Source: Candidatus Mediterraneibacter merdavium
GTDB taxonomy: Bacteria > Bacillota > Clostridia > Lachnospirales > Lachnospiraceae
NCBI GenBank assembly: GCA_019118545.1
Contig: DWYT01000160.1
Coordinates: 43,345 to 107,344, forward strand
Direction: 5' to 3'
DNA: 64,000 bases
Positions 1 through 64,000 of the stretch are shown one piece after another; position 1 is the stretch's first letter; each line of letters begins with the position of its first letter. The notes below the pieces were generated by a model that saw only the letters and a list, made by a program, of their open reading frames with translations, had not been told where the DNA came from and searched no databases. The position numbers and the translations under genes are program-made.

Positions 1-125
1 CCCTTGAGGGAACAGATATTGTCCGCACAGGGAGCCAGTGGATACATTGTGGGCTGGAATTGGATCAGTCAATGGAAGACTATCACGCAGTGCAGTGGGG
101 GCTTAGGAGGGTAGAAATGCCGTAA
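1..125 (+). CDS. 3' end of an unidentified CDS entering from the left edge
   Basis: Frame starting at nt 3 is open to TAA at 123-125 (...TDIVRTGSQWIHCGLELDQSMEDYHAVQWGLRRVEMP*). Too short to assign. Confidence 0.35.
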   Translation, partial: LEGTDIVRTGSQWIHCGLELDQSMEDYHAVQWGLRRVEMP

Positions 126-147
126 TAATCCAATGGTATCCACATGG

Positions 148-1008
148 TCAGGAATTATACTGCGCATATTTCTTCGGCGAGATTCCCACTGCCTTTGTAA
201 ATGCTTTGAGATAATTGCTGTAATCGTTGAATCCGCATGCTTCGCAAGCCTCGTTGACCGAGTACCCCTGACTGAGCAGGGACTTGGACAGAGTGATGCG
301 TTTGGCGGTGATGTATTTGTTGATGGTTGTTCCGGTCGCGGCTTTGAAGATACGGCAGATGTACGAACTGCTCAGATAAAAATGTGAGGAGAGCTCGTCC
401 AAGGACAGGGCGTCCTGCATATGTGCATTGATGTAGGAGAGGATGGCATCCACCTGCGCGTTGTGGGTGTTTGCTGCCTGTGATTCCTCCGCATTTTTAC
501 AGCGCGCGTTGAAAGCACGGTTTAAGAATACCATCAGTTCCAGAAAAACGGCCCGATCCATAATATCCTCCCCGAAACCGTCTGCGGAGGACAGCTTGTG
601 GATGTAGTAAAGGAAACGGTTCTGCTCTTCTGTGGAAAGGTGCATTCTGTGGGGCATGTCTGTGTCACGGAAAGAAAAGCACCGGCTTAAGTCCGTGGCG
701 TTTGTGGAGAGCTCTTTTAAGTATTCCGGATTGATGGACATGACGATGCGTTCGTGCTTCTGGCTGTCAATCTGGGACAGGTAATGGCTTTCGAACTGAT
801 TGATCAGGAAGATATCCCCCTCCTGAATATCATAGAAGCAGTTGTCGATCAGAAACTGCTTTCCCCCACAGATTGAGTAATAGATTTCATAGCAGTCGTG
901 GATGTGCATATCCATCGCTTTTTCATCCTTATACAGGTGTGCGAATGCGAATGAACGGTCTTCCATACACTGGCGCACAGTGTCTTTGCATGAGGGGCAG
1001 GCTTTCAT
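148..1008 (-). CDS. AraC family transcriptional regulator (cupin + HTH)
   Basis: C-terminal double HTH (LSLDELSSHFYLSSSYICRIFKAATG...GFNDYSNYLKAFTKAVGISPKKY). Start at MKACPSC (1008) chosen for its AAAGGAG RBS rather than the 1137 ORF start. Confidence 0.9.
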   Translation of the reverse strand: MKACPSCKDTVRQCMEDRSFAFAHLYKDEKAMDMHIHDCYEIYYSICGGKQFLIDNCFYDIQEGDIFLINQFESHYLSQIDSQKHERIVMSINPEYLKELSTNATDLSRCFSFRDTDMPHRMHLSTEEQNRFLYYIHKLSSADGFGEDIMDRAVFLELMVFLNRAFNARCKNAEESQAANTHNAQVDAILSYINAHMQDALSLDELSSHFYLSSSYICRIFKAATGTTINKYITAKRITLSKSLLSQGYSVNEACEACGFNDYSNYLKAFTKAVGISPKKYAQYNS

Positions 1009-1176
1009 AAACAGGTCATCTCCTTTACGGTATTTTTTATAAGTATATACAGTGTGTTCAAAATTTTCAATATTTATATCAAAAAAACACAAGAAACGGA
1101 ATAAGGTGAATGATATACTATATACAAGCGAAAACAACAGAGCATTATCAGGATCAAATTTTCAGGAGGTTTTAGC

Positions 1177-2040
1177 ATGGAAGTAAGGACAGCCGCTTCA
1201 CCGAGAGACGTGAAGCACTACACAACAGACAGATTAAGAGAGGAATTTCTCATTCAGGATCTGTTTCAGGCAGATGAGATCAAGCTGGTATACAGCCATA
1301 TCGACCGTATTATCACAGGTTCCGCAGTTCCGGTCAATAAAAAACTGGATCTGACGGCGGGAAGTGAATTAAGGGCAGAGTATTTCCTGCAGAGAAGAGA
1401 GATGGGTCTGATCAATATCGGGGGAGACGGTGTTGTGACAGTCGATGGACGCACATATGAGATCAAGGCGCGTGACGGGATGTATATTGGATGCGGTTCA
1501 AAAGACATCTCCTTCGAGAGCAAGGACGCAGCGAACCCGGCGAAGTTCTACCTCAACAGCTGCCCGGCGCACACAGAGTACCCGACAGTACATATCAAGC
1601 TGGAGGGCGAGCCGGAGGAAGGCGTTGTCATCGTAAAAGATGAGAACAAGGTTGAGCTTGGAACACTTGAGGACTCCAACCACAGAGTGATCAACAAATA
1701 CATTGTAACAGGACAGGTGCAGAGCTGCCAGCTTGCAATGGGACTGACGAAGCTCCTTCCGGGAAGCGTATGGAACACAATGCCTGCCCACACACATGAC
1801 AGACGTATGGAGGTATATCTGTATTTTGATATGGAAGACGACGCGTTTGTTGTGCATTACATGGGCGAGCCTCAGGAGACGCGCCACATCATCATGCACA
1901 ATCAGGAGGCGGTCATCTCTCCGAGCTGGTCCATCCATTCCGGATGCGGTTCCAGAGCATATACATTCATCTGGGGAATGTGCGGTGAGAATCAGGACTA
2001 CGGCGATATGGACAATATTGAGAACAAAGATCTGAGATAA
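1177..2040 (+). CDS. kduI: 5-dehydro-4-deoxy-D-glucuronate isomerase
   Basis: Full-length KduI-like protein (MEVRTAASPRDVKHYTTDRLREEFLI...; PAHTHDRRMEVYLYF); RBS aggagg. Confidence 0.95.
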   Translation: MEVRTAASPRDVKHYTTDRLREEFLIQDLFQADEIKLVYSHIDRIITGSAVPVNKKLDLTAGSELRAEYFLQRREMGLINIGGDGVVTVDGRTYEIKARDGMYIGCGSKDISFESKDAANPAKFYLNSCPAHTEYPTVHIKLEGEPEEGVVIVKDENKVELGTLEDSNHRVINKYIVTGQVQSCQLAMGLTKLLPGSVWNTMPAHTHDRRMEVYLYFDMEDDAFVVHYMGEPQETRHIIMHNQEAVISPSWSIHSGCGSRAYTFIWGMCGENQDYGDMDNIENKDLR

Positions 2041-2065
2041 AGGATTTAGAGAGGAGAGAAAGAAA

Positions 2066-2860
2066 ATGGTAAACTTTTCACTGGAAGGTAAAATCGCCCT
2101 TGTGACAGGCGCATCTTATGGAATTGGTTTCGGCATCGCGTCCGCATACGCAGAGGCAGGTGCAACGATCTGTTTTAATGATATCAGTCAGGAGAAAGTT
2201 GATATGGGTCTTGCTTCTTACAAAGAGGCAGGTATCGAGGCTCACGGCTATGTGTGCGACGTGACGGACGAAGCGCAGGTTAAGGAAATGGTGGCGAAGA
2301 TCAGCGAGGAAGTCGGAGCGATCGACATTCTGGTAAATAACGCGGGCATCATCATGAGAAAACCGATGCTCGAGATGGGGGCGGACGAGTTCCGCAAAGT
2401 AATCGACGTTGACTTAAACGCTCCGTTCATCCTTTCCAAAGCTGTGATTCCGGGCATGATTGAGAAGGGACACGGCAAGATCATCAACATCTGCTCCATG
2501 ATGAGCGAACTTGGACGCGAGACTGTGTCCGCATATGCGGCGGCAAAGGGCGGACTTAAGATGCTTACAAGAAACATCTGCTCTGAGTACGGCGAGTACA
2601 ATATCCAGTGCAATGGTATCGGACCGGGATACATCGCGACTCCGCAGACGGCTCCTCTTCGCGAGCGTCAGGCTGACGGAAGCAGACATCCGTTTGACCA
2701 GTTCATCGTGTCAAAGACACCGGCGGCAAGATGGGGCAATCCGGAAGACCTTCAGGGGCCTGCAGTGTTCCTTGCTTCCGACGCTTCTGATTTCGTGAAC
2801 GGACACATCCTGTATGTGGACGGAGGTATCCTCGCTTATATCGGCAAACAGCCGGAATAA
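2066..2860 (+). CDS. kduD: SDR family 2-deoxy-D-gluconate 3-dehydrogenase / gluconate 5-dehydrogenase
   Basis: Rossmann motif TGASYGIGFGIA, NNAG, YAAAKGG; adjacent to kduI. The symbol rests partly on context. Confidence 0.8.
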   Translation: MVNFSLEGKIALVTGASYGIGFGIASAYAEAGATICFNDISQEKVDMGLASYKEAGIEAHGYVCDVTDEAQVKEMVAKISEEVGAIDILVNNAGIIMRKPMLEMGADEFRKVIDVDLNAPFILSKAVIPGMIEKGHGKIINICSMMSELGRETVSAYAAAKGGLKMLTRNICSEYGEYNIQCNGIGPGYIATPQTAPLRERQADGSRHPFDQFIVSKTPAARWGNPEDLQGPAVFLASDASDFVNGHILYVDGGILAYIGKQPE

Positions 2861-2870
2861 TGAAATAGCA

Positions 2871-2918
2871 ACAAGGCCTGCGCATCAGAGATTTCGTCCA
2901 TGATGCGGCAGGCCTTGT
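2871..2918. terminator. Bidirectional hairpin between convergent kduD and the IclR gene
   Basis: Perfect 10-bp arms ACAAGGCCTG...CAGGCCTTGT plus inner CATC/GATG. Confidence 0.6.
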
Positions 2919-2924
2919 GCAAAG

Positions 2925-3686
2925 CTACCGGGCAAGATTTTCGGCCATCTCTTTTGCCGTCCCAAGCACATAGTCTGCCAGCTCACGGATCCGCCCGTCG
3001 TCCATGCGGCTGACAGGAGCTGAGATGCTGAAAGCATATTTTGTATCCCCCATTGGGACTTTTAAGCTGCACGCGATGCACCGGACGCCGATCTGATTTT
3101 CCTCGTTATCCAGAGCGTATCCCTGTTGTCTTATCTGTTCAAGCTCTTTTTTGAACTCTTCGTGGTCTGTGATCGTGTGTTCTGTGAGGGCGCAGATATC
3201 GCTGGTGTTCCATATCTCTTCTGCCTCCCAGTCTTCCATCCGGGCCATCATAGCCTTGCCTACACCGGAGCAGTAAAGAGGGATTCTGCTTCCGATGCGG
3301 GACACCATCTGCATCCCGTTGTTGAAGGCCTCCACCTTGTCGATATACACAGCGTCTGTCCCGTCCCGCTCTACGAAATGGACGGTCTCCCCGCTGGCTT
3401 CCATCAGCCTGCGCAGGTAAGGGCGCACACTCTGCAGGATGTCTACTTTGCTCATGATGCGGGTTGCTATATCTACGATCTTAAATGTAGGCTCATATTT
3501 TCCGTTCGCGGGATTTTGTCTGGCGTATCCCATATAGATCAGAGAGTTTAATACTCTGTGGGCGGTCGTTTTGTTCAATCCTAAAGTGTCGCTCAGTTCC
3601 ATCAGACCGATGCTCCCGGTATCAGCGAGCAGTTCAAGAGTCTGAAAAAGGCGTCCCGCCACCTGAATGGGATTTTTTTGTTCCAT
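2925..3686 (-). CDS. IclR family transcriptional regulator (KdgR-like)
   Basis: N-terminal wHTH (RLFQTLELLADTGSIGLMELSDTLGLNKTTAHRVLNSL) and IclR effector domain; divergent from eda-kdgK. Confidence 0.9.
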   Translation of the reverse strand: MEQKNPIQVAGRLFQTLELLADTGSIGLMELSDTLGLNKTTAHRVLNSLIYMGYARQNPANGKYEPTFKIVDIATRIMSKVDILQSVRPYLRRLMEASGETVHFVERDGTDAVYIDKVEAFNNGMQMVSRIGSRIPLYCSGVGKAMMARMEDWEAEEIWNTSDICALTEHTITDHEEFKKELEQIRQQGYALDNEENQIGVRCIACSLKVPMGDTKYAFSISAPVSRMDDGRIRELADYVLGTAKEMAENLAR

Positions 3687-3798
3687 GGTTTAGCTCCTTT
3701 GATATTTTTCTGTCATTGTTCCATATTATGAAAGTAATGATACCACGAAACGGCATTAAGTTCAAGCCTGTGCATTTTCTTATTTTTTCTTTGTTTTT

Positions 3799-3839
3799 CT
3801 ACTTGACATTTTCGCAGAGCGTATTATACTTTCAAGTAG
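3799..3839 (+). promoter_or_regulatory. Promoter of eda-kdgK bracketed by an inverted repeat
   Basis: TTGACA 3803-3808, 16-nt spacer, TATACT 3825-3830. Perfect 8-bp IR CTACTTGA/TCAAGTAG at 3799-3806 and 3832-3839. Confidence 0.65.
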
Positions 3840-3894
3840 GATGTATCACATCGAGAAACATGATTTCATATTGTGAAACAAAAGGAGAAGGAAA

Positions 3895-4536
3895 ATGAAT
3901 GAAGTGTTAAAACAGATCGAAGAGATCGGTATCGTTCCTGTCGTTGTTTTGAATGACGCGAAAGACGCGGAGCCTCTTGCTCAGGCACTCTGCGAGGGAG
4001 GTCTTCCGTGCGCGGAGGTGACATTCCGTACAGACGCGGCGGAGGAATCGATCCGTATCATGGCTGAGAAGTTCCCGGATATGCTGGTGGGCGCGGGTAC
4101 AGTGCTGACAACAGAGCAGGTTGACCGCGCGGTGGCAGCAGGAGCGAAATTCATCGTAAGTCCGGGACTGAACCCGAAGGTCGTAAAGTACTGTGTTGAA
4201 AAAGGGATCCTCATCACACCGGGATGCGCAAATCCGAGCGACGTAGAGCAGGCCATCGAGAACGGACTTGAGGTCGTAAAGTTCTTTCCGGCAGAGCAGG
4301 CTGGCGGTCTGGCATACATCAAAGCCATCGCAGCTCCGTATGTAGGGATGAAGTTCATGCCCACAGGCGGCATCAACCCGAAGAATGTAAAAGAGTATCT
4401 TGCATATGACAGGATCCTTGCCTGCGGCGGAAGCTGGATGGTAAAGGGCGACCTTGTCAAGGCGGGCGAGTTTGACAAGATCAAAGAACTCGTGAAAGAA
4501 GCAGTAGAGATCGTAAAAGAAAGCAGAGGTAAATAA
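3895..4536 (+). CDS. eda: Bifunctional 4-hydroxy-2-oxoglutarate/KDPG aldolase
   Basis: KDPG aldolase motifs (EVTFRTDAA, GAGTVLT, FFPAEQAGG, PTGGI). Confidence 0.95.
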   Translation: MNEVLKQIEEIGIVPVVVLNDAKDAEPLAQALCEGGLPCAEVTFRTDAAEESIRIMAEKFPDMLVGAGTVLTTEQVDRAVAAGAKFIVSPGLNPKVVKYCVEKGILITPGCANPSDVEQAIENGLEVVKFFPAEQAGGLAYIKAIAAPYVGMKFMPTGGINPKNVKEYLAYDRILACGGSWMVKGDLVKAGEFDKIKELVKEAVEIVKESRGK

Positions 4537-4538
4537 GA

Positions 4539-5564
4539 ATGTCAAAGAAAGTTATCACATTTGGTGAAATCATGTTAAGGCTTGCTCCGGAAGGGTATTA
4601 CCGTTTCGTACAGGCGGATACCTTCGGCGCTACATATGGCGGAGGGGAGGCGAACGTGGCTGTCTCCCTTGCAAACTACGGATTCGACGCGAAGTTCGTG
4701 ACAAAGCTCCCGAAGCATGAGATCGGACAGGCTGCTGTCAACTCTTTAAGAAAATACGGAGTTGACACATCTTACATTGCGCGCGGCGGCGACAGAGTGG
4801 GTATCTACTTTTTGGAAAAAGGCGCTTCACAGCGTCCGTCCAAAGTTATCTATGACCGCGCGGGATCTTCTATCGCGACTGCTTCCACGGCGGATTTCAA
4901 CTGGAAAGAGATCTTCGACGGAGCAGAGTGGTTCCACTTTACCGGCATCACACCGGCGCTCAACGATGAGGTGGCGGCTATCTGCCTCGAGGCATGCAAG
5001 GCGGCGAAGGAAGCGGGCGTCATGATCTCCTGTGACCTGAACTACAGAAATAAACTGTGGTCCAAAGAGAAAGCAGGACAGGTGATGGGCGAGCTGTGCC
5101 AGTATGTTGACGTATGTATCGCCAACGAGGAGGATGCTTCTGATGTATTCGGCATCAAGGCTGCTGACACAGATGTGACGAAGGGTGAAGTAAACCATGA
5201 AGGCTACAAAGATGTGGCAAAACAGCTTGCAGACAGATTCGGATTCTCCAAAGTGGCTATCACGCTGCGCGAGTCCATCTCTGCAAATGACAATAAATGG
5301 TCTGCTATGCTCTATGACGGAACAGACTACTACTTCAGCAAGAAATACACGATGCACATCGTTGACCGTGTGGGCGGCGGCGACAGCTTCGGCGGCGGCC
5401 TGATCTGTGCGTGTCTTAACGGATATGATTCTCAGGCAACGATCGAGTTCGCGGTTGCGGCTTCCTGCCTGAAACATTCTATCGAAGGAGACTTCAACAT
5501 GGTATCCATGGATGAGGTGCTCAAGCTGGCGGGCGGAGATGCTTCCGGACGTGTCCAGAGATAA
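4539..5564 (+). CDS. kdgK: 2-dehydro-3-deoxygluconokinase (PfkB family)
   Basis: PfkB sugar kinase: GGGEANVAVSLANYG, DLNYRNKLW, VDRVGGGDSFGGG. Confidence 0.93.
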   Translation: MSKKVITFGEIMLRLAPEGYYRFVQADTFGATYGGGEANVAVSLANYGFDAKFVTKLPKHEIGQAAVNSLRKYGVDTSYIARGGDRVGIYFLEKGASQRPSKVIYDRAGSSIATASTADFNWKEIFDGAEWFHFTGITPALNDEVAAICLEACKAAKEAGVMISCDLNYRNKLWSKEKAGQVMGELCQYVDVCIANEEDASDVFGIKAADTDVTKGEVNHEGYKDVAKQLADRFGFSKVAITLRESISANDNKWSAMLYDGTDYYFSKKYTMHIVDRVGGGDSFGGGLICACLNGYDSQATIEFAVAASCLKHSIEGDFNMVSMDEVLKLAGGDASGRVQR

Positions 5565-5605
5565 TCTTTGATGACGTGAAATTTATATAAACCCAACCTT
5601 TTCGG

Positions 5606-5637
5606 GGATGCTGTCTGCCATGCAGCATCCCCACTTT
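5606..5637 (+). terminator. Rho-independent terminator after kdgK
   Basis: GGGGATGCTG...CAGCATCCCC stem followed by a T-rich stretch. Confidence 0.75.
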
Positions 5638-5833
5638 TATTTCTGCGGGCAGCGGGCCAAGCGCGTATGCCTGCATCGGCGTCTTTGGCTGCTCCACCGG
5701 CAGTGATGGGTGGTTGCTTTTATGGAGTGAAACAGATGACGCGGGGTTGTGCTCGTCCGGCTCCTGTGATAAAATTTACCTGACAGTTCATATTCCAGCC
5801 GGAATGAGGGTGGGGCTTTGCGGAGGGTATGCC

Positions 5834-6412
5834 ATGATAGATGACGCGATAGAATTTGCAACGAAGGCGCATGAAGGACAGTTTCGGAAAGGGACGAGGA
5901 GACCGTATATCGTCCACCCCGTTGAGGTGGCGGATATCGTTTCTGCGATGACAAATGATGAGGAAGTGATCTGCGCGGCGGTGCTGCATGATACGATTGA
6001 GGATTGCCGGGGGATTACAAAGGATGTTTTAAAGCTCAGGTTTGGCAGCCGTGTTGCGGACATTGTGGTGCAGGAAAGCGAGGATAAGTCCCGCACATGG
6101 GAGGAGCGTAAAGGCGCCACGATCAACCGTCTTAAGGACGCGCCCTTGGAAGTGCAGATGATCGGTCTTGCGGACAAGCTGTCCAATATGCGTGATATTG
6201 ACAGAGATTATCCGGGAGCAGGGGATGCGTTGTGGAGCCGTTTTCGCATGCAGAGCAAGGAGGCTCTTGCGTGGTATTACAAGAGCATTCGCGATGTGCT
6301 GGAGAAGCCTTTTAAAGGAGTGCCGGCATATGAGGAATACTGCCGTTTGGTCGATAAGAATTTTGGCCCGGGTCCGGCGCATACCGGATGGAGACGGCCG
6401 GAACAACCATAA
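5834..6412 (+). CDS. HD-domain phosphohydrolase, RelA/SpoT-type HD family
   Basis: MIDDAIEFATKAHEGQFRKGTRRPYIVHPVEVA...AAVLHDTIED. Start at 5834 follows ggaggg; the longer ORF from 5714 is not supported. Confidence 0.85.
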   Translation: MIDDAIEFATKAHEGQFRKGTRRPYIVHPVEVADIVSAMTNDEEVICAAVLHDTIEDCRGITKDVLKLRFGSRVADIVVQESEDKSRTWEERKGATINRLKDAPLEVQMIGLADKLSNMRDIDRDYPGAGDALWSRFRMQSKEALAWYYKSIRDVLEKPFKGVPAYEEYCRLVDKNFGPGPAHTGWRRPEQP

Positions 6413-6460
6413 AACAACAAAATGCACGGATCAGGCTTGGGATGATATTTTGTTTTCGGC

Positions 6461-6976
6461 CTAAGGCTCCCGAAACAGTCCGATATCCGGGGGCAGAAAG
6501 GTAAACAGAAAGAAAGCCAGAGCAAGAAGAATAGTCAGTGCGGCGATCAGTTTTTGCATCCGGTATATGCGGTCGGATGACTCTAGTTTCCGTGCAGTAT
6601 AAAATACGGCGGCAACCGCAATAAAAAAGATCGCGATGTCTATGAAAGACACGTTTCGTCCTAAGACGCCTGAGTAAGTGTAGAAGAGGACAGTGATCAG
6701 GAAAGTGCCGATGAGATTGCCTGCGAGGAGGGCGGGGCGCAAGGAAGGATACGCCTTGCGTATGGCTGGCGGCATGAACAGGGACCAGAGCAGGACAGGG
6801 AAGAAAACCAGCTTCATGTGTTCCCATGTGGATTCATTTACCGGAGAAAAGAGGGCGATCACCCGGTTCTCCCCGCTCCATTCATAGAAAAAGTGCGAGA
6901 GAGTTCCAAGTATGGCAGTGAAGATAAGACCTGCGATGAGATAATATCTGACGGATTTACTGACGTTCTGTTCCAT
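6461..6976 (-). CDS. Multi-pass membrane protein (DUF6512-like)
   Basis: Hydrophobic TM segments; start MEQNVSKSVRYYL chosen over the longer ORF. Family name is from memory. Confidence 0.6.
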   Translation of the reverse strand: MEQNVSKSVRYYLIAGLIFTAILGTLSHFFYEWSGENRVIALFSPVNESTWEHMKLVFFPVLLWSLFMPPAIRKAYPSLRPALLAGNLIGTFLITVLFYTYSGVLGRNVSFIDIAIFFIAVAAVFYTARKLESSDRIYRMQKLIAALTILLALAFFLFTFLPPDIGLFREP

Positions 6977-7051
6977 AAAATTACCCCCGTATACTGTAAC
7001 AGTGATGTGCTCTATTACAGTATGCGGGGGTAGGTTGTTTTTATACATTGA

Positions 7052-8455
7052 TCAGTTCCAGAAGTCGGTTCTGTCTTTCAATTCGATATCCGCCGCCTTG
7101 AACACAGGGTCTTTTCCGGCTTTTTTCTGTTTTATATAATCGTGCATGGCACGGATCGACGGCCCGCCGAGGATAAGGATGACAGGCAGGTTGATCAGCG
7201 CCATCAATCCCATGAGTACGTCAGCGGTATTCCATACAAGTCCAAACTCCATGGTCGCCCCGGCCAGAACAATGAGTGCCGCCACGATACGGAAACCAGT
7301 GATCAGAGCTTTGCCGGGTTTTCTTCCACAGAGGAATTTCAATCCCATCTCAGCGTAATAAAAGTTCCCGATCAGCGTGGTGAAGGCGAACAGGCAGAGC
7401 GCGATGGTAATAAATATTGTGCCGAATCCGCCCAGAGAGTTGGAAGCGGCGGCCTGTACCCACGTCATGCCGGCAATGTCTTCGGACGGCGCCACTCCTG
7501 AACAGAGAAGCATAAACGCTGTGGCAGAGCAGATGAGAAGGGTGTCGATAAATACAGAGAGCATCTGCACCAACCCCTGCTTTACCGGGTGGGAGACTGC
7601 CGCGCTGGCAGCCGCGTTGGGAGCGGAACCCACACCCGCCTCATTGGAGAAAAGTCCTCTCTTGATACCCTGCATAACGCAGGAGCCGGCGAATCCGCCG
7701 AAGATCGCCTGAATGTCAAAGGCATTTCCGAAGATGTCGGCAAACATCTTCGGGATCGCCTGATAATGGGTCGCAACGATGAAAAGGGCGACGGCGAGGT
7801 AAAAGATACCCATTGCCGGGACAAGCACTCCCGTGATCTTTGAGATCTGCTTACTCCCGCCGAAGATTGCCGCAGCGAAGACGAGCGCAAGGATGAGTCC
7901 CACGATGATCGGAGTATAGTTTTCGTTAAAAAAACTGTATGTGCGGAAGGAATCTGCGATGTTAAAGGACGCCACAAGATTGAATCCGCCCATGTAGGTC
8001 ATAATAAGCACGACCGCAAAGAGCGCGCCGATCCAGTGCTTTTTAAGCGCTGCCTGAATATAGTAGGCGGGACCTCCGTAGGAGCTGCCGTCTTCCGCGC
8101 GGTGCTTGTAGATCTGAGCCAGTGTGCTCTCGATGAACGCGGAGGCGCTGCCGAGGATCGCGGTCAGCCACATCCAGAATACGGCCCCCGCACCGCCCAG
8201 ACAGATGGCAGTGGAGATACCGGCGATATTTCCTGTCCCTACACGGGAGGCAGTGGATACCATGAGCGCCTGAAAGGACGAAAGTCCGTTCTTGTCATTG
8301 CCGGGTTGTGCCACAACACGGAGTGATTCGATGAACATGCGGAACTGTACAAACCGCGTCCGGAATGAAAACCAGATGCCTGCCCCGAGAAGCAGGATGA
8401 TCAGGATATAGCTGTACAGCAGATCGCTTAGTGTGTTGATGATTTCTGCAAACAT
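7052..8455 (-). CDS. Alanine/glycine:cation symporter (AGCS family)
   Basis: AGCS signatures: GAVFWMWLTAILGSASAFIESTLAQIYK, GLFSNEAGVGSAPNAAASA. Confidence 0.93.
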   Translation of the reverse strand: MFAEIINTLSDLLYSYILIILLLGAGIWFSFRTRFVQFRMFIESLRVVAQPGNDKNGLSSFQALMVSTASRVGTGNIAGISTAICLGGAGAVFWMWLTAILGSASAFIESTLAQIYKHRAEDGSSYGGPAYYIQAALKKHWIGALFAVVLIMTYMGGFNLVASFNIADSFRTYSFFNENYTPIIVGLILALVFAAAIFGGSKQISKITGVLVPAMGIFYLAVALFIVATHYQAIPKMFADIFGNAFDIQAIFGGFAGSCVMQGIKRGLFSNEAGVGSAPNAAASAAVSHPVKQGLVQMLSVFIDTLLICSATAFMLLCSGVAPSEDIAGMTWVQAAASNSLGGFGTIFITIALCLFAFTTLIGNFYYAEMGLKFLCGRKPGKALITGFRIVAALIVLAGATMEFGLVWNTADVLMGLMALINLPVILILGGPSIRAMHDYIKQKKAGKDPVFKAADIELKDRTDFWN

Positions 8456-8649
8456 TGTATTTTCCTCTCTTTCTCTAGGCGCTTTATAACAGGGCGCCCC
8501 ACTGATGTAGGCTTCCCGGTGTGAGAGTTTCGGTGTAAACGCTTGATATCACCGTAAAGCCACAGTCGGTTATTTATTATATAACAAGGGGGCGGTTTTG
8601 TCCAGAAAAGCAAAATATCCGAAAGCGGCGGAAACATTTGAAGTTCAGT

Positions 8650-8856
8650 CAGCGGTAGGGAGCGGCCACGCTGTTCCGCTCCGGAATCTGGGAATATCTA
8701 ACGGGATGAGAAGCTGTTTAAAGGCAAAGCAGTGTGAGAGGCAACTCGGCTTCGCCTCAGACAATCCCCTCACACTGCTTAACAACACCTACCCATCCCG
8801 GTAAGATATTCCGACAGATTCCTTCAAAGTCACAGCGAGGCCGCTCCCTACCGCTG
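8650..8856. repeat. Long near-palindromic hairpin element (intergenic)
   Basis: 18-bp perfect arms CAGCGGTAGGGAGCGGCC (8650-8667) / GGCCGCTCCCTACCGCTG (8839-8856). Nested arms: GGAATCTG/CAGATTCC, AATATCT/AGATATT, CGGGATG/CATCCCG, AAGCAGTGTGAG/CTCACACTGCTT. Confidence 0.85.
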
Positions 8857-9081
8857 CTGCTCCTTTCAAATTCACCGCCCGCTTCCCACGGTACAAAGCG
8901 GAAATGCCGCTGAATTAAATGGCCGAAATATTACGCAGCGGGGTCTTTGAGTCAAGAACGCTTTATCTTGAGCAACTGAGAAAACTAAATGCTTGAAGAA
9001 TCTTTCGGGGCGGGTGAAGGAACTGAGGGTGACTTCGTAAGGGGATTAGTAAAACTCAGAGTTTCGGGGATGTCCCTTAGG

Positions 9082-9127
9082 ACTGCCGATGGAATTGTCT
9101 GACCGAAGGGAGTTGTCCATCGGCAGT
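9082..9127. repeat. Perfect 12-bp inverted repeat
   Basis: ACTGCCGATGGA (9082-9093) / TCCATCGGCAGT (9116-9127). Confidence 0.7.
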
Positions 9128-9132
9128 TCTGC

Positions 9133-9212
9133 TTTTCGGACATAGCCGGAACCTGTAGTTTTTCTTATTCCCTGTAGCGGAATCCCGGCAGTCCTTCATC
9201 TGCTCCGAATAC
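9133..9212. repeat. Copy A of a dispersed repeat
   Basis: tttcggacatagccggaacctgt...ctgtagcggaatcccggcagtccttca..gctccgaatac matches 63479-63557 at roughly 90% by eye. Confidence 0.8.
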
Positions 9213-9318
9213 ATTCTGCAATCTTTTGATCATGACGTCAGTCTTTGCATCATGGGCAGGATTGTGTTATCCTATACTAGTATGGGATGATATTGCATGA
9301 AAGCGAGGAGGAAGCATC

Positions 9319-10779
9319 GTGAAATTAGATAAATTGTTAGAACGGCTTGCCTATGAGGTGGTACAGGGAAGTGACGGGATCGAAGTTACAACGCTTGCCA
9401 ATGATTCGAGGAAGGTGCAGGAGGGAAGCGTCTTCGTCTGCATCAGCGGAGCGGTGTCCGACGGACATAAGTATGCGCATGATGTATGTGAAAAAGGCGC
9501 GGCAGCGGTCATCGTGGAGAAGGATGTGGAAGTGCCGGAGCATGTGACAGTCATCAAAGTATCTGACACAAGATATGCCCTTGCCCTGATGTCGGCGGCT
9601 TATTTCGGCTACCCGGCGGAGAAACTGAAAGTGATCGGCATCACGGGGACAAAGGGAAAGACGACCACAACATATATGATACGCTCCATCTTAGAAGGGG
9701 TGGGGCACAAGGTTGGCCTGATCGGAACCATTGAGGCAATCATCGGGGATAAGACGATCCCTGCGGCGAACACCACGCCGGAATCATTTACCATTCACCA
9801 GTATTTCGCCGAGATGCTGGAAGCGGGTTGTGACAGCGTGGTCATGGAGGTCTCCTCGCAGGGATTGATGCTCCACCGCACGGCGGGCATCGAGTTTGAG
9901 ATCGGCATCTTTACGAATCTCGGAAAAGACCATATTGGCCCAAACGAGCACAAAGATTTTGATGATTATAAGAGATGCAAGGCAATGCTGTTCAAACAGT
10001 GTAAGCTCGGCATCGCGAATGTGGACGACAAGTATTTTGAAGACATTTTCAAGGACGCCGCATGCCGCACAGAGACATTCGGTTTCTCCGAAAAAGCGGA
10101 TCTTCGCGCTGAGAATGTAGAACTTGTATCAAAGCCGGGATACCTAGGAGTGGCATACCATGTGACAGGACTGATGAACTTCGACGTGGAGATCGACATA
10201 CCGGGTACGTTCAGCGTGTATAATTCCCTGACCGCCATCGCGGTGTGCCGTCACTTCGGCGTTCCTGTGGAGAAGATCAAAGAAGCGCTGAAAAAAGCGA
10301 AGGTAAAAGGCAGGATCGAGATGATCAAGGTATCAGATGATTTCACACTGATGATCGACTACGCCCACAATGCCATGAGCCTTGAGAGTCTTCTTACTAC
10401 ATTAAAGGAATACCGACCGAAGCGTCTTGTCTGCCTTTTCGGGTGCGGGGGGAACCGCTCCAAAGACAGACGGTACGAGATGGGAGAGGTGTCAGGACGG
10501 CTTGCAGATCTTAGTATCATCACATCGGATAACCCGAGATTCGAGGAACCGCAGGATATCATCAACGACATTAAGATTGGCATCGGCAGGACGGATGGGA
10601 AATATGTAGAGATCTGTGACCGCAAGGAAGCGATCAGGTACGCGATCGCCAACGGGCAGCCGGGAGATGTGATCGTACTGGCAGGAAAAGGCCATGAAGA
10701 TTATCAGGAGATCAGAGGAGTCAAGCACCCCATGGATGAGCGAGTACTGATCGCAGAGGTGCTCGAGGAACTGCGGTGA
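9319..10779 (+). CDS. murE: UDP-N-acetylmuramyl-tripeptide synthetase
   Basis: Mur ligase: GITGTKGKTTTTYMI, NTTPES, SDNPRFEEP; GTG start with GAGGAGG RBS. Confidence 0.92.
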   Translation: MKLDKLLERLAYEVVQGSDGIEVTTLANDSRKVQEGSVFVCISGAVSDGHKYAHDVCEKGAAAVIVEKDVEVPEHVTVIKVSDTRYALALMSAAYFGYPAEKLKVIGITGTKGKTTTTYMIRSILEGVGHKVGLIGTIEAIIGDKTIPAANTTPESFTIHQYFAEMLEAGCDSVVMEVSSQGLMLHRTAGIEFEIGIFTNLGKDHIGPNEHKDFDDYKRCKAMLFKQCKLGIANVDDKYFEDIFKDAACRTETFGFSEKADLRAENVELVSKPGYLGVAYHVTGLMNFDVEIDIPGTFSVYNSLTAIAVCRHFGVPVEKIKEALKKAKVKGRIEMIKVSDDFTLMIDYAHNAMSLESLLTTLKEYRPKRLVCLFGCGGNRSKDRRYEMGEVSGRLADLSIITSDNPRFEEPQDIINDIKIGIGRTDGKYVEICDRKEAIRYAIANGQPGDVIVLAGKGHEDYQEIRGVKHPMDERVLIAEVLEELR

Positions 10780-10874
10780 TCGGCGCAGACCGGAGCGTTT
10801 GCAAGGGGATGTGTTGACTGCGGGACTGCCGGAGAGATTCTACGCAGGGGCGCTGTGGGGAGGATATAAGATTC

Positions 10875-13094
10875 GTGTTTGCAGATATTATAATAGATAT
10901 ACAGCATGAAAAACTGGATAAGATTTTCCAGTACCGCATCCCGGAGCGGCTTGAGGGAAAGCTGGAGCCGGGCATGGAGGTGCTGGTGCCTTTTGGGAAC
11001 GGAAACCGTCAGATTAAGGGGTATGTGACCGGACTGTCGGAGACGTGCAGCTACGACCTTTCCAAAGTAAAAGAGGTGGCGGACATCTCAGAGAAGGGCG
11101 TGGAGATCGAGGCAAAGCTGATTGCCCTCGCGGCGTGGATGAAAGAGAATTACGGGGGGACGATGATTCAGTCATTAAAGACCGTGCTTCCCATCCGCCA
11201 GAAGGAGAACGCCAAGGTGAAAAAGCGGCTGCGGCTTCTTCTTGACAAGGAGACCGGAGAGCGGCAGCTTCATTATTATCTGGCAAAGAACCAGAAGGCA
11301 AGGGCGCGGCTTATGGCGGCGCTTCTTGACGACGGAGTATTGGAATACGAGCTTGTGACAAAGAAGCTTAATATTACGGGTACGGTTATCCGGGCGCTGG
11401 AAGAACAGAGGGTGCTCTGTGTGGAGACAGAACAGGTCTACCGCAATCCGGTGAAGCAGGCAGATACAGAGGCGAGGAATATTACCTACACACAGGAACA
11501 GCAGGAGATCATCAGCCGTTTCCGGGGAGACTACGAGGCGGGAGAAAGGCATACCTACCTGATCCACGGTGTTACGGGCAGCGGAAAGACTGAGGTATAT
11601 ATGGAGATGATCCGCACCGTCGTGGATATGGGGAAACAGGCGATTGTGCTTATCCCAGAGATTGCTCTTACTTATCAGACGGTGATGCGTTTCTACCGGC
11701 GGTTCGGAGACCGGGTGTCCATCATGAACTCCCGGCTGTCTGCAGGCGAGCGGTACGACCAGATGATGCGGGCAAAGGATGGGAAAGTGGATGTGATGAT
11801 CGGCCCGCGCTCCGCCCTTTTTACCCCGTTTCCGGATCTGGGACTTATTGTCATCGACGAGGAGCATGAGCCTACCTATAAAAGCGAGCAGACGCCCCGG
11901 TATCACGCACGTGAGGTCGCGGTGAGGAGGGCGCAGGCGGAGGGCGCGGGAGTGGTCTTGGGGAGCGCGACCCCTTCCATGGAAGCCATGTACCGGGCGA
12001 GGAAAGGCGAGTATGTCCTGCTTGAAATGAAGAACCGTTCGGGGAGACAGCGGCTCGCGGACGTATATACTGTAGATCTGCGGGAAGAATTAAAGAGCGG
12101 CAACCGCTCCATCTTAAGCAGGAAGCTGACAGAGCTGATGCGGGATCGTCTGGAGAAGAAGGAGCAGGTCATGCTCTTTTTAAACAGAAGAGGTTATTCA
12201 GGTTTTCTCTCATGCAGGGATTGCGGGCATGTGATAAAATGTCCTCACTGCAGCGTATCGCTCTCCGTCCACCGGGACGGGAAGATGCGCTGTCACTACT
12301 GCGGCTATACGCGGCCCAGAGCCGGAGAGTGCCCGGAGTGCGGCTCCGGCCACATCGGAGAGTTCCGGGCGGGAACCCAGCAGATTGAAGATATCGTAAA
12401 AGAGACATTTCCCGGAGCTAGGGTGCTGCGGATGGACATGGACACCACCCGGCAGAAGGACGCCCACGAGAAGATATTATCCGCATTTGCCAATGAGGAG
12501 GCGGACATCCTTGTGGGGACGCAGATGATTGTGAAAGGGCACGATTTCCCAAATGTCACCCTAGTGGGGGTGCTTGCGGCGGATATGTCTTTATATACGG
12601 ATGATTACCGCTCCGGTGAGCGGACGTTCCAGCTCCTGACGCAGGCAGCGGGGCGCGCGGGAAGAGGCGAGCGAAAAGGCGAGGCAGTCATCCAGACATA
12701 CAGTCCCGACCACTATGCAGTGGCGACGGCTGCCGCGCAGGACTATGAAGCATTTTATGAGGAGGAGATCCGCTACCGGGAGCTGATGGGATACCCGCCC
12801 GCAGAGAATCTGATGGCAGTATTCGTCTCCTGCGAGGATGAAGGACTGCTGGAGAAGGGTTGTCATTATCTGAAAGAATACATTGTCCGCGTGAGGGGGA
12901 AAAGCGGGGCGAAGGTGATCGGCCCGGCCAGTCCGGGCGTTGATAAGATCAAAGATGTCTACCGCAGGGTGATCTATGTAAAGGCAGCGGATTATGGCGC
13001 GCTGGTCGTGATAAAGGACAGAGTAGAGCAATATATTGAGATAAATTCAGGATTTAACAAGATGTGGATACAGTTTGACTTTAACCCACTGTAA
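10875..13094 (+). CDS. priA: Primosomal protein N' (replication restart helicase)
   Basis: [37 protein letters not shown], Cys-rich zinc motifs [13 protein letters not shown] and [22 protein letters not shown] start. Confidence 0.96.
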
Positions 13095-13104
13095 GGAGGA
13101 GACT

Positions 13105-13605
13105 ATGGGAATCAGAGAAGTAAGAGAGATCGGAGACGAGATACTGACGAAGCAGTGTAAGGATGTGCCGAAGATGACCCTTCGGACAAAGATCCTTATC
13201 GGAGACATGCTAGACACGATGTATGAGAAAAACGGCGTTGGACTTGCGGCTCCGCAGGTGGGCGTTTTAAAAAAGATCGTGGTCATCGATGTGGGAGAGG
13301 GGCCGATTGTGCTCATCAACCCGGAGATCGTCGAGACCTTCGGAGAGCAGACCGGAGAGGAAGGGTGCTTAAGCGTACCGGGGAAATGGGGCATCGTCAC
13401 CCGCCCGGAGAAGGTGAAGGTGCGCGCATTCAATCAGGACATGGAGCCATTTGAGATGGAGGGCGAGGGTCTTCTGGCGAGGGCATTCTGCCATGAGATC
13501 GACCACCTTCGAGGGGAACTCTATGTAGATAAGGCGGAAGACGGCCTCCACGACGTGAGCGAGCAGTACGAAGATGAGGACGACACAGAAGAAACGGAGG
13601 AGTAG
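13105..13605 (+). CDS. def: Peptide deformylase
   Basis: [33 protein letters not shown] at 13105 after aaggagga. Confidence 0.96.
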
Positions 13606-13609
13606 AGCG

Positions 13610-14605
13610 ATGCGCGTGATATTTATGGGGACACCGGATTTCTCCGTGGGAACACTGGAAGCGCTGATTGCGGCAGGACATGACGTGTGCCTTGCGGTGA
13701 CCCAGCCGGATAAGCCGAAGGGAAGAGGGAAAGAGATGCAGTTCCCCCCGGTGAAGGAGACGGCGCTGAAATATGGCATCCCAGTCTATCAGCCGAGGAA
13801 GATCCGGGAGCCGGAGTGTGTAGAAGAGCTTAAGAAATACAATGCAGACGTGATGGTCGTTATTGCTTTCGGGCAGATCCTGCCGAAGACGATTCTGGAG
13901 CTGACGCCATACGGCTGTATCAATGTCCATGCGTCTCTGCTCCCGAAGTACCGCGGAGCGGCGCCCATCCAGTGGTCTATCATCGAGGGGGAAACGGTGA
14001 CAGGCGTGACCACCATGCAGATGGACGAAGGACTGGACACGGGCGACATGATCATGAAGGAAGAAGTGCCGATCACGGAGAACGAGACTGGGGAGAGCCT
14101 GCATGATAAGCTGGCCAAAGCCGGGGCGCAGCTCTGCGTAAAAACGCTGACAGCGCTGGAGGATAAGACGGCGGTATTTGAAAAGCAGGGGGAGAGTCCC
14201 ACGGCTTACGCGAAGATGCTCACAAAAGAGATGGGAAATATCGACTGGGAGCAGTCCGCCGTGCAGATCGAACGGCTCATCAGAGGCTTAAATTCATGGC
14301 CCAGCGCGTATACCCACTGGAATGGCAAAGTGATGAAACTCTGGCGGGCAAAGGCGAAGGCAGAAGTGTCAGCAGAAAGGAAAACGGGCGCGGAAGAGGG
14401 CGCGGAAGCAGGAGCGGAAACGCAAGCGGCTTTCGCCCGGCCGGGCACAGTCATCGCCGTAGGCAAAGATGAATTTGCCGTACAGACCGGAGACGGAGTG
14501 CTGTATGTATATGAAGTGCAGATTCCGGGAAAAAAGAGAATGGAGACAGGCGCTTTTCTGAGGGGGTACACAATGGAGCCGGGCACAGTCCTCACAAGAG
14601 AGTGA
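13610..14605 (+). CDS. fmt: Methionyl-tRNA formyltransferase
   Basis: MRVIFMGTPDFSVGTLEAL, HASLLPKYRGAAPIQW; start at 13610 after GGAGGAG. Confidence 0.96.
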   Translation: MRVIFMGTPDFSVGTLEALIAAGHDVCLAVTQPDKPKGRGKEMQFPPVKETALKYGIPVYQPRKIREPECVEELKKYNADVMVVIAFGQILPKTILELTPYGCINVHASLLPKYRGAAPIQWSIIEGETVTGVTTMQMDEGLDTGDMIMKEEVPITENETGESLHDKLAKAGAQLCVKTLTALEDKTAVFEKQGESPTAYAKMLTKEMGNIDWEQSAVQIERLIRGLNSWPSAYTHWNGKVMKLWRAKAKAEVSAERKTGAEEGAEAGAETQAAFARPGTVIAVGKDEFAVQTGDGVLYVYEVQIPGKKRMETGAFLRGYTMEPGTVLTRE

Positions 14606-14640
14606 CGCGGCGGTTCCTGTGAGATCAGGAGGTTGATACG

Positions 14641-15345
14641 ATGTTTTACTATTATTATGACTGGACATATATCCTTGTGTTGGTGGGAGCGCTCATCTGT
14701 ATGGCCGCTTCCGCAAGAGTGAACAGCACATTTTCCAGATATTCCACAGTCCGCAGCCATTCGGGGATGACCGGGAAAGAGGCGGCGGAGCAGATCTTAC
14801 ACAGAAACGGGATCTATGATGTGCAGGTGATCCATATCCCGGGCAATCTGACAGATCATTACAATCCCTCGAAGAAAACACTGGGACTTTCGGATACGGT
14901 GTATAATTCTTCGTCTGTTGCGGCCATCGGCGTGGCGGCTCATGAGTGCGGACACGCGGTTCAGCATGCCACAGGCTATGCTCCGCTTTCCATCAGAGGG
15001 GCGCTGGTGCCTGTGGCAAATATCGGTTCCATGGCGGCATGGCCTCTTATTATTATCGGTCTGCTTTTGAACGGGCAGACATCCGCATTGTTCATTAATC
15101 TTGGTATCCTGCTCTTTACGGCGGCGGTTCTTTTTCAGATCGTCACCCTGCCCGTAGAGTTCAATGCGTCGGGCAGAGCCATAAAAGTGCTGGAGACATC
15201 CGGGATGCTCTATCCTGAGGAAGTAGAGTCTGTGAAAAAGGTGCTGGGAGCGGCGGCCCTTACCTATGTGGCAAGCGCGGCGGCGATGATCCTGCAGCTT
15301 CTGCGTCTGTTCATCATAGCGGGAGGAAGAAGAAGGAATGACTAA
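14641..15345 (+). CDS. Zinc metallopeptidase, YugP family
   Basis: AAHECGHAVQHATGYAPL (HExxH-like HECGH) and TM segments; def-fmt-yugP-rsmB context. Confidence 0.9.
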   Translation: MFYYYYDWTYILVLVGALICMAASARVNSTFSRYSTVRSHSGMTGKEAAEQILHRNGIYDVQVIHIPGNLTDHYNPSKKTLGLSDTVYNSSSVAAIGVAAHECGHAVQHATGYAPLSIRGALVPVANIGSMAAWPLIIIGLLLNGQTSALFINLGILLFTAAVLFQIVTLPVEFNASGRAIKVLETSGMLYPEEVESVKKVLGAAALTYVASAAAMILQLLRLFIIAGGRRRND

Positions 15346-16759
15346 AGCTGTAAATGAACGGGAACTTGTGCTGGCAGTCCTTATGGAAGTGACGGAGAAC
15401 GGGCAGTTCAGCCATATCGTATTAAGGGATGTGCTTTCGAAATACCAGTATCTTGAGAAACGGGAGAGGGCGTTTATCACCCGTGTGACAGAGGGAACAC
15501 TGGAGCATCTTATTGAGATCGACTATATACTAGATCAGTTCTCCAAAGTAAAAGTAAAAAAGATGAAGCCGGTGATCCGCAATCTGCTGCGCAGCGCGGT
15601 TTACCAGCTCAAATATATGGACAGCGTCCCGGACCGCGCCGTGTGCAGCGAGTCCGTGAAGCTGGCGGTCAGAAAAGGTTTCTCAGGACTTAGAGGGTAT
15701 GTCAACGGAGTGTTGCGCAATATTGCCAGAGACATTGGGGATATAAAGTATCCTACAGAGGAAGTGCAGTCTCTCTCCGTGCGTTACTCCTGTCCGGAGT
15801 GGATCATCCGTCTCTGGCGGCAGTCTTACAGCATAGATGTGATCGAAAAGATGCTGGACGATTTCCTGAGGGAGAAGCCGACGACGATGCGCTGCTGCTT
15901 AAGCCGTACAACGCTGGAAGAACTGACAAAGAAGCTCAGGGAAGAGGGAGTAACGGCAGAGCCACATCCGTACCTGCCCTATGCCCTCTCTATATCAGGC
16001 TATGATTATCTGGAAGGACTTGAGTGCTTCCGGGAAGGCTTGTTCATGGTGCAGGATGTCAGCTCCATGCTCGTGGGAGAGCTGGCGGCTCCGAAAGCAG
16101 GGGATCGAATCGTCGATGTGTGCGCCGCACCGGGAGGAAAAGCGCTTCACGCGGCGGAGAAGCTGTGGATGGCAGAGCGTGACGTCCGCGCGGAAGGGAA
16201 CGGCGGCGGTCATGTGGAAGCTCGCGACCTGACAGAGTATAAAGTGGAACTGATCGAGGAGAATATCGAACGCTCCGGACTTATGAACATCTCGGCAGTG
16301 TGCAGGGATGCCTCTGTGCCGGATGAAGAGTGGCGTGGGAAGGCGGACATTGTGATCGCTGATCTGCCCTGCTCCGGTCTGGGTGTGCTCGGCAGAAAGG
16401 CAGACTTAAAATACAACGCATCGCCTGAGGGTATCGAAAGTCTTGTGGAGCTGCAGAGGAAAATACTCTCCTGCGCAAAAGATATGGTAAAACCGGGCGG
16501 GACGCTCCTATACAGTACGTGTACGGTGAACCCTTCGGAGAATATAGAGAACGTACACTGGTTTTTGAAAGAAAATACAGAGTTTGAAGCAGATGATATC
16601 GGGGAAAAGCTCTGCGCACAATTAAGGGAAAGCGTGATTGAAAAAGGATGCCTCCAGCTTTTGCCGGGCGTACATAAAAGCGACGGATTCTTTATCGCGC
16701 GGTTGGTAAAGAAACATAAGGGACGGACAGGGAATGAAGAAAGATATCCGGGCATATGA
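15338..16759 (+). CDS. rsmB: 16S rRNA (cytosine967-C5)-methyltransferase
   Basis: NusB-like N-terminus; DVCAAPGGKALHAAE, ADLPCSGLGVLGRK, YSTCTVNPSEN. Confidence 0.94.
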   Translation: MTKAVNERELVLAVLMEVTENGQFSHIVLRDVLSKYQYLEKRERAFITRVTEGTLEHLIEIDYILDQFSKVKVKKMKPVIRNLLRSAVYQLKYMDSVPDRAVCSESVKLAVRKGFSGLRGYVNGVLRNIARDIGDIKYPTEEVQSLSVRYSCPEWIIRLWRQSYSIDVIEKMLDDFLREKPTTMRCCLSRTTLEELTKKLREEGVTAEPHPYLPYALSISGYDYLEGLECFREGLFMVQDVSSMLVGELAAPKAGDRIVDVCAAPGGKALHAAEKLWMAERDVRAEGNGGGHVEARDLTEYKVELIEENIERSGLMNISAVCRDASVPDEEWRGKADIVIADLPCSGLGVLGRKADLKYNASPEGIESLVELQRKILSCAKDMVKPGGTLLYSTCTVNPSENIENVHWFLKENTEFEADDIGEKLCAQLRESVIEKGCLQLLPGVHKSDGFFIARLVKKHKGRTGNEERYPGI

Positions 16760-17786
16760 ATACGAGGAATTAAAAAATGAGATGCAGGCTTTTGGGGAAA
16801 AACCATTCCGCGCGGGGCAGATCCATGATTGGCTCCATGTGAAGCTGGCGGATGATTTTGACGAGATGACAAATCTCTCGAAAAGCTTGAGAGAACGGCT
16901 GGCACAGGAGTACGAAATCCTCCCTGTTTCTCTGGAGGAACGTCAGGAGTCGAAGCTGGACGGTACGAATAAGTTCCTTTTCCGTCTGTACGACGGAAAC
17001 ATGGTGGAGAGTGTGCTCATGCGCTACAGGCACGGGAACTCTGTGTGTATTTCTTCACAGGCCGGATGCAGAATGGGATGCGTATTCTGCGCGTCCACGA
17101 TCGGGGGATTAAAGAGAAATCTCTCCGCGTCCGAGATGCTCGGACAGATCTACCAGATCCAGAAGATCACAGGAGAGCGGGTATCCAACGTAGTCATCAT
17201 GGGCACGGGAGAACCTCTTGACAACTATGATAATTTTCTGAAATTCATCCGCATCCTGACAGATGAGCACGGCCTTAACATCAGCCAGAGAAATGTAACC
17301 GTATCCACCTGTGGAATCGTGCCTAAGATGCTCAAGCTTGCAGAGGAAAAGCTGCAGATTACACTGGCGCTCTCGCTCCACGGGTCCACACAGGAGAAGC
17401 GGAAGAAGCTGATGCCTGTGGCGAATAAATATGACCTTTCAGAGGTGCTTTCTGCATGTGACGCTTATTTTGAAAAGACCGGGCGCAGGGTCACTTTTGA
17501 GTACAGTCTTGTCCACGGGGTAAATGATACGCAGGAGGACGCGCGGGAACTGGCGGCCATCCTAAAGCCGCGCAACTGCCATCTGAACCTCATTCCGGTG
17601 AATCCGGTGAGGGAGAGGGATTTTGTCAGACCAAGCAGGAAAAATGCCCTGAATTTCAAAAATAATCTTGAAAAAAGCGGAATAAATGTTACTATAAGAA
17701 GGGAAATGGGCTCTGACATCGACGGAGCCTGCGGTCAGCTCAGACGCCGCTATGCGGAGGAAGGTTCGACGGCGAAGGAGACATAA
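16734..17786 (+). CDS. rlmN: 23S rRNA (adenine2503-C2)-methyltransferase
   Basis: Radical SAM CRMGCVFCAST, GEPLDNYDN, SLHGSTQEKR; overlaps the rsmB end. Confidence 0.95.
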   Translation: MKKDIRAYEYEELKNEMQAFGEKPFRAGQIHDWLHVKLADDFDEMTNLSKSLRERLAQEYEILPVSLEERQESKLDGTNKFLFRLYDGNMVESVLMRYRHGNSVCISSQAGCRMGCVFCASTIGGLKRNLSASEMLGQIYQIQKITGERVSNVVIMGTGEPLDNYDNFLKFIRILTDEHGLNISQRNVTVSTCGIVPKMLKLAEEKLQITLALSLHGSTQEKRKKLMPVANKYDLSEVLSACDAYFEKTGRRVTFEYSLVHGVNDTQEDARELAAILKPRNCHLNLIPVNPVRERDFVRPSRKNALNFKNNLEKSGINVTIRREMGSDIDGACGQLRRRYAEEGSTAKET

Positions 17787-17797
17787 GGAGACAGATT

Positions 17798-18541
17798 ATG
17801 AAGACATTTTCAATTACAGATGTGGGAATGGTGCGGCAGGTGAATCAGGACTATGTCTATACGACAGACCGGCCTCTAGGGATCCTTCACAATCTCTTTG
17901 TGGTGGCTGATGGAATGGGCGGACATCAGGCAGGCGATTATGCTTCAAAATATACAGTGGAAGTGCTTGAAAGAGAACTGAAGATGAGCGAGGGCGAGGA
18001 CGTGGAAAGATGCCTTGTATCGGCCATAAAGACTGCCAACAAGGAAATCATCAGGGAGGCTGCCCGCGACGAGCATCTTAAGGGGATGGGCACTACAGTA
18101 GTTGCCGCCACGATCATGAACCAGATGATGTATTTTGCCAATGTGGGAGACAGCCGTCTGTATCTGATCAATCAGGGCATCCAGCAGCTTTCCAAGGATC
18201 ATTCGCTTGTGGAGGAGATGGTAAGGCTTGGGGGCATTAAGCCGGAGGAGGCGAAGCACCATCCGGATAAAAATATCATTACAAGGGCCATCGGCGCGAA
18301 AGCGGATGTGGACGTTGACTTTTACGAACACCGTCTGAAACGGGGAGACATCATTTTGATGTGTACAGACGGTTTGAGCAATATGGTGGAGGATGAGGAA
18401 CTCTTCCATATCGTGCAGGGAGGCAGGGATATCGTAGAGGCCGGGCAGGCTCTCGTGAACGCTGCAAAAGAAAACGGCGGTACGGATAATATAGGGATCG
18501 TGCTTATAGAGCCGTTCGCAGATGAGGTGAGTGTATTATGA
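17798..18541 (+). CDS. prpC: PP2C-type serine/threonine phosphatase
   Basis: VVADGMGGHQAGDYAS, VGDSRLYLI, CTDGLSNMV; 4-nt overlap with prkC. Confidence 0.93.
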   Translation: MKTFSITDVGMVRQVNQDYVYTTDRPLGILHNLFVVADGMGGHQAGDYASKYTVEVLERELKMSEGEDVERCLVSAIKTANKEIIREAARDEHLKGMGTTVVAATIMNQMMYFANVGDSRLYLINQGIQQLSKDHSLVEEMVRLGGIKPEEAKHHPDKNIITRAIGAKADVDVDFYEHRLKRGDIILMCTDGLSNMVEDEELFHIVQGGRDIVEAGQALVNAAKENGGTDNIGIVLIEPFADEVSVL

Positions 18542-20646
18542 TTAAAGAAGGAGTAGTATTAGGAAAACGTTATGAGATACTGGAACGTATCGGTTCCGGC
18601 GGGATGGCGGATGTTTATAAAGGCAAGGACCATAAGCTGAACCGGTATGTGGCGATCAAAGTGCTGAAAAGTGATTACCGCACGGACGAGGTGTTTATCA
18701 AGAAGTTCTTAAGCGAAGCTCAGGCGGCGGCGGGACTGATGCACCCAAACGTGGTAAATGTCTATGACGTGGGACAGGACAGGGGACTGTACTACATGGT
18801 CATGGAACTGGTGGAAGGGATCACGCTGAAAGACTATATCGAGAAGAAAGGAAAGCTTTCAGCGAAGGAGACGATCAGCATCTCGATCCAGATGGTGACC
18901 GGCCTCTCCGCAGCTCATAACCAGCATATCATACACAGAGATATCAAACCGCAGAATATCATTATATCAAAAGACGGAAAAGTAAAGGTGACGGACTTTG
19001 GCATCGCCCGCGCGACTACGTCCACGCAGACGATCAGCACGACCGTAATGGGTTCTGTCCACTATACATCACCTGAACAGGCCAGAGGCGGCGTTGTTGA
19101 CCAGAAAAGTGATATCTACTCTATCGGTATCACGATGTATGAGATGATCACGGGACATGTTCCTTTTGACGGGGATACTACTGTGACGGTGGCGCTCAAG
19201 CATCTGCAGGAGGAGATCGAGTCCCCGGCAGTGGAAGTGCCGGATATCCCGTACAGCTTAGAGTGTATTATCATGAAGTGTACCCAGAAGAATCCGGGAC
19301 TGCGCTACCATGACTGCGCATCGCTCATTCTGGATCTGAAACGTTCCCTTGTGGAGCCTGACGGAGACTTTGTCGTCCTCGGAGCGGCAGGGGCAGGGGA
19401 TACGGACCGCACGATGGTTATGTCCACGGAAGAACTGGAACAGGTGCAGCGGCGCGGTTACGGACAGGACGATGACTATGATGATGATTATGATGACGAT
19501 GGCTATGACGACGATGATGATTACGATGACGATGGGTATGACGACGATGACTACGACGAAAGGAGACATTCATCTGACCGCAGGGGCAAAAAGAATGATG
19601 TAAATTCTGATACGAAGCGGATCATGCGTATCCTGATGATCGTGGCAGGCGTGGTGATCGCCCTGCTTGTGCTTTTCCTCGTGGCGAACGCGGCAGGCTT
19701 CTTCAAGATGCCGGGACTGAGCGCGAACACGGAGGATGCGGTAGAGGTGCCGGATGTACGCGGCATGACTTATGAGGCGGCGCAGGCGGAATTAAATAAG
19801 CGTGAACTGGGGATAACGAAGGCGCAGGCGGAAGAGCCTTCCAATGAGTATGCAAAGGGCGAGGTAAAGAGTCAGGATCCCGGTGCAGGAGGGAAGGTCA
19901 AAAAGAATACAACCATTACCGTTGTGATCAGCAGCGGTGAAGAAGCGAAGAAAGTGCCGGTGCCGGATGTGCTGGGCAAAAGTGAATCGGAGGCAGAGGG
20001 TATTCTCCAGAGTGCGAATCTGAAGGTCACGCATGGAGAGGCGCAGTACAGCGACGACGTTGCCGCGGGAAATGTCATTTCTACTGATCCGCAGCCGGGA
20101 ACGGAAGTGGATGAAGGAACAAATGTACAGATTGTTGTAAGCCTTGGAAAAGAAAAAGTGCAGGTGCCGAATCTGCTCGACAGAAGCCGGGAGGACGCGG
20201 ACTCCGCGTTGGCGGCGGTTGGTCTGACAGGAAGTGTCAGCGAGGACTACAGCGATAAAGCTGCAGGAACCGTCATATCCCAAAGTCCGGACGCCGGCGG
20301 GGAAGTAGAGAAGGGGACGACGGTCAGCTATGTGGTGAGCCTCGGACCAAAGACGGAGTACGTGGAAGTGCCGGATGTGCGCGGGATGGATCGAAACGCA
20401 GCGGAGAAGAGACTGAGCGAAGAAGGTCTCACGCCGTCCTATCAGGGAGACTCAGGCTATAACAATACCTATGGAGCGGGTCAGGTATGCGAGATGTCCT
20501 ATACCCCCGGTACAACAGTGGAAAAAGGGACGGAAGTGCAGTTCTGGACCAGCCTTGGGCCGGAGCCTGTAGATCAGGAGACTCCGCCGGAGGAAGGCGG
20601 GGAGAATGGCTCGGGTGACGGCGTACAGACGGTGCCGGAGGAATAA
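18538..20646 (+). CDS. prkC: PASTA-domain Ser/Thr protein kinase
   Basis: GSGGMADVYKGKD, HRDIKPQNIIIS, DFGIARA; one TM segment (ILMIVAGVVIALLVLFLVANAAG); four PASTA-like repeats. Confidence 0.95.
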   Translation: MIKEGVVLGKRYEILERIGSGGMADVYKGKDHKLNRYVAIKVLKSDYRTDEVFIKKFLSEAQAAAGLMHPNVVNVYDVGQDRGLYYMVMELVEGITLKDYIEKKGKLSAKETISISIQMVTGLSAAHNQHIIHRDIKPQNIIISKDGKVKVTDFGIARATTSTQTISTTVMGSVHYTSPEQARGGVVDQKSDIYSIGITMYEMITGHVPFDGDTTVTVALKHLQEEIESPAVEVPDIPYSLECIIMKCTQKNPGLRYHDCASLILDLKRSLVEPDGDFVVLGAAGAGDTDRTMVMSTEELEQVQRRGYGQDDDYDDDYDDDGYDDDDDYDDDGYDDDDYDERRHSSDRRGKKNDVNSDTKRIMRILMIVAGVVIALLVLFLVANAAGFFKMPGLSANTEDAVEVPDVRGMTYEAAQAELNKRELGITKAQAEEPSNEYAKGEVKSQDPGAGGKVKKNTTITVVISSGEEAKKVPVPDVLGKSESEAEGILQSANLKVTHGEAQYSDDVAAGNVISTDPQPGTEVDEGTNVQIVVSLGKEKVQVPNLLDRSREDADSALAAVGLTGSVSEDYSDKAAGTVISQSPDAGGEVEKGTTVSYVVSLGPKTEYVEVPDVRGMDRNAAEKRLSEEGLTPSYQGDSGYNNTYGAGQVCEMSYTPGTTVEKGTEVQFWTSLGPEPVDQETPPEEGGENGSGDGVQTVPEE

Positions 20647-20690
20647 CAGCAGCGTGATTTGCAGTCACAGGGAGCAGAAAGATTTTAAGA

Positions 20691-21569
20691 ATGTATGGTA
20701 AAATTATAAAAGGAATTGCCGGATTCTACTACGTTCACGTAGTAGAATCCGGTGTTTATGAGTGTAAGGCAAAGGGAATTTTCCGCAAAGACGGGGTAAA
20801 GCCTCTTGTGGGGGATGGCGTAGAGATGGAAGTCACCCATGAAAAAGACATGGAAGGCAATATCATACGTATTCTTCCCAGAAAGAATGAGCTGATCCGC
20901 CCGGCAGTGGCAAATATCGATCAGGCTCTGGTCGTATTTGCCGTGACTAAGCCTCGGCCTCATTTTAACCTGCTGGACCGGTTCCTCGTGATGATGGAGA
21001 GCAGGCATATTCCTGTGGTACTCTGTTTTAATAAGACGGATATCGCGGAAGATCCTGAGATTGCTGAGCTAAAAGAAATCTATCGCGGATGCGGGTATCC
21101 GCTCTTGTTTACAAGTGCGAAAGAGGAGGAGAATATAGAAGAACTCAGGAGAGTGCTCAAGGGAAAGACAACCGCTGTGGCCGGGCCGTCCGGAGTGGGA
21201 AAATCTTCTCTTATCAATCTTCTCCAGTCGGAAGTGAAAATGGAAACCGGGAGCATCAGCTCCAAGATTGAAAGAGGAAAGCATACGACGCGTCATTCCG
21301 AACTGATCGTGCTGGGGGAGGATTCCTACATTATGGACACGCCGGGATTCAGTTCCTTATATGTAAATGAACTGGAGAAAGAAGATTTGAAATATTGCTT
21401 TCCTGAATTTTCACCGCTGGAGGGACAGTGCAGGTTTAACGGATGTGACCATATCCATGAGCCGGGATGCGCTGTAAAAGCGGCTGTGGAGGCGGGAGAA
21501 ATACACAGGATGCGCTATGATGACTATGCAATGCTGTATGGCGAATTACAGGGAAGAAAGAGGTACTAG
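20691..21569 (+). CDS. rsgA: Ribosome small subunit-dependent GTPase A
   Basis: Circularly permuted GTPase: CFNKTD, GPSGVGKSSLIN, DTPGF; C-terminal CxxxxCxHxxEPxC-type zinc motif. Confidence 0.95.
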   Translation: MYGKIIKGIAGFYYVHVVESGVYECKAKGIFRKDGVKPLVGDGVEMEVTHEKDMEGNIIRILPRKNELIRPAVANIDQALVVFAVTKPRPHFNLLDRFLVMMESRHIPVVLCFNKTDIAEDPEIAELKEIYRGCGYPLLFTSAKEEENIEELRRVLKGKTTAVAGPSGVGKSSLINLLQSEVKMETGSISSKIERGKHTTRHSELIVLGEDSYIMDTPGFSSLYVNELEKEDLKYCFPEFSPLEGQCRFNGCDHIHEPGCAVKAAVEAGEIHRMRYDDYAMLYGELQGRKRY

Positions 21570-22235
21570 ATGAGAAAAAATATTTTGGCTCCATCCATAT
21601 TATCAGCGGATTTCAAAATTCTGGGAGAACAGCTAAAGCAGACGGAAGAGGCGGGAGCGCAGTACATTCATTTTGACGTCATGGACGGGGACTTTGTCCC
21701 CAGTATTTCTTTTGGGATGCCGGTGCTTGCGTCAGTGAAGGGAGCTACAGGGCAGACGCTTGACGTCCATCTCATGGTGACGGAGCCTGTGCGGTACGTG
21801 AAAGAATTTGCCGCCTGCGGAGCGGATATTATCACAGTGCACCTTGAGGCATGCGAAGATCTTGGAAAAACGCTTGACGCGGTTCATGCCTGCGGAGTAA
21901 AGGCGGGCGTCTCGATCAGGCCGGGAACTTCGGTGGAAGAGCTGATCCCATACCTTGAGCGGGCGGATATGTTCCTTATCATGAGCGTGGAGCCGGGGTT
22001 TGGCGGGCAGCCTTTTATGCCTGAGGCGCTGAAACGTATCAGCCGCGTAAGAGAACTGCTTGAAGAGCGGGGACTTGACAGGGACATCGAGGTGGACGGA
22101 GGCATCTATCACTCCAATGTGGCTGAGGTGCTGAGGGCAGGGGCCAATGTCATCGTGTCCGGCTCCGGCGTATACAAAGGGGATATCAGGAAAAACGTGG
22201 CGGAATTTATGGAGATATTGAAAAATTATGAGTAA
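21570..22235 (+). CDS. rpe: Ribulose-phosphate 3-epimerase
   Basis: APSILSADF, HFDVMDGDFVPSISFG, MSVEPGFGGQPF, VDGGI. Confidence 0.96.
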   Translation: MRKNILAPSILSADFKILGEQLKQTEEAGAQYIHFDVMDGDFVPSISFGMPVLASVKGATGQTLDVHLMVTEPVRYVKEFAACGADIITVHLEACEDLGKTLDAVHACGVKAGVSIRPGTSVEELIPYLERADMFLIMSVEPGFGGQPFMPEALKRISRVRELLEERGLDRDIEVDGGIYHSNVAEVLRAGANVIVSGSGVYKGDIRKNVAEFMEILKNYE

Positions 22236-22881
22236 GCGGACAGTGATCGTGAGCGGCGGGATGCTGGAAAAGGATTTCGTGCTCCCTATATTAAAAAGTG
22301 AAGATACAGAGTTTGTGATCGGCGTGGACAGCGGACTGAAATTCCTCTATGACAATGAGATCAAGCCGGACTATATCGTGGGGGATTTTGACAGCGCGCC
22401 GCGTTCCCTTGTCAGTTATTACCGAGAAGAGCTGAATGTGCCGATCCGGGAGTTTAATCCTGTGAAAGACGCGTCGGATACAGAGATCGCCCTGCGTCTC
22501 TGCCTCGGACTGAACCGGAAGGAAATATGGATACTTGGGGCCACGGGAAGCCGCATCGATCATCTGTGGGCCAATGTGCAGTGTCTCCAGATCGCGCTGG
22601 CCGCAGGCGCCCGGGCGCGTATTGTTGACAGCCACAATCAGATCAGGCTTCTTGATCAGGGGATCACTCTGAAACGGGAGGAAACATTCGGGAAATATTT
22701 TTCCCTTTTTCCGCTGGAGCTTCCGGTGGACGGCTTAAACATTACAGGGGCAAAGTACCCTTTGAAAGATCATTTCCTAAAGCCGGAGGACAGCCTGTGC
22801 GTGAGCAATGAATTCGCGGAGGATGAGGTGGAGATATCCTTTGCGTTCGGGAAAGTTATTTTGATGGAGACGAGAGATTAA
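22228..22881 (+). CDS. thiN: Thiamine diphosphokinase
   Basis: GVDSGLKFLYDNEIKPDYIVGDFDSAP, DASDTEIALRLCL, GATGSRIDHLWANV. Confidence 0.9.
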   Translation: MSKRTVIVSGGMLEKDFVLPILKSEDTEFVIGVDSGLKFLYDNEIKPDYIVGDFDSAPRSLVSYYREELNVPIREFNPVKDASDTEIALRLCLGLNRKEIWILGATGSRIDHLWANVQCLQIALAAGARARIVDSHNQIRLLDQGITLKREETFGKYFSLFPLELPVDGLNITGAKYPLKDHFLKPEDSLCVSNEFAEDEVEISFAFGKVILMETRD

Positions 22882-22924
22882 AGGAGAAGGATAAAAGGAT
22901 AAGGATTGGACATTCAATGCTGAG

Positions 22925-22978
22925 ATAATGCTATCCCATTGCAAATGTATTGAATTTGCAGCGGGGTGGCATTATAAT
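22925..22978 (+). promoter_or_regulatory. TA promoter overlapping nested inverted repeats
   Basis: TTGAAT 22950-22955, 17 nt, TATAAT 22973-22978. IRs TGCAAAT/ATTTGCA (22940-22946/22954-22960) and ATAATGC/GCATTAT (22925-22931/22969-22975). Confidence 0.7.
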
Positions 22979-23023
22979 TGAAGAGGATAGATTTTGGTTT
23001 ATTATGAGATTGGAGGCAGGGCA

Positions 23024-23323
23024 ATGTCAAGTACGATACAGGTCAGAGTAGAAGATGAATTGAAAAGTAAGTCTGATGAATTGTTTAAGAAGCTGGGTAC
23101 AGATACAACAACTGCGATCAGGATGTTTTTGACACAGTCTGTGATGAATAACGGGTTTCCCTTCGAAATTAAATTAAGCGGAGCATCGGCTGATCCATAC
23201 GGGCCCTTAAGCGAAGACGAACTGATGCAGAAACTCCAGCATTCAAAAGAGCAGGCGGACCGGGGCAAATATAAAAGCGCGGACAATGTAATCTCAGATA
23301 TAAGGGGTAAATATGGATTATAA
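23024..23323 (+). CDS. RelB/DinJ-family antitoxin
   Basis: MSSTIQVRVEDELKSKSDELFKKLGTDTTTAIRMFLTQSV...GFPFEI, an RHH antitoxin profile. Confidence 0.88.
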   Translation: MSSTIQVRVEDELKSKSDELFKKLGTDTTTAIRMFLTQSVMNNGFPFEIKLSGASADPYGPLSEDELMQKLQHSKEQADRGKYKSADNVISDIRGKYGL

Positions 23324-23627
23324 AGTCGTTGTTACGGAAGATGCAGAAGAAGATCTTGAAAAATTTGTAAGGTATCTGCTTTTTGAGAAGAAGAACGAAC
23401 AGGCTGCGAAGAATCTGCTAGAGGATTTTGACAGCACGGTACGTTCATTGACATTGGTGGCGGGAAGTCTGAAATATTGTGAAAATCCCAAATTGAAAAG
23501 AGAAGGATATAAAAGAATCAATTTTATGTCGCATAGATATTTTATGCTGTATCATATTGAGGGAACAACAGCCATTGTTGATAATATCTTTCATGAATTG
23601 CAGGACTATGAGAATAATCTGTATTGA
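23313..23627 (+). CDS. RelE/ParE-family toxin
   Basis: MDYKVVVTEDAEEDLEKFVRYL...GYKRINFMSHRYFMLYHIEGTTAIVDNIFHELQDYENNL; overlaps the antitoxin. Confidence 0.88.
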   Translation: MDYKVVVTEDAEEDLEKFVRYLLFEKKNEQAAKNLLEDFDSTVRSLTLVAGSLKYCENPKLKREGYKRINFMSHRYFMLYHIEGTTAIVDNIFHELQDYENNLY

Positions 23628-23719
23628 TAGTGTTGAACATTGATATACGTTGATATTTAGATTATTGTGACAGGAGAAAAGTTTTATTAAAAAACGATCT
23701 TGAGGAGGAATATTAATAA

Positions 23720-24817
23720 ATGAAATTAGGAATCGTAGGTTTACCAAATGTAGGAAAAAGCACACTGTTTAATTCCCTGACAAAGGCAGGGGCAGAGTCG
23801 GCGAATTATCCGTTCTGCACGATCGACCCGAACGTGGGCGTGGTGACAGTGCCGGATAAGAGACTGGATGTTCTCGGTGAGATGTACCACACAAAGAAAA
23901 TCATCCCGGCGGCCATCGAGTTCGTGGATATTGCAGGTCTTGTAAAGGGCGCGTCAAAAGGCGAGGGACTTGGCAACCAGTTTCTTGCAAATATCCGCGA
24001 GGTGGATGCTATCGTGCATGTGGTGAGATGCTTTGAGAACAGCAATATCGTGCATGTGGACGGAAGTATCGACCCGCTTCGTGATATTGACACAATTAAT
24101 CTGGAGCTGATCTTCTCTGATCTGGAGATACTGGAGAGAAGGATAGCCAAGACGGTGAAACTGTCACGAAATGATAAGACTGCGGCAAAAGAACTGGAGC
24201 TTCTGAACCGCATTAAGGCGCATCTGGAGGACAACAAGATGGCAAAGAGCTTTGCCACGGACGATGAGGACGAGCAGGCATGGCTGGCCGGGTACAATCT
24301 GCTTACAGCCAAGCCGGTGATTTTCGCGGCAAATGTCTCAGAGGATGATCTTGCGGACGACGGCGCTTCCAACGAGGGCGTGAAGGCGGTGCGTGAGTAC
24401 GCGTCACAGGAAGGCTGCGAAGTGTTTGTCGTATGTGCAGAAATCGAGGAAGAGATCGCGCAGCTTGACGATGATGAGAAGAAGATGTTCTTAGACGATT
24501 TAGGCTTGGAAGAGTCTGGTCTTGAAAAACTGATCAAGGCAAGCTATCACCTGCTCGGACTGATCAGCTACCTGACGGCGGGAGAACCCGAGGTGCGCGC
24601 ATGGACGATCAAACGGGGCACAAAGGCTCCACAGGCGGCAGGAAAGATTCATACAGATTTTGAGAGAGGCTTTATCCGCGCAGAGGTGGTCAGCTACGAC
24701 GACCTGATGGCGTGCGGCACCCATGCGGCGGCAAAAGAAAAAGGACTCGTCCGTCTGGAAGGAAAAGACTACGTCGTACAGGACGGCGACATCATGCTGT
24801 TCAGGTTCAACGTGTAG
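23720..24817 (+). CDS. ychF: Redox-regulated ATPase YchF
   Basis: MKLGIVGLPNVGKSTLFNSLTKAGAESANYPFCTIDPNVGVV; TGS-like C-terminus. Confidence 0.96.
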   Translation: MKLGIVGLPNVGKSTLFNSLTKAGAESANYPFCTIDPNVGVVTVPDKRLDVLGEMYHTKKIIPAAIEFVDIAGLVKGASKGEGLGNQFLANIREVDAIVHVVRCFENSNIVHVDGSIDPLRDIDTINLELIFSDLEILERRIAKTVKLSRNDKTAAKELELLNRIKAHLEDNKMAKSFATDDEDEQAWLAGYNLLTAKPVIFAANVSEDDLADDGASNEGVKAVREYASQEGCEVFVVCAEIEEEIAQLDDDEKKMFLDDLGLEESGLEKLIKASYHLLGLISYLTAGEPEVRAWTIKRGTKAPQAAGKIHTDFERGFIRAEVVSYDDLMACGTHAAAKEKGLVRLEGKDYVVQDGDIMLFRFNV

Positions 24818-24828
24818 CAACAGTTCAC

Positions 24829-24898
24829 CCATGCGCCACACAGGAGCGAAAAACATGCTTGCATGTTTTTGCGAGTGAGTGTACGCATGGGGTGAGCG
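24829..24898. repeat. Long imperfect intergenic hairpin, ychF-lgt
   Basis: Outer TCACCCATGCG.CACAC / GTGTACGCATGGGGTGA; inner AAAAACATGC/GCATGTTTTT. Confidence 0.7.
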
Positions 24899-24939
24899 CC
24901 AGAACATGAGCAAAACTGCGGCGGAAGGAGAAGCATATC

Positions 24940-25899
24940 ATGCACTATGACATCAGTTTTCCGAATATTGGGATTTACCTAGACCATGTCGGGAAGAGCA
25001 TCAATGTTCTCGGATTTGAAATTGCATATTACGGCATCATCATTGGGTGTGCCATCCTGATCGGATTTCTTATCGCCACATCGGAGGCAAAGTGTACGCG
25101 TCAGAATCCGGAGGATTATCTTGATATGGGGATCATCGGTGTGGTCGCGGGTATCGCGGGCGCAAGGATTTACTTTGTGGTCTTTTCGTGGGATCTGTAT
25201 AAGGACAACCTTCTGGAGATCTTTAACACCCGCAACGGCGGGCTTGCCATCTACGGCGGCGTCATAGGCGCGGTGCTGGCAGTGTTTATCATGGCGCGGG
25301 TGAAGAAGCTCTCTCCCTTTGTGATACTGGACACCGTGGCAATGGCCATACTGAATGGACAGATGCTCGGGCGTTGGGGAAATTTTTTCAACAGAGAGGC
25401 GTTCGGAGAATATACAGACAGTCTTTTCGCCATGCGGTTGCCGCTGGACGCGGTGCGTTCAGGCGATGTGACAGAAGCAATGCGTGAGCATATAGAGACT
25501 ATAGGCGGCGTTGACTACATCCAAGTGCACCCGACATTTTTGTATGAGTCCGTGTGGTGCGCGGTACTGCTCATTATTCTTGTCTTTTACAGAAAGAGGA
25601 AGAAATATGAAGGAGAGCTTTTCCTTCTGTATGTGTTCGGTTATGCGCTGGGGAGAGTGTGGATCGAGGGCCTGCGGACAGATCAGCTCCTTCTTCCGGG
25701 AATCGATTTTCCGGTATCCCAGCTTCTCGCCGGGGTTATCGTCATCGCGGCGGGCGGCGCACTGCTCTATCTGAGAAAACATCACAAAGGAATACCGATG
25801 ATGAAGGGCAGTAAGGTGTACGAGCCCATGCCGGATAAGATAGAAGGGAAAAAGCGGCCGAAGAAAAAGGACAGGATATTTCATTTTAAGGATAAGTAA
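24940..25899 (+). CDS. lgt: Prolipoprotein diacylglyceryl transferase
   Basis: GLAIYGGVIGA, GQMLGRWGNFFNREAFGE, HPTFLYESVW. Confidence 0.95.
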   Translation: MHYDISFPNIGIYLDHVGKSINVLGFEIAYYGIIIGCAILIGFLIATSEAKCTRQNPEDYLDMGIIGVVAGIAGARIYFVVFSWDLYKDNLLEIFNTRNGGLAIYGGVIGAVLAVFIMARVKKLSPFVILDTVAMAILNGQMLGRWGNFFNREAFGEYTDSLFAMRLPLDAVRSGDVTEAMREHIETIGGVDYIQVHPTFLYESVWCAVLLIILVFYRKRKKYEGELFLLYVFGYALGRVWIEGLRTDQLLLPGIDFPVSQLLAGVIVIAAGGALLYLRKHHKGIPMMKGSKVYEPMPDKIEGKKRPKKKDRIFHFKDK

Positions 25900-25979
25900 G
25901 AGGGGATGAGGGTATGCTGGCTCAGCCAGAAGACTGAACTGCAACAGGAAGGTTACAGGAAAATAGGAAAATGCCTCTT

Positions 25980-26050
25980 AAGACCTTGACTTCCATTTGC
26001 ACACCGTGGTACAATACTACGGCGAATGGAAGTTAGGTCTTTTTTTTTAT
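25980..26050 (+). promoter_or_regulatory. rpmG operon promoter nested within a terminator-like inverted repeat
   Basis: TTGACT 25986-25991, 18 nt, TACAAT 26010-26015. IR AAGACCTTGACTTCCATTTGC / GCGAATGGAAGTTAGGTCTT followed by a T run. Confidence 0.75.
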
Positions 26051-26122
26051 GCCTAAAAACCGATGGGGTCGCAGCCATCAGAGTAACACGCAGGTGAATA
26101 TTAAAAAAGCGAGGTGGAAGTT

Positions 26123-26272
26123 GTGCGCACAAGAATTACACTGGAGTGTACGGAATGCAAAAACCGTAACTACAACATGACGAAGGACAAGAAAGCTCAT
26201 CCGGACCGCATGGAGACTAAGAAGTACTGCAGATTCTGTAAATCACACACGCTGCATAAAGAGACAAAGTAG
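26123..26272 (+). CDS. rpmG: 50S ribosomal protein L33
   Basis: 49-aa GTG-start [52 protein letters not shown]; gaggtgg RBS; below the ORF-track size cut-off. Confidence 0.95.
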
Positions 26273-26293
26273 TCGTCGGAAGGAAGTGGCATT

Positions 26294-26491
26294 ATGAGTG
26301 AGAACACAAAGACTCAGAAGAAGAGCTGGTTCAAAGGACTTCAGGCAGAGTTCAAGAAAGTCATTTGGCCGGACAAAAAGACACTTGCAAGACAGACCAC
26401 GGCAGTTGTTGCCGTATCCGTGATCCTCGGAGCGCTGATCGCTGTCATCGACGCGATCCTTCAGTTCGGACTGGAATTACTGGTACGATAG
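26294..26491 (+). CDS. secE: Preprotein translocase subunit SecE
   Basis: LQAEFKKVIWPDKKTLARQTTAVV..., one TM segment, followed by nusG. Confidence 0.95.
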   Translation: MSENTKTQKKSWFKGLQAEFKKVIWPDKKTLARQTTAVVAVSVILGALIAVIDAILQFGLELLVR

Positions 26492-26516
26492 CTAAGTGCA
26501 GCAGAAAGGTGATTTT

Positions 26517-27035
26517 ATGTCAGAGGCAAAATGGTATGTAGTTCATACTTATTCGGGGTATGAAAACAAGGTGAAGGCGAACATTGATAAGACGATCGAG
26601 AACCGCCATCTGGAAGACCAGATTCTTGAAGTCCGTGTCCCCATGGAGGAAGTGACGGAACTTAAGAACGGTGTCCAGAAAGCCGTACAGCGCAAGATGT
26701 TCCCGGGTTATGTGATGATTCATATGATCATGAACGACGACACATGGTATGTTGTCAGAAATACCCGCGGAGTCACAGGGTTTGTAGGACCCGGTTCCAA
26801 GCCGGTGCCGCTGGAAGAGAGCGAGATGGCGAACCTCGGCATCAAGAGGGACAATGTCATCGTAAACTTCGGAGTGGGCGATATGGTTGTCGTTACGGGC
26901 GGCGCATGGGAAGGCACGGTGGGAGCCGTACAGAGCATGAACGAGCAGAAGAAGAGCCTGTCTATCAATGTTGAACTTTTTGGCCGGGAGACTCCGGTCG
27001 AGCTTAGTTTTTCAGAAGTGAAGAAAATGGATTAA
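26517..27035 (+). CDS. nusG: Transcription termination/antitermination protein NusG
   Basis: KWYVVHTYSGYENKVKANI, MFPGYVMIHM, WYVVRNTRGVTGFVG, KOW GDMVVVTGGAWEG. Confidence 0.96.
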   Translation: MSEAKWYVVHTYSGYENKVKANIDKTIENRHLEDQILEVRVPMEEVTELKNGVQKAVQRKMFPGYVMIHMIMNDDTWYVVRNTRGVTGFVGPGSKPVPLEESEMANLGIKRDNVIVNFGVGDMVVVTGGAWEGTVGAVQSMNEQKKSLSINVELFGRETPVELSFSEVKKMD

Positions 27036-27041
27036 AGATGA

Positions 27042-27071
27042 GTGGGAGGGGCGTGTCCCCGTAGGTACCAC
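27042..27071 (+). promoter_or_regulatory. Candidate L1-binding mRNA leader upstream of rplK
   Basis: GTGGGAGGGGCGTGTCCCCGTAGGTACCAC: GUGG/CCAC outer helix, asymmetric loop, GGGG/CCCC hairpin, directly before AAGGAGG. Confidence 0.6.
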
Positions 27072-27087
27072 AAGGAGGTAATTGAAA

Positions 27088-27513
27088 ATGGCAAAAAAAG
27101 TAGAAGGTTATATCAAATTACAGATTCCTGCCGGCAAGGCAACTCCGGCACCGCCGGTTGGTCCCGCGCTTGGACAGCACGGAGTAAACATCGTTGAGTT
27201 TACAAAGCAGTTCAACGCAAGGACGGCCGACCAAGGCGACCTGATCATTCCGGTTGTCATCACAGTATACAATGACAGAAGTTTCAGCTTCATCACAAAG
27301 ACACCGCCGGCAGCAGTCCTGATCAAAAAGGCATGCAAGATCCAGTCAGGGTCAGGCGTACCGAACAAGAACAAGGTTGCGACGATCACAAAAGCTCAGC
27401 TTCAGGAGATCGCTGAAATGAAGATGCCGGATCTTAATGCGGCAAGCGTTGAAGCGGCGATGAGCATGGTAGCAGGAACATGCCGTTCCATGGGCGTAGT
27501 CGTAGAGGAATAG
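27088..27513 (+). CDS. rplK: 50S ribosomal protein L11
   Basis: [35 protein letters not shown]. Confidence 0.97.
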
Positions 27514-27661
27514 AGCACTTGGCGATGCACTGAACACTTAGCGAGGTGCTTCCGAGCCTAGTGCGAAAGCCGTTCCGTGAGATTAGCGAGACCACGCGGT
27601 TGGCGGGGGCTAGGTTAGCGAACGGAACTACCTTTTATAGAAGCGAAGCATATGTAAACAA

Positions 27662-27691
27662 GTGGGAGGGGCAAGATCCCGCAAACACCAC
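27662..27691 (+). promoter_or_regulatory. Second candidate L1-binding mRNA leader, upstream of rplA
   Basis: GTGGGAGGGGCAAGATCCCGCAAACACCAC: same fold, with GGGG/UCCC replacing GGGG/CCCC. Confidence 0.6.
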
Positions 27692-27708
27692 AAGGAGGTT
27701 ATTGTAAA

Positions 27709-28401
27709 ATGAAACGAGGAAAGAAATATATCGAAGCTGCAAAACTGATCGAGAGAGGAAATCTCTACGACAAGGAAGAAGCAGTAGCATTAGTAAAAAA
27801 GGCAGCAACAGCAAAATTTGACGAGACGATTGAGGCTCACATCAGAACAGGATGTGACGGACGCCACGCTGACCAGCAGATCCGCGGCGCGGTTGTACTT
27901 CCGCACGGAACAGGTAAGAAGGTTCGTATCCTTGTATTTGCGAAAGATGCAAAGGCTGAGGAAGCAAAGGCGGCAGGCGCTGATTTCGTGGGCGGCGACG
28001 AGCTGATCCCGAAGATTCAGAACGAGGGATGGCTTGACTTTGACGTAGTTGTTGCTACACCGGATATGATGGGTGTTGTAGGACGTCTCGGACGTGTTCT
28101 CGGACCGAAGGGACTCATGCCGAACCCGAAGGCTGGAACAGTTACGATGGACGTGACAAAGGCGGTCAATGACATCAAAGCCGGTAAGATCGAGTACAGA
28201 CTCGACAAGACAAACATTATCCACGTGCCGATCGGTAAAGCGTCCTTTACTGAGGAGCAGTTAGCGGACAACTTCCAGACGCTTATCGACGCGATCAATA
28301 AGGCAAGACCTGCAGCGGTTAAGGGACAGTTCCTTAAGAGTGTGACTCTTACATCTACAATGGGCCCGGGCGTGAAGGTCAATCCGATGAAGCTCGCGTA
28401 A
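27709..28401 (+). CDS. rplA: 50S ribosomal protein L1
   Basis: [20 protein letters not shown]..., [25 protein letters not shown]. Confidence 0.97.
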
Positions 28402-28432
28402 TTGACAGAGATATAGATTTATCAGAAGGGAA

Positions 28433-28478
28433 GGACATTTTTCGGATCAGTTATAAGGTTCGAAAAATGTCCTTTTTT
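28433..28478 (+). terminator. Rho-independent terminator after rplA
   Basis: Perfect 12-bp stem GGACATTTTTCG/CGAAAAATGTCC plus T6. Confidence 0.92.
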
Positions 28479-28557
28479 GTTGTTTAAGGAACTAGAAAAA
28501 TAGTGTTGATTGTAATAATAGATGAATCATAGGATGAATCCATAAATTGAAAAATGC

Positions 28558-28586
28558 TTGACAGCTAGAATATACTGTGCTAAACT
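28558..28586 (+). promoter_or_regulatory. rplJL promoter
   Basis: TTGACA 28558-28563, 17 nt, TAAACT 28581-28586. Confidence 0.75.
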
Positions 28587-28589
28587 ATA

Positions 28590-28717
28590 CCAGCAACTGC
28601 CGAAGACAGTAGGTGCTGTAAAGCGTAAGGACGACCCGCCTACCGAGGAAAGTTAGATTTATTACGCAAGTATGAATTTATAAACCTCTGTGTCTTTTGG
28701 CGCGGAGGTTTTTTGAT
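28590..28717 (+). ncRNA. L10 (rplJ) ribosomal protein leader with attenuator hairpin
   Basis: cagcaactgccgaagacagtaggtgctgtaaagcgtaaggacgacccgcctaccgagg is typical of Firmicute L10 leaders; hairpin AACCTC...GAGGTT + T6 at 28683-28714. Confidence 0.85.
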
Positions 28718-28780
28718 ACCATAGCAATATGGCAGGACTTTGGCAGTACACGCGAATAACATAAGGAGGTGTACCAGAAA

Positions 28781-29335
28781 GTGGCAAAAGTTGAATTAAA
28801 ACAGCCGATCGTACAGGCGATCGCAGAAGAGATCAAAGACGCCCAGTCAGTTGTTCTTGTTGACTACCGCGGACTTACTGTTGCTCAGGATACAGAACTG
28901 CGCAAGCAGCTCAGAGAAGCGGGCATCATCTATAAGGTATACAAGAACACGATGATGAAGAGAGCTTTCGAGGGAACTGAGTTTGCAGGTCTTGACAACT
29001 GTCTGGAAGGACCGAGCGCTATCGCAATTTCCAAGGATGACGCGACAGCACCGGCAAGAATCCTGTGCAAGTTTGCCAAGGACGCTCAGGCGCTTGAGCT
29101 TAAGGGCGGTGTCGTAGAAGGAACAGTCTATGACGTTGCAGGGCTTACAGAGCTCTCCAAGATTCCGTCAAGAGAAGAGCTTCTTTCCAAACTTCTTGGA
29201 AGCATCCAGTCACCGATTACAAACTTTGCTCGTGTTATTAAGCAGATCGCAGAGCAGGGCGGTGAGGCGGCTCCTGTAGAGGCGGCAGCTGAGACAGCAG
29301 AAGCTCCGGCAGAGACACCGGAAGCAGAGGCGTAA
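28781..29335 (+). CDS. rplJ: 50S ribosomal protein L10
   Basis: MAKVELKQPIVQAIAEEIKDAQSVVLVDYRGLTVAQDTELRKQLR; GTG start at 28781. Confidence 0.95.
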   Translation: MAKVELKQPIVQAIAEEIKDAQSVVLVDYRGLTVAQDTELRKQLREAGIIYKVYKNTMMKRAFEGTEFAGLDNCLEGPSAIAISKDDATAPARILCKFAKDAQALELKGGVVEGTVYDVAGLTELSKIPSREELLSKLLGSIQSPITNFARVIKQIAEQGGEAAPVEAAAETAEAPAETPEAEA

Positions 29336-29418
29336 CAGCGGGGGAATCCCCACGAAAAATGACCATACAGGTCGAGTAATGATTTCAGAACAAAACAAGA
29401 AAATGGAGGATATGTAAA

Positions 29419-29793
29419 ATGGCTAAGATGACAACAGCTGAAATGATCGAAGCGATCAAAGAGTTATCAGTATTAGAGTTAAACGAGCTTGTTAAGGCTT
29501 GTGAAGAAGAGTTCGGCGTATCTGCAGCAGCAGGCGTTGTAGTTGCAGCAGCAGGCGGAGAGGCTGCAGCAGCAGAGGAGAAAGATGAGTTTGATGTAGA
29601 GCTTGTATCTGCAGGTTCTTCTAAGGTTAAGGTTATCAAGGTTGTACGCGAGATCACAGGCCTTGGACTGAAAGAGGCGAAAGAGCTCGTAGACGGAGCG
29701 CCGAAGGTAGTTAAAGAGGGCGTTTCCAAGGCAGAGGCTGAGGAGATCAAGGCTAAGCTTGAGGCTGAGGGCGCTGAGGTAGCTATGAAATAA
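29419..29793 (+). CDS. rplL: 50S ribosomal protein L7/L12
   Basis: Ala-rich hinge; [51 protein letters not shown]. Confidence 0.97.
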
Positions 29794-29908
29794 TCACCTG
29801 ATAAAGGTGTGCGGGCCGCAGAGGATGAGTTCTTCTGCGGCTCTTTGTTCCCCGTCCGCCCATACCAGCTCGAAGCAGAGCTTCCCGCTGGATGGCACAG
29901 CCATATGC

Positions 29909-29972
29909 AGCCTTGCTTCTGCCTCGGTTTATGCAGACAAGTCTGCACACCGACGACGGATCAAGCCTGCGC
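29909..29972. repeat. Long imperfect intergenic hairpin, rplL-rpoB
   Basis: Inner TGCAGAC aa GTCTGCA (29932-29947); outer CATATGCAG / CTGCGCATG with intervening pairing. Confidence 0.55.
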
Positions 29973-30031
29973 ATGTCGGACGCTCATACCATAATCAGGG
30001 AAAAATGTCAAGAAAAATCGAAAGAATGTTG

Positions 30032-30061
30032 TTGACAATAAAAAGAGCCATGTGTTATAGT
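30032..30061 (+). promoter_or_regulatory. rpoBC promoter
   Basis: TTGACA 30032-30037 with TTATAG/TATAGT -10 (17/18-nt spacer). Confidence 0.7.
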
Positions 30062-30222
30062 AAAAAATGCACTATTATGGAAAGCTATGCCATATTAGCG
30101 GACAGAAATTACTGTACACGGCTCTTTTCATATTATAGGGGTTCAGATCATCCGGCGGGATACACCAGTGTTTGAACAGTCTTACGGGTGATTGAAAATA
30201 AAACAGAGGAGTGAAAACGTCA

Positions 30223-33200
30223 ATGGAGAAAAACAGGATCCGTCCCATTAAAACCGGAAAAAGCTTCCGCATGAGCTATTCTAGGCAGAAGGAAGTATTG
30301 GAGATGCCGAACCTCATTGAAGTTCAGAAGGATTCCTACCAGTGGTTTCTGGATGAAGGACTCAAAGAGGTGTTCGACGATATTTCCCCAATCGCTGATT
30401 ACAGCGGCCATTTAAGTCTGGAATTTGTGGATTTCACGCTTTGCGAAGACGATGTGAAATACACGATCGACGAGTGCAAAGAGCGCGACGCGACTTATGC
30501 GGCACCCCTGAAAGTCAGGGTAAGGCTCCACAACAAGGAGACAGATGAGATCAACGAGCATGAGATCTTCATGGGAGACCTTCCGCTGATGACCAAGACA
30601 GGAACCTTCGTCATCAACGGGGCAGAACGTGTCATCGTCAGCCAGCTTGTGCGTTCCCCGGGTATCTATTACGGCATCGCCCATGATAAACTGGGTAAGA
30701 AACTCTATTCGGCGACCGTGATCCCGAACAGAGGCGCATGGCTTGAGTATGAGACAGACTCCAATGACGTTTTTTATGTGCGCGTGGACCGTACAAGAAA
30801 GGTGCCGATCACAGTGCTGATCCGTGCTCTGGGTATCGGTACGAACGCGGAGATCATAGATTTGTTCGGCGAGGAGCCTAAGATCCTCGCGAGCTTCGGG
30901 AAGGACACTGCTGAGAACTATCAGGAGGGTCTGTTAGAGCTGTATAAAAAGATCCGTCCGGGCGAGCCGCTGGCAGTGGACAGTGCGGAGAGCCTGATCA
31001 ACAGTATGTTCTTTGATCCGAGACGTTACGATCTGGCGAAAGTAGGCCGTTATAAATTCAATAAGAAGCTGATGTTCAGAAACCGTGTGAGCGGACAGAT
31101 CCTTGCTGAGGATGTGGTGAGTCCGCTGACAGGCGAAGTCGTGGCCGAAAAAGGGACAAAGCTTACCCGTGAACTGGCGGATACGATCCAGAACAGCGCT
31201 GTCCCGTTTATATGGGTAGAGGGAGAGGACGAGTCAAGAAACATCAAGATTCTTTCTAATATGATGGTAGATCTTCGGGCGGTCGTTGACATCGACCCGA
31301 AGGAAGTGGGCGTCACAGAGCAGGTATTTTATCCGGTGCTCGCAGGCATCATCGAGGAATCCGCAGGGGATATCGAAGAGATGAAGAGCATGATCCGCCG
31401 CGATATTCATGACCTGATTCCGAAGCACATTACGAAGGAAGATATTTTAGCTTCCATTAACTATAATATGCACCTTGAGTACGGCATGGGAAATGACGAT
31501 GACATCGACCATCTGGGCAACCGCCGCATCCGCGCGGTAGGCGAGCTGCTCCAGAACCAGTACAGGATCGGTCTGTCCAGACTGGAGAGAGTCGTGCGCG
31601 AGCGTATGACGACACAGGATCAGGAGGGCATTTCTCCGCAGTCACTCATCAACATCAAGCCGGTGACGGCAGCGGTGAAGGAGTTCTTCGGTTCCTCACA
31701 GCTTTCACAGTTCATGGATCAGAACAACCCGCTTGGAGAGCTGACCCACAAGAGGCGTCTTTCCGCGCTCGGGCCGGGCGGTCTTTCCAGAGACCGTGCA
31801 GGATTCGAGGTCCGCGACGTACACTACTCTCACTACGGAAGAATGTGTCCGATCGAGACGCCCGAGGGTCCGAACATCGGTCTGATCAACTCCCTTGCGA
31901 CATACGCAAGGATCAACCAGTACGGTTTTGTCGAGGCGCCGTACAGAAAGATCGACAAGACAGATCCGGAGAACCCGGTAGTCACAGAGGAAGTCGTATA
32001 TATGACTGCCGATGAAGAGGATAACTACCATGTGGCACAGGCGAATACACCGCTTGACGGGGAAGGACACTTTATCCACAAGAATGTATCCGGTCGTTAC
32101 CGCGAGGAGACACAGGAGTACGAGAGAAGCAAGTTCGATTACATGGACGTTTCTCCGAAGATGGTGTTCTCTGTCGCAACGGCGCTCATCCCGTTCCTTG
32201 AGAACGACGACGCGAACCGTGCCCTCATGGGTTCAAACATGCAGCGTCAGGCAGTGCCGCTGCTCACCACAGAGGCTCCGGTAGTCGGGACGGGTATGGA
32301 AGTGAAATCCGCTGTCGATTCCGGTGTGTGCGTGGTGGCAGAGCAGGGCGGCGAGGTTGAGAGTTCTACGTCAAAGGAGATCGTGATCCGCCACGAGGAC
32401 GGCACGAAGGCGACCTACAAGCTGACCAAGTTCCAGCGAAGCAACCAGAGCAACTGCTACAACCAGAGACCGATTGTCAATAAAGGCGATATGGTAGAGG
32501 CAGGACAGGTCATCGCGGACGGCCCGTCTACATCCGGCGGCGAGATGGCGCTCGGAAAGAACCCGCTTATCGGTTTCATGACATGGGAGGGTTACAACTA
32601 CGAGGACGCCGTACTTTTAAGCGAGCGCCTTGTTCAGGATGATGTTTACACTTCTGTCCACATCGAAGAGTATGAGGCAGAGGCAAGAGATACAAAGCTC
32701 GGACCTGAGGAGATCACAAGAGACATCCCGGGCGTGGGCGACGACGCGCTCAAAGATCTGGATGAGAGAGGTATCATCCGTATCGGAGCGGAAGTAAGGG
32801 CAGGAGATATCCTCGTCGGAAAAGTGACTCCAAAGGGAGAGACAGAGCTGACGGCAGAGGAAAGACTGCTCCGCGCGATCTTCGGCGAGAAGGCGCGCGA
32901 GGTAAGAGATACTTCCCTGAAAGTGCCGCACGGCGAGTATGGTATCGTCGTTGACGCGAAAGTATTCACAAGGGAGAACGGCGACGAGCTGTCTCCGGGC
33001 GTGAATCAGGCAGTGCGCATCTACATCGCGCAGAAGAGAAAAATCTCCGTGGGAGATAAGATGGCGGGACGTCACGGCAACAAGGGTGTCGTTTCCCGTG
33101 TGCTCCCGGTGGAGGATATGCCGTTCCTGCCGAACGGACGTCCGCTGGACATCGTGCTCAACCCGCTGGGTGTGCCGTCCCGTATGAATATCGGGCAGGT

Positions 33201-34089
33201 GCTTGAGATTCACTTAAGCCTCGCGGCGAAAGCGCTTGGATTCAACATTTCCACTCCGGTATTCGACGGTGCGAATGAGGTTGACATCATGGATACCCTT
33301 GATCTGGCGAATGACTATGTAAACCTTGAGTGGGAAGAGTTTGAGAAGAAGCACGGAGCAGAGCTGCTTCCGGAGGTGCTTGAGTATCTTTCGGAGAACA
33401 GAGAGCACAGGAAACTCTGGAAAGGTGTACCGCTCTCAAGAGACGGAAAAGTCCGCCTGCGCGACGGGCGTACCGGAGAGTTCTTCGACAGTCCGGTTAC
33501 GATCGGACATATGCACTATCTGAAGCTCCACCATCTGGTAGACGACAAGATCCACGCTCGTTCTACCGGCCCGTACTCACTTGTCACACAGCAGCCGCTG
33601 GGCGGTAAGGCACAGTTCGGCGGACAGCGCTTCGGTGAGATGGAGGTGTGGGCGCTTGAGGCTTACGGCGCATCCTACACATTGCAGGAGATCCTGACAG
33701 TGAAATCCGATGATGTGGTAGGGCGTGTGAAGACCTACGAGGCGATCATCAAGGGAGAGAACATCCCGGAACCGGGTATTCCGGAATCCTTCAAGGTGCT
33801 TTTAAAAGAGCTCCAGTCACTGGCGCTGGATGTGCGTGTGCTGCGTGACGACAACACAGAGGTTGAGATCATGGAGAACGTGGATTACGGTGAGACAGAC
33901 CTGCGCCATATCATCGAGGGAGACAGAAAATACCGCGACGAGAACGAGTCCTTTGGCGAGCATGGATTTACCGAGCAGGAGTTTGTAGGCGAAGAGCTTG
34001 AGGACGTGGAGCCGGAAGACGAAGAACCGGATGATGCTGATCTCGACGCCATTGAGTTCGACGAGTATTCCGATTATGATGAAGAATAA
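30223..34089 (+). CDS. rpoB: DNA-directed RNA polymerase subunit beta
   Basis: Full-length RpoB ([43 protein letters not shown]...). Confidence 0.98.
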
Positions 34090-34106
34090 CAGGAGGAGCC
34101 ATATCT

Positions 34107-37100
34107 ATGCCAAATAACAATGAACAACAATATCAACCGTTAACATTTGATGCGATCAGGATCGGTCTGGCTTCACCTGAAAAAATCATGGAGTGGTCCA
34201 GAGGCGAGGTCACAAAGCCGGAGACGATCAACTACAGGACATTAAAGCCGGAAAAAGACGGTCTGTTCTGCGAGAAGATCTTCGGGCCGAGCAAGGACTG
34301 GGAGTGTCACTGCGGAAAATACAAGAAGATCCGCTATAAAGGCGTTGTCTGCGACCGGTGTGGAGTAGAGGTCACAAAGGCGAGTGTGCGCCGTGAGCGT
34401 ATGGGGCATATCGCCCTTGCGGCTCCGGTATCCCATATCTGGTATTTCAAGGGGATTCCCAGCCGTATGGGACTGATCCTTGATATCTCTCCGAGAACAC
34501 TGGAGAGGGTACTGTACTTTGCATCCTATATCGTGTTGGACAAAGGGGAGACAGACCTGCAGAACAGGCAGATCCTCTCTGAGGCAGAGTATCAGGAGCA
34601 GAGAGAGAAATGGGGCAGCGGCTCCTTCCGCGTAGGAATGGGTGCTGAGGCTATTAAAGAACTCCTTGAGAGCATTGACCTTGAGAAAGAGTATGCAGAG
34701 CTTCAGGCTTCACTTGAAAATGCGACAGGACAGAAGCGGGCAAGGATTGTGAAGCGTCTGGAAGTGGTGGAGGCGTTCCGCGAGTCCGGCAACCGTCCGG
34801 AGTGGATGATCCTCTCCGCGATCCCGGTGATCCCGCCGGATCTCCGTCCGATGGTACAGCTCGACGGCGGACGTTTCGCGACGTCTGACTTAAACGACCT
34901 GTACAGAAGGATCATCAACAGAAATAACCGTCTCAAGAGACTGTTAGAGCTGGGCGCGCCGGATATCATCGTGCGCAATGAGAAGCGTATGCTTCAGGAG
35001 GCAGTAGATGCCCTGATCGACAACGGACGCCGCGGACGTCCGGTCACAGGGCCGGGTAACCGTGCGCTTAAGTCCCTGTCTGACATGCTTAAGGGTAAGT
35101 CGGGACGCTTCCGTCAGAACCTGCTCGGAAAGCGTGTTGACTACTCAGGACGTTCCGTTATCGTCGTGGGACCGGAGCTTAAGATCTATCAGTGCGGTCT
35201 TCCGAAGGAGATGGCGATCGAGCTGTTCAAACCGTTCGTTATGAAAGAACTCGTGGCAAACGGAACAGCACACAATATAAAGAACGCGAAGAAGATGGTC
35301 GAGAGACTCCAGCCGGAGGTATGGGATGTGCTCGAGGAAGTGATCAAAGAGCATCCGGTTATGTTAAACCGTGCCCCCACGCTCCACAGACTGGGTATTC
35401 AGGCGTTTGAGCCGATTCTTGTTGAAGGTAAGGCGATCAAGCTGCATCCCCTCGTGTGTACGGCGTACAACGCGGATTTCGACGGAGACCAGATGGCGGT
35501 TCATGTGCCGCTGTCACAGGAGGCACAGGCTGAGTGCCGCTTCCTGCTCCTCTCACCGAACAACCTGCTGAAACCGTCCGACGGCGGTCCGGTGGCTGTT
35601 CCTTCACAGGATATGGTCCTCGGTATCTATTACCTGACACAGCTCCGTCCGGGGGCAAAGGGCGAGGGTATGTTCTTCAAGAGCGTGAGCGAGGCGATCC
35701 TTGCATACGAGAACGGATATATTACTCTCCATTCCCAGATCAAAGTGCGTGTGTCAAAGACAATGCCGGACGGCACAAAGAAGAGCGGCGTGATCGACGC
35801 CACACTGGGACGTCTCTTATTTAACGAGATCATCCCGCAGGATCTTGGCTTTGTGGACAGAGAAGTGGAAGGAAACGAACTTCTTCTCGAAGTGGATTTC
35901 CATGTAGGAAAGAAGCAGTTAAAGCAGATCCTTGAGAAGGTCATCAACACACACGGCGCGACACAGACTGCGGAGGTGCTCGATGATGTAAAATCCATCG
36001 GATACAAGTTTTCCACAAGGGCAGCTATGACGGTATCCATCTCGGATATGACCGTGCCGCCGGAGAAGCCGCAGATGATTGAGGAAGCGCAGAACACGGT
36101 GGACCGCATCACAAAGAACTACAAGCGCGGTCTCATCACAGAGGAAGAGCGTTATAAAGAAGTCGTAGAGACATGGAAAGCGACCGACGACAAGCTGACG
36201 GACGCGCTGCTTACCGGTCTTGACAAATACAACAATATCTTCATGATGGCGGACTCAGGAGCCCGTGGTTCTGACAAGCAGATCAAACAGCTTGCGGGTA
36301 TGCGCGGACTTATGGCGGACACGACCGGACGTACTATCGAGCTTCCGATCAAGTCCAACTTCCGTGAAGGTCTGGACGTACTGGAATACTTCATGTCCGC
36401 CCACGGAGCGCGTAAAGGTCTGTCCGATACGGCGCTTCGTACAGCCGATTCCGGATACCTGACAAGACGTCTTGTCGATGTATCTCAGGAGCTGATCATC
36501 CATGATGCCGACTGTGTAGAGCCGGGTCAGGAGATCCCGGGTATGTATGTGCATGCGTTCGTGGATGGAAACGAAGAGATCGAGAGCCTTCAGGAGCGTA
36601 TCACAGGACGCTTCTCCTGCGAGGATATCAAGGATAAAGACGGCAAGGTGCTCGTGAAAGCAAACCATATGATCACACCGCACCGCGCGGAGCGCGTGAT
36701 GAAGAAGGGTGTAGATGAGAATGGAAATCCGCTTGAGAAAGTGAAGATCCGTACCATTCTCACGTGTAAGTGCAAGAACGGCGTGTGCGCGAAGTGCTAC
36801 GGAGCGAACATGGCCACAGGCGAGGCAGTACAGGTCGGTGAGGCAGTCGGTATCGTGGCGGCACAGTCCATCGGTGAGCCGGGTACACAGCTTACCATGC
36901 GTACCTTCCATACAGGCGGTGTTGCCGGAGACGACATCACACAGGGTCTTCCCCGTGTCGAGGAGCTCTTCGAGGCAAGAAAGCCGAAGGGTCTTGCGAT
37001 CATCACGGAGTTTGCCGGAAAAGCGACCATCTCCGATACGAAGAAGAAGAGAGAGGTTATTGTTACAAACGACGAGACAGGCGAATCCAAGGCGTACCTC

Positions 37101-37805
37101 ATTCCTTACGGTTCCCGCATCAAGGTGCAGGACGGAGCAGTGCTTGAGGCAGGCGACGAACTCACAGAAGGTAGCGTAAACCCGCACGATATCCTGAAAA
37201 TCAAAGGTCTTCGCGCCGTACAGGACTATATGCTGCAGGAGGTACAGCGCGTATACCGTCTGCAGGGTGTTGATATCAACGATAAGCATATCGAGGTTAT
37301 TGTCCGCCAGATGCTGAAAAAAGTCCGCATTGAGGAGAAGGGTGACACAGACTTCCTTCCGGGAACAATGGCAGACGTCCTGTTGTTCAATGAGGTCAAC
37401 GAGCGGATGGAAGCAGAGGGCAAAGAGCCGGCAACAGGCGAGCAGATTATGCTTGGTATCACAAAGGCTTCGCTTGCCACAGATTCCTTCCTCTCAGCAG
37501 CCTCCTTCCAAGAGACGACCAAGGTACTGACCGAGGCGGCAATCAAGGGCAAGGTAGACCACCTTGTAGGCCTCAAGGAGAACGTCATCATCGGTAAACA
37601 TATCCCGGCTGGTACGGGTATGAAGAAATACCGCGACGTATCGCTCAACACAGATCTTCATTTCAACGAAGAGATTGAGCTGAGTATGGATGATGAGATC
37701 GAGCTGTCCGAGGAAATGCCGGAGGAGACAGATCTCCCGGCGGAGGAGAACGCAGAAGCAGAGGAAGAGCCTGTACTTGCAGGCGATGAAGCTGCGGAAG
37801 AGTAA
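34107..37805 (+). CDS. rpoC: DNA-directed RNA polymerase subunit beta'
   Basis: Full-length RpoC ([16 protein letters not shown], zinc motifs, bridge helix region). Confidence 0.98.
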
Positions 37806-37860
37806 GCCGGACGAAAGACTCATTTCCCCAAAAGAGTAAATGAATAGCGGCAAGAATAAA

Positions 37861-37897
37861 GAAAATCCCGGACTGCGTAATGTAGTCCGGGATTTTT
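37861..37897. terminator. Bidirectional terminator
   Basis: AAAATCCCGGACT gcgtaatgt AGTCCGGGATTTTT, flanked by A and T runs. Confidence 0.9.
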
Positions 37898-37915
37898 GGC
37901 AGGATTCTTTTTTAG

Positions 37916-38059
37916 TTACTTAAAAAGGGATGTTCCGAAACGCGCTTTCCGGTAAATCTTCTGGATGATCGTTGCCGGAAGGCTGATCACGATGTAAAGT
38001 GTTGAGAAGATACCTACGGAACCTCCGATAATCATAAGCAGAATAAGACCAATATTCAT
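37916..38059 (-). CDS. 47-aa single-TM small membrane protein
   Basis: MNIGLILLMIIGGSVGIFSTLYIVISLPATIIQKIYRKARFGTSLFK*; AAAGGAG about 12 nt upstream; hydrophobic then basic tail; missed by the 60-aa cut-off. Confidence 0.7.
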   Translation of the reverse strand: MNIGLILLMIIGGSVGIFSTLYIVISLPATIIQKIYRKARFGTSLFK

Positions 38060-38164
38060 AATGCTGCACACTCCTTTTTATACTGAATACAAGGTTCATT
38101 TTATAACAGATGAGTGTGCGGGGGAATAAAGCGGAAAAGTCCTTAGCAGATTCTTAACGAGAGG

Positions 38165-38872
38165 TTATTCTTCCTCATCCTCCACCATTCGGTATCCTAC
38201 GCCGACTTCTGTAAAGATATATTTTGGCTGTGCCGGATCTTCCTCGATCTTTCGCCGGATATTTGCCATATTGACACGAAGGATCTTATTGTCACTGTCC
38301 GCGTAGGGACCCCATACATTTGACAGGATGGAAGCGTAAGTGATTACTTTCCCTGAATTCTGCGCAAGATAGGCGACGATCTTGTATTCAATAGGCGTCA
38401 GATGAATGACGTCGCCCTTAATGGTCAGCAGACGTTTGGAAAAATCCAGTATCATCTCCCCATGGCGGTACGGACGGATGTACAGGGCGCTGTCCGTGCG
38501 CAGGCGGTTGCTGTGGCGCAGGGAGGCGCGTATCCGTGCCAGAAGCTCGGAAGTGCCGAAAGGCTTGGTGATGTAGTCGTCCGCGCCCAGATCAAGAGAG
38601 GATACTTTCTCGCGTTCTGCGGTGCGGGCGGAGATCACGATAATGGGCGTGCTCGTCCATGTGCGCACCTCATGAATAATCCTGCCGCCGTCCATGTCGG
38701 GCAGGCCCAGATCCAGAAGGATGATGTCCGGGCACTGGGAGCGGATGATCTCCAGTCCTTGTGTGCCCGTATCCGCGCAGAGCACACGGTATTCGTGCCT
38801 TTTTAACACTTTTCCCATAAAAGTCTGTATGTTCTTTTCATCTTCAATAATAAGTACGGTGAATTTAGGCAT
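38165..38872 (-). CDS. OmpR-family response regulator, KdpE-like
   Basis: KFTVLIIEDEKNIQTFMGKVLKRHEYRV...LLDLGLPDMDGG, winged-helix C-terminus; start MPKFTV overlaps the kinase stop. Confidence 0.9.
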   Translation of the reverse strand: MPKFTVLIIEDEKNIQTFMGKVLKRHEYRVLCADTGTQGLEIIRSQCPDIILLDLGLPDMDGGRIIHEVRTWTSTPIIVISARTAEREKVSSLDLGADDYITKPFGTSELLARIRASLRHSNRLRTDSALYIRPYRHGEMILDFSKRLLTIKGDVIHLTPIEYKIVAYLAQNSGKVITYASILSNVWGPYADSDNKILRVNMANIRRKIEEDPAQPKYIFTEVGVGYRMVEDEEE

Positions 38873-39944
38873 TGGAAGTATTCTCCTTTTCTTTCGGAAG
38901 TGTGAAAGTAAATTCTGCCCCATTCCGGTGGTTGGAAGCTGTGATCTGTCCCCCATGGGCCTGAATGATTGTCTTGCAGATGGAAAGACCGATTCCGATT
39001 CCTTTACGTCCGTCTGAGTTCTCTGTCGCGGCCTGCTGTCCCTCGAAGATATAGGGGAGCCGGGACTCTTCTATACCTCTGCCGTGATCGCGGACTGAGA
39101 AGGTGATACGTTTCTCTTCCTCTTGGATGACAAGATCAATGGGATCAGGACTTCCGGAGTGGATAAAGGCGTTTTCCAGAAGATTGATAAGAACCTGCTC
39201 GATCAGTGTGGGATCCATGGACAGCATGAGGAAATCATTCGGCATATTCACCCGGATACGGATGTCAGGAAGGCGTTTTCTGAGCCGCTGAATCGCCTCG
39301 GAAACAACTTCCTCCACGACCTCAGGAGATTTTTTGACTTTATCCGTGGAATCATTGTTGATGCGGGTGACTGTGAGCAAATTCTCCACCATGTTGAGCA
39401 GCCACTGAGAATCGTCCTTGATATTGGAAAGGAGTTCCATGCGCTCGGCATCGGAAAGCTCCGGGTAATTTTCCAGATAAGAGGAAGCGGAACCAATGAT
39501 GCTGGTCAAGGGAGTTCTCAGATCATGGGACACGGCGCGCAGCAGGTTGGCCCGCAGCTTTTCCCTGTCTGCCTCTGCAAGGGCCTTCTCGCGGTCTGCG
39601 ATGGCCTGCCGCTGTCTTTTCAGGGCAGTGGTAGTGGCGCTGGTAATGACAGAGATGGCGAGCATACCGATGAAAGTGACCGGGTAGCCGTCAAGGGAAA
39701 AGTTGAATTTAAAATACGGGTAGCTAAAGAAATAATTCACCGCGAACATACAGAACAGCGCGGCGGCGATGCCATAGACATAGCCTGAGGTGCGCAGCGC
39801 GGTCAGGATCAGGGCAAGCGTGTAGATAACGGCAGTGTTCGCCACGTTCTTGTTGCCGAACTGAAAGAAGCAGAAGGAAACCGCAGTGGCGGCAAGCAGC
39901 ATAAATATAGTAAATGCAGTGTCGTAGAAAAATGTTTTCTTCAT
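38865..39944 (-). CDS. Sensor histidine kinase with DUF4118-like TM region (C-terminal KdpD-like)
   Basis: TM block, LLRAVSHDLRTPLTSIIGSASS, QVLINLLENAFIHS, DHGRGI, GIGIGLSICKTII. Lacks the KdpD N-terminal and USP domains. Confidence 0.9.
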   Translation of the reverse strand: MKKTFFYDTAFTIFMLLAATAVSFCFFQFGNKNVANTAVIYTLALILTALRTSGYVYGIAAALFCMFAVNYFFSYPYFKFNFSLDGYPVTFIGMLAISVITSATTTALKRQRQAIADREKALAEADREKLRANLLRAVSHDLRTPLTSIIGSASSYLENYPELSDAERMELLSNIKDDSQWLLNMVENLLTVTRINNDSTDKVKKSPEVVEEVVSEAIQRLRKRLPDIRIRVNMPNDFLMLSMDPTLIEQVLINLLENAFIHSGSPDPIDLVIQEEEKRITFSVRDHGRGIEESRLPYIFEGQQAATENSDGRKGIGIGLSICKTIIQAHGGQITASNHRNGAEFTFTLPKEKENTSNA

Positions 39945-39987
39945 AAGCCTTCCTCATAAGCAGTTGTAAAACAATTTAGGAGAGCCG

Positions 39988-41172
39988 TTAAATGGGCTCT
40001 CCGTTTTTATATTTCTGAATAATGTGCTGGATTCTCTCGTTCGGGTTTAAGAACGTGCTGATCGAGCCGTCATGATTCAGTGTGTCTACAATGAGTGCGA
40101 TGTATTTGCTCATGTCGCAGTTGATATAGTACGGTCTGGACAGAAGCTCCGGTGTCTGGTAGATCAGATTGGTCGTGAGGATACCGTGGAGAATCCCTTC
40201 GTTGTACGCTTTGTCAAACTTTTCCATGCCGTTTGTAAACAGGCCGAAGGTAGCGGCGGCAAAGATCCGTTTTGCCTTCCGGCGCTTTAACTCAGTGGCG
40301 ACGTCGATGATACTGTCGCCGGAGGAAATCATGTCGTCGATAATAATGACATCTTTCCCCTCTACGGAGCTTCCGAGGAACTCATGAGCTACGATCGGGT
40401 TGCGGCCGTTTACAATCCTTGTATAGTCGCGGCGCTTGTAGAACATCCCCATGTCAAGGCCCAGTACATTGGCAAGGTAGACGGCACGGTTTGTACCGCC
40501 CTCATCCGGACTGATGGCCATCATGTGTTCACTGTCGATCTGCAGATCCTTCACAGTGCGAAGAAGTCCCTTGACAAACTGATAGGTCGGGGACACTGTC
40601 TCAAAACCGCTTAAGGGAATCGCGTTCTGTACCCGGGGGTCATGCGCGTCAAAGGTGATAATATTGTCAACACCCATGCGTACCAGTTCTTGGAGCGCCA
40701 GCGCGCAGTCTAAAGACTCGCGGGAATTCCGCTTGTGCTGCCTGCTCTCATAGAGGAAAGGCATAATGACATTGATACGGCGTCCCTTTCCGCCGATGGC
40801 GGCGATGATCCTCTTAAGGTTCTGGAAATGATCGTCCGGGGACATATGGTTAATCCTTCCGGTAAGAGAGTAGGTCACGCTGTAATTGCACACATCTACC
40901 ATCAGGTACAGGTCTTTTCCGCGCACGGATTCCCCGAGGATTCCTTTTGCCTCTCCGGAGCCGAAGCGGGGTACGCGTGCTTTGATGAGATAAGTGTCCT
41001 TTTCGTATCCCGGGAAAGCAATGTCGTCCCTGTACTCATTGTTGGCTTCATGGCGCCATCTGACAAGATATTCATCCACTTTCCGCCCCAGCTCTTCGCA
41101 GCCTTCCAAAGCTACAAGGCCAAGGCTCCCGACCGGTATGTTCTCCAGAATCCGTTCTGTTCGACGTATCAT
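39988..41172 (-). CDS. prs: Ribose-phosphate pyrophosphokinase
   Basis: KDLYLMVDVCNYSVTY, GKGRRINVIMPFLYESRQHKR, FDAHDPRVQNAIP, VEGKDVIIIDDMISSGDSI; 394-aa form. Confidence 0.88.
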   Translation of the reverse strand: MIRRTERILENIPVGSLGLVALEGCEELGRKVDEYLVRWRHEANNEYRDDIAFPGYEKDTYLIKARVPRFGSGEAKGILGESVRGKDLYLMVDVCNYSVTYSLTGRINHMSPDDHFQNLKRIIAAIGGKGRRINVIMPFLYESRQHKRNSRESLDCALALQELVRMGVDNIITFDAHDPRVQNAIPLSGFETVSPTYQFVKGLLRTVKDLQIDSEHMMAISPDEGGTNRAVYLANVLGLDMGMFYKRRDYTRIVNGRNPIVAHEFLGSSVEGKDVIIIDDMISSGDSIIDVATELKRRKAKRIFAAATFGLFTNGMEKFDKAYNEGILHGILTTNLIYQTPELLSRPYYINCDMSKYIALIVDTLNHDGSISTFLNPNERIQHIIQKYKNGEPI

Positions 41173-42176
41173 TTACGTTCCTCCCTGTGTTCTATCTTTT
41201 TCTTGATTCGTATATCATCACCGATGATCTTCAACATCGTATAGCTGCTGGTGATTCTGGAAAATGAGCGCTCTGTATAGAGATTGGCGATCGAATCCAG
41301 AGACAGGTTCGTTGAGATAATCGTTGATTTCTTATGTATGAGCCGTTCGTTAATACAGGTGAAAAATTGTGATGTAATGAAGGCGTTCGTGTATTCGCTC
41401 CCAAGATCATCGATAATCAGGAGATCGCAGTTGAAGATATAATCACTTATGTTCTGCGCATCCGCATCACTGCGGTCAAATTTCGACTGCGACAGTGTGA
41501 CAAAGAGCTGTGGAGCGGAGAGATATAGCACAGAATACTCCCGGTTCATGATCTCCTTTGCTATGCAGACGGAGAGAAACGTCTTTCCCACCCCTACATC
41601 GCCATAGAGAAAAAGGTTCCGGAATTCCTCTCCAAAGGTGTCGATAAAATCGTGGCAGCGCTTAAGCGTCTCCTCCATCATCGCGCGGGCGGAGCGCCCG
41701 GTTTTTTTATCATAATGTGAAGCTGAATAAAAATCAAGGCTGAAATTGTCAAAAGAAGCCTCTGTTGGAAATTCTTTAATATTGGACTGTTCATATAAGA
41801 GCCGGATAACAGCCTGTTTGAAGCAGTGGCATTTCTCATTGCCGATATATCCCGTATCCTTACAGTCCGGACATTCATAGACCGGCTTTAGGTAATCAGC
41901 GGGGAAGCCTGACGAAACGAGCAGATTCTTTTTGCTGCTGCGCAGAATCTCCAGTTCTTCCTTCAAGGAGTCCAGCGCCCGGCTGTCGCCCCCCAGCAGT
42001 TTCTTGCCATACTGAACGGAGAGGATGGATATGGATTCATCCAGCGATTTGAATTCAGGGAGCTTTTTATATACTTCTTCATAGCGGGCGGTCTGGATGT
42101 CGCGGCTTTTGAGCTGCTTCTTTTCATATTCCCGCATGATTGTGTAGTATTGTGCATTTTTGAGTGCCATTGACAT
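41169..42176 (-). CDS. dnaI: DnaC/DnaI-type helicase loader ATPase
   Basis: YECPDCKDTGYIGNEKCHCFKQ zinc region, LYGDVGVGKTFLSVCIAKEI, LLIIDDLGSEY. Confidence 0.88.
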   Translation of the reverse strand: MSMALKNAQYYTIMREYEKKQLKSRDIQTARYEEVYKKLPEFKSLDESISILSVQYGKKLLGGDSRALDSLKEELEILRSSKKNLLVSSGFPADYLKPVYECPDCKDTGYIGNEKCHCFKQAVIRLLYEQSNIKEFPTEASFDNFSLDFYSASHYDKKTGRSARAMMEETLKRCHDFIDTFGEEFRNLFLYGDVGVGKTFLSVCIAKEIMNREYSVLYLSAPQLFVTLSQSKFDRSDADAQNISDYIFNCDLLIIDDLGSEYTNAFITSQFFTCINERLIHKKSTIISTNLSLDSIANLYTERSFSRITSSYTMLKIIGDDIRIKKKIEHREERK

Positions 42177-42183
42177 ACTCCTT

Positions 42184-43296
42184 CTAATTGCTGTTCAGTA
42201 ACTGCTCTTCCAGAGAGTCCATATCATAGCTGCGCCGCTCAAAGTTGTTCAGATTTCTTGTGACGGCTTTTGTCCGTGCAGAGGATCTTCCTAAAGCGCG
42301 CTCTTTCTGGTATTCCTCATCGAGCGTCTCGATGTCCTTCAGATGGCGGATGCCCTTGCCATGCCATTTTGTAAGGATGGAATCCGCGTACTCAAAGCTT
42401 GGCTGGTGAGTGGCGGTGATTGTGCGCCGGCAGGCCTCCGCTATAATATCAGAGGAAAATGCGTAATCTTCGTTCCATTTGCGGATATATGTAAGCTCCG
42501 ATGCCGCCGGGGCACGGTTTTTGATGCCAAACGCGTTCAGCACGGTGTAGCAGTTCTTATTATAAAGAGCAGACTGTTCCTTTGCCTGAGCCACCGTTAC
42601 AATCCCCTCGTCTGTCCACGAGAAGGCAACCTTGCGGATGTAGTGCATACTCTTATGTCCGTTCTCCACACAGGACTCGATCAGATACTCGATCAGATCC
42701 GCAGACATATGGAGCGTATCATAAAAATATGTGATCGTCTCCATATCGGAGTGGGTCAGGGTTTTGCCGAGATACTGCTCGGCAATGAACAGAAGAGACT
42801 TGATCTCCTTCTGGGCGCGCAGCGTGTCAATGGAGACAGCTTTCCCTGTCCGAACAGAAGAGACGGCTTGTCTGTGTGCAGGTGTGCCCTGCGCAGGCTC
42901 TGGGGCCGTGCCGTTGTGCTCTGGGACGGACTGGTCCGATACATTTTGCGCAGGCTCTGCTGCAGCAGGCGCGGAGATGCTTTCCGAGCTGCGCAGAAGC
43001 GCGGTCTTCTGCAGCTCAAGCGCGGTGATCCTGCCCTCGCTGTCATGCTCCATACGCAGAAGTCCCTTCTTCTCCCAGTAGCGGAAAGCACGGAGAATAT
43101 CCTTCTCTGTGTTGTTCAGGCAGTCTGCGATCGTCGTGAGCGTCAGGGACGAACACGGGTCGTCGAGGTGACGCAGAAGAAACAGATATACCTTCACAAA
43201 CTCGCCGTTGGCGTCAATCATATAGTTGTCAATAAAATCATTCGGAAGCAGCGTCGCGTTTGTCTGAAATTTATTTTTTAGAGTCAATGTCTTCAT
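42184..43296 (-). CDS. dnaD: DnaD/DnaB-domain replication initiation protein
   Basis: N-terminal wHTH and DnaD-like C-terminal domain (LGKTLTHSDMETITYFYDTLHMSADLIEYLIESCVENG). Confidence 0.85.
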   Translation of the reverse strand: MKTLTLKNKFQTNATLLPNDFIDNYMIDANGEFVKVYLFLLRHLDDPCSSLTLTTIADCLNNTEKDILRAFRYWEKKGLLRMEHDSEGRITALELQKTALLRSSESISAPAAAEPAQNVSDQSVPEHNGTAPEPAQGTPAHRQAVSSVRTGKAVSIDTLRAQKEIKSLLFIAEQYLGKTLTHSDMETITYFYDTLHMSADLIEYLIESCVENGHKSMHYIRKVAFSWTDEGIVTVAQAKEQSALYNKNCYTVLNAFGIKNRAPAASELTYIRKWNEDYAFSSDIIAEACRRTITATHQPSFEYADSILTKWHGKGIRHLKDIETLDEEYQKERALGRSSARTKAVTRNLNNFERRSYDMDSLEEQLLNSN

Positions 43297-43383
43297 AGCT
43301 ATCCTGTCCCACCTTCTCTAGTTGTATTCTGTGAAGTGTACAACTAATATATCATTTTCTCTCCCGGTTAAAAAGTATTTTTT

Positions 43384-43436
43384 CGTGGGTAACTCCGGGT
43401 TTTTTGTAGATAACTCTGTGTAGAACATGTGGATAA
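43384..43436. promoter_or_regulatory. Three DnaA-box-like 9-mers upstream of dnaD
   Basis: CGTGGGTAA (43384-43392), TGTAGATAA (43405-43413), TGTGGATAA (43428-43436, perfect complement of TTATCCACA); each followed by CTC. Confidence 0.65.
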
Positions 43437-43497
43437 CTCCCGCAGGCCTTGTGTTTTCTGGCGTTGCGGTAATCAGCTCCGGCCGGGCGGCAAGGGT

Positions 43498-44874
43498 CTA
43501 TCCGAGCAGGTCTTCCCCGATATTCACGACATCGCCCGCGCCCATGGTGATGAGCAGGTCGCCGGGGCGGCAGTTCTTCTTTAAGAACGCCTCGATCTGT
43601 TCAAAGCTCGGGAAATAATGAGTGTCCGTTCCCAGCTTCGCTGTCTCCTCTGCCAGATCTTTCGAGGAGATCCCCAGAGTGTCTGTCTCACGCGCCGCGT
43701 AAATGTCGGCAAGCACGAGATGGTCGGTGTGTGAGAGCGCCTCGGCAAACTCCCGGAAGAATGCCTTTGTGCGGGTATAAGTATGGGGTTGGAAAACACA
43801 CCACACCGCGTTGTGCGGCGAATGCTGCGCTGCTTTTAGCGTGGCTTCGATCTCTGTCGGATGGTGGGCGTAATCGTCCACAATGGTAACGCCGTTCCAT
43901 TCGCCTTTGTACTCAAAGCGGCGGTCCGTACCTGTAAAAGAGAGAAGTCCTTTCTTCGTGACGTCCATGGGGATGCCGAGCAGATCCGCCACAGCGATGG
44001 CCGACAGTGCGTTGGATACGTTATGATCCCCGGTGACAGAGAGAACGATGTGGTCTGCATATTCCCCGCGGCGGGACAGATCAAAGGAGACATGTCCCTT
44101 ATCATCATAGGAAATGCCGGACGCGCTGTAATCATAATCCGCCCCCGGGCCGTAGGTGACGACCTTGCAGGGAAGTCCCTCGTAGATCTCGCGGTGGTCC
44201 GTGATCTCGCCGTTGATCACCAGAGTGCCGTCCTCAGGAAGAAGAGCAGTAAACTGGCGGAAAGAATGACGGATATCCTCCAGATCCTTAAAGAAGTCCA
44301 GATGGTCTTCCTCTATATTTAAAATAACACTGATCTTCGGGAAGAAGTTCAGGAAACTGTTCGTGTATTCGCAGGCCTCTGTGATGAAGGTGCCAGAGCT
44401 TCCCACGCGGATATTACCGCCAATCGCTTTGAGGATGCCGCCCACGGAAATGGTCGGGTCTAAGTCCGCCTCCAGAAGGATGTGTGAGATCATGGAAGTG
44501 GTCGTCGTCTTGCCGTGGGTTCCGGATACGGCGATCGGTGTGTCATAGTTTTTCATAAGCTGCCCCAAAAGCTCTGCCCGTGTCAGCATGGGGATCTTCT
44601 GCGCAACTGCCTCGATCAGCTCGGGGTTGCTGCGGCCGATAGCGGCAGTGTATACAACGCACCCGATACCGGGGGTGATATTCCCGGCGTTTTGTCCATA
44701 CATAATGTGTGCGCCTTCAGATTCCAGTTTTTTTGTCAGCGGGGACTCCTTTGTGTCAGAGCCTGATACAGTAAAGCCTTCCCTGAGAAGGATCTCTGCC
44801 AGTCCGCTCATGCTGATGCCGCCGATGCCGATGAAATGAATGTGGATCGGGTGTTCAAAATCGATTTTATACAT
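43498..44874 (-). CDS. murC: UDP-N-acetylmuramate--L-alanine ligase
   Basis: HFIGIGGISMSGLAEILL, SGTHGKTTTTSMISHIL, DDYAHHPTEIEATLKAA. Confidence 0.96.
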   Translation of the reverse strand: MYKIDFEHPIHIHFIGIGGISMSGLAEILLREGFTVSGSDTKESPLTKKLESEGAHIMYGQNAGNITPGIGCVVYTAAIGRSNPELIEAVAQKIPMLTRAELLGQLMKNYDTPIAVSGTHGKTTTTSMISHILLEADLDPTISVGGILKAIGGNIRVGSSGTFITEACEYTNSFLNFFPKISVILNIEEDHLDFFKDLEDIRHSFRQFTALLPEDGTLVINGEITDHREIYEGLPCKVVTYGPGADYDYSASGISYDDKGHVSFDLSRRGEYADHIVLSVTGDHNVSNALSAIAVADLLGIPMDVTKKGLLSFTGTDRRFEYKGEWNGVTIVDDYAHHPTEIEATLKAAQHSPHNAVWCVFQPHTYTRTKAFFREFAEALSHTDHLVLADIYAARETDTLGISSKDLAEETAKLGTDTHYFPSFEQIEAFLKKNCRPGDLLITMGAGDVVNIGEDLLG

Positions 44875-45023
44875 ATGAATGCCTCTTCCCTTTTCTTAAT
44901 TTTCAGTAATAAATTGCAATTGCCTACTATATTATACTATATATGATAAAAAATAAAAGAAGTTCTTTTTGTGGGAAATTAACAAAAAGTGAACAAATTG
45001 TAAAAAAAAATTGTAAAAAATTA

Positions 45024-45051
45024 TTGGCTAAAGATAAATCTATGGTATAAT
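45024..45051 (+). promoter_or_regulatory. glgCD promoter
   Basis: TTGGCT 45024-45029, 16 nt, TATAAT 45046-45051. Confidence 0.6.
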
Positions 45052-45082
45052 GATAACATCTAACTAGAAATGAGGTGACGCA

Positions 45083-46357
45083 ATGTTCAAAAAGGAAATG
45101 ATCGCCATGCTGCTGGCGGGAGGACAAGGCAGCAGGCTCGGTGTTCTTACGGCGAAAGTCGCCAAACCTGCGGTTGCTTTTGGAGGTAAGTACCGGATTA
45201 TCGATTTTCCGCTGAGTAACTGTATTAACTCAGGTATTGATACAGTGGGCGTGTTGACGCAGTATCAGCCGTTACGTCTGAACACGCATATCGGGATTGG
45301 GATTCCGTGGGATCTGGACAGAAACGTCGGTGGGGTATCTATCCTGCCGCCCTATGAGAAGAGCTCGAACAGCGAGTGGTATACAGGGACGGCAAATGCG
45401 ATCTATCAGAATCTGAATTATATGGAAACATACAATCCGGACTACGTTCTGATCCTTTCCGGAGACCATATTTACAAGATGGATTATGAAGTGATGCTTG
45501 ATTTCCACAAGGCAAACAATGCGGACGTGACCATCGCGGCCATGCCGGTGCCCATCGAGGAGGCCAGCCGTTTCGGTATTGTGGTGACAGACGGGGACAG
45601 CAGGATCAGGGAGTTTGAGGAGAAGCCGGAGAAGCCGAGCAGTAATCTGGCGTCAATGGGTATCTATATCTTTAGCTGGCCGGTGCTCAGGGAAGCGCTG
45701 ATTAAGCTGAAAGACCAGCCGAACTGCGATTTCGGAAAGCATATCATTCCCTACTGCCACGGCAAAGGGGACAGGCTGTTCGCCTATGAGTACAATGGGT
45801 ACTGGAAGGATGTAGGAACGCTCAGCTCCTACTGGGAAGCGAACATGGAGCTGATCGATATTATCCCGGAGTTCAACCTGTACGAGGAGTTCTGGAAGAT
45901 CTATACGAACAGCGCGAGTCTTCCGCCCCAGTACATCTCCGAGGAGGCAGTGGTCGACCGCTGTATCATCAGCAACGGCTCTGAGATTTACGGTGAAGTG
46001 CACAGTTCCGTGTTAGGCGGGGGCGTTTCAATAGGCAAGGGCAGCGTGGTGCGCGATTCGATTATTATGCAGGGAGTGAAGATCGGCGAGAACTGCGTGG
46101 TCGAGAAAGCGATCATCGCGGAGGATACGGAGATTGGAGATAATGTTGTCATCGGTGTCGGGGCCGAGGTGGAGAACAAGACCAAGCCGAATATATACAG
46201 CGGTGGTCTGGCCACTATCGGAGAGAATTCCGTGATCCCGCCGAATGTACAGATCGGAAAGAATACCGCGATCAGCGGCGTGACGATCCCCGAGGATTAT
46301 CGTGACGGTGTGCTCGAGAGCGGCGAGACATTGATAAAGGCAGGTGACAGGATATGA
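45083..46357 (+). CDS. glgC: Glucose-1-phosphate adenylyltransferase
   Basis: [40 protein letters not shown]. Confidence 0.95.
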
Positions 46358-47472
46358 GAGCAGTAGGTATTATCTTGGCAGGCGGTAACAACAGGAAGAT
46401 GCACGAGCTGACGGCAAAGCGCGCTGTGGCGGCAATGCCGATCGCCGGGAGTTACCGGGCGATCGACTTCGCGCTCAGTAATATGACGAATTCTCATATT
46501 CAGAAGGTTGCCGTGCTGACCCAGTATAACGCAAGGTCGCTGAACGAGCATCTGAACTCATCCAAATGGTGGGACTTCGGACGCAAACAGGGAGGACTGT
46601 ATGTATTCACCCCCACGATCACGGCAGATAACGGCTACTGGTACAGGGGAACCGCTGACGCGATTTATCAAAATCTCGACTTTTTGAGAAAGTGCCATGA
46701 GCCGTATGTGATCATCACATCGGGCGACGCGGTGTACAAGCTGGACTACAATGATGTGCTTGCATATCATATCGAAAAGAAAGCGGACATCACTGTAGTG
46801 TGCAAGGAGCTGGAGCCGGAGGATGACGCGACCCGCTTCGGCACGATCCGCATGAATGAGAATTCCCGCATCGAAGAGTTTGAGGAGAAACCCATGGTGG
46901 CACACTCCCAGACAATATCCACGGGAATCTACGTGATCCGCAGGAGACTGCTTATCGATCTCGTAGAGCACTGCGCGGAGGAAGAGAGACACGATTTTGT
47001 AACCGATATCCTCATCAGGTACAAGAACCTGAAAAAGATATATGGCTATAAAATAAACAGCTACTGGAACAACATATCAACGGTAGACGCATATTATCAG
47101 ACAAACATGGATTTCCTGAAACCGGAAGTGCGCAATTACTTCTTCCGGGAGATGCCGGCAGTATTTTCCAAGGTGAGCGACCAGCCGCCCGCAAAATACA
47201 ATCCGGGCGCAGTCGTTAAGAACAGTCTGGTGGGAAGCGGAAGTATTATCAATGGCATGGTTGAGAATTCCGTGATCTTCAAGAAGGTTTTTGTTGGAAA
47301 TAACTGTGTGATCAAGAATTCCATTATCTTGAATGATGTATACCTTGGCGACAACACGTACATTGAGAACTGTATTGTCGAGAGCCGTGACACAATCAGG
47401 GCGAACACAAGGCATGTCGGGGAAAATGGTGTCAAAGTAGTAGTTGAAAAGAACGAAAGATACGCATTATGA
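46354..47472 (+). CDS. glgD: GlgD subunit of glucose-1-phosphate adenylyltransferase
   Basis: GlgC-like but degenerate nucleotidyltransferase motif ([39 protein letters not shown]); follows glgC. Confidence 0.92.
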
Positions 47473-47569
47473 TCCTGTGAGGAAAACAGGAAAGAGGCAA
47501 GGTCGTGAGGGCGGGACGCCGGTATGTCGGACCCGGAGATAATGCGGCAGAGAAAGGAGACCTGAGAAT

Positions 47570-47857
47570 ATGCAGATCACAGATGTACGCGTACGCAAAG
47601 TTGCGAAAGAAGGGAAGTTAAAAGCAGTCGTATCTATTACCATCGACGAGGAATTCGTTGTCCATGATATCAAGGTGATAGAGGGTGAGAAAGGATTGTT
47701 CATCGCGATGCCGAGCAAAAAATCAATGGACGGCGAGTATCGCGATATCGCACATCCGATCAATTCAGGGACAAGAGAGAGGATCCAGTCTACGATCCTT
47801 GAGAGATATGAGCAGTCCCTTGAAGAAGAGGATGAGACGGCGGCGGAAGAGGCATAA
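47570..47857 (+). CDS. spoVG: Septation protein SpoVG
   Basis: [51 protein letters not shown]. Confidence 0.97.
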
Positions 47858-48053
47858 GCCGGGTTTCAGAAAAGATAGGTTTCCAAAGTGCGGGACGAGG
47901 ATGTCTTGCGTGATATAAAGATATTGTGGTAAACTGACAGCGTCAGTGTAGGGCGGATATCTCCTGCGTACACTGGCGCTGATGTATTTATAGGAATGAT
48001 TCTCTGCCGGTGAAAGTATCTGCGGCGGGGCACGGATAAAACAGGAGGAACGG

Positions 48054-49640
48054 ATGAACCATTTATTACTTCTTGCAGCCATTGTACTCATACTTTGCAT
48101 CCTGATGAACAGGATCGCCGCGAAGCTCCCCATACCTTCGCTTCTTATGTTCATCGCTCTGGGAATGTGCTTCGGGGAAAATGGTTTCCTGAGGATTCCT
48201 TTTAATGACTATGAGATGTCCGAGGCGGTCTGCTCGATCAGCCTGATCTTTGTCATGTTCTACGGCGGATTCGGCACGAATTTAAAAACGGCCCGTCCTG
48301 TCATGGCAAGATCCTTCCTGCTCTCAACGGCAGGTGTTGTCGTGACCGCCCTTCTGACCGGAGGCGCGGCGCATTACCTCCTCGGTCTTGGCTGGCAGGA
48401 GGGACTTCTCATCGGAGCTGTCATCGCTTCCACGGACGCTGCTTCCGTGTTCAATGTGCTGCGGTCGAAAAAGCTGTCCCTGAAAAACCACACGGACTCC
48501 ATGCTGGAGCTGGAGTCAGGCTCCAATGACCCTATCTCCTACATGCTGACCATCCTCATGATATCCCTTATATCCGGTGAGGAGATCTTTGTACCGGCCA
48601 TGCTGGCGAAGCAGATTATATTTGGCATCGTGTGCGGACTGCTTATCGGAAAGGCGGCGGTCTATATCATGGATAATATTGATTTCCGCATGAAACAGGG
48701 AAGGACAGTGTTCGTGTTTGCCATTGTAATCGCGGGGTATGCCTTGGCGTCGCTCATCGGCGGCAACGGATATCTGAGTGTGTATCTGTGCGGGATTTTC
48801 ATGGGAAATGGCTTTATCGAGGACAAAAAAGACATGGTGCGCTTCTTCGACATTGTGACAGAGATTGCCCAGATGGTCATCTTCTTCCTGCTGGGTCTTC
48901 TGGTAACCCCGGCGGAGCTGCCGGAGGTATTTCTTCCGGCGCTGGCTGTGTGTCTGTTCATGACATTTATCGGGCGTCCGGCTGCGGTATTCCTCGTACT
49001 CAGACCATTTGGCGCTTCCATGGCCCAGATCGGACTCGTATCGTGGGCGGGTCTGAGAGGTGTGGCGTCCATCGTGTTTTCTATCTATGTGGTGCTGGCG
49101 GATATACCGATGACATATAATCTGTTCAACCTTGTGTTCGTGATCGTCCTGCTCTCGCTCGCGGGGCAGGGGACGCTCCTTCCTGCCGTGGCAGGGAAAC
49201 TTAAGATGATTGATAAAAATGCCAATGTCCTGCGAACCTTCAATGATTATCAGGAGGAGAGCGAGATCGCCTTCATCAAGATCAAGGTAACGCCAGACCA
49301 TCCCTTTGCGGGTAAGAAGCTAAAAGATGTCGTCATGCCGCCGGGTTTTCTTGCTGTGCTTGTGTTCCGGGGAGATCTGTCAATCACACCCAACGGCGGC
49401 ACACGGCTGTACAGCGGGGATCTGATCGTCTGCGCGGCTCCCGCCTTTGAAGACCGGGAGAACCTCACGCTTCATGAGGTCAGCATCGGAAAGAACCACA
49501 GGTGGAGGGATAAGATGATCAGGGAATTGGATCAGAGCTCAGGAGTGCTGATTATCATGGTAAAAAGAGGGGAAAATATCCTCATCCCCAATGGCGAGAC
49601 AAAGATATACAGGGACGATGTGCTGGTGCTGAGGCGGTAG
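48054..49640 (+). CDS. Potassium/proton antiporter, CPA1 family with RCK_C/TrkA-C domains
   Basis: Multi-TM NhaP2/CvrA-like (LGMCFGENG, ASTDAASVFNVLRSKKLSLK) with C-terminal TrkA-C-like repeats. Confidence 0.88.
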   Translation: MNHLLLLAAIVLILCILMNRIAAKLPIPSLLMFIALGMCFGENGFLRIPFNDYEMSEAVCSISLIFVMFYGGFGTNLKTARPVMARSFLLSTAGVVVTALLTGGAAHYLLGLGWQEGLLIGAVIASTDAASVFNVLRSKKLSLKNHTDSMLELESGSNDPISYMLTILMISLISGEEIFVPAMLAKQIIFGIVCGLLIGKAAVYIMDNIDFRMKQGRTVFVFAIVIAGYALASLIGGNGYLSVYLCGIFMGNGFIEDKKDMVRFFDIVTEIAQMVIFFLLGLLVTPAELPEVFLPALAVCLFMTFIGRPAAVFLVLRPFGASMAQIGLVSWAGLRGVASIVFSIYVVLADIPMTYNLFNLVFVIVLLSLAGQGTLLPAVAGKLKMIDKNANVLRTFNDYQEESEIAFIKIKVTPDHPFAGKKLKDVVMPPGFLAVLVFRGDLSITPNGGTRLYSGDLIVCAAPAFEDRENLTLHEVSIGKNHRWRDKMIRELDQSSGVLIIMVKRGENILIPNGETKIYRDDVLVLRR

Positions 49641-49655
49641 AGAGGGTGAGTTCGC

Positions 49656-50378
49656 TTACGGCAGTTCAAATGTCAGCTTCCTTATGTCGAGAGGATGTTT
49701 AAAACAGAGCTTATACGCGCAGAGCCGGAGCGGCTCTGCGTTTTTTTCGCTTTTATATCCGTATTTATAGTCGCCTGCGAGAGGGCATCCTATATGCGAC
49801 ATCTGTACCCGGATCTGATGGTGCCGCCCGGTGTCCAGTTTTATCTCTACAAGAGAGGTGCCGCTGTCAGAATACGTTTCGACTGTTTTATAGTGAAGAC
49901 AGGCTTCTTTAGCACCCGGCGTATCCTTTCCGCAGACGCGGGAGGAGTTGGAGCGGGCGTCTTTGACCAGATAGTCCTGAAGCGTTCCCTCGAGGGGGTC
50001 AGGAGTGCCGGATACGACAGCACGGTAATATTTTCCAAACCCAGAGGAGGTGAGCTGGCGGTTCAGCTCCCTAGCGGCCTGCGGCGTTTTGGCAAATACG
50101 AGAAGTCCTTCCACAGGCTGGTCGAGGCGGTGGATGACCGCAAGATACGGGGCGGAGGAACCGGCCGGGCAAGTCCGCTGCCCCTGTGCCGTCCGGGCGC
50201 TGCGGCTGCGGCCACCCCGGCTGCCCTGCGTCTGTGACGCGGCCAGATAATTTTTCAAAAGGCTCTCCAGATCCTTCTCTGCGGGGCGGGCGCTCTGTAC
50301 AGCGATTCCCGCGGGTTTGCGGCAGACAATGATCTGCGCATCTTCGTATATAATAAGGCTGTTTAAATCTTCTTTCAT
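49656..50378 (-). CDS. RluA-family RNA pseudouridine synthase
   Basis: VIHRLDQPVEGLLVFAKTPQAARELNRQL, LDTGRHHQIRVQMSHIGCPLAGDYKYG. Confidence 0.92.
   Translation of the reverse strand: MKEDLNSLIIYEDAQIIVCRKPAGIAVQSARPAEKDLESLLKNYLAASQTQGSRGGRSRSARTAQGQRTCPAGSSAPYLAVIHRLDQPVEGLLVFAKTPQAARELNRQLTSSGFGKYYRAVVSGTPDPLEGTLQDYLVKDARSNSSRVCGKDTPGAKEACLHYKTVETYSDSGTSLVEIKLDTGRHHQIRVQMSHIGCPLAGDYKYGYKSEKNAEPLRLCAYKLCFKHPLDIRKLTFELP
49718..49747 (+). terminator. Rho-independent terminator (+ strand) inside the opposite-strand RluA CDS
   Basis: CGCAGAGCCG gag CGGCTCTGCG followed by T7. Confidence 0.85.
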
Positions 50379-50470
50379 GTAGTGCACCTTTCTTGACTTT
50401 TGGGTCTGTTGCGACTAAACTGATTATCATACAAAAGATTTTCAAGGTCAAGCATTTAAGGAGGAATTCC

Positions 50471-51730
50471 ATGATAAATAATGACTGGGAACGGTTTGGG
50501 GATGAGATTCGCAGGACGATACAGGACGCAGTCGATAATCAGGATTTTCGCAGGCTGAATCAGACTGTCTCTGATACAATCGGCAAAGCCATGGGAGCTG
50601 TGTCCGACGGACTGCGCAATGGAGGCTGGTACCGGGATCCGGGCGCGGGCGGACAGGGTAAATCAAGTCCCGGACAGCAGAATGGAGGAAACATGCCGGG
50701 AGCAAATATGCAGGGCGGCCCTAATGCAGGAGCGGTGCAGCTCCGGAAAAGCCGGCTGTATCTCAAAGGCACGGCGCCGAAAGTAGGGGGAATATTTCTG
50801 GCGGCAACAGGCTATACGTTCGGTCTGGCTTCTCTTGTCGTATTGTTCATCCTCTGCCTGATCGGCATGAGAAGCGGCTGGGTATTGGGGACGAAGATCG
50901 CGGGCGGACTGCTGGGAATCTCGGCGGTCATATTTGCCGGGATGGCATTTACAGGGACAAGCATGGCATGCAGTGTCGGACGCTTCCGCAATTACGTAAA
51001 AGCGCTGGGCGCGCGGGAATACTGCAATACGGCAGAGCTGGCGCAGAGAACCGGACGCACGGTAAAAGCTGTGGTGAAGGACTTGAAGAAAATGATACGA
51101 AAGGGTTGGTTCCTTCAAGGACATTTGGATGCGAAGGGAACATGCCTGATGACGAGCAATGAGGCGTATGCGCAGTACAACGCGCTCATGGAACGGATGA
51201 GCAGGGAGAAGGCGGAGCGGGAGGCCGCAGAGGCGAGGGCGCGCCAAGAGTATGAGAAGCTTACCCCTGAGGTGCAGAGTATTATTAAACAGGGCGATGA
51301 TTATGTTAGGAAGATCCGCGAGGCGAACGACGCCATACCCGGTGAAGAGATTTCAGCGAAGATCTCCCGTATGGAAATGCTGGTCGACAGGATCTTTGAC
51401 CGGGTAGAGCAAAATCCTGACAGTGTGGATGATATCGGGAAGCTGATGCAATATTATCTGCCCACCACGATCAAGCTCCTTGAGGCATATGAGAAACTGG
51501 ACGCCCAGCCTGTTCAGGGGGAGAATATCCTCTCCTCAAAGCAGGAGATTGAGAAGACGCTTGATACACTGAATATTGCATTCGAGAAGCTTCTGGACGA
51601 CCTTTTTCAGGATACGGCGTGGGATCTGTCCACAGATATCTCCGTGCTGCACACTATGCTGGCGCAGGAGGGACTGACAGAGGACGGACTGAAAGCAAAG
51701 ATGAATGGAGGACGAAGAGATGAGCAATGA
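50471..51730 (+). CDS. 5-bromo-4-chloroindolyl phosphate hydrolysis-type membrane protein (TelA partner)
   Basis: Two TM segments and coiled-coil C-terminus; ATG at 50471 after aaggagga; overlaps telA. Family name from recall. Confidence 0.65.
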   Translation: MINNDWERFGDEIRRTIQDAVDNQDFRRLNQTVSDTIGKAMGAVSDGLRNGGWYRDPGAGGQGKSSPGQQNGGNMPGANMQGGPNAGAVQLRKSRLYLKGTAPKVGGIFLAATGYTFGLASLVVLFILCLIGMRSGWVLGTKIAGGLLGISAVIFAGMAFTGTSMACSVGRFRNYVKALGAREYCNTAELAQRTGRTVKAVVKDLKKMIRKGWFLQGHLDAKGTCLMTSNEAYAQYNALMERMSREKAEREAAEARARQEYEKLTPEVQSIIKQGDDYVRKIREANDAIPGEEISAKISRMEMLVDRIFDRVEQNPDSVDDIGKLMQYYLPTTIKLLEAYEKLDAQPVQGENILSSKQEIEKTLDTLNIAFEKLLDDLFQDTAWDLSTDISVLHTMLAQEGLTEDGLKAKMNGGRRDEQ

Positions 51731-52856
51731 GTTTAAAGACATGGGCACTGCCCCCACACTGACACTGAATCCGTTTGCGGCGCAGGAGGAGAAGAACCCT
51801 CCTGTAGTGCAGCCGGAGGAGCCGCCAATGGACGACAACATTCTGACCGAAGAAGAACGGAGGACTGTGGACGCGTTCGCGCAGCAGATCGACCTGACGG
51901 ACTCCACTATGGTGCTCCAGTACGGCGCGGGCACACAGAAAAAGATGGCAGACTTCTCAGAGTCCGCTCTGGAGAATGTAAAGTCCAAGGATCTGGGAGA
52001 AGTGGGCACCCTGCTGACAGATGTAGTCAAGGAACTTAAAAGCTTTGACGAAGAAGAGGAAAAAGGCTTCTTCGGTATCTTTAAGAAGGCATCGAATAAG
52101 ATCGAGTCCATGAAAGCGAAATACGCTAAAGCGGAGACGAATGTCAATGAGATTGTCAAAGTGCTGGAATCCCATCAGGTACAGCTTTTAAAAGACTCTG
52201 CCCTTCTGGATAAGATGTATGAGCTGAACCTTACCTATTTCAAAGAATTGTCCATGTACATCCTTGCCGGGAAGAAGAAACTGGCGCAGGTGAGGAATAC
52301 AGAGCTGCGGACGCTCCATGAGCGGGCGCAGATGAGCGGACTTGCAGAGGACGCGCAGGCGGCGAAGGATCTGGACGCGATGTGCAACAGGTTTGAGAAG
52401 AAGATTCATGACCTTGAGCTGACGAGGATGATCTCTATCCAGACAGCGCCGCAGATCCGGCTTGTGCAGAATAATGACACTGTGATGGTTGAGAAGATCC
52501 AGTCTACCATCGTCAATACGATTCCCCTGTGGAAGAGCCAGATGGTGCTGGCCCTTGGCGTGGAGCACTCCGCACAGGCGGCGGAAGCCCAGCGTCAAGT
52601 GACAGACATGACAAATGAGCTTCTTAAAAAGAACGCGGAGAAGCTGAAGATGGCGACGGTTGAGACGGCGAGAGAATCAGAGAGGGGCATTGTAGATCTG
52701 GAGACGCTTAAGACGACAAATGCGACGCTGATCTCTACTCTGGACGAGGTTATGACCATTCAGAGAGAAGGGAGAGAGAAACGGCAGGCGGCAGAGGCGG
52801 AGCTTCGGAACATGGAGGCGGAGCTGAAAAATAAGCTGCTGGCGATACAGGGATGA
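51720..52856 (+). CDS. TelA/KlaA-like toxic anion resistance protein
   Basis: QQIDLTDSTMVLQYGAGTQKKMADFSESALENVKSKDLGEVGTLLTDVVKELKSFD... Confidence 0.93.
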   Translation: MSNEFKDMGTAPTLTLNPFAAQEEKNPPVVQPEEPPMDDNILTEEERRTVDAFAQQIDLTDSTMVLQYGAGTQKKMADFSESALENVKSKDLGEVGTLLTDVVKELKSFDEEEEKGFFGIFKKASNKIESMKAKYAKAETNVNEIVKVLESHQVQLLKDSALLDKMYELNLTYFKELSMYILAGKKKLAQVRNTELRTLHERAQMSGLAEDAQAAKDLDAMCNRFEKKIHDLELTRMISIQTAPQIRLVQNNDTVMVEKIQSTIVNTIPLWKSQMVLALGVEHSAQAAEAQRQVTDMTNELLKKNAEKLKMATVETARESERGIVDLETLKTTNATLISTLDEVMTIQREGREKRQAAEAELRNMEAELKNKLLAIQG

Positions 52857-53644
52857 CACGCCGTTCATCTATCCCTGCGGCGGTAAAGCTGCTGTCGGCA
52901 TGGGTGCCGGTGGTCATACTCGCTGTCAGCCTTGGTATTTATCACAAGTTCTTTTATACGGAAAAGGTCCAGACGTCGGAAGCTTTGGGATATCGGTTCG
53001 AAGCGGAAGTGCGTGATGATGGTGCTGTGCATTTTACTGTGGTCGGCACGCCGGATACACCGGATATTTCTGTCGGTGATGACTTCTGGATATATGAGGA
53101 TGGAACGCTGGAGTTCGGCGGAGAAGAATATGTCTGCAGTTATGTGAAAAAGACAAAGTATTCAAGCAGATACAGTGCTGACGGATTTGTTACGTTTCCC
53201 AACGGCATGGAATTTCAGTTCTATCTGTCGGATGCCGGCGAGCCGGTGTGGAACGGATCGCCGTTCTATGACGGCGCGTCAGAGACGTTCGGTGAAGACT
53301 GGACATCGCGCTTTTTTATGGAGCCGTTACCGGAATATCCGTCAGATATGATCGCCGCGGCCGTCATATCCCACAGGGAAGTGGAGTACAACATGGAACA
53401 TCCGTATGTGTGGCGCTGGGAGCTGACAGCGGCAGGACTTCTGCTGACATTTTTTGCGGGCGTGTGGATATTCTGCATCAGATTTTCGGATAAGACGGCG
53501 GGCGCACGGCTTCGTTTATTCTACAAGATAAGCGGCAAGGTAACAATCCGGCCTTGGGTAGTGGCGGTGTGGAAGACCATGTGCGTGGGCTACTTTATTG
53601 TCGGTGTTGTTTTCATATGCTGGTCCTATTTTATGAGGGAGTAG
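52853..53644 (+). CDS. Uncharacterised membrane protein in the TelA operon
   Basis: ATG overlaps the telA stop; TM segments near the N-terminus and at two C-terminal sites. Confidence 0.75.
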   Translation: MTRRSSIPAAVKLLSAWVPVVILAVSLGIYHKFFYTEKVQTSEALGYRFEAEVRDDGAVHFTVVGTPDTPDISVGDDFWIYEDGTLEFGGEEYVCSYVKKTKYSSRYSADGFVTFPNGMEFQFYLSDAGEPVWNGSPFYDGASETFGEDWTSRFFMEPLPEYPSDMIAAAVISHREVEYNMEHPYVWRWELTAAGLLLTFFAGVWIFCIRFSDKTAGARLRLFYKISGKVTIRPWVVAVWKTMCVGYFIVGVVFICWSYFMRE

Positions 53645-53659
53645 AACGTTTTGAAATGC

Positions 53660-53688
53660 TTGACACAGCTAGCTTTTTTCGCTAGAAT
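53660..53688 (+). promoter_or_regulatory. Promoter of T-box-proS
   Basis: TTGACA 53660-53665, 17 nt, TAGAAT 53683-53688. Confidence 0.75.
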
Positions 53689-53695
53689 CACAATA

Positions 53696-53930
53696 GCGGT
53701 GAATGGGATTAGTATATACGGAGTAATGCCACAGAGAGGAGGCGGCTGGTGAAAGCCTCTGCAGGAACGTATAGAACCGGCCCGGGAGCATCCGTGTGAA
53801 AGCACGGCGCAGACCTGCGTTACGGGCAAATGAGAGAACAGCCTGCCAGCAGGATGTTAATTAGGGTGGTACCGCCGGGTGATCCGGTCCCTTGTTATTC
53901 GGGGACTTGGATGTCCCGGCGTTTTGTTTT
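53696..53930 (+). ncRNA. T-box leader (tRNA-Pro responsive)
   Basis: AGTA and GAA specifier-loop motifs, GAA-CCG-G (CCG at 53777-53779), antiterminator TTAATTAGGGTGGTACCGC, terminator CGCCGGG...CCCGGCGTTTTGTTTTT. Confidence 0.93.
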
Positions 53931-54071
53931 TCAAATCCGAGCATACGCCAGCCGGTGTGGGCGCCATACAGCGAGAAGAAACTGCGAAGCGACGGAATCG
54001 AGCTGGCGCATGTGGGAGAGGATACAGCAAAACGCAGTTTTACTGATTTTATATAAAAAGGAGAGAGAACA

Positions 54072-55514
54072 ATGGCAAAGGAAAAGAAACTGGTACAGTC
54101 GATCACTTCCAGAGATGAAGACTTCGCGCAGTGGTACACAGACGTTGTGCGCGAGGCGAAGCTGTGTGATTATTCGGGAGTAAAGGGATGCTTAAACTAC
54201 CTTCCCAACGGTTATGCGATCTGGGAAAATATTCAGGCAGATCTGGACGCACGTTTTAAGGAGACAGGCGTGGAGAATGTCTATCTTCCGATGCTGATCC
54301 CGGAGAACCTGCTCCAGAAGGAGAAGGATCATATCGAAGGCTTTGCGCCCGAGGTGGCGTGGGTGACACATGGGGGCACAGAGCCGCTTCAGGAGCGTTT
54401 CTGTATCCGCCCCACATCCGAGACGCTGTTCTGCGATGTGTGGAGCAAGACCGTTCAGTCCTACCGTGATCTTCCGAAGGTGTGGAACCAGTGGTGCTCC
54501 GTGCTCAGATGGGAGAAGACTACAAGACCGTTCCTTCGTTCCAGAGAGTTCTTATGGCAGGAGGGTCACACGATCCACGCGACTTACGAAGAGGCGGAAG
54601 AGCGCACGAAACAGATGTGGAAGGTGTATAAAGATTTTGTAGAGGAAGACCTCGCGATTCCTGTTGTTGCAGGGCGTAAGACGGAGAGCGAGAAGTTCGC
54701 GGGCGCGCAGGATACTTACACGATCGAGGCGCTGATGCACGACGGACAGGCGCTCCAGTCCGGCACAAGCCATTTCTTCGGAAATGCGTTCCCGGATGCG
54801 TTCAACATCAAGTACGCGGATAAGAACAATGAGCTTCACAGTGTGTACGAGACATCATGGGGAATGTCCACGAGAATTATGGGCGCCATCATCATGGTGC
54901 ACGGCGATGACAGCGGACTTGTGCTCCCGCCGAGAATCGCCCCGGTGCAGACGAGGGTGATCCCCATCGCGCAGCACAAGGAAGGTGTGCTCGACAAGGC
55001 GAATGAACTCCTTGCGGCTCTGAAGGCAGCAGGCTACCGCGCGGCGATCGATGATTCCGAGAAGAGTCCGGGGTGGAAGTTCAGCGAGCAGGAGATGCTC
55101 GGTATCCCGACCCGTATCGAGATCGGTCCGAAGGATATCGAGAACGGTCAGGCAGTGATCGTGCGCCGTGACACGAGAGAGAAGATCGTCGTTGCCCTTG
55201 ACGAGATCGGGACAAAGCTGGGCGAGATTCTGGAGACAGTCCAGAAAGACCTCTACGCGAAGGCAAAGGCTTTCCTTGAGGATCACATCAGCTCCGCTGT
55301 GACGATGGATGAGATGAAAGCGGCCGTCACAGAGAAGAAAGGCTTTGTCAAAGCAATGTGGTGCGGCGAGGAAGAGTGTGAGGATGAGATCAAAGCACAG
55401 ACAGGCGGCGTTACATCCAGATGTATCCCATTGGAAGAGGAACATCTGTCTGATGTGTGCGTATGCTGCGGAAAACCGGCGAAGCATATGGTGTACTGGG
55501 GGAGAGCATATTAG
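54072..55514 (+). CDS. proS: Proline--tRNA ligase (short form)
   Basis: [45 protein letters not shown], short-form C-terminus. Confidence 0.96.
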
Positions 55515-55525
55515 AGTGAGCCACC

Positions 55526-55735
55526 GGGTCTCCGAAGCTGATCTTAAAGACAGCTTACAAAGCCGGTCTTATCAGGGATGAGGAGCTTTGGCTGAAAGCT
55601 TTGCAGGAGCGCAACAATGTGACTCATTCTTATAATAAAAAGGTGGCAAAGGAGATCGTCTCATGGACAAAAGAGAAGTTCTATGATATGTTCTGCGAGC
55701 TGAAACGAGAGATAGACCGGAAGTGGATATCCTAA
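55526..55735 (+). pseudogene. C-terminal remnant of an HI0074-family nucleotidyltransferase substrate-binding protein
   Basis: Open frame without a credible start: GSPKLILKTAYKAGLIRDEELWLKALQERNNVTHSYNKKVAKEIVSWTKEKFYDMFCELKREIDRKWIS*. Confidence 0.75.
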
Positions 55736-55851
55736 AGGTGCGAGCCTAAAGAGAAGGTCATCGTGTAAAAGAATACTTTTGCACGACGGCCTCTTCTTGT
55801 ATGAGAGGGAAAGTTTTAGGAGCTACTGTATGAACCTGTCGGGGAAAATTA

Positions 55852-55917
55852 TCTTGACGTTTCTTTCCGTCGGTATTATAATTTTAGTTAGTTAAAACTA
55901 ACTAAAATATGTCAAGA
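55852..55917 (+). promoter_or_regulatory. Promoter with overlapping palindromic operator upstream of the ABC exporter
   Basis: TTGACG 55854-55859, 17 nt, TATAAT 55877-55882. Perfect IR ATTTTAGTTAGTT AA AACTAACTAAAAT 55881-55908; outer TCTTGAC/GTCAAGA. Confidence 0.85.
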
Positions 55918-55964
55918 CTAACAAGGGGCAAAAAAGTGAGGCTTGACAGGAAAGGCGGGGAATT

Positions 55965-57715
55965 ATGTTCAAACTTTACAAAAAGTTGTTTGCCTACGTG
56001 CCGGAGAAGCGGTATCTGGTATTTGTGTCAATGGTTTTGTCCGCAGTGTCCACATTTGCCGTTGTAGGCGCGTACTATTATCTTTATCTGTTCTTTGACC
56101 GTCTGATCATGACGGGGGATCGCTCGGGAAGCGTGTTTTATGCGTGGGTAATCTTCGGACTGCTGATCGGCGGCATGTCGGTATACTTCGTCGGGGTGCT
56201 TGCATCTCATGTTTTAGGCTTTCGGTTGGAAACGAATTTAAGAAAGCGAGGGATCGAGGGACTGTCTGAGGCGGGCTTCCGCTTCTTCGACCTGAACTCC
56301 AGCGGCAGGATCCGCAAGATCATCGACGACAATGCGTCCCAGACCCATACGATTGTGGCGCATCTGCTCCCTGATATCGCGAATGCTCTGGTAAAGCCGG
56401 TGCTGCTCCTCATCGTCGGATTTCTGGTGAGCATCCGCGTGGGGGTGGGTCTGACAGTGCTGACGGTGGCGGCGGTGGCGCTCTATATGAGCATGTCGGG
56501 AGAGACGAAGTTTATGAAATATTATCAGCAGGCGCTGGAACGGCTGAGCGCGGAGTCTGTGGAATATGTCCGGGGTATCCAAGTGGTCAAGATCTTCAAT
56601 GCGGATACTAAGTCCTTCAAGACGCTGTACGACGCGATCAACGACTACGCGAAGTTTGCCCTCAACTATTCCATGAGCTGCAAAGTGCCGTGGGTTCTGC
56701 TTCAGTGGCTGATCATCGCGGTCACTGCGGTCATTACGCCCTTTATTTTTCTGCTCCCGGGAGTGTTCGGACATACGCCGGGAACCGCGGTGGAACTTCT
56801 GATGCTGATGTTCTTATCCGGCGTGATGTTTGCCACCATTATGAAGATCATGTATGTGGTCATGTATTCCTTCAACGGAGCTATGGCAGTGGATAAGCTG
56901 GAAGAGATGTACGGGAAGATGTATAAGGATTCCCTGAGACACGGGAACAGGGAGACATTCACAGGCTTTGATATTGAGTTTGACCGTGTGACATTCGGAT
57001 ACGGAGAAAAGTCTGTGTTAAAAGACGTCAGCTTCAAGCTAGAGCAGAATAAGAGCTATGCGCTGATCGGAGCCAGCGGCAGTGGAAAGTCAACGATCGC
57101 CAAACTGATCTCCGGCTTCTACAGTCCGGATGAGGGGACGATTCGTATCGGCGGGGGCCCCTTGAGGAATACAGCGAAAAGGCGCTGCTTGATAATATTT
57201 CTTTCGTGTTTCAGGATGTAAAGCTGTTTAAGAAGACCCTTTATGAAAATGTCGCGCTAGCGGACAGGGGTGCGGACAGAGAAAAGGTTATGGAGGCATT
57301 TCGCAGGGCGGGGTGCAGCAGCATCCTCGATAAGTTCAAAGACAGGGAGAATACGATGATCGGCTCGAAAGGCATCTATCTCTCCGGCGGGGAGAAGCAG
57401 AGGATCGGCATTGCCCGGGCGATTTTAAAGGACGCGCGCATCGTCATTATGGATGAGGCAAGCGCTGCCGTTGACCCGGAAAACGAGCATGAGCTCCAGA
57501 AGGCATTTGCTGAACTGATGAAAGATAAGACGGTTATTATGATCGCCCACCGCCTGACCAGTGTGAGAAATGTAGATGAAATACTGGTTATCGAGGGTGG
57601 CAAAGTCATAGAAAGAGGCAATGATAAGGAACTAATGGAAAGAGACTCGCGCTACCGGTTCTTCCAGAATCTGTATGCGCAGGCAAATGATTGGAGGGTG
57701 AAGGAACATGCGTAA
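55965..57715 (+). pseudogene. ABC exporter (permease-ATPase) disrupted by a frameshift near 57153-57161
   Basis: ORF 55965-57221 ends just after Walker A; the homologous sequence continues in the -1 frame (LEEYSEKALLDNISFVFQDVKLFKK...LSGGEKQRIGIARAIL...IVIMDEAS). Confidence 0.85.
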
Positions 57716-59429
57716 ATGGTTAGAAAGACGTTTTGCCCTGACGCCTCAGGGGGCAAAGGAGACGATGAGAGCGATTCTGGCTTCTACTCTTGTATCGCTG
57801 TCCGCATACGCGCCGGCATGCCTGCTCCTGCTGGTGATCGATGACTTCGTGCTGGGCAGTCACAGAGCAGCTTCGTTTTACATTATCCTGTCAGTGGTCA
57901 TATTGATCGTCATACTGATACTGCTGTTTATCGAATATGACCGCATGTATAATACAACATATAAAGAGAGCGCGAACTTAAGGATCGAGATCGCGGATCG
58001 TCTGAACAGGCTGCCCCTTTCGTATTTTTCCAAACACGATATGTCCGACCTGACGCAGACGATCATGGCGGACGTAGAGGCAATCGAACACGCCATGAGC
58101 CATTCCATCCCGAAGTTCGTCGCGTTTTTCTTCTACTTTCCGCTTCTGTCGGTGATGCTCATCGGGTATAACTGGAAACTGGGACTGACCGTGATCGTGC
58201 CCATCGCTCTGGGATACGGCCTGATTCTGTGGTCAAAAAAAGTGCAGATACGGATCAATAAAAAATATTATCTACAGCTTCGGAAGAATTCGGAGAGCTT
58301 TCAGGAGGCAATCGAAAATGCGCAGGAGATTCGGAGTTTTGGGATGAAGAAGACACTGAAAATAAGTCTTGACGCGCAGATGGACGAGAGCGAGAGGCTG
58401 CACTTAAGAAGCGAGATCATTTCCGCCATCCCTCTGCTCACGTCAAATATCGTAATGCAGCTCTCACTTGCCCTTGTTATTATTATCGGAGTGAACATGC
58501 TGATCGGCGGGGAGATCAGCGTTCTTGTGCTGACGGGGTATATTGTTGCCGCGTTAAAGATCAAGGAGTCTGTAGATACGATCAATGAAAATGTATCCGA
58601 ACTGTATTATCTCGACGCCCGTATCGAGCGCATCAACGCAATCCGCAGCGCCCCGGTGCAGGAGGGGACGGAAGCGGCGAAAGAAGGCTGCGACATTCGG
58701 CTTGACAACGTGACATTTTCTTATACCGAAGACAGCCCTGTGCTGCGGGGCGTATCCTTTGAGGCGAAACAGGGGGAGGTGACGGCGCTGGTGGGAGTCA
58801 GCGGATGCGGAAAAACGAGCATCCTGCGGCTTGTATCCCGTTTGTATGATTATGACACCGGTTCCATCGACATTGGCGGAAAGGATATTAAGCACATCTC
58901 AGCGGCTTCCCTCTATAAGAAGATATCCATTGTATTTCAGGATGTGACCCTGTTCAATACATCTGTGATGGAAAATATCCGTCTCGGCAATAAAGAGGCG
59001 ACAGATGAGCAGGTGAGGGAGGCGGCGCGGCTGGCAAACTGCGATGAGTTCATCTTACGTCTCCCGGAAGGGTACGACACAAAGATCGGTGAGAACGGCA
59101 TCACTCTCTCCGGCGGGGAGCGGCAGAGGCTGTCCATCGCAAGGGCGTTTCTTAAGGATGCGCCAATCGTCATACTCGACGAGATTGCGGCGGCGCTTGA
59201 CGTTGAGAATGAACAGAAGATACAGGAGAGCTTAAACCACCTGATCAATGGCAAAACAGTCATTATTATTTCACACAGGTTGAAATCCGTGGAACACGCG
59301 GATAAGATCGTGGTGATCGACGGGGGAAGGACAGAGGCGCAGGGTACGCATGAAGAATTAAAGCAGACGTCGCCCACGTACCGGAAACTTGTAGAGAATG
59401 CCGCGCTGGCGGAGAGTTTCATGTATTAA
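57708..59429 (+). CDS. ABC exporter, permease-ATPase half-transporter
   Basis: ABC_membrane TMs; Walker A GVSGCGKTS, LSGGERQRLSIARAFL, VILDEIAAALD. Confidence 0.94.
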   Translation: MRKWLERRFALTPQGAKETMRAILASTLVSLSAYAPACLLLLVIDDFVLGSHRAASFYIILSVVILIVILILLFIEYDRMYNTTYKESANLRIEIADRLNRLPLSYFSKHDMSDLTQTIMADVEAIEHAMSHSIPKFVAFFFYFPLLSVMLIGYNWKLGLTVIVPIALGYGLILWSKKVQIRINKKYYLQLRKNSESFQEAIENAQEIRSFGMKKTLKISLDAQMDESERLHLRSEIISAIPLLTSNIVMQLSLALVIIIGVNMLIGGEISVLVLTGYIVAALKIKESVDTINENVSELYYLDARIERINAIRSAPVQEGTEAAKEGCDIRLDNVTFSYTEDSPVLRGVSFEAKQGEVTALVGVSGCGKTSILRLVSRLYDYDTGSIDIGGKDIKHISAASLYKKISIVFQDVTLFNTSVMENIRLGNKEATDEQVREAARLANCDEFILRLPEGYDTKIGENGITLSGGERQRLSIARAFLKDAPIVILDEIAAALDVENEQKIQESLNHLINGKTVIIISHRLKSVEHADKIVVIDGGRTEAQGTHEELKQTSPTYRKLVENAALAESFMY

Positions 59430-59448
59430 TTAAGAGGAAGAGATCAAG

Positions 59449-59482
59449 ACCGGGCTGGGGCACAGACTCAGCCCGGTTTTTC
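59449..59482 (+). terminator. Terminator after the ABC exporter
   Basis: ACCGGGCTGgggcacagactCAGCCCGGTTTTT. Confidence 0.9.
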
Positions 59483-59646
59483 AGCACTTTATAAACCATC
59501 TGTACGTTAAAATATACAAAAAACCGCCCGCGTTCTATAGACTTTTGGCATTTTTGGCGATATAATGTGAATATATGTGGCGGTATGCTTTTCGGCGGTC
59601 ACGCCGGAGCGTACTTTCAATGTAAAACTCAAGGAGGAACAAGAAA

Positions 59647-62600
59647 ATGGCAAGAAAAATGAAGACCATGGACGGTAATCAGGCCGCTGCTCACGTGTCA
59701 TACGCGTATACAGAAGTCGCAGCGATCTACCCGATTACACCGTCATCCGTTATGCCGGAGCATGTTGACGAATGGGCAACAGAAGGCAGGGAAAATATCT
59801 TCGGACAGACAGTACATGTAGTAGAGATGCAGTCAGAGGCAGGAGCAGCGGGAGCTGTTCACGGATCACTCTCAGCAGGTGCTCTTACAACTACATTTAC
59901 AGCGTCTCAGGGACTTCTCCTTATGATCCCGAACTTATACAAGGTTGCCGGCGAGCAGCTTCCGGGCGTATTCAACGTATCCGCCCGCGCGCTTGCAAGC
60001 CACGCACTTTCTATCTTCGGAGATCACTCTGATGTTTACGCCTGTCGTCAGACTGGTGCGGCGATGCTGTGCGAGTCCAGCGTTCAGGAGGTAATGGATC
60101 TGACACCGGTCGCTCACTGCGCGGCACTGGAAGGAAAGCTTCCTTTCATCAACTTCTTTGACGGATTCCGTACATCCCACGAGATCCAGAAGATCGAGAC
60201 ATGGGATTACGATGAGCTGAAAGATCTGGTAAATATGGATGCCATCGACGCTTTCCGCGCACATGCGCTGAATCCGAATCATCCGTGCCAGAGAGGTTCC
60301 GCTCAGAACCCGGATATCTTCTTCCAAGCAAGAGAGGCATGTAACCCGTACTACGACGCTCTTCCGGCAATCGTTCAGAATTACATGGACAAGGTTAACG
60401 AGAAGATTGGCACAGATTACAAGCTGTTCAATTACTACGGAGCAGAGGACGCAGAGCACGTAATCGTTGCGATGGGTTCCGTATGCGAGACGATCGAAGA
60501 GACGATCGACCACATGCTCAAAGCAGGCGAGAAAGTCGGAGTTGTAAAGGTACGTCTGTACAGACCGTTCTGCGCAGAGGCCCTGATCAACGCAATCCCG
60601 GATTCTGTTAAGAAGATCTCTGTTCTCGACAGAACAAAAGAGCCGGGAGCACTCGGTGAGCCGCTGTACCTTGACGTTGTTGCAGCACTCAAGGGAACGA
60701 AGTTTGACGCTGTTCCGGTTTACACAGGACGTTACGGACTTGGTTCCAAGGATACGACACCGGCTCAGATCGTTGCTGTATTCCATAATGATGAGAAACA
60801 GAAATTCACGATCGGTATCGTGGACGACGTTACAAACCTGTCACTGGCAGCAGACGAGCCGCTGATCACAACTCCGGAAGGCACGATCAACTGTAAGTTC
60901 TGGGGACTTGGCGCTGACGGTACAGTCGGAGCAAACAAGAACTCTATCAAGATCATCGGCGACAACACAGATATGTATGCTCAGGCATATTTTGATTACG
61001 ATTCCAAGAAATCAGGCGGTGTTACAATGTCCCACCTCCGTTTCGGAAAATCACCGATCAAATCAACATACCTGATCCGTCAGGCGAACTTCGTGGCATG
61101 CCACAACCCGTCTTATGTGGACAAGTATAACATGGTACAGGAGCTTGTTGACGGCGGCACATTCCTTCTGAACTGCCCGTGGGATATGGAAGGACTTGAG
61201 GCACATCTGCCGGGACAGGTGAAAGCATACATCGCGAACCACAACATCAAGTTCTACACGATCGACGGTATCAAGATCGGTAAGGAGATCGGACTTGGCG
61301 GACGTATCAATACGGTGCTCCAGTCAGCATTCTTCAAGCTGGCTGCCATCATTCCGGAGAACGAGGCCATCGACCTGATGAAGGCGGCTGCCAAGGCTAC
61401 ATACGGAAGAAAGGGCGACAAGATCGTTCAGATGAACTACGATGCCATCGACGCAGGCGCTAAGCAGGTTGTTGAAGTAGCAGTTCCGGAGAGCTGGAAG
61501 AGCGCTGCTGACGAAGGCCTTGCTACACCGCACGTAGACGAGAACGGAAGAAAAGATGTTGTTGACTTCGTTAAGACCATTCAGGCGAAAGTAAACGCTC
61601 AGGAAGGAAATACACTTCCGGTATCCGCATTCAACGAGTATGTTGACGGCTCTACACCGTCCGGATCTTCCGCATACGAGAAGCGCGGTATCGCGGTAGA
61701 CATCCCGATATGGAAGCCGGAGAACTGTATCCAGTGTAACCGCTGTGCATATGTCTGCCCGCATGCTGTTATCCGTCCGGTAGCGCTCACAGAGGACGAG
61801 CTTGCAAAGGCTCCGGAAGGAATGGAAGCGATCGACATGATCGGTATGCCGGGTATGAAATTCTCCATCACAGTATCCGCTTACGACTGTACAGGATGCG
61901 GTTCCTGCGCAAACGTATGCCCGGGCAAGAAGGGCGAGAAGGCTCTCGTTATGGAGAACATGGAAGCAAATGCCGGCAAGCAGGATTTCTTCAACTATGG
62001 AAGAGAGATTCCGGTAAAACCGGAAGTTGTTACAAAGTTCAAAGAGACAACTGTAAAGGGAAGCCAGTTCAAACAGCCGTTGCTTGAGTTCTCAGGCGCA
62101 TGCGCGGGTTGTGGAGAGACACCTTACGCGAAGCTGATCACACAGCTCTACGGTGATAGAATGTATATCGCGAACGCGACAGGATGCTCCTCTATCTGGG
62201 GTAACTCCTCACCGTCCACACCTTACACGGTAACTCCGGAAGGTAAGGGACCGGCTTGGTGTAACTCCCTGTTCGAGGACAACGCAGAGTTCGGATACGG
62301 TATGCTGCTTGCCCAGAACACGATCAGAGAGAGAATGAAAGGCCACGCTGCCAAGCTTGCTGAGGATGCACAGGATGCAGACGTTAAGGCGGCAGCACAG
62401 GAATACCTTGATACATTTGCATGCGGCGCTACAAACGGAACAGCTACAGACAAGCTTGTGGCAGCTCTTGAGAAGTGCGGATGCGACCGTTTCGAGAAAA
62501 CGGAGCTGCTGAAACACAAAGATTTCCTTTCCAAGAAATCACAGTGGATATTCGGCGGCGACGGATGGGCTTACGATATCGGATACGGCGGTGTTGACCA

Positions 62601-63189
62601 CGTACTTGCAAGCGGCAAGGACATTAACATCATGGTATTTGATACAGAGGTTTACTCCAACACAGGCGGACAGGCATCTAAGGCTACAATGACAGGCGCT
62701 ACGGCACAGTTCGCTGCGGGCGGTAAAGAGACAAAGAAGAAAGACCTTGCGGGAATGGCTATGAGCTATGGCTATGTATATGTAGCACAGATTGCAATGG
62801 GCGCTGACTTCAACCAGACAGTCAAAGCTATCACAGAGGCTGAGGCTTATCCGGGACCGTCACTTATCATCGCTTACGCTCCGTGTATCAACCACGGTAT
62901 CAAGAAAGGTATGAGCAAGGCTCAGACAGAGGAAGAGCTTGCAGTAGCATGCGGTTACTGGAACAACTTCCGCTTCAATCCGGCTGCAGAGGGCAACAAG
63001 TTCTCACTTGACAGCAAAGAACCGAAGCAGGAGGACTATCAGGCATTCCTCGACGGCGAGGTACGTTACAACGCGCTGAAGAGAGCGAATCCGGAGAAGG
63101 CTGCAAGACTGTTCGCGATCAACGAGAAGGAAGCTATGGAGAAATACGCTTATCTGAAGAAGCTGGTAGACGTATACGCAGCAGAGTAA
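59647..63189 (+). CDS. nifJ: Pyruvate:ferredoxin (flavodoxin) oxidoreductase
   Basis: Full-length PFOR: YPITPSSVMPEHVDEWATEGRENIFGQ, 2x[4Fe-4S] CIQCNRCAYVCPH / CTGCGSCANVCP, TPP domain. Confidence 0.97.
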   Translation: MARKMKTMDGNQAAAHVSYAYTEVAAIYPITPSSVMPEHVDEWATEGRENIFGQTVHVVEMQSEAGAAGAVHGSLSAGALTTTFTASQGLLLMIPNLYKVAGEQLPGVFNVSARALASHALSIFGDHSDVYACRQTGAAMLCESSVQEVMDLTPVAHCAALEGKLPFINFFDGFRTSHEIQKIETWDYDELKDLVNMDAIDAFRAHALNPNHPCQRGSAQNPDIFFQAREACNPYYDALPAIVQNYMDKVNEKIGTDYKLFNYYGAEDAEHVIVAMGSVCETIEETIDHMLKAGEKVGVVKVRLYRPFCAEALINAIPDSVKKISVLDRTKEPGALGEPLYLDVVAALKGTKFDAVPVYTGRYGLGSKDTTPAQIVAVFHNDEKQKFTIGIVDDVTNLSLAADEPLITTPEGTINCKFWGLGADGTVGANKNSIKIIGDNTDMYAQAYFDYDSKKSGGVTMSHLRFGKSPIKSTYLIRQANFVACHNPSYVDKYNMVQELVDGGTFLLNCPWDMEGLEAHLPGQVKAYIANHNIKFYTIDGIKIGKEIGLGGRINTVLQSAFFKLAAIIPENEAIDLMKAAAKATYGRKGDKIVQMNYDAIDAGAKQVVEVAVPESWKSAADEGLATPHVDENGRKDVVDFVKTIQAKVNAQEGNTLPVSAFNEYVDGSTPSGSSAYEKRGIAVDIPIWKPENCIQCNRCAYVCPHAVIRPVALTEDELAKAPEGMEAIDMIGMPGMKFSITVSAYDCTGCGSCANVCPGKKGEKALVMENMEANAGKQDFFNYGREIPVKPEVVTKFKETTVKGSQFKQPLLEFSGACAGCGETPYAKLITQLYGDRMYIANATGCSSIWGNSSPSTPYTVTPEGKGPAWCNSLFEDNAEFGYGMLLAQNTIRERMKGHAAKLAEDAQDADVKAAAQEYLDTFACGATNGTATDKLVAALEKCGCDRFEKTELLKHKDFLSKKSQWIFGGDGWAYDIGYGGVDHVLASGKDINIMVFDTEVYSNTGGQASKATMTGATAQFAAGGKETKKKDLAGMAMSYGYVYVAQIAMGADFNQTVKAITEAEAYPGPSLIIAYAPCINHGIKKGMSKAQTEEELAVACGYWNNFRFNPAAEGNKFSLDSKEPKQEDYQAFLDGEVRYNALKRANPEKAARLFAINEKEAMEKYAYLKKLVDVYAAE

Positions 63190-63320
63190 AGTTCGGATTA
63201 TCTTTCTCGCAACAATTTTATAAAAGAAAGATTGCCGGGAGACCGGTAGTCTGAGGATAAGGGGCATACGACCGGAAACGGGAGTGTGCTCCTCTTCTTT
63301 TGCCTTGTTTCATGCTTGAT

Positions 63321-63619
63321 TATTCAGCCATTTAATTCACTAACGCTCCCTTGTTTAAACAGACGAAAACAAGGAACGATTACGAAGATCTATTCTGCGA
63401 TGAGGACGATGCCGGTCTGGTTCCGAGCTACAGAGATAAAGAAAACTAAAGGTTCTGAATCCGTCCGAAAAGCAGGACTTTCAGACATAGCCGGAACCTG
63501 TCAGTTTTTCTATCTTCTGTAGCGGAATCCCGGCAGTCCTTCACCCGCTCCGAATACGTTTTTAGCAATTAGATTTTGGGATTCTGCAAAATGAAGCTCC
63601 TCAGTTAAATGGCTGAATA
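63321..63619. repeat. Intergenic element bracketed by 15-bp inverted repeats
   Basis: TATTCAGCCATTTAA 63321-63335 / TTAAATGGCTGAATA 63605-63619; encloses dispersed-repeat copy B (63479-63557). Confidence 0.6.
63479..63557. repeat. Copy B of a dispersed repeat
   Basis: Matches 9133-9212 at about 90% by eye. Confidence 0.8.
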
Positions 63620-63708
63620 TCTGCCTCTATGCAGAGCTGTCTCAACCTCGCATCTTGATATTATAGCTGTTTGCCATTATACTTAAAAGAAATCAGGAGG
63701 AATGTCTA

Positions 63709-64000
63709 ATGGGAATAATGACAGTATATCACGGCGGATATATGCCGGTTGAACATCCTCAGATCCGTGTCGGAAGATACACAAAGGATTTTGGAGCAGG
63801 ATTTTATGGAACTATCATTAAAGAACAAGCACAAAGGTGGGCCAGACGGTACGACAGAAAGATTGTATCGATCTATGATGTACGTTTGAATTCTGACCTG
63901 AAGATAAAAGAATTTAAAGAGATGACAGATGAATGGCTGGACTTTATTATTGATTGCAGAAGCGGGAAAGAACATGATTATGATATCGTGATCGGTGCCA
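63709..64000 (+). CDS. DUF3990-like protein (truncated by window end)
   Basis: MGIMTVYHGGYMPVEHPQIRVGRYTKDFGAGFYGTIIKEQAQRWARRYDRKIVSIYDVRL...; AGGAGG RBS; no stop before the window end. Confidence 0.75.
   Translation, partial: MGIMTVYHGGYMPVEHPQIRVGRYTKDFGAGFYGTIIKEQAQRWARRYDRKIVSIYDVRLNSDLKIKEFKEMTDEWLDFIIDCRSGKEHDYDIVIGA

Follow-up and report, generated by a model that had tools for sequence, protein, structure and literature searches.

A Conserved Array of DnaA Boxes at the dnaD-dnaI-prs Promoter of Mediterraneibacter: A Predicted Control Region of the Helicase-Loader Operon

Four DnaA boxes upstream of the primosomal gene dnaD in a Mediterraneibacter genome form an array that is certainly a genuine and conserved sequence feature, and that is predicted to serve as a DnaA-binding upstream regulatory region, which controls the promoter of dnaD, dnaI, and prs (probability roughly 0.74). 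That DnaA binds to the array at all is estimated to be very likely. The array was studied in a window of 64 kb, i.e., the whole stretch of DNA that was analyzed, which stems from a fragmented metagenome-assembled genome (MAG; G000) of the family Lachnospiraceae, and by comparison with related genomes.

Layout of the Array and Its Promoter

On the minus strand, the array runs from 43436 to 43384 and consists of four boxes in the same orientation, TTATCCACA-2bp-TTCTACACA-3bp-TTATCTACA-12bp-TTACCCACG, or in full TTATCCACA-TG-TTCTACACA-GAG-TTATCTACA-AAAAACCCGGAG-TTACCCACG. It is located 88-140 bp 5' of the dnaD ATG (43296). Its elements and the neighboring features are as follows (bits per column from 60 relatives):

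43428..43436, minus strand: DnaA box 1, TTATCCACA, perfect; 1.50 bits per column
43417..43425, minus strand: second DnaA box, TTCTACACA, 7/9 positions; 1.33 bits per column
43405..43413, minus strand: third DnaA box, TTATCTACA; 1.93 bits per column, nearly invariant within the genus
43400..43404, minus strand: A-tract immediately past the third box; 1.82 bits per column
43384..43392, minus strand: DnaA box 4, TTACCCACG, 7/9 positions (two mismatches), just 5' of the -35 region; 1.29 bits per column
43369..43374, minus strand: putative weak -35 hexamer TTTTTA, from sequence and conservation; 17 bp from the -10
43346..43354, minus strand: putative extended -10 (TGA TATATT) of the dnaD-dnaI-prs promoter, TGnTATAAT-like in relatives and at a fixed distance from the boxes; hexamer at 43346-43351, 1.39 bits per column
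42184..43296, minus strand: dnaD-like primosomal gene, 370 amino acids (Pfam DnaB_2, PF07261, E=8.9e-41)
41169..42176, minus strand: dnaI-like helicase loader gene, 335 amino acids (Pfam IstB and Bac_DnaA ATPase domains, AAA+)
39988..41172, minus strand: prs-like ribose-phosphate pyrophosphokinase gene, 394 amino acids (Pfam Pribosyltran_N)
43498..44874, minus strand: murC, the upstream neighbor (Mur ligase Pfam domains, family-wide synteny)

The original prediction had described a triplet of boxes with a common GAGTTA core. Its three boxes are all present on the minus strand, 88-140 bp 5' of dnaD, and GAG precedes each of them; the count has to be corrected to four, as the box TTCTACACA at 43417-43425 had been overlooked and the spacers are thus 2, 3, and 12 bp, and the proposed GAGTTA core is in part the 3-bp spacer. 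We agree that dnaA is absent from the window; it was not found anywhere in the source assembly (89.6% complete) either.

Only 7 bp separate dnaD from dnaI, and prs begins inside the last 4 bp of dnaI; the three genes therefore probably constitute a single operon. We infer that the -10 at 43346-43351 is the one in use. The third box starts exactly 62 bp 5' of this hexamer, and if the hexamer occupies positions -12 to -7, the box centers lie at about -93, -82, -70, and -49, i.e., near whole helical turns apart and without overlap with the -35 or the -10. Another A-tract, at 43378-43383, precedes the putative -35 and is UP-element-like, and A-tracts thus occupy UP-element positions. A scan with consensus promoter and terminator patterns returned nothing on the dnaD strand, a point against the predicted control; the putative promoter escapes such a scan because its -35 is weak. 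No RNA family of Rfam was matched in 43100-43700.

Conservation Within the Genus

The array is found 5' of dnaD, intact or nearly so, at all 30 same-genus loci, and also at most of the named Mediterraneibacter, Faecalicatena, and Muricomes loci. A loss of the boxes upstream of dnaD orthologs would have spoken against the original prediction; within the genus, they are kept throughout. Gene order is similarly stable: among 67 named relatives, dnaI was matched in 67, an upstream murC in 63, and prs in 64, where the 1,500-bp flank that was searched stops inside prs. The best named DnaD matches are Mediterraneibacter genomes, many of them MAGs from chicken gut.

At 27 of the 30 loci, 62 bp separate the start of the third box (TTATCTACA) from the -10, and at two the value is 61 or 63 bp, while the distance from the same box to the dnaD ATG ranges from 117 to 242 bp and reaches 539 bp at a locus with an insertion. 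In the anchored alignment of 60 relatives, information peaks at the boxes and the promoter, with no peak between murC and the array (0.19 bits per column 5' of the array) or in the leader (0.24). Because information is concentrated there, and because the distance to the -10 is fixed and that to the ATG variable, the array is tied to the promoter, and to neither murC nor the start codon.

Individual loci deviate in detail. The fourth box is missing in G001 and G017, the second box is shifted in G011 (L027) and G017, and the locus of G005 ends at a contig edge inside the array. In [Ruminococcus] torques ATCC 27756 (G034; L022/L250), a repeat is inserted between array and dnaD, and the first box is lost. 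The source MAG itself contains two dnaD copies, whose proteins are 87% identical (G000:C12:221-1294 and G000:C92:85531-86640); the second of them resembles that of Candidatus Mediterraneibacter pullicola (G032) and is probably contamination from a sister species.

Distribution in the Family and Beyond

A survey of one genome per genus across the family yielded 76 murC-dnaD gaps, which together contain 161 perfect boxes in the orientation of dnaD and 8 in the opposite one; 200 dinucleotide shuffles gave a mean of 0.3 and a maximum of 2. In 68 of the 76 gaps, at least two boxes have no more than one mismatch; 0.4 such gaps would be expected. The layout varies between genera: up to eight boxes occur per gap, compared with four in the window, the spacing is 0 bp in many other genera, and many carry exact tandems such as TTATCCACATTATCCACA and two clusters per gap. 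In the two-cluster genera, one cluster directly follows the murC stop codon and the other lies 58-97 bp before the -10, a range instead of a single distance, which counts against the predicted control; the cluster adjoining murC is unexplained by promoter control alone. Across the family, box-to-promoter distances show a significant periodicity of 9-10 bp, best at 9-9.5 bp, but helical phasing is not claimed from it, since the 9-bp tandem unit, along with common descent, may be the cause. In four genera, the distance between murC and dnaD is below 85 bp, which leaves little room for a separate promoter, and no array was found there.

Several other families of the order retain both the boxes and the murC synteny, whereas 20 genomes of the class that belong to other orders yielded neither an array at dnaD nor an adjacent murC match. 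Because of this distribution, the array looks like an innovation of the order that includes Lachnospiraceae.

Two further features were seen in the gaps of relatives. In many other genera, e.g., in L131, L139, L151, and L155, one arm of a palindrome that ends in ATGTGGATTTTTT consists of the murC-proximal boxes; the structure resembles a murC terminator with the DnaA box as its stem. Between promoter and dnaD, 21 of 58 leaders (e.g., L219, L225, and L239) contain a GC-rich hairpin and, after it, TTTT (GGAAAGCGG...CCGCTTTC), possibly an attenuator. The leader of the window lacks the GC-rich hairpin, and attenuation was rejected as a part of the mechanism there.

Chance, Replication Origin, or Titration Site

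Could the array be a product of chance, or of a coding-driven surplus of TTATCCACA-like words? Such words are indeed frequent: TTATCCACA is over-represented genome-wide in G000 (51 copies vs. 9 of the reversed word), and the window holds 25 box matches with at most one mismatch, about twice the 12 expected and a number reached in 0 of 100 shuffles. Against this background, the array still stands out, being the only site of the window where two such matches fall within 100 bp of each other (461 bp separate the next-closest pair), and its two overlapping pairs are the only ones with 2- or 3-bp spacing and a score of at least 15/18 on both strands of the entire 64 kb. In 16 same-genus genomes, the pattern TTATCCACA-N1..24-TTATCYACA has 22 matches, compared with 0 for a reversed control, with 0-2 per genome and most of them at dnaD. 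The three-box geometry (at most three mismatches) occurs at dnaD in 14 of the 16, and elsewhere in these genomes only as three looser matches (in G017, G027, and G020); in G017 and G027, the match is no more than about 500 bp away from dnaA. The array is moreover intergenic, and its conservation, spacing, and orientation exclude chance, leaving this account a negligible probability. That the array is a chromosomal or auxiliary replication origin is hardly more credible. Clustered boxes, A/T-rich tracts, and the two-cluster layout of many genera would fit an origin, but GC skew keeps its positive sign across the whole window, and in G137, G090, and other complete relatives, the strand on which TTATCCACA prevails changes at dnaA and not at dnaD, so that an origin at the array was rejected. 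The regions flanking dnaA also have the usual bipartite box clusters, and oriC is at dnaA in the complete relatives, 240-570 kb from dnaD (519 kb in G137, 239 kb in G090, 566 kb in G017, 414 kb in G027, and 287 kb in G100).

A more serious competitor, though still an unlikely one, is that the array chiefly titrates DnaA or modulates its activity, as box clusters in Bacillus subtilis and datA or DARS in Escherichia coli do, and that it sits at the dnaD promoter by coincidence. The large number of boxes in other genera, up to eight in two clusters, would suit such a site, as would the fact that dnaD belongs to the origin side of the chromosome in five single-contig genomes, where 4-16% of the genome length separates it from dnaA. 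A second tandem-box element, which is found across the family without a constant neighbor gene, indicates that these bacteria do keep DnaA elements outside promoters. Yet for pure titration, the distance to a promoter would not have to be fixed, and 62 bp is what is observed despite variable leaders; nearly all boxes share one orientation, and the array is missing where dnaD has little room for a promoter of its own. Titration or reactivation, the other function originally considered, is unneeded to account for the promoter-fixed geometry, but is a possible additional effect, especially in the two-cluster genera.

The second element has the geometry TTATCCACA-N44-TTATCCACATTATCCACA, usually with TTATACACC just 5' of the tandem. 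In the source MAG, its position is as follows:

L197 (G000:C142) 1479-1550, minus strand: second DnaA-box element

It is also present in L178, L179, L198-L201, L203-L206, L209, L210, and L215. Its geometry is constant while its flanks vary, with nlpC/P60 on one side and, on the opposite one, DUF1858, a ribosome hibernation gene that is hpf-like, or others; in G137, G090, and G017, about 40-66 kb separate it from dnaA. It resembles a self-contained site for DnaA titration or for control of DnaA activity.

The surplus of TTATCCACA is found in G017, G027, G090, and G137 as well as in G000, and amounts to 80 copies vs. 8 reversed in G017. The word is strand-biased in whole genomes: the leading strand carries TGTGGATAA, and the bias changes strand at dnaA. 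Its use in coding sequence (GTG GAT AAN) may be the cause of the surplus.

Comparison With Known DnaA Targets

It is well established that DnaA acts as a transcription factor via clusters of its boxes. According to a ChIP-seq study of 2024, E. coli DnaA binds in vivo almost only at double DnaA boxes, several of which, such as those at oriC, datA, and purH, have the “gag” spacer that the array also has (PMC11317965). The 2- and 3-bp spacing of the array corresponds to the in vivo preference reported there (PMC11317965); the 0-bp spacing of many other genera apparently lies outside the spacings tested in that study. Particularly close is the resemblance to nrdA, purH, polA, and nrdD of E. coli, where same-strand pairs with 2-3 bp spacing, often “gag,” combine one near-perfect and one degenerate box; as in the array, the double boxes of E. 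coli promoters are positioned 5' of replication and nucleotide genes (PMC11317965). The targets differ: the E. coli list of DnaA sites covers genes of replication and of nucleotide metabolism, and a helicase loader is missing from it (PMC11317965), whereas the array precedes dnaD-dnaI and prs, and, unlike the double boxes, has three consecutive boxes (2 and 3 bp apart) plus a fourth.

In B. subtilis, eight strong DnaA regions have been described, including oriC, sda, ywlC, trmE, yydA, ywcI/vpr, and gcp/ydiF; they do not extend to dnaD, dnaB, or dnaI (PMC4447404), a point against the predicted control. The clusters at sda, ywlC, trmE, yydA, and ywcI/vpr are like the array in that they are multi-box clusters outside oriC of a member of the Bacillota, and they act on transcription (PMC4447404), as is predicted for the array, but their genes are not orthologous to dnaD-dnaI-prs. 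Dense boxes away from oriC are likewise known from the oriC-proximal clusters of B. subtilis (Okumura et al., 2012, as summarized in PMC5295017) and from datA and DARS of E. coli; these act on the supply or nucleotide state of DnaA, whereas the boxes of the array are locked to a promoter. A regulator site 5' of dnaD exists in Staphylococcus aureus, too (PMC10746227). That site is bound by WalR at a different motif, in contrast to the predicted DnaA boxes of the array, and no effect on dnaD expression could be shown for it (PMC10746227). In the literature that was searched, which largely comprised papers outside subscription journals, no report of DnaA control of dnaD, dnaI, or a helicase-loader operon was found.

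Proposed Regulation of the Operon by DnaA

The original prediction was borne out in part: of the functions that it had offered, control of the helicase-loader operon by DnaA is the one that is well supported by comparison, through conservation in the genus and the family and the fixed distance to the promoter despite a variable leader. In the proposed mechanism, DnaA would nucleate on the perfect box 1 and extend cooperatively over the neighbors at 2- and 3-bp spacing and the promoter-proximal box. It would then sit at -93, -82, -70, and -49, near whole helical turns, and leave the -35 and -10 uncovered, and transcription of the helicase-loading proteins, together with PRPP synthesis, would be tuned to the amount or activity of DnaA. 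TTATCTACA and other 9-mer variants of the array also occur at oriC of these genomes, where boxes likewise recur 10-12 bp apart.

Because the boxes lie 5' of a promoter with a weak -35, activation is somewhat favored over repression. A weak -35, an extended -10, and A-tracts at UP-element positions would be the layout expected of an activator-assisted promoter. The reverse sign is a variant of the same explanation, and its share is contained in the probability given at the outset: an oligomer of ATP-DnaA might spread from the array over the -35 and shut the operon after initiation. Repression is the commoner mode at known DnaA targets of B. subtilis (PMC4447404), and the promoter-proximal box ends only about 10 bp from the -35; on the other hand, no box in the genus overlaps the -35 or -10, and all lie 5' at near-helical spacing, an argument that is not decisive. 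Overall, we consider repression possible but rather doubtful.

Implications

Promoters that are regulated by DnaA are known; what would be new is the helicase-loader operon as a target. Chances are about even that the array represents an order-wide, hard-wired circuit, in which DnaA directly sets the transcription of dnaD-dnaI, with prs, beside a second, stand-alone box element near the origin, a regulatory layer that is undescribed in B. subtilis and E. coli. If DnaA does control dnaD-dnaI-prs, the protein that opens the origin would also set how much of a nucleotide precursor and of the helicase-loading proteins is supplied, and a feedback from initiator to loader that is missing from the two standard models would operate in gut anaerobes of a dominant family, in which the control of replication initiation is almost unstudied.
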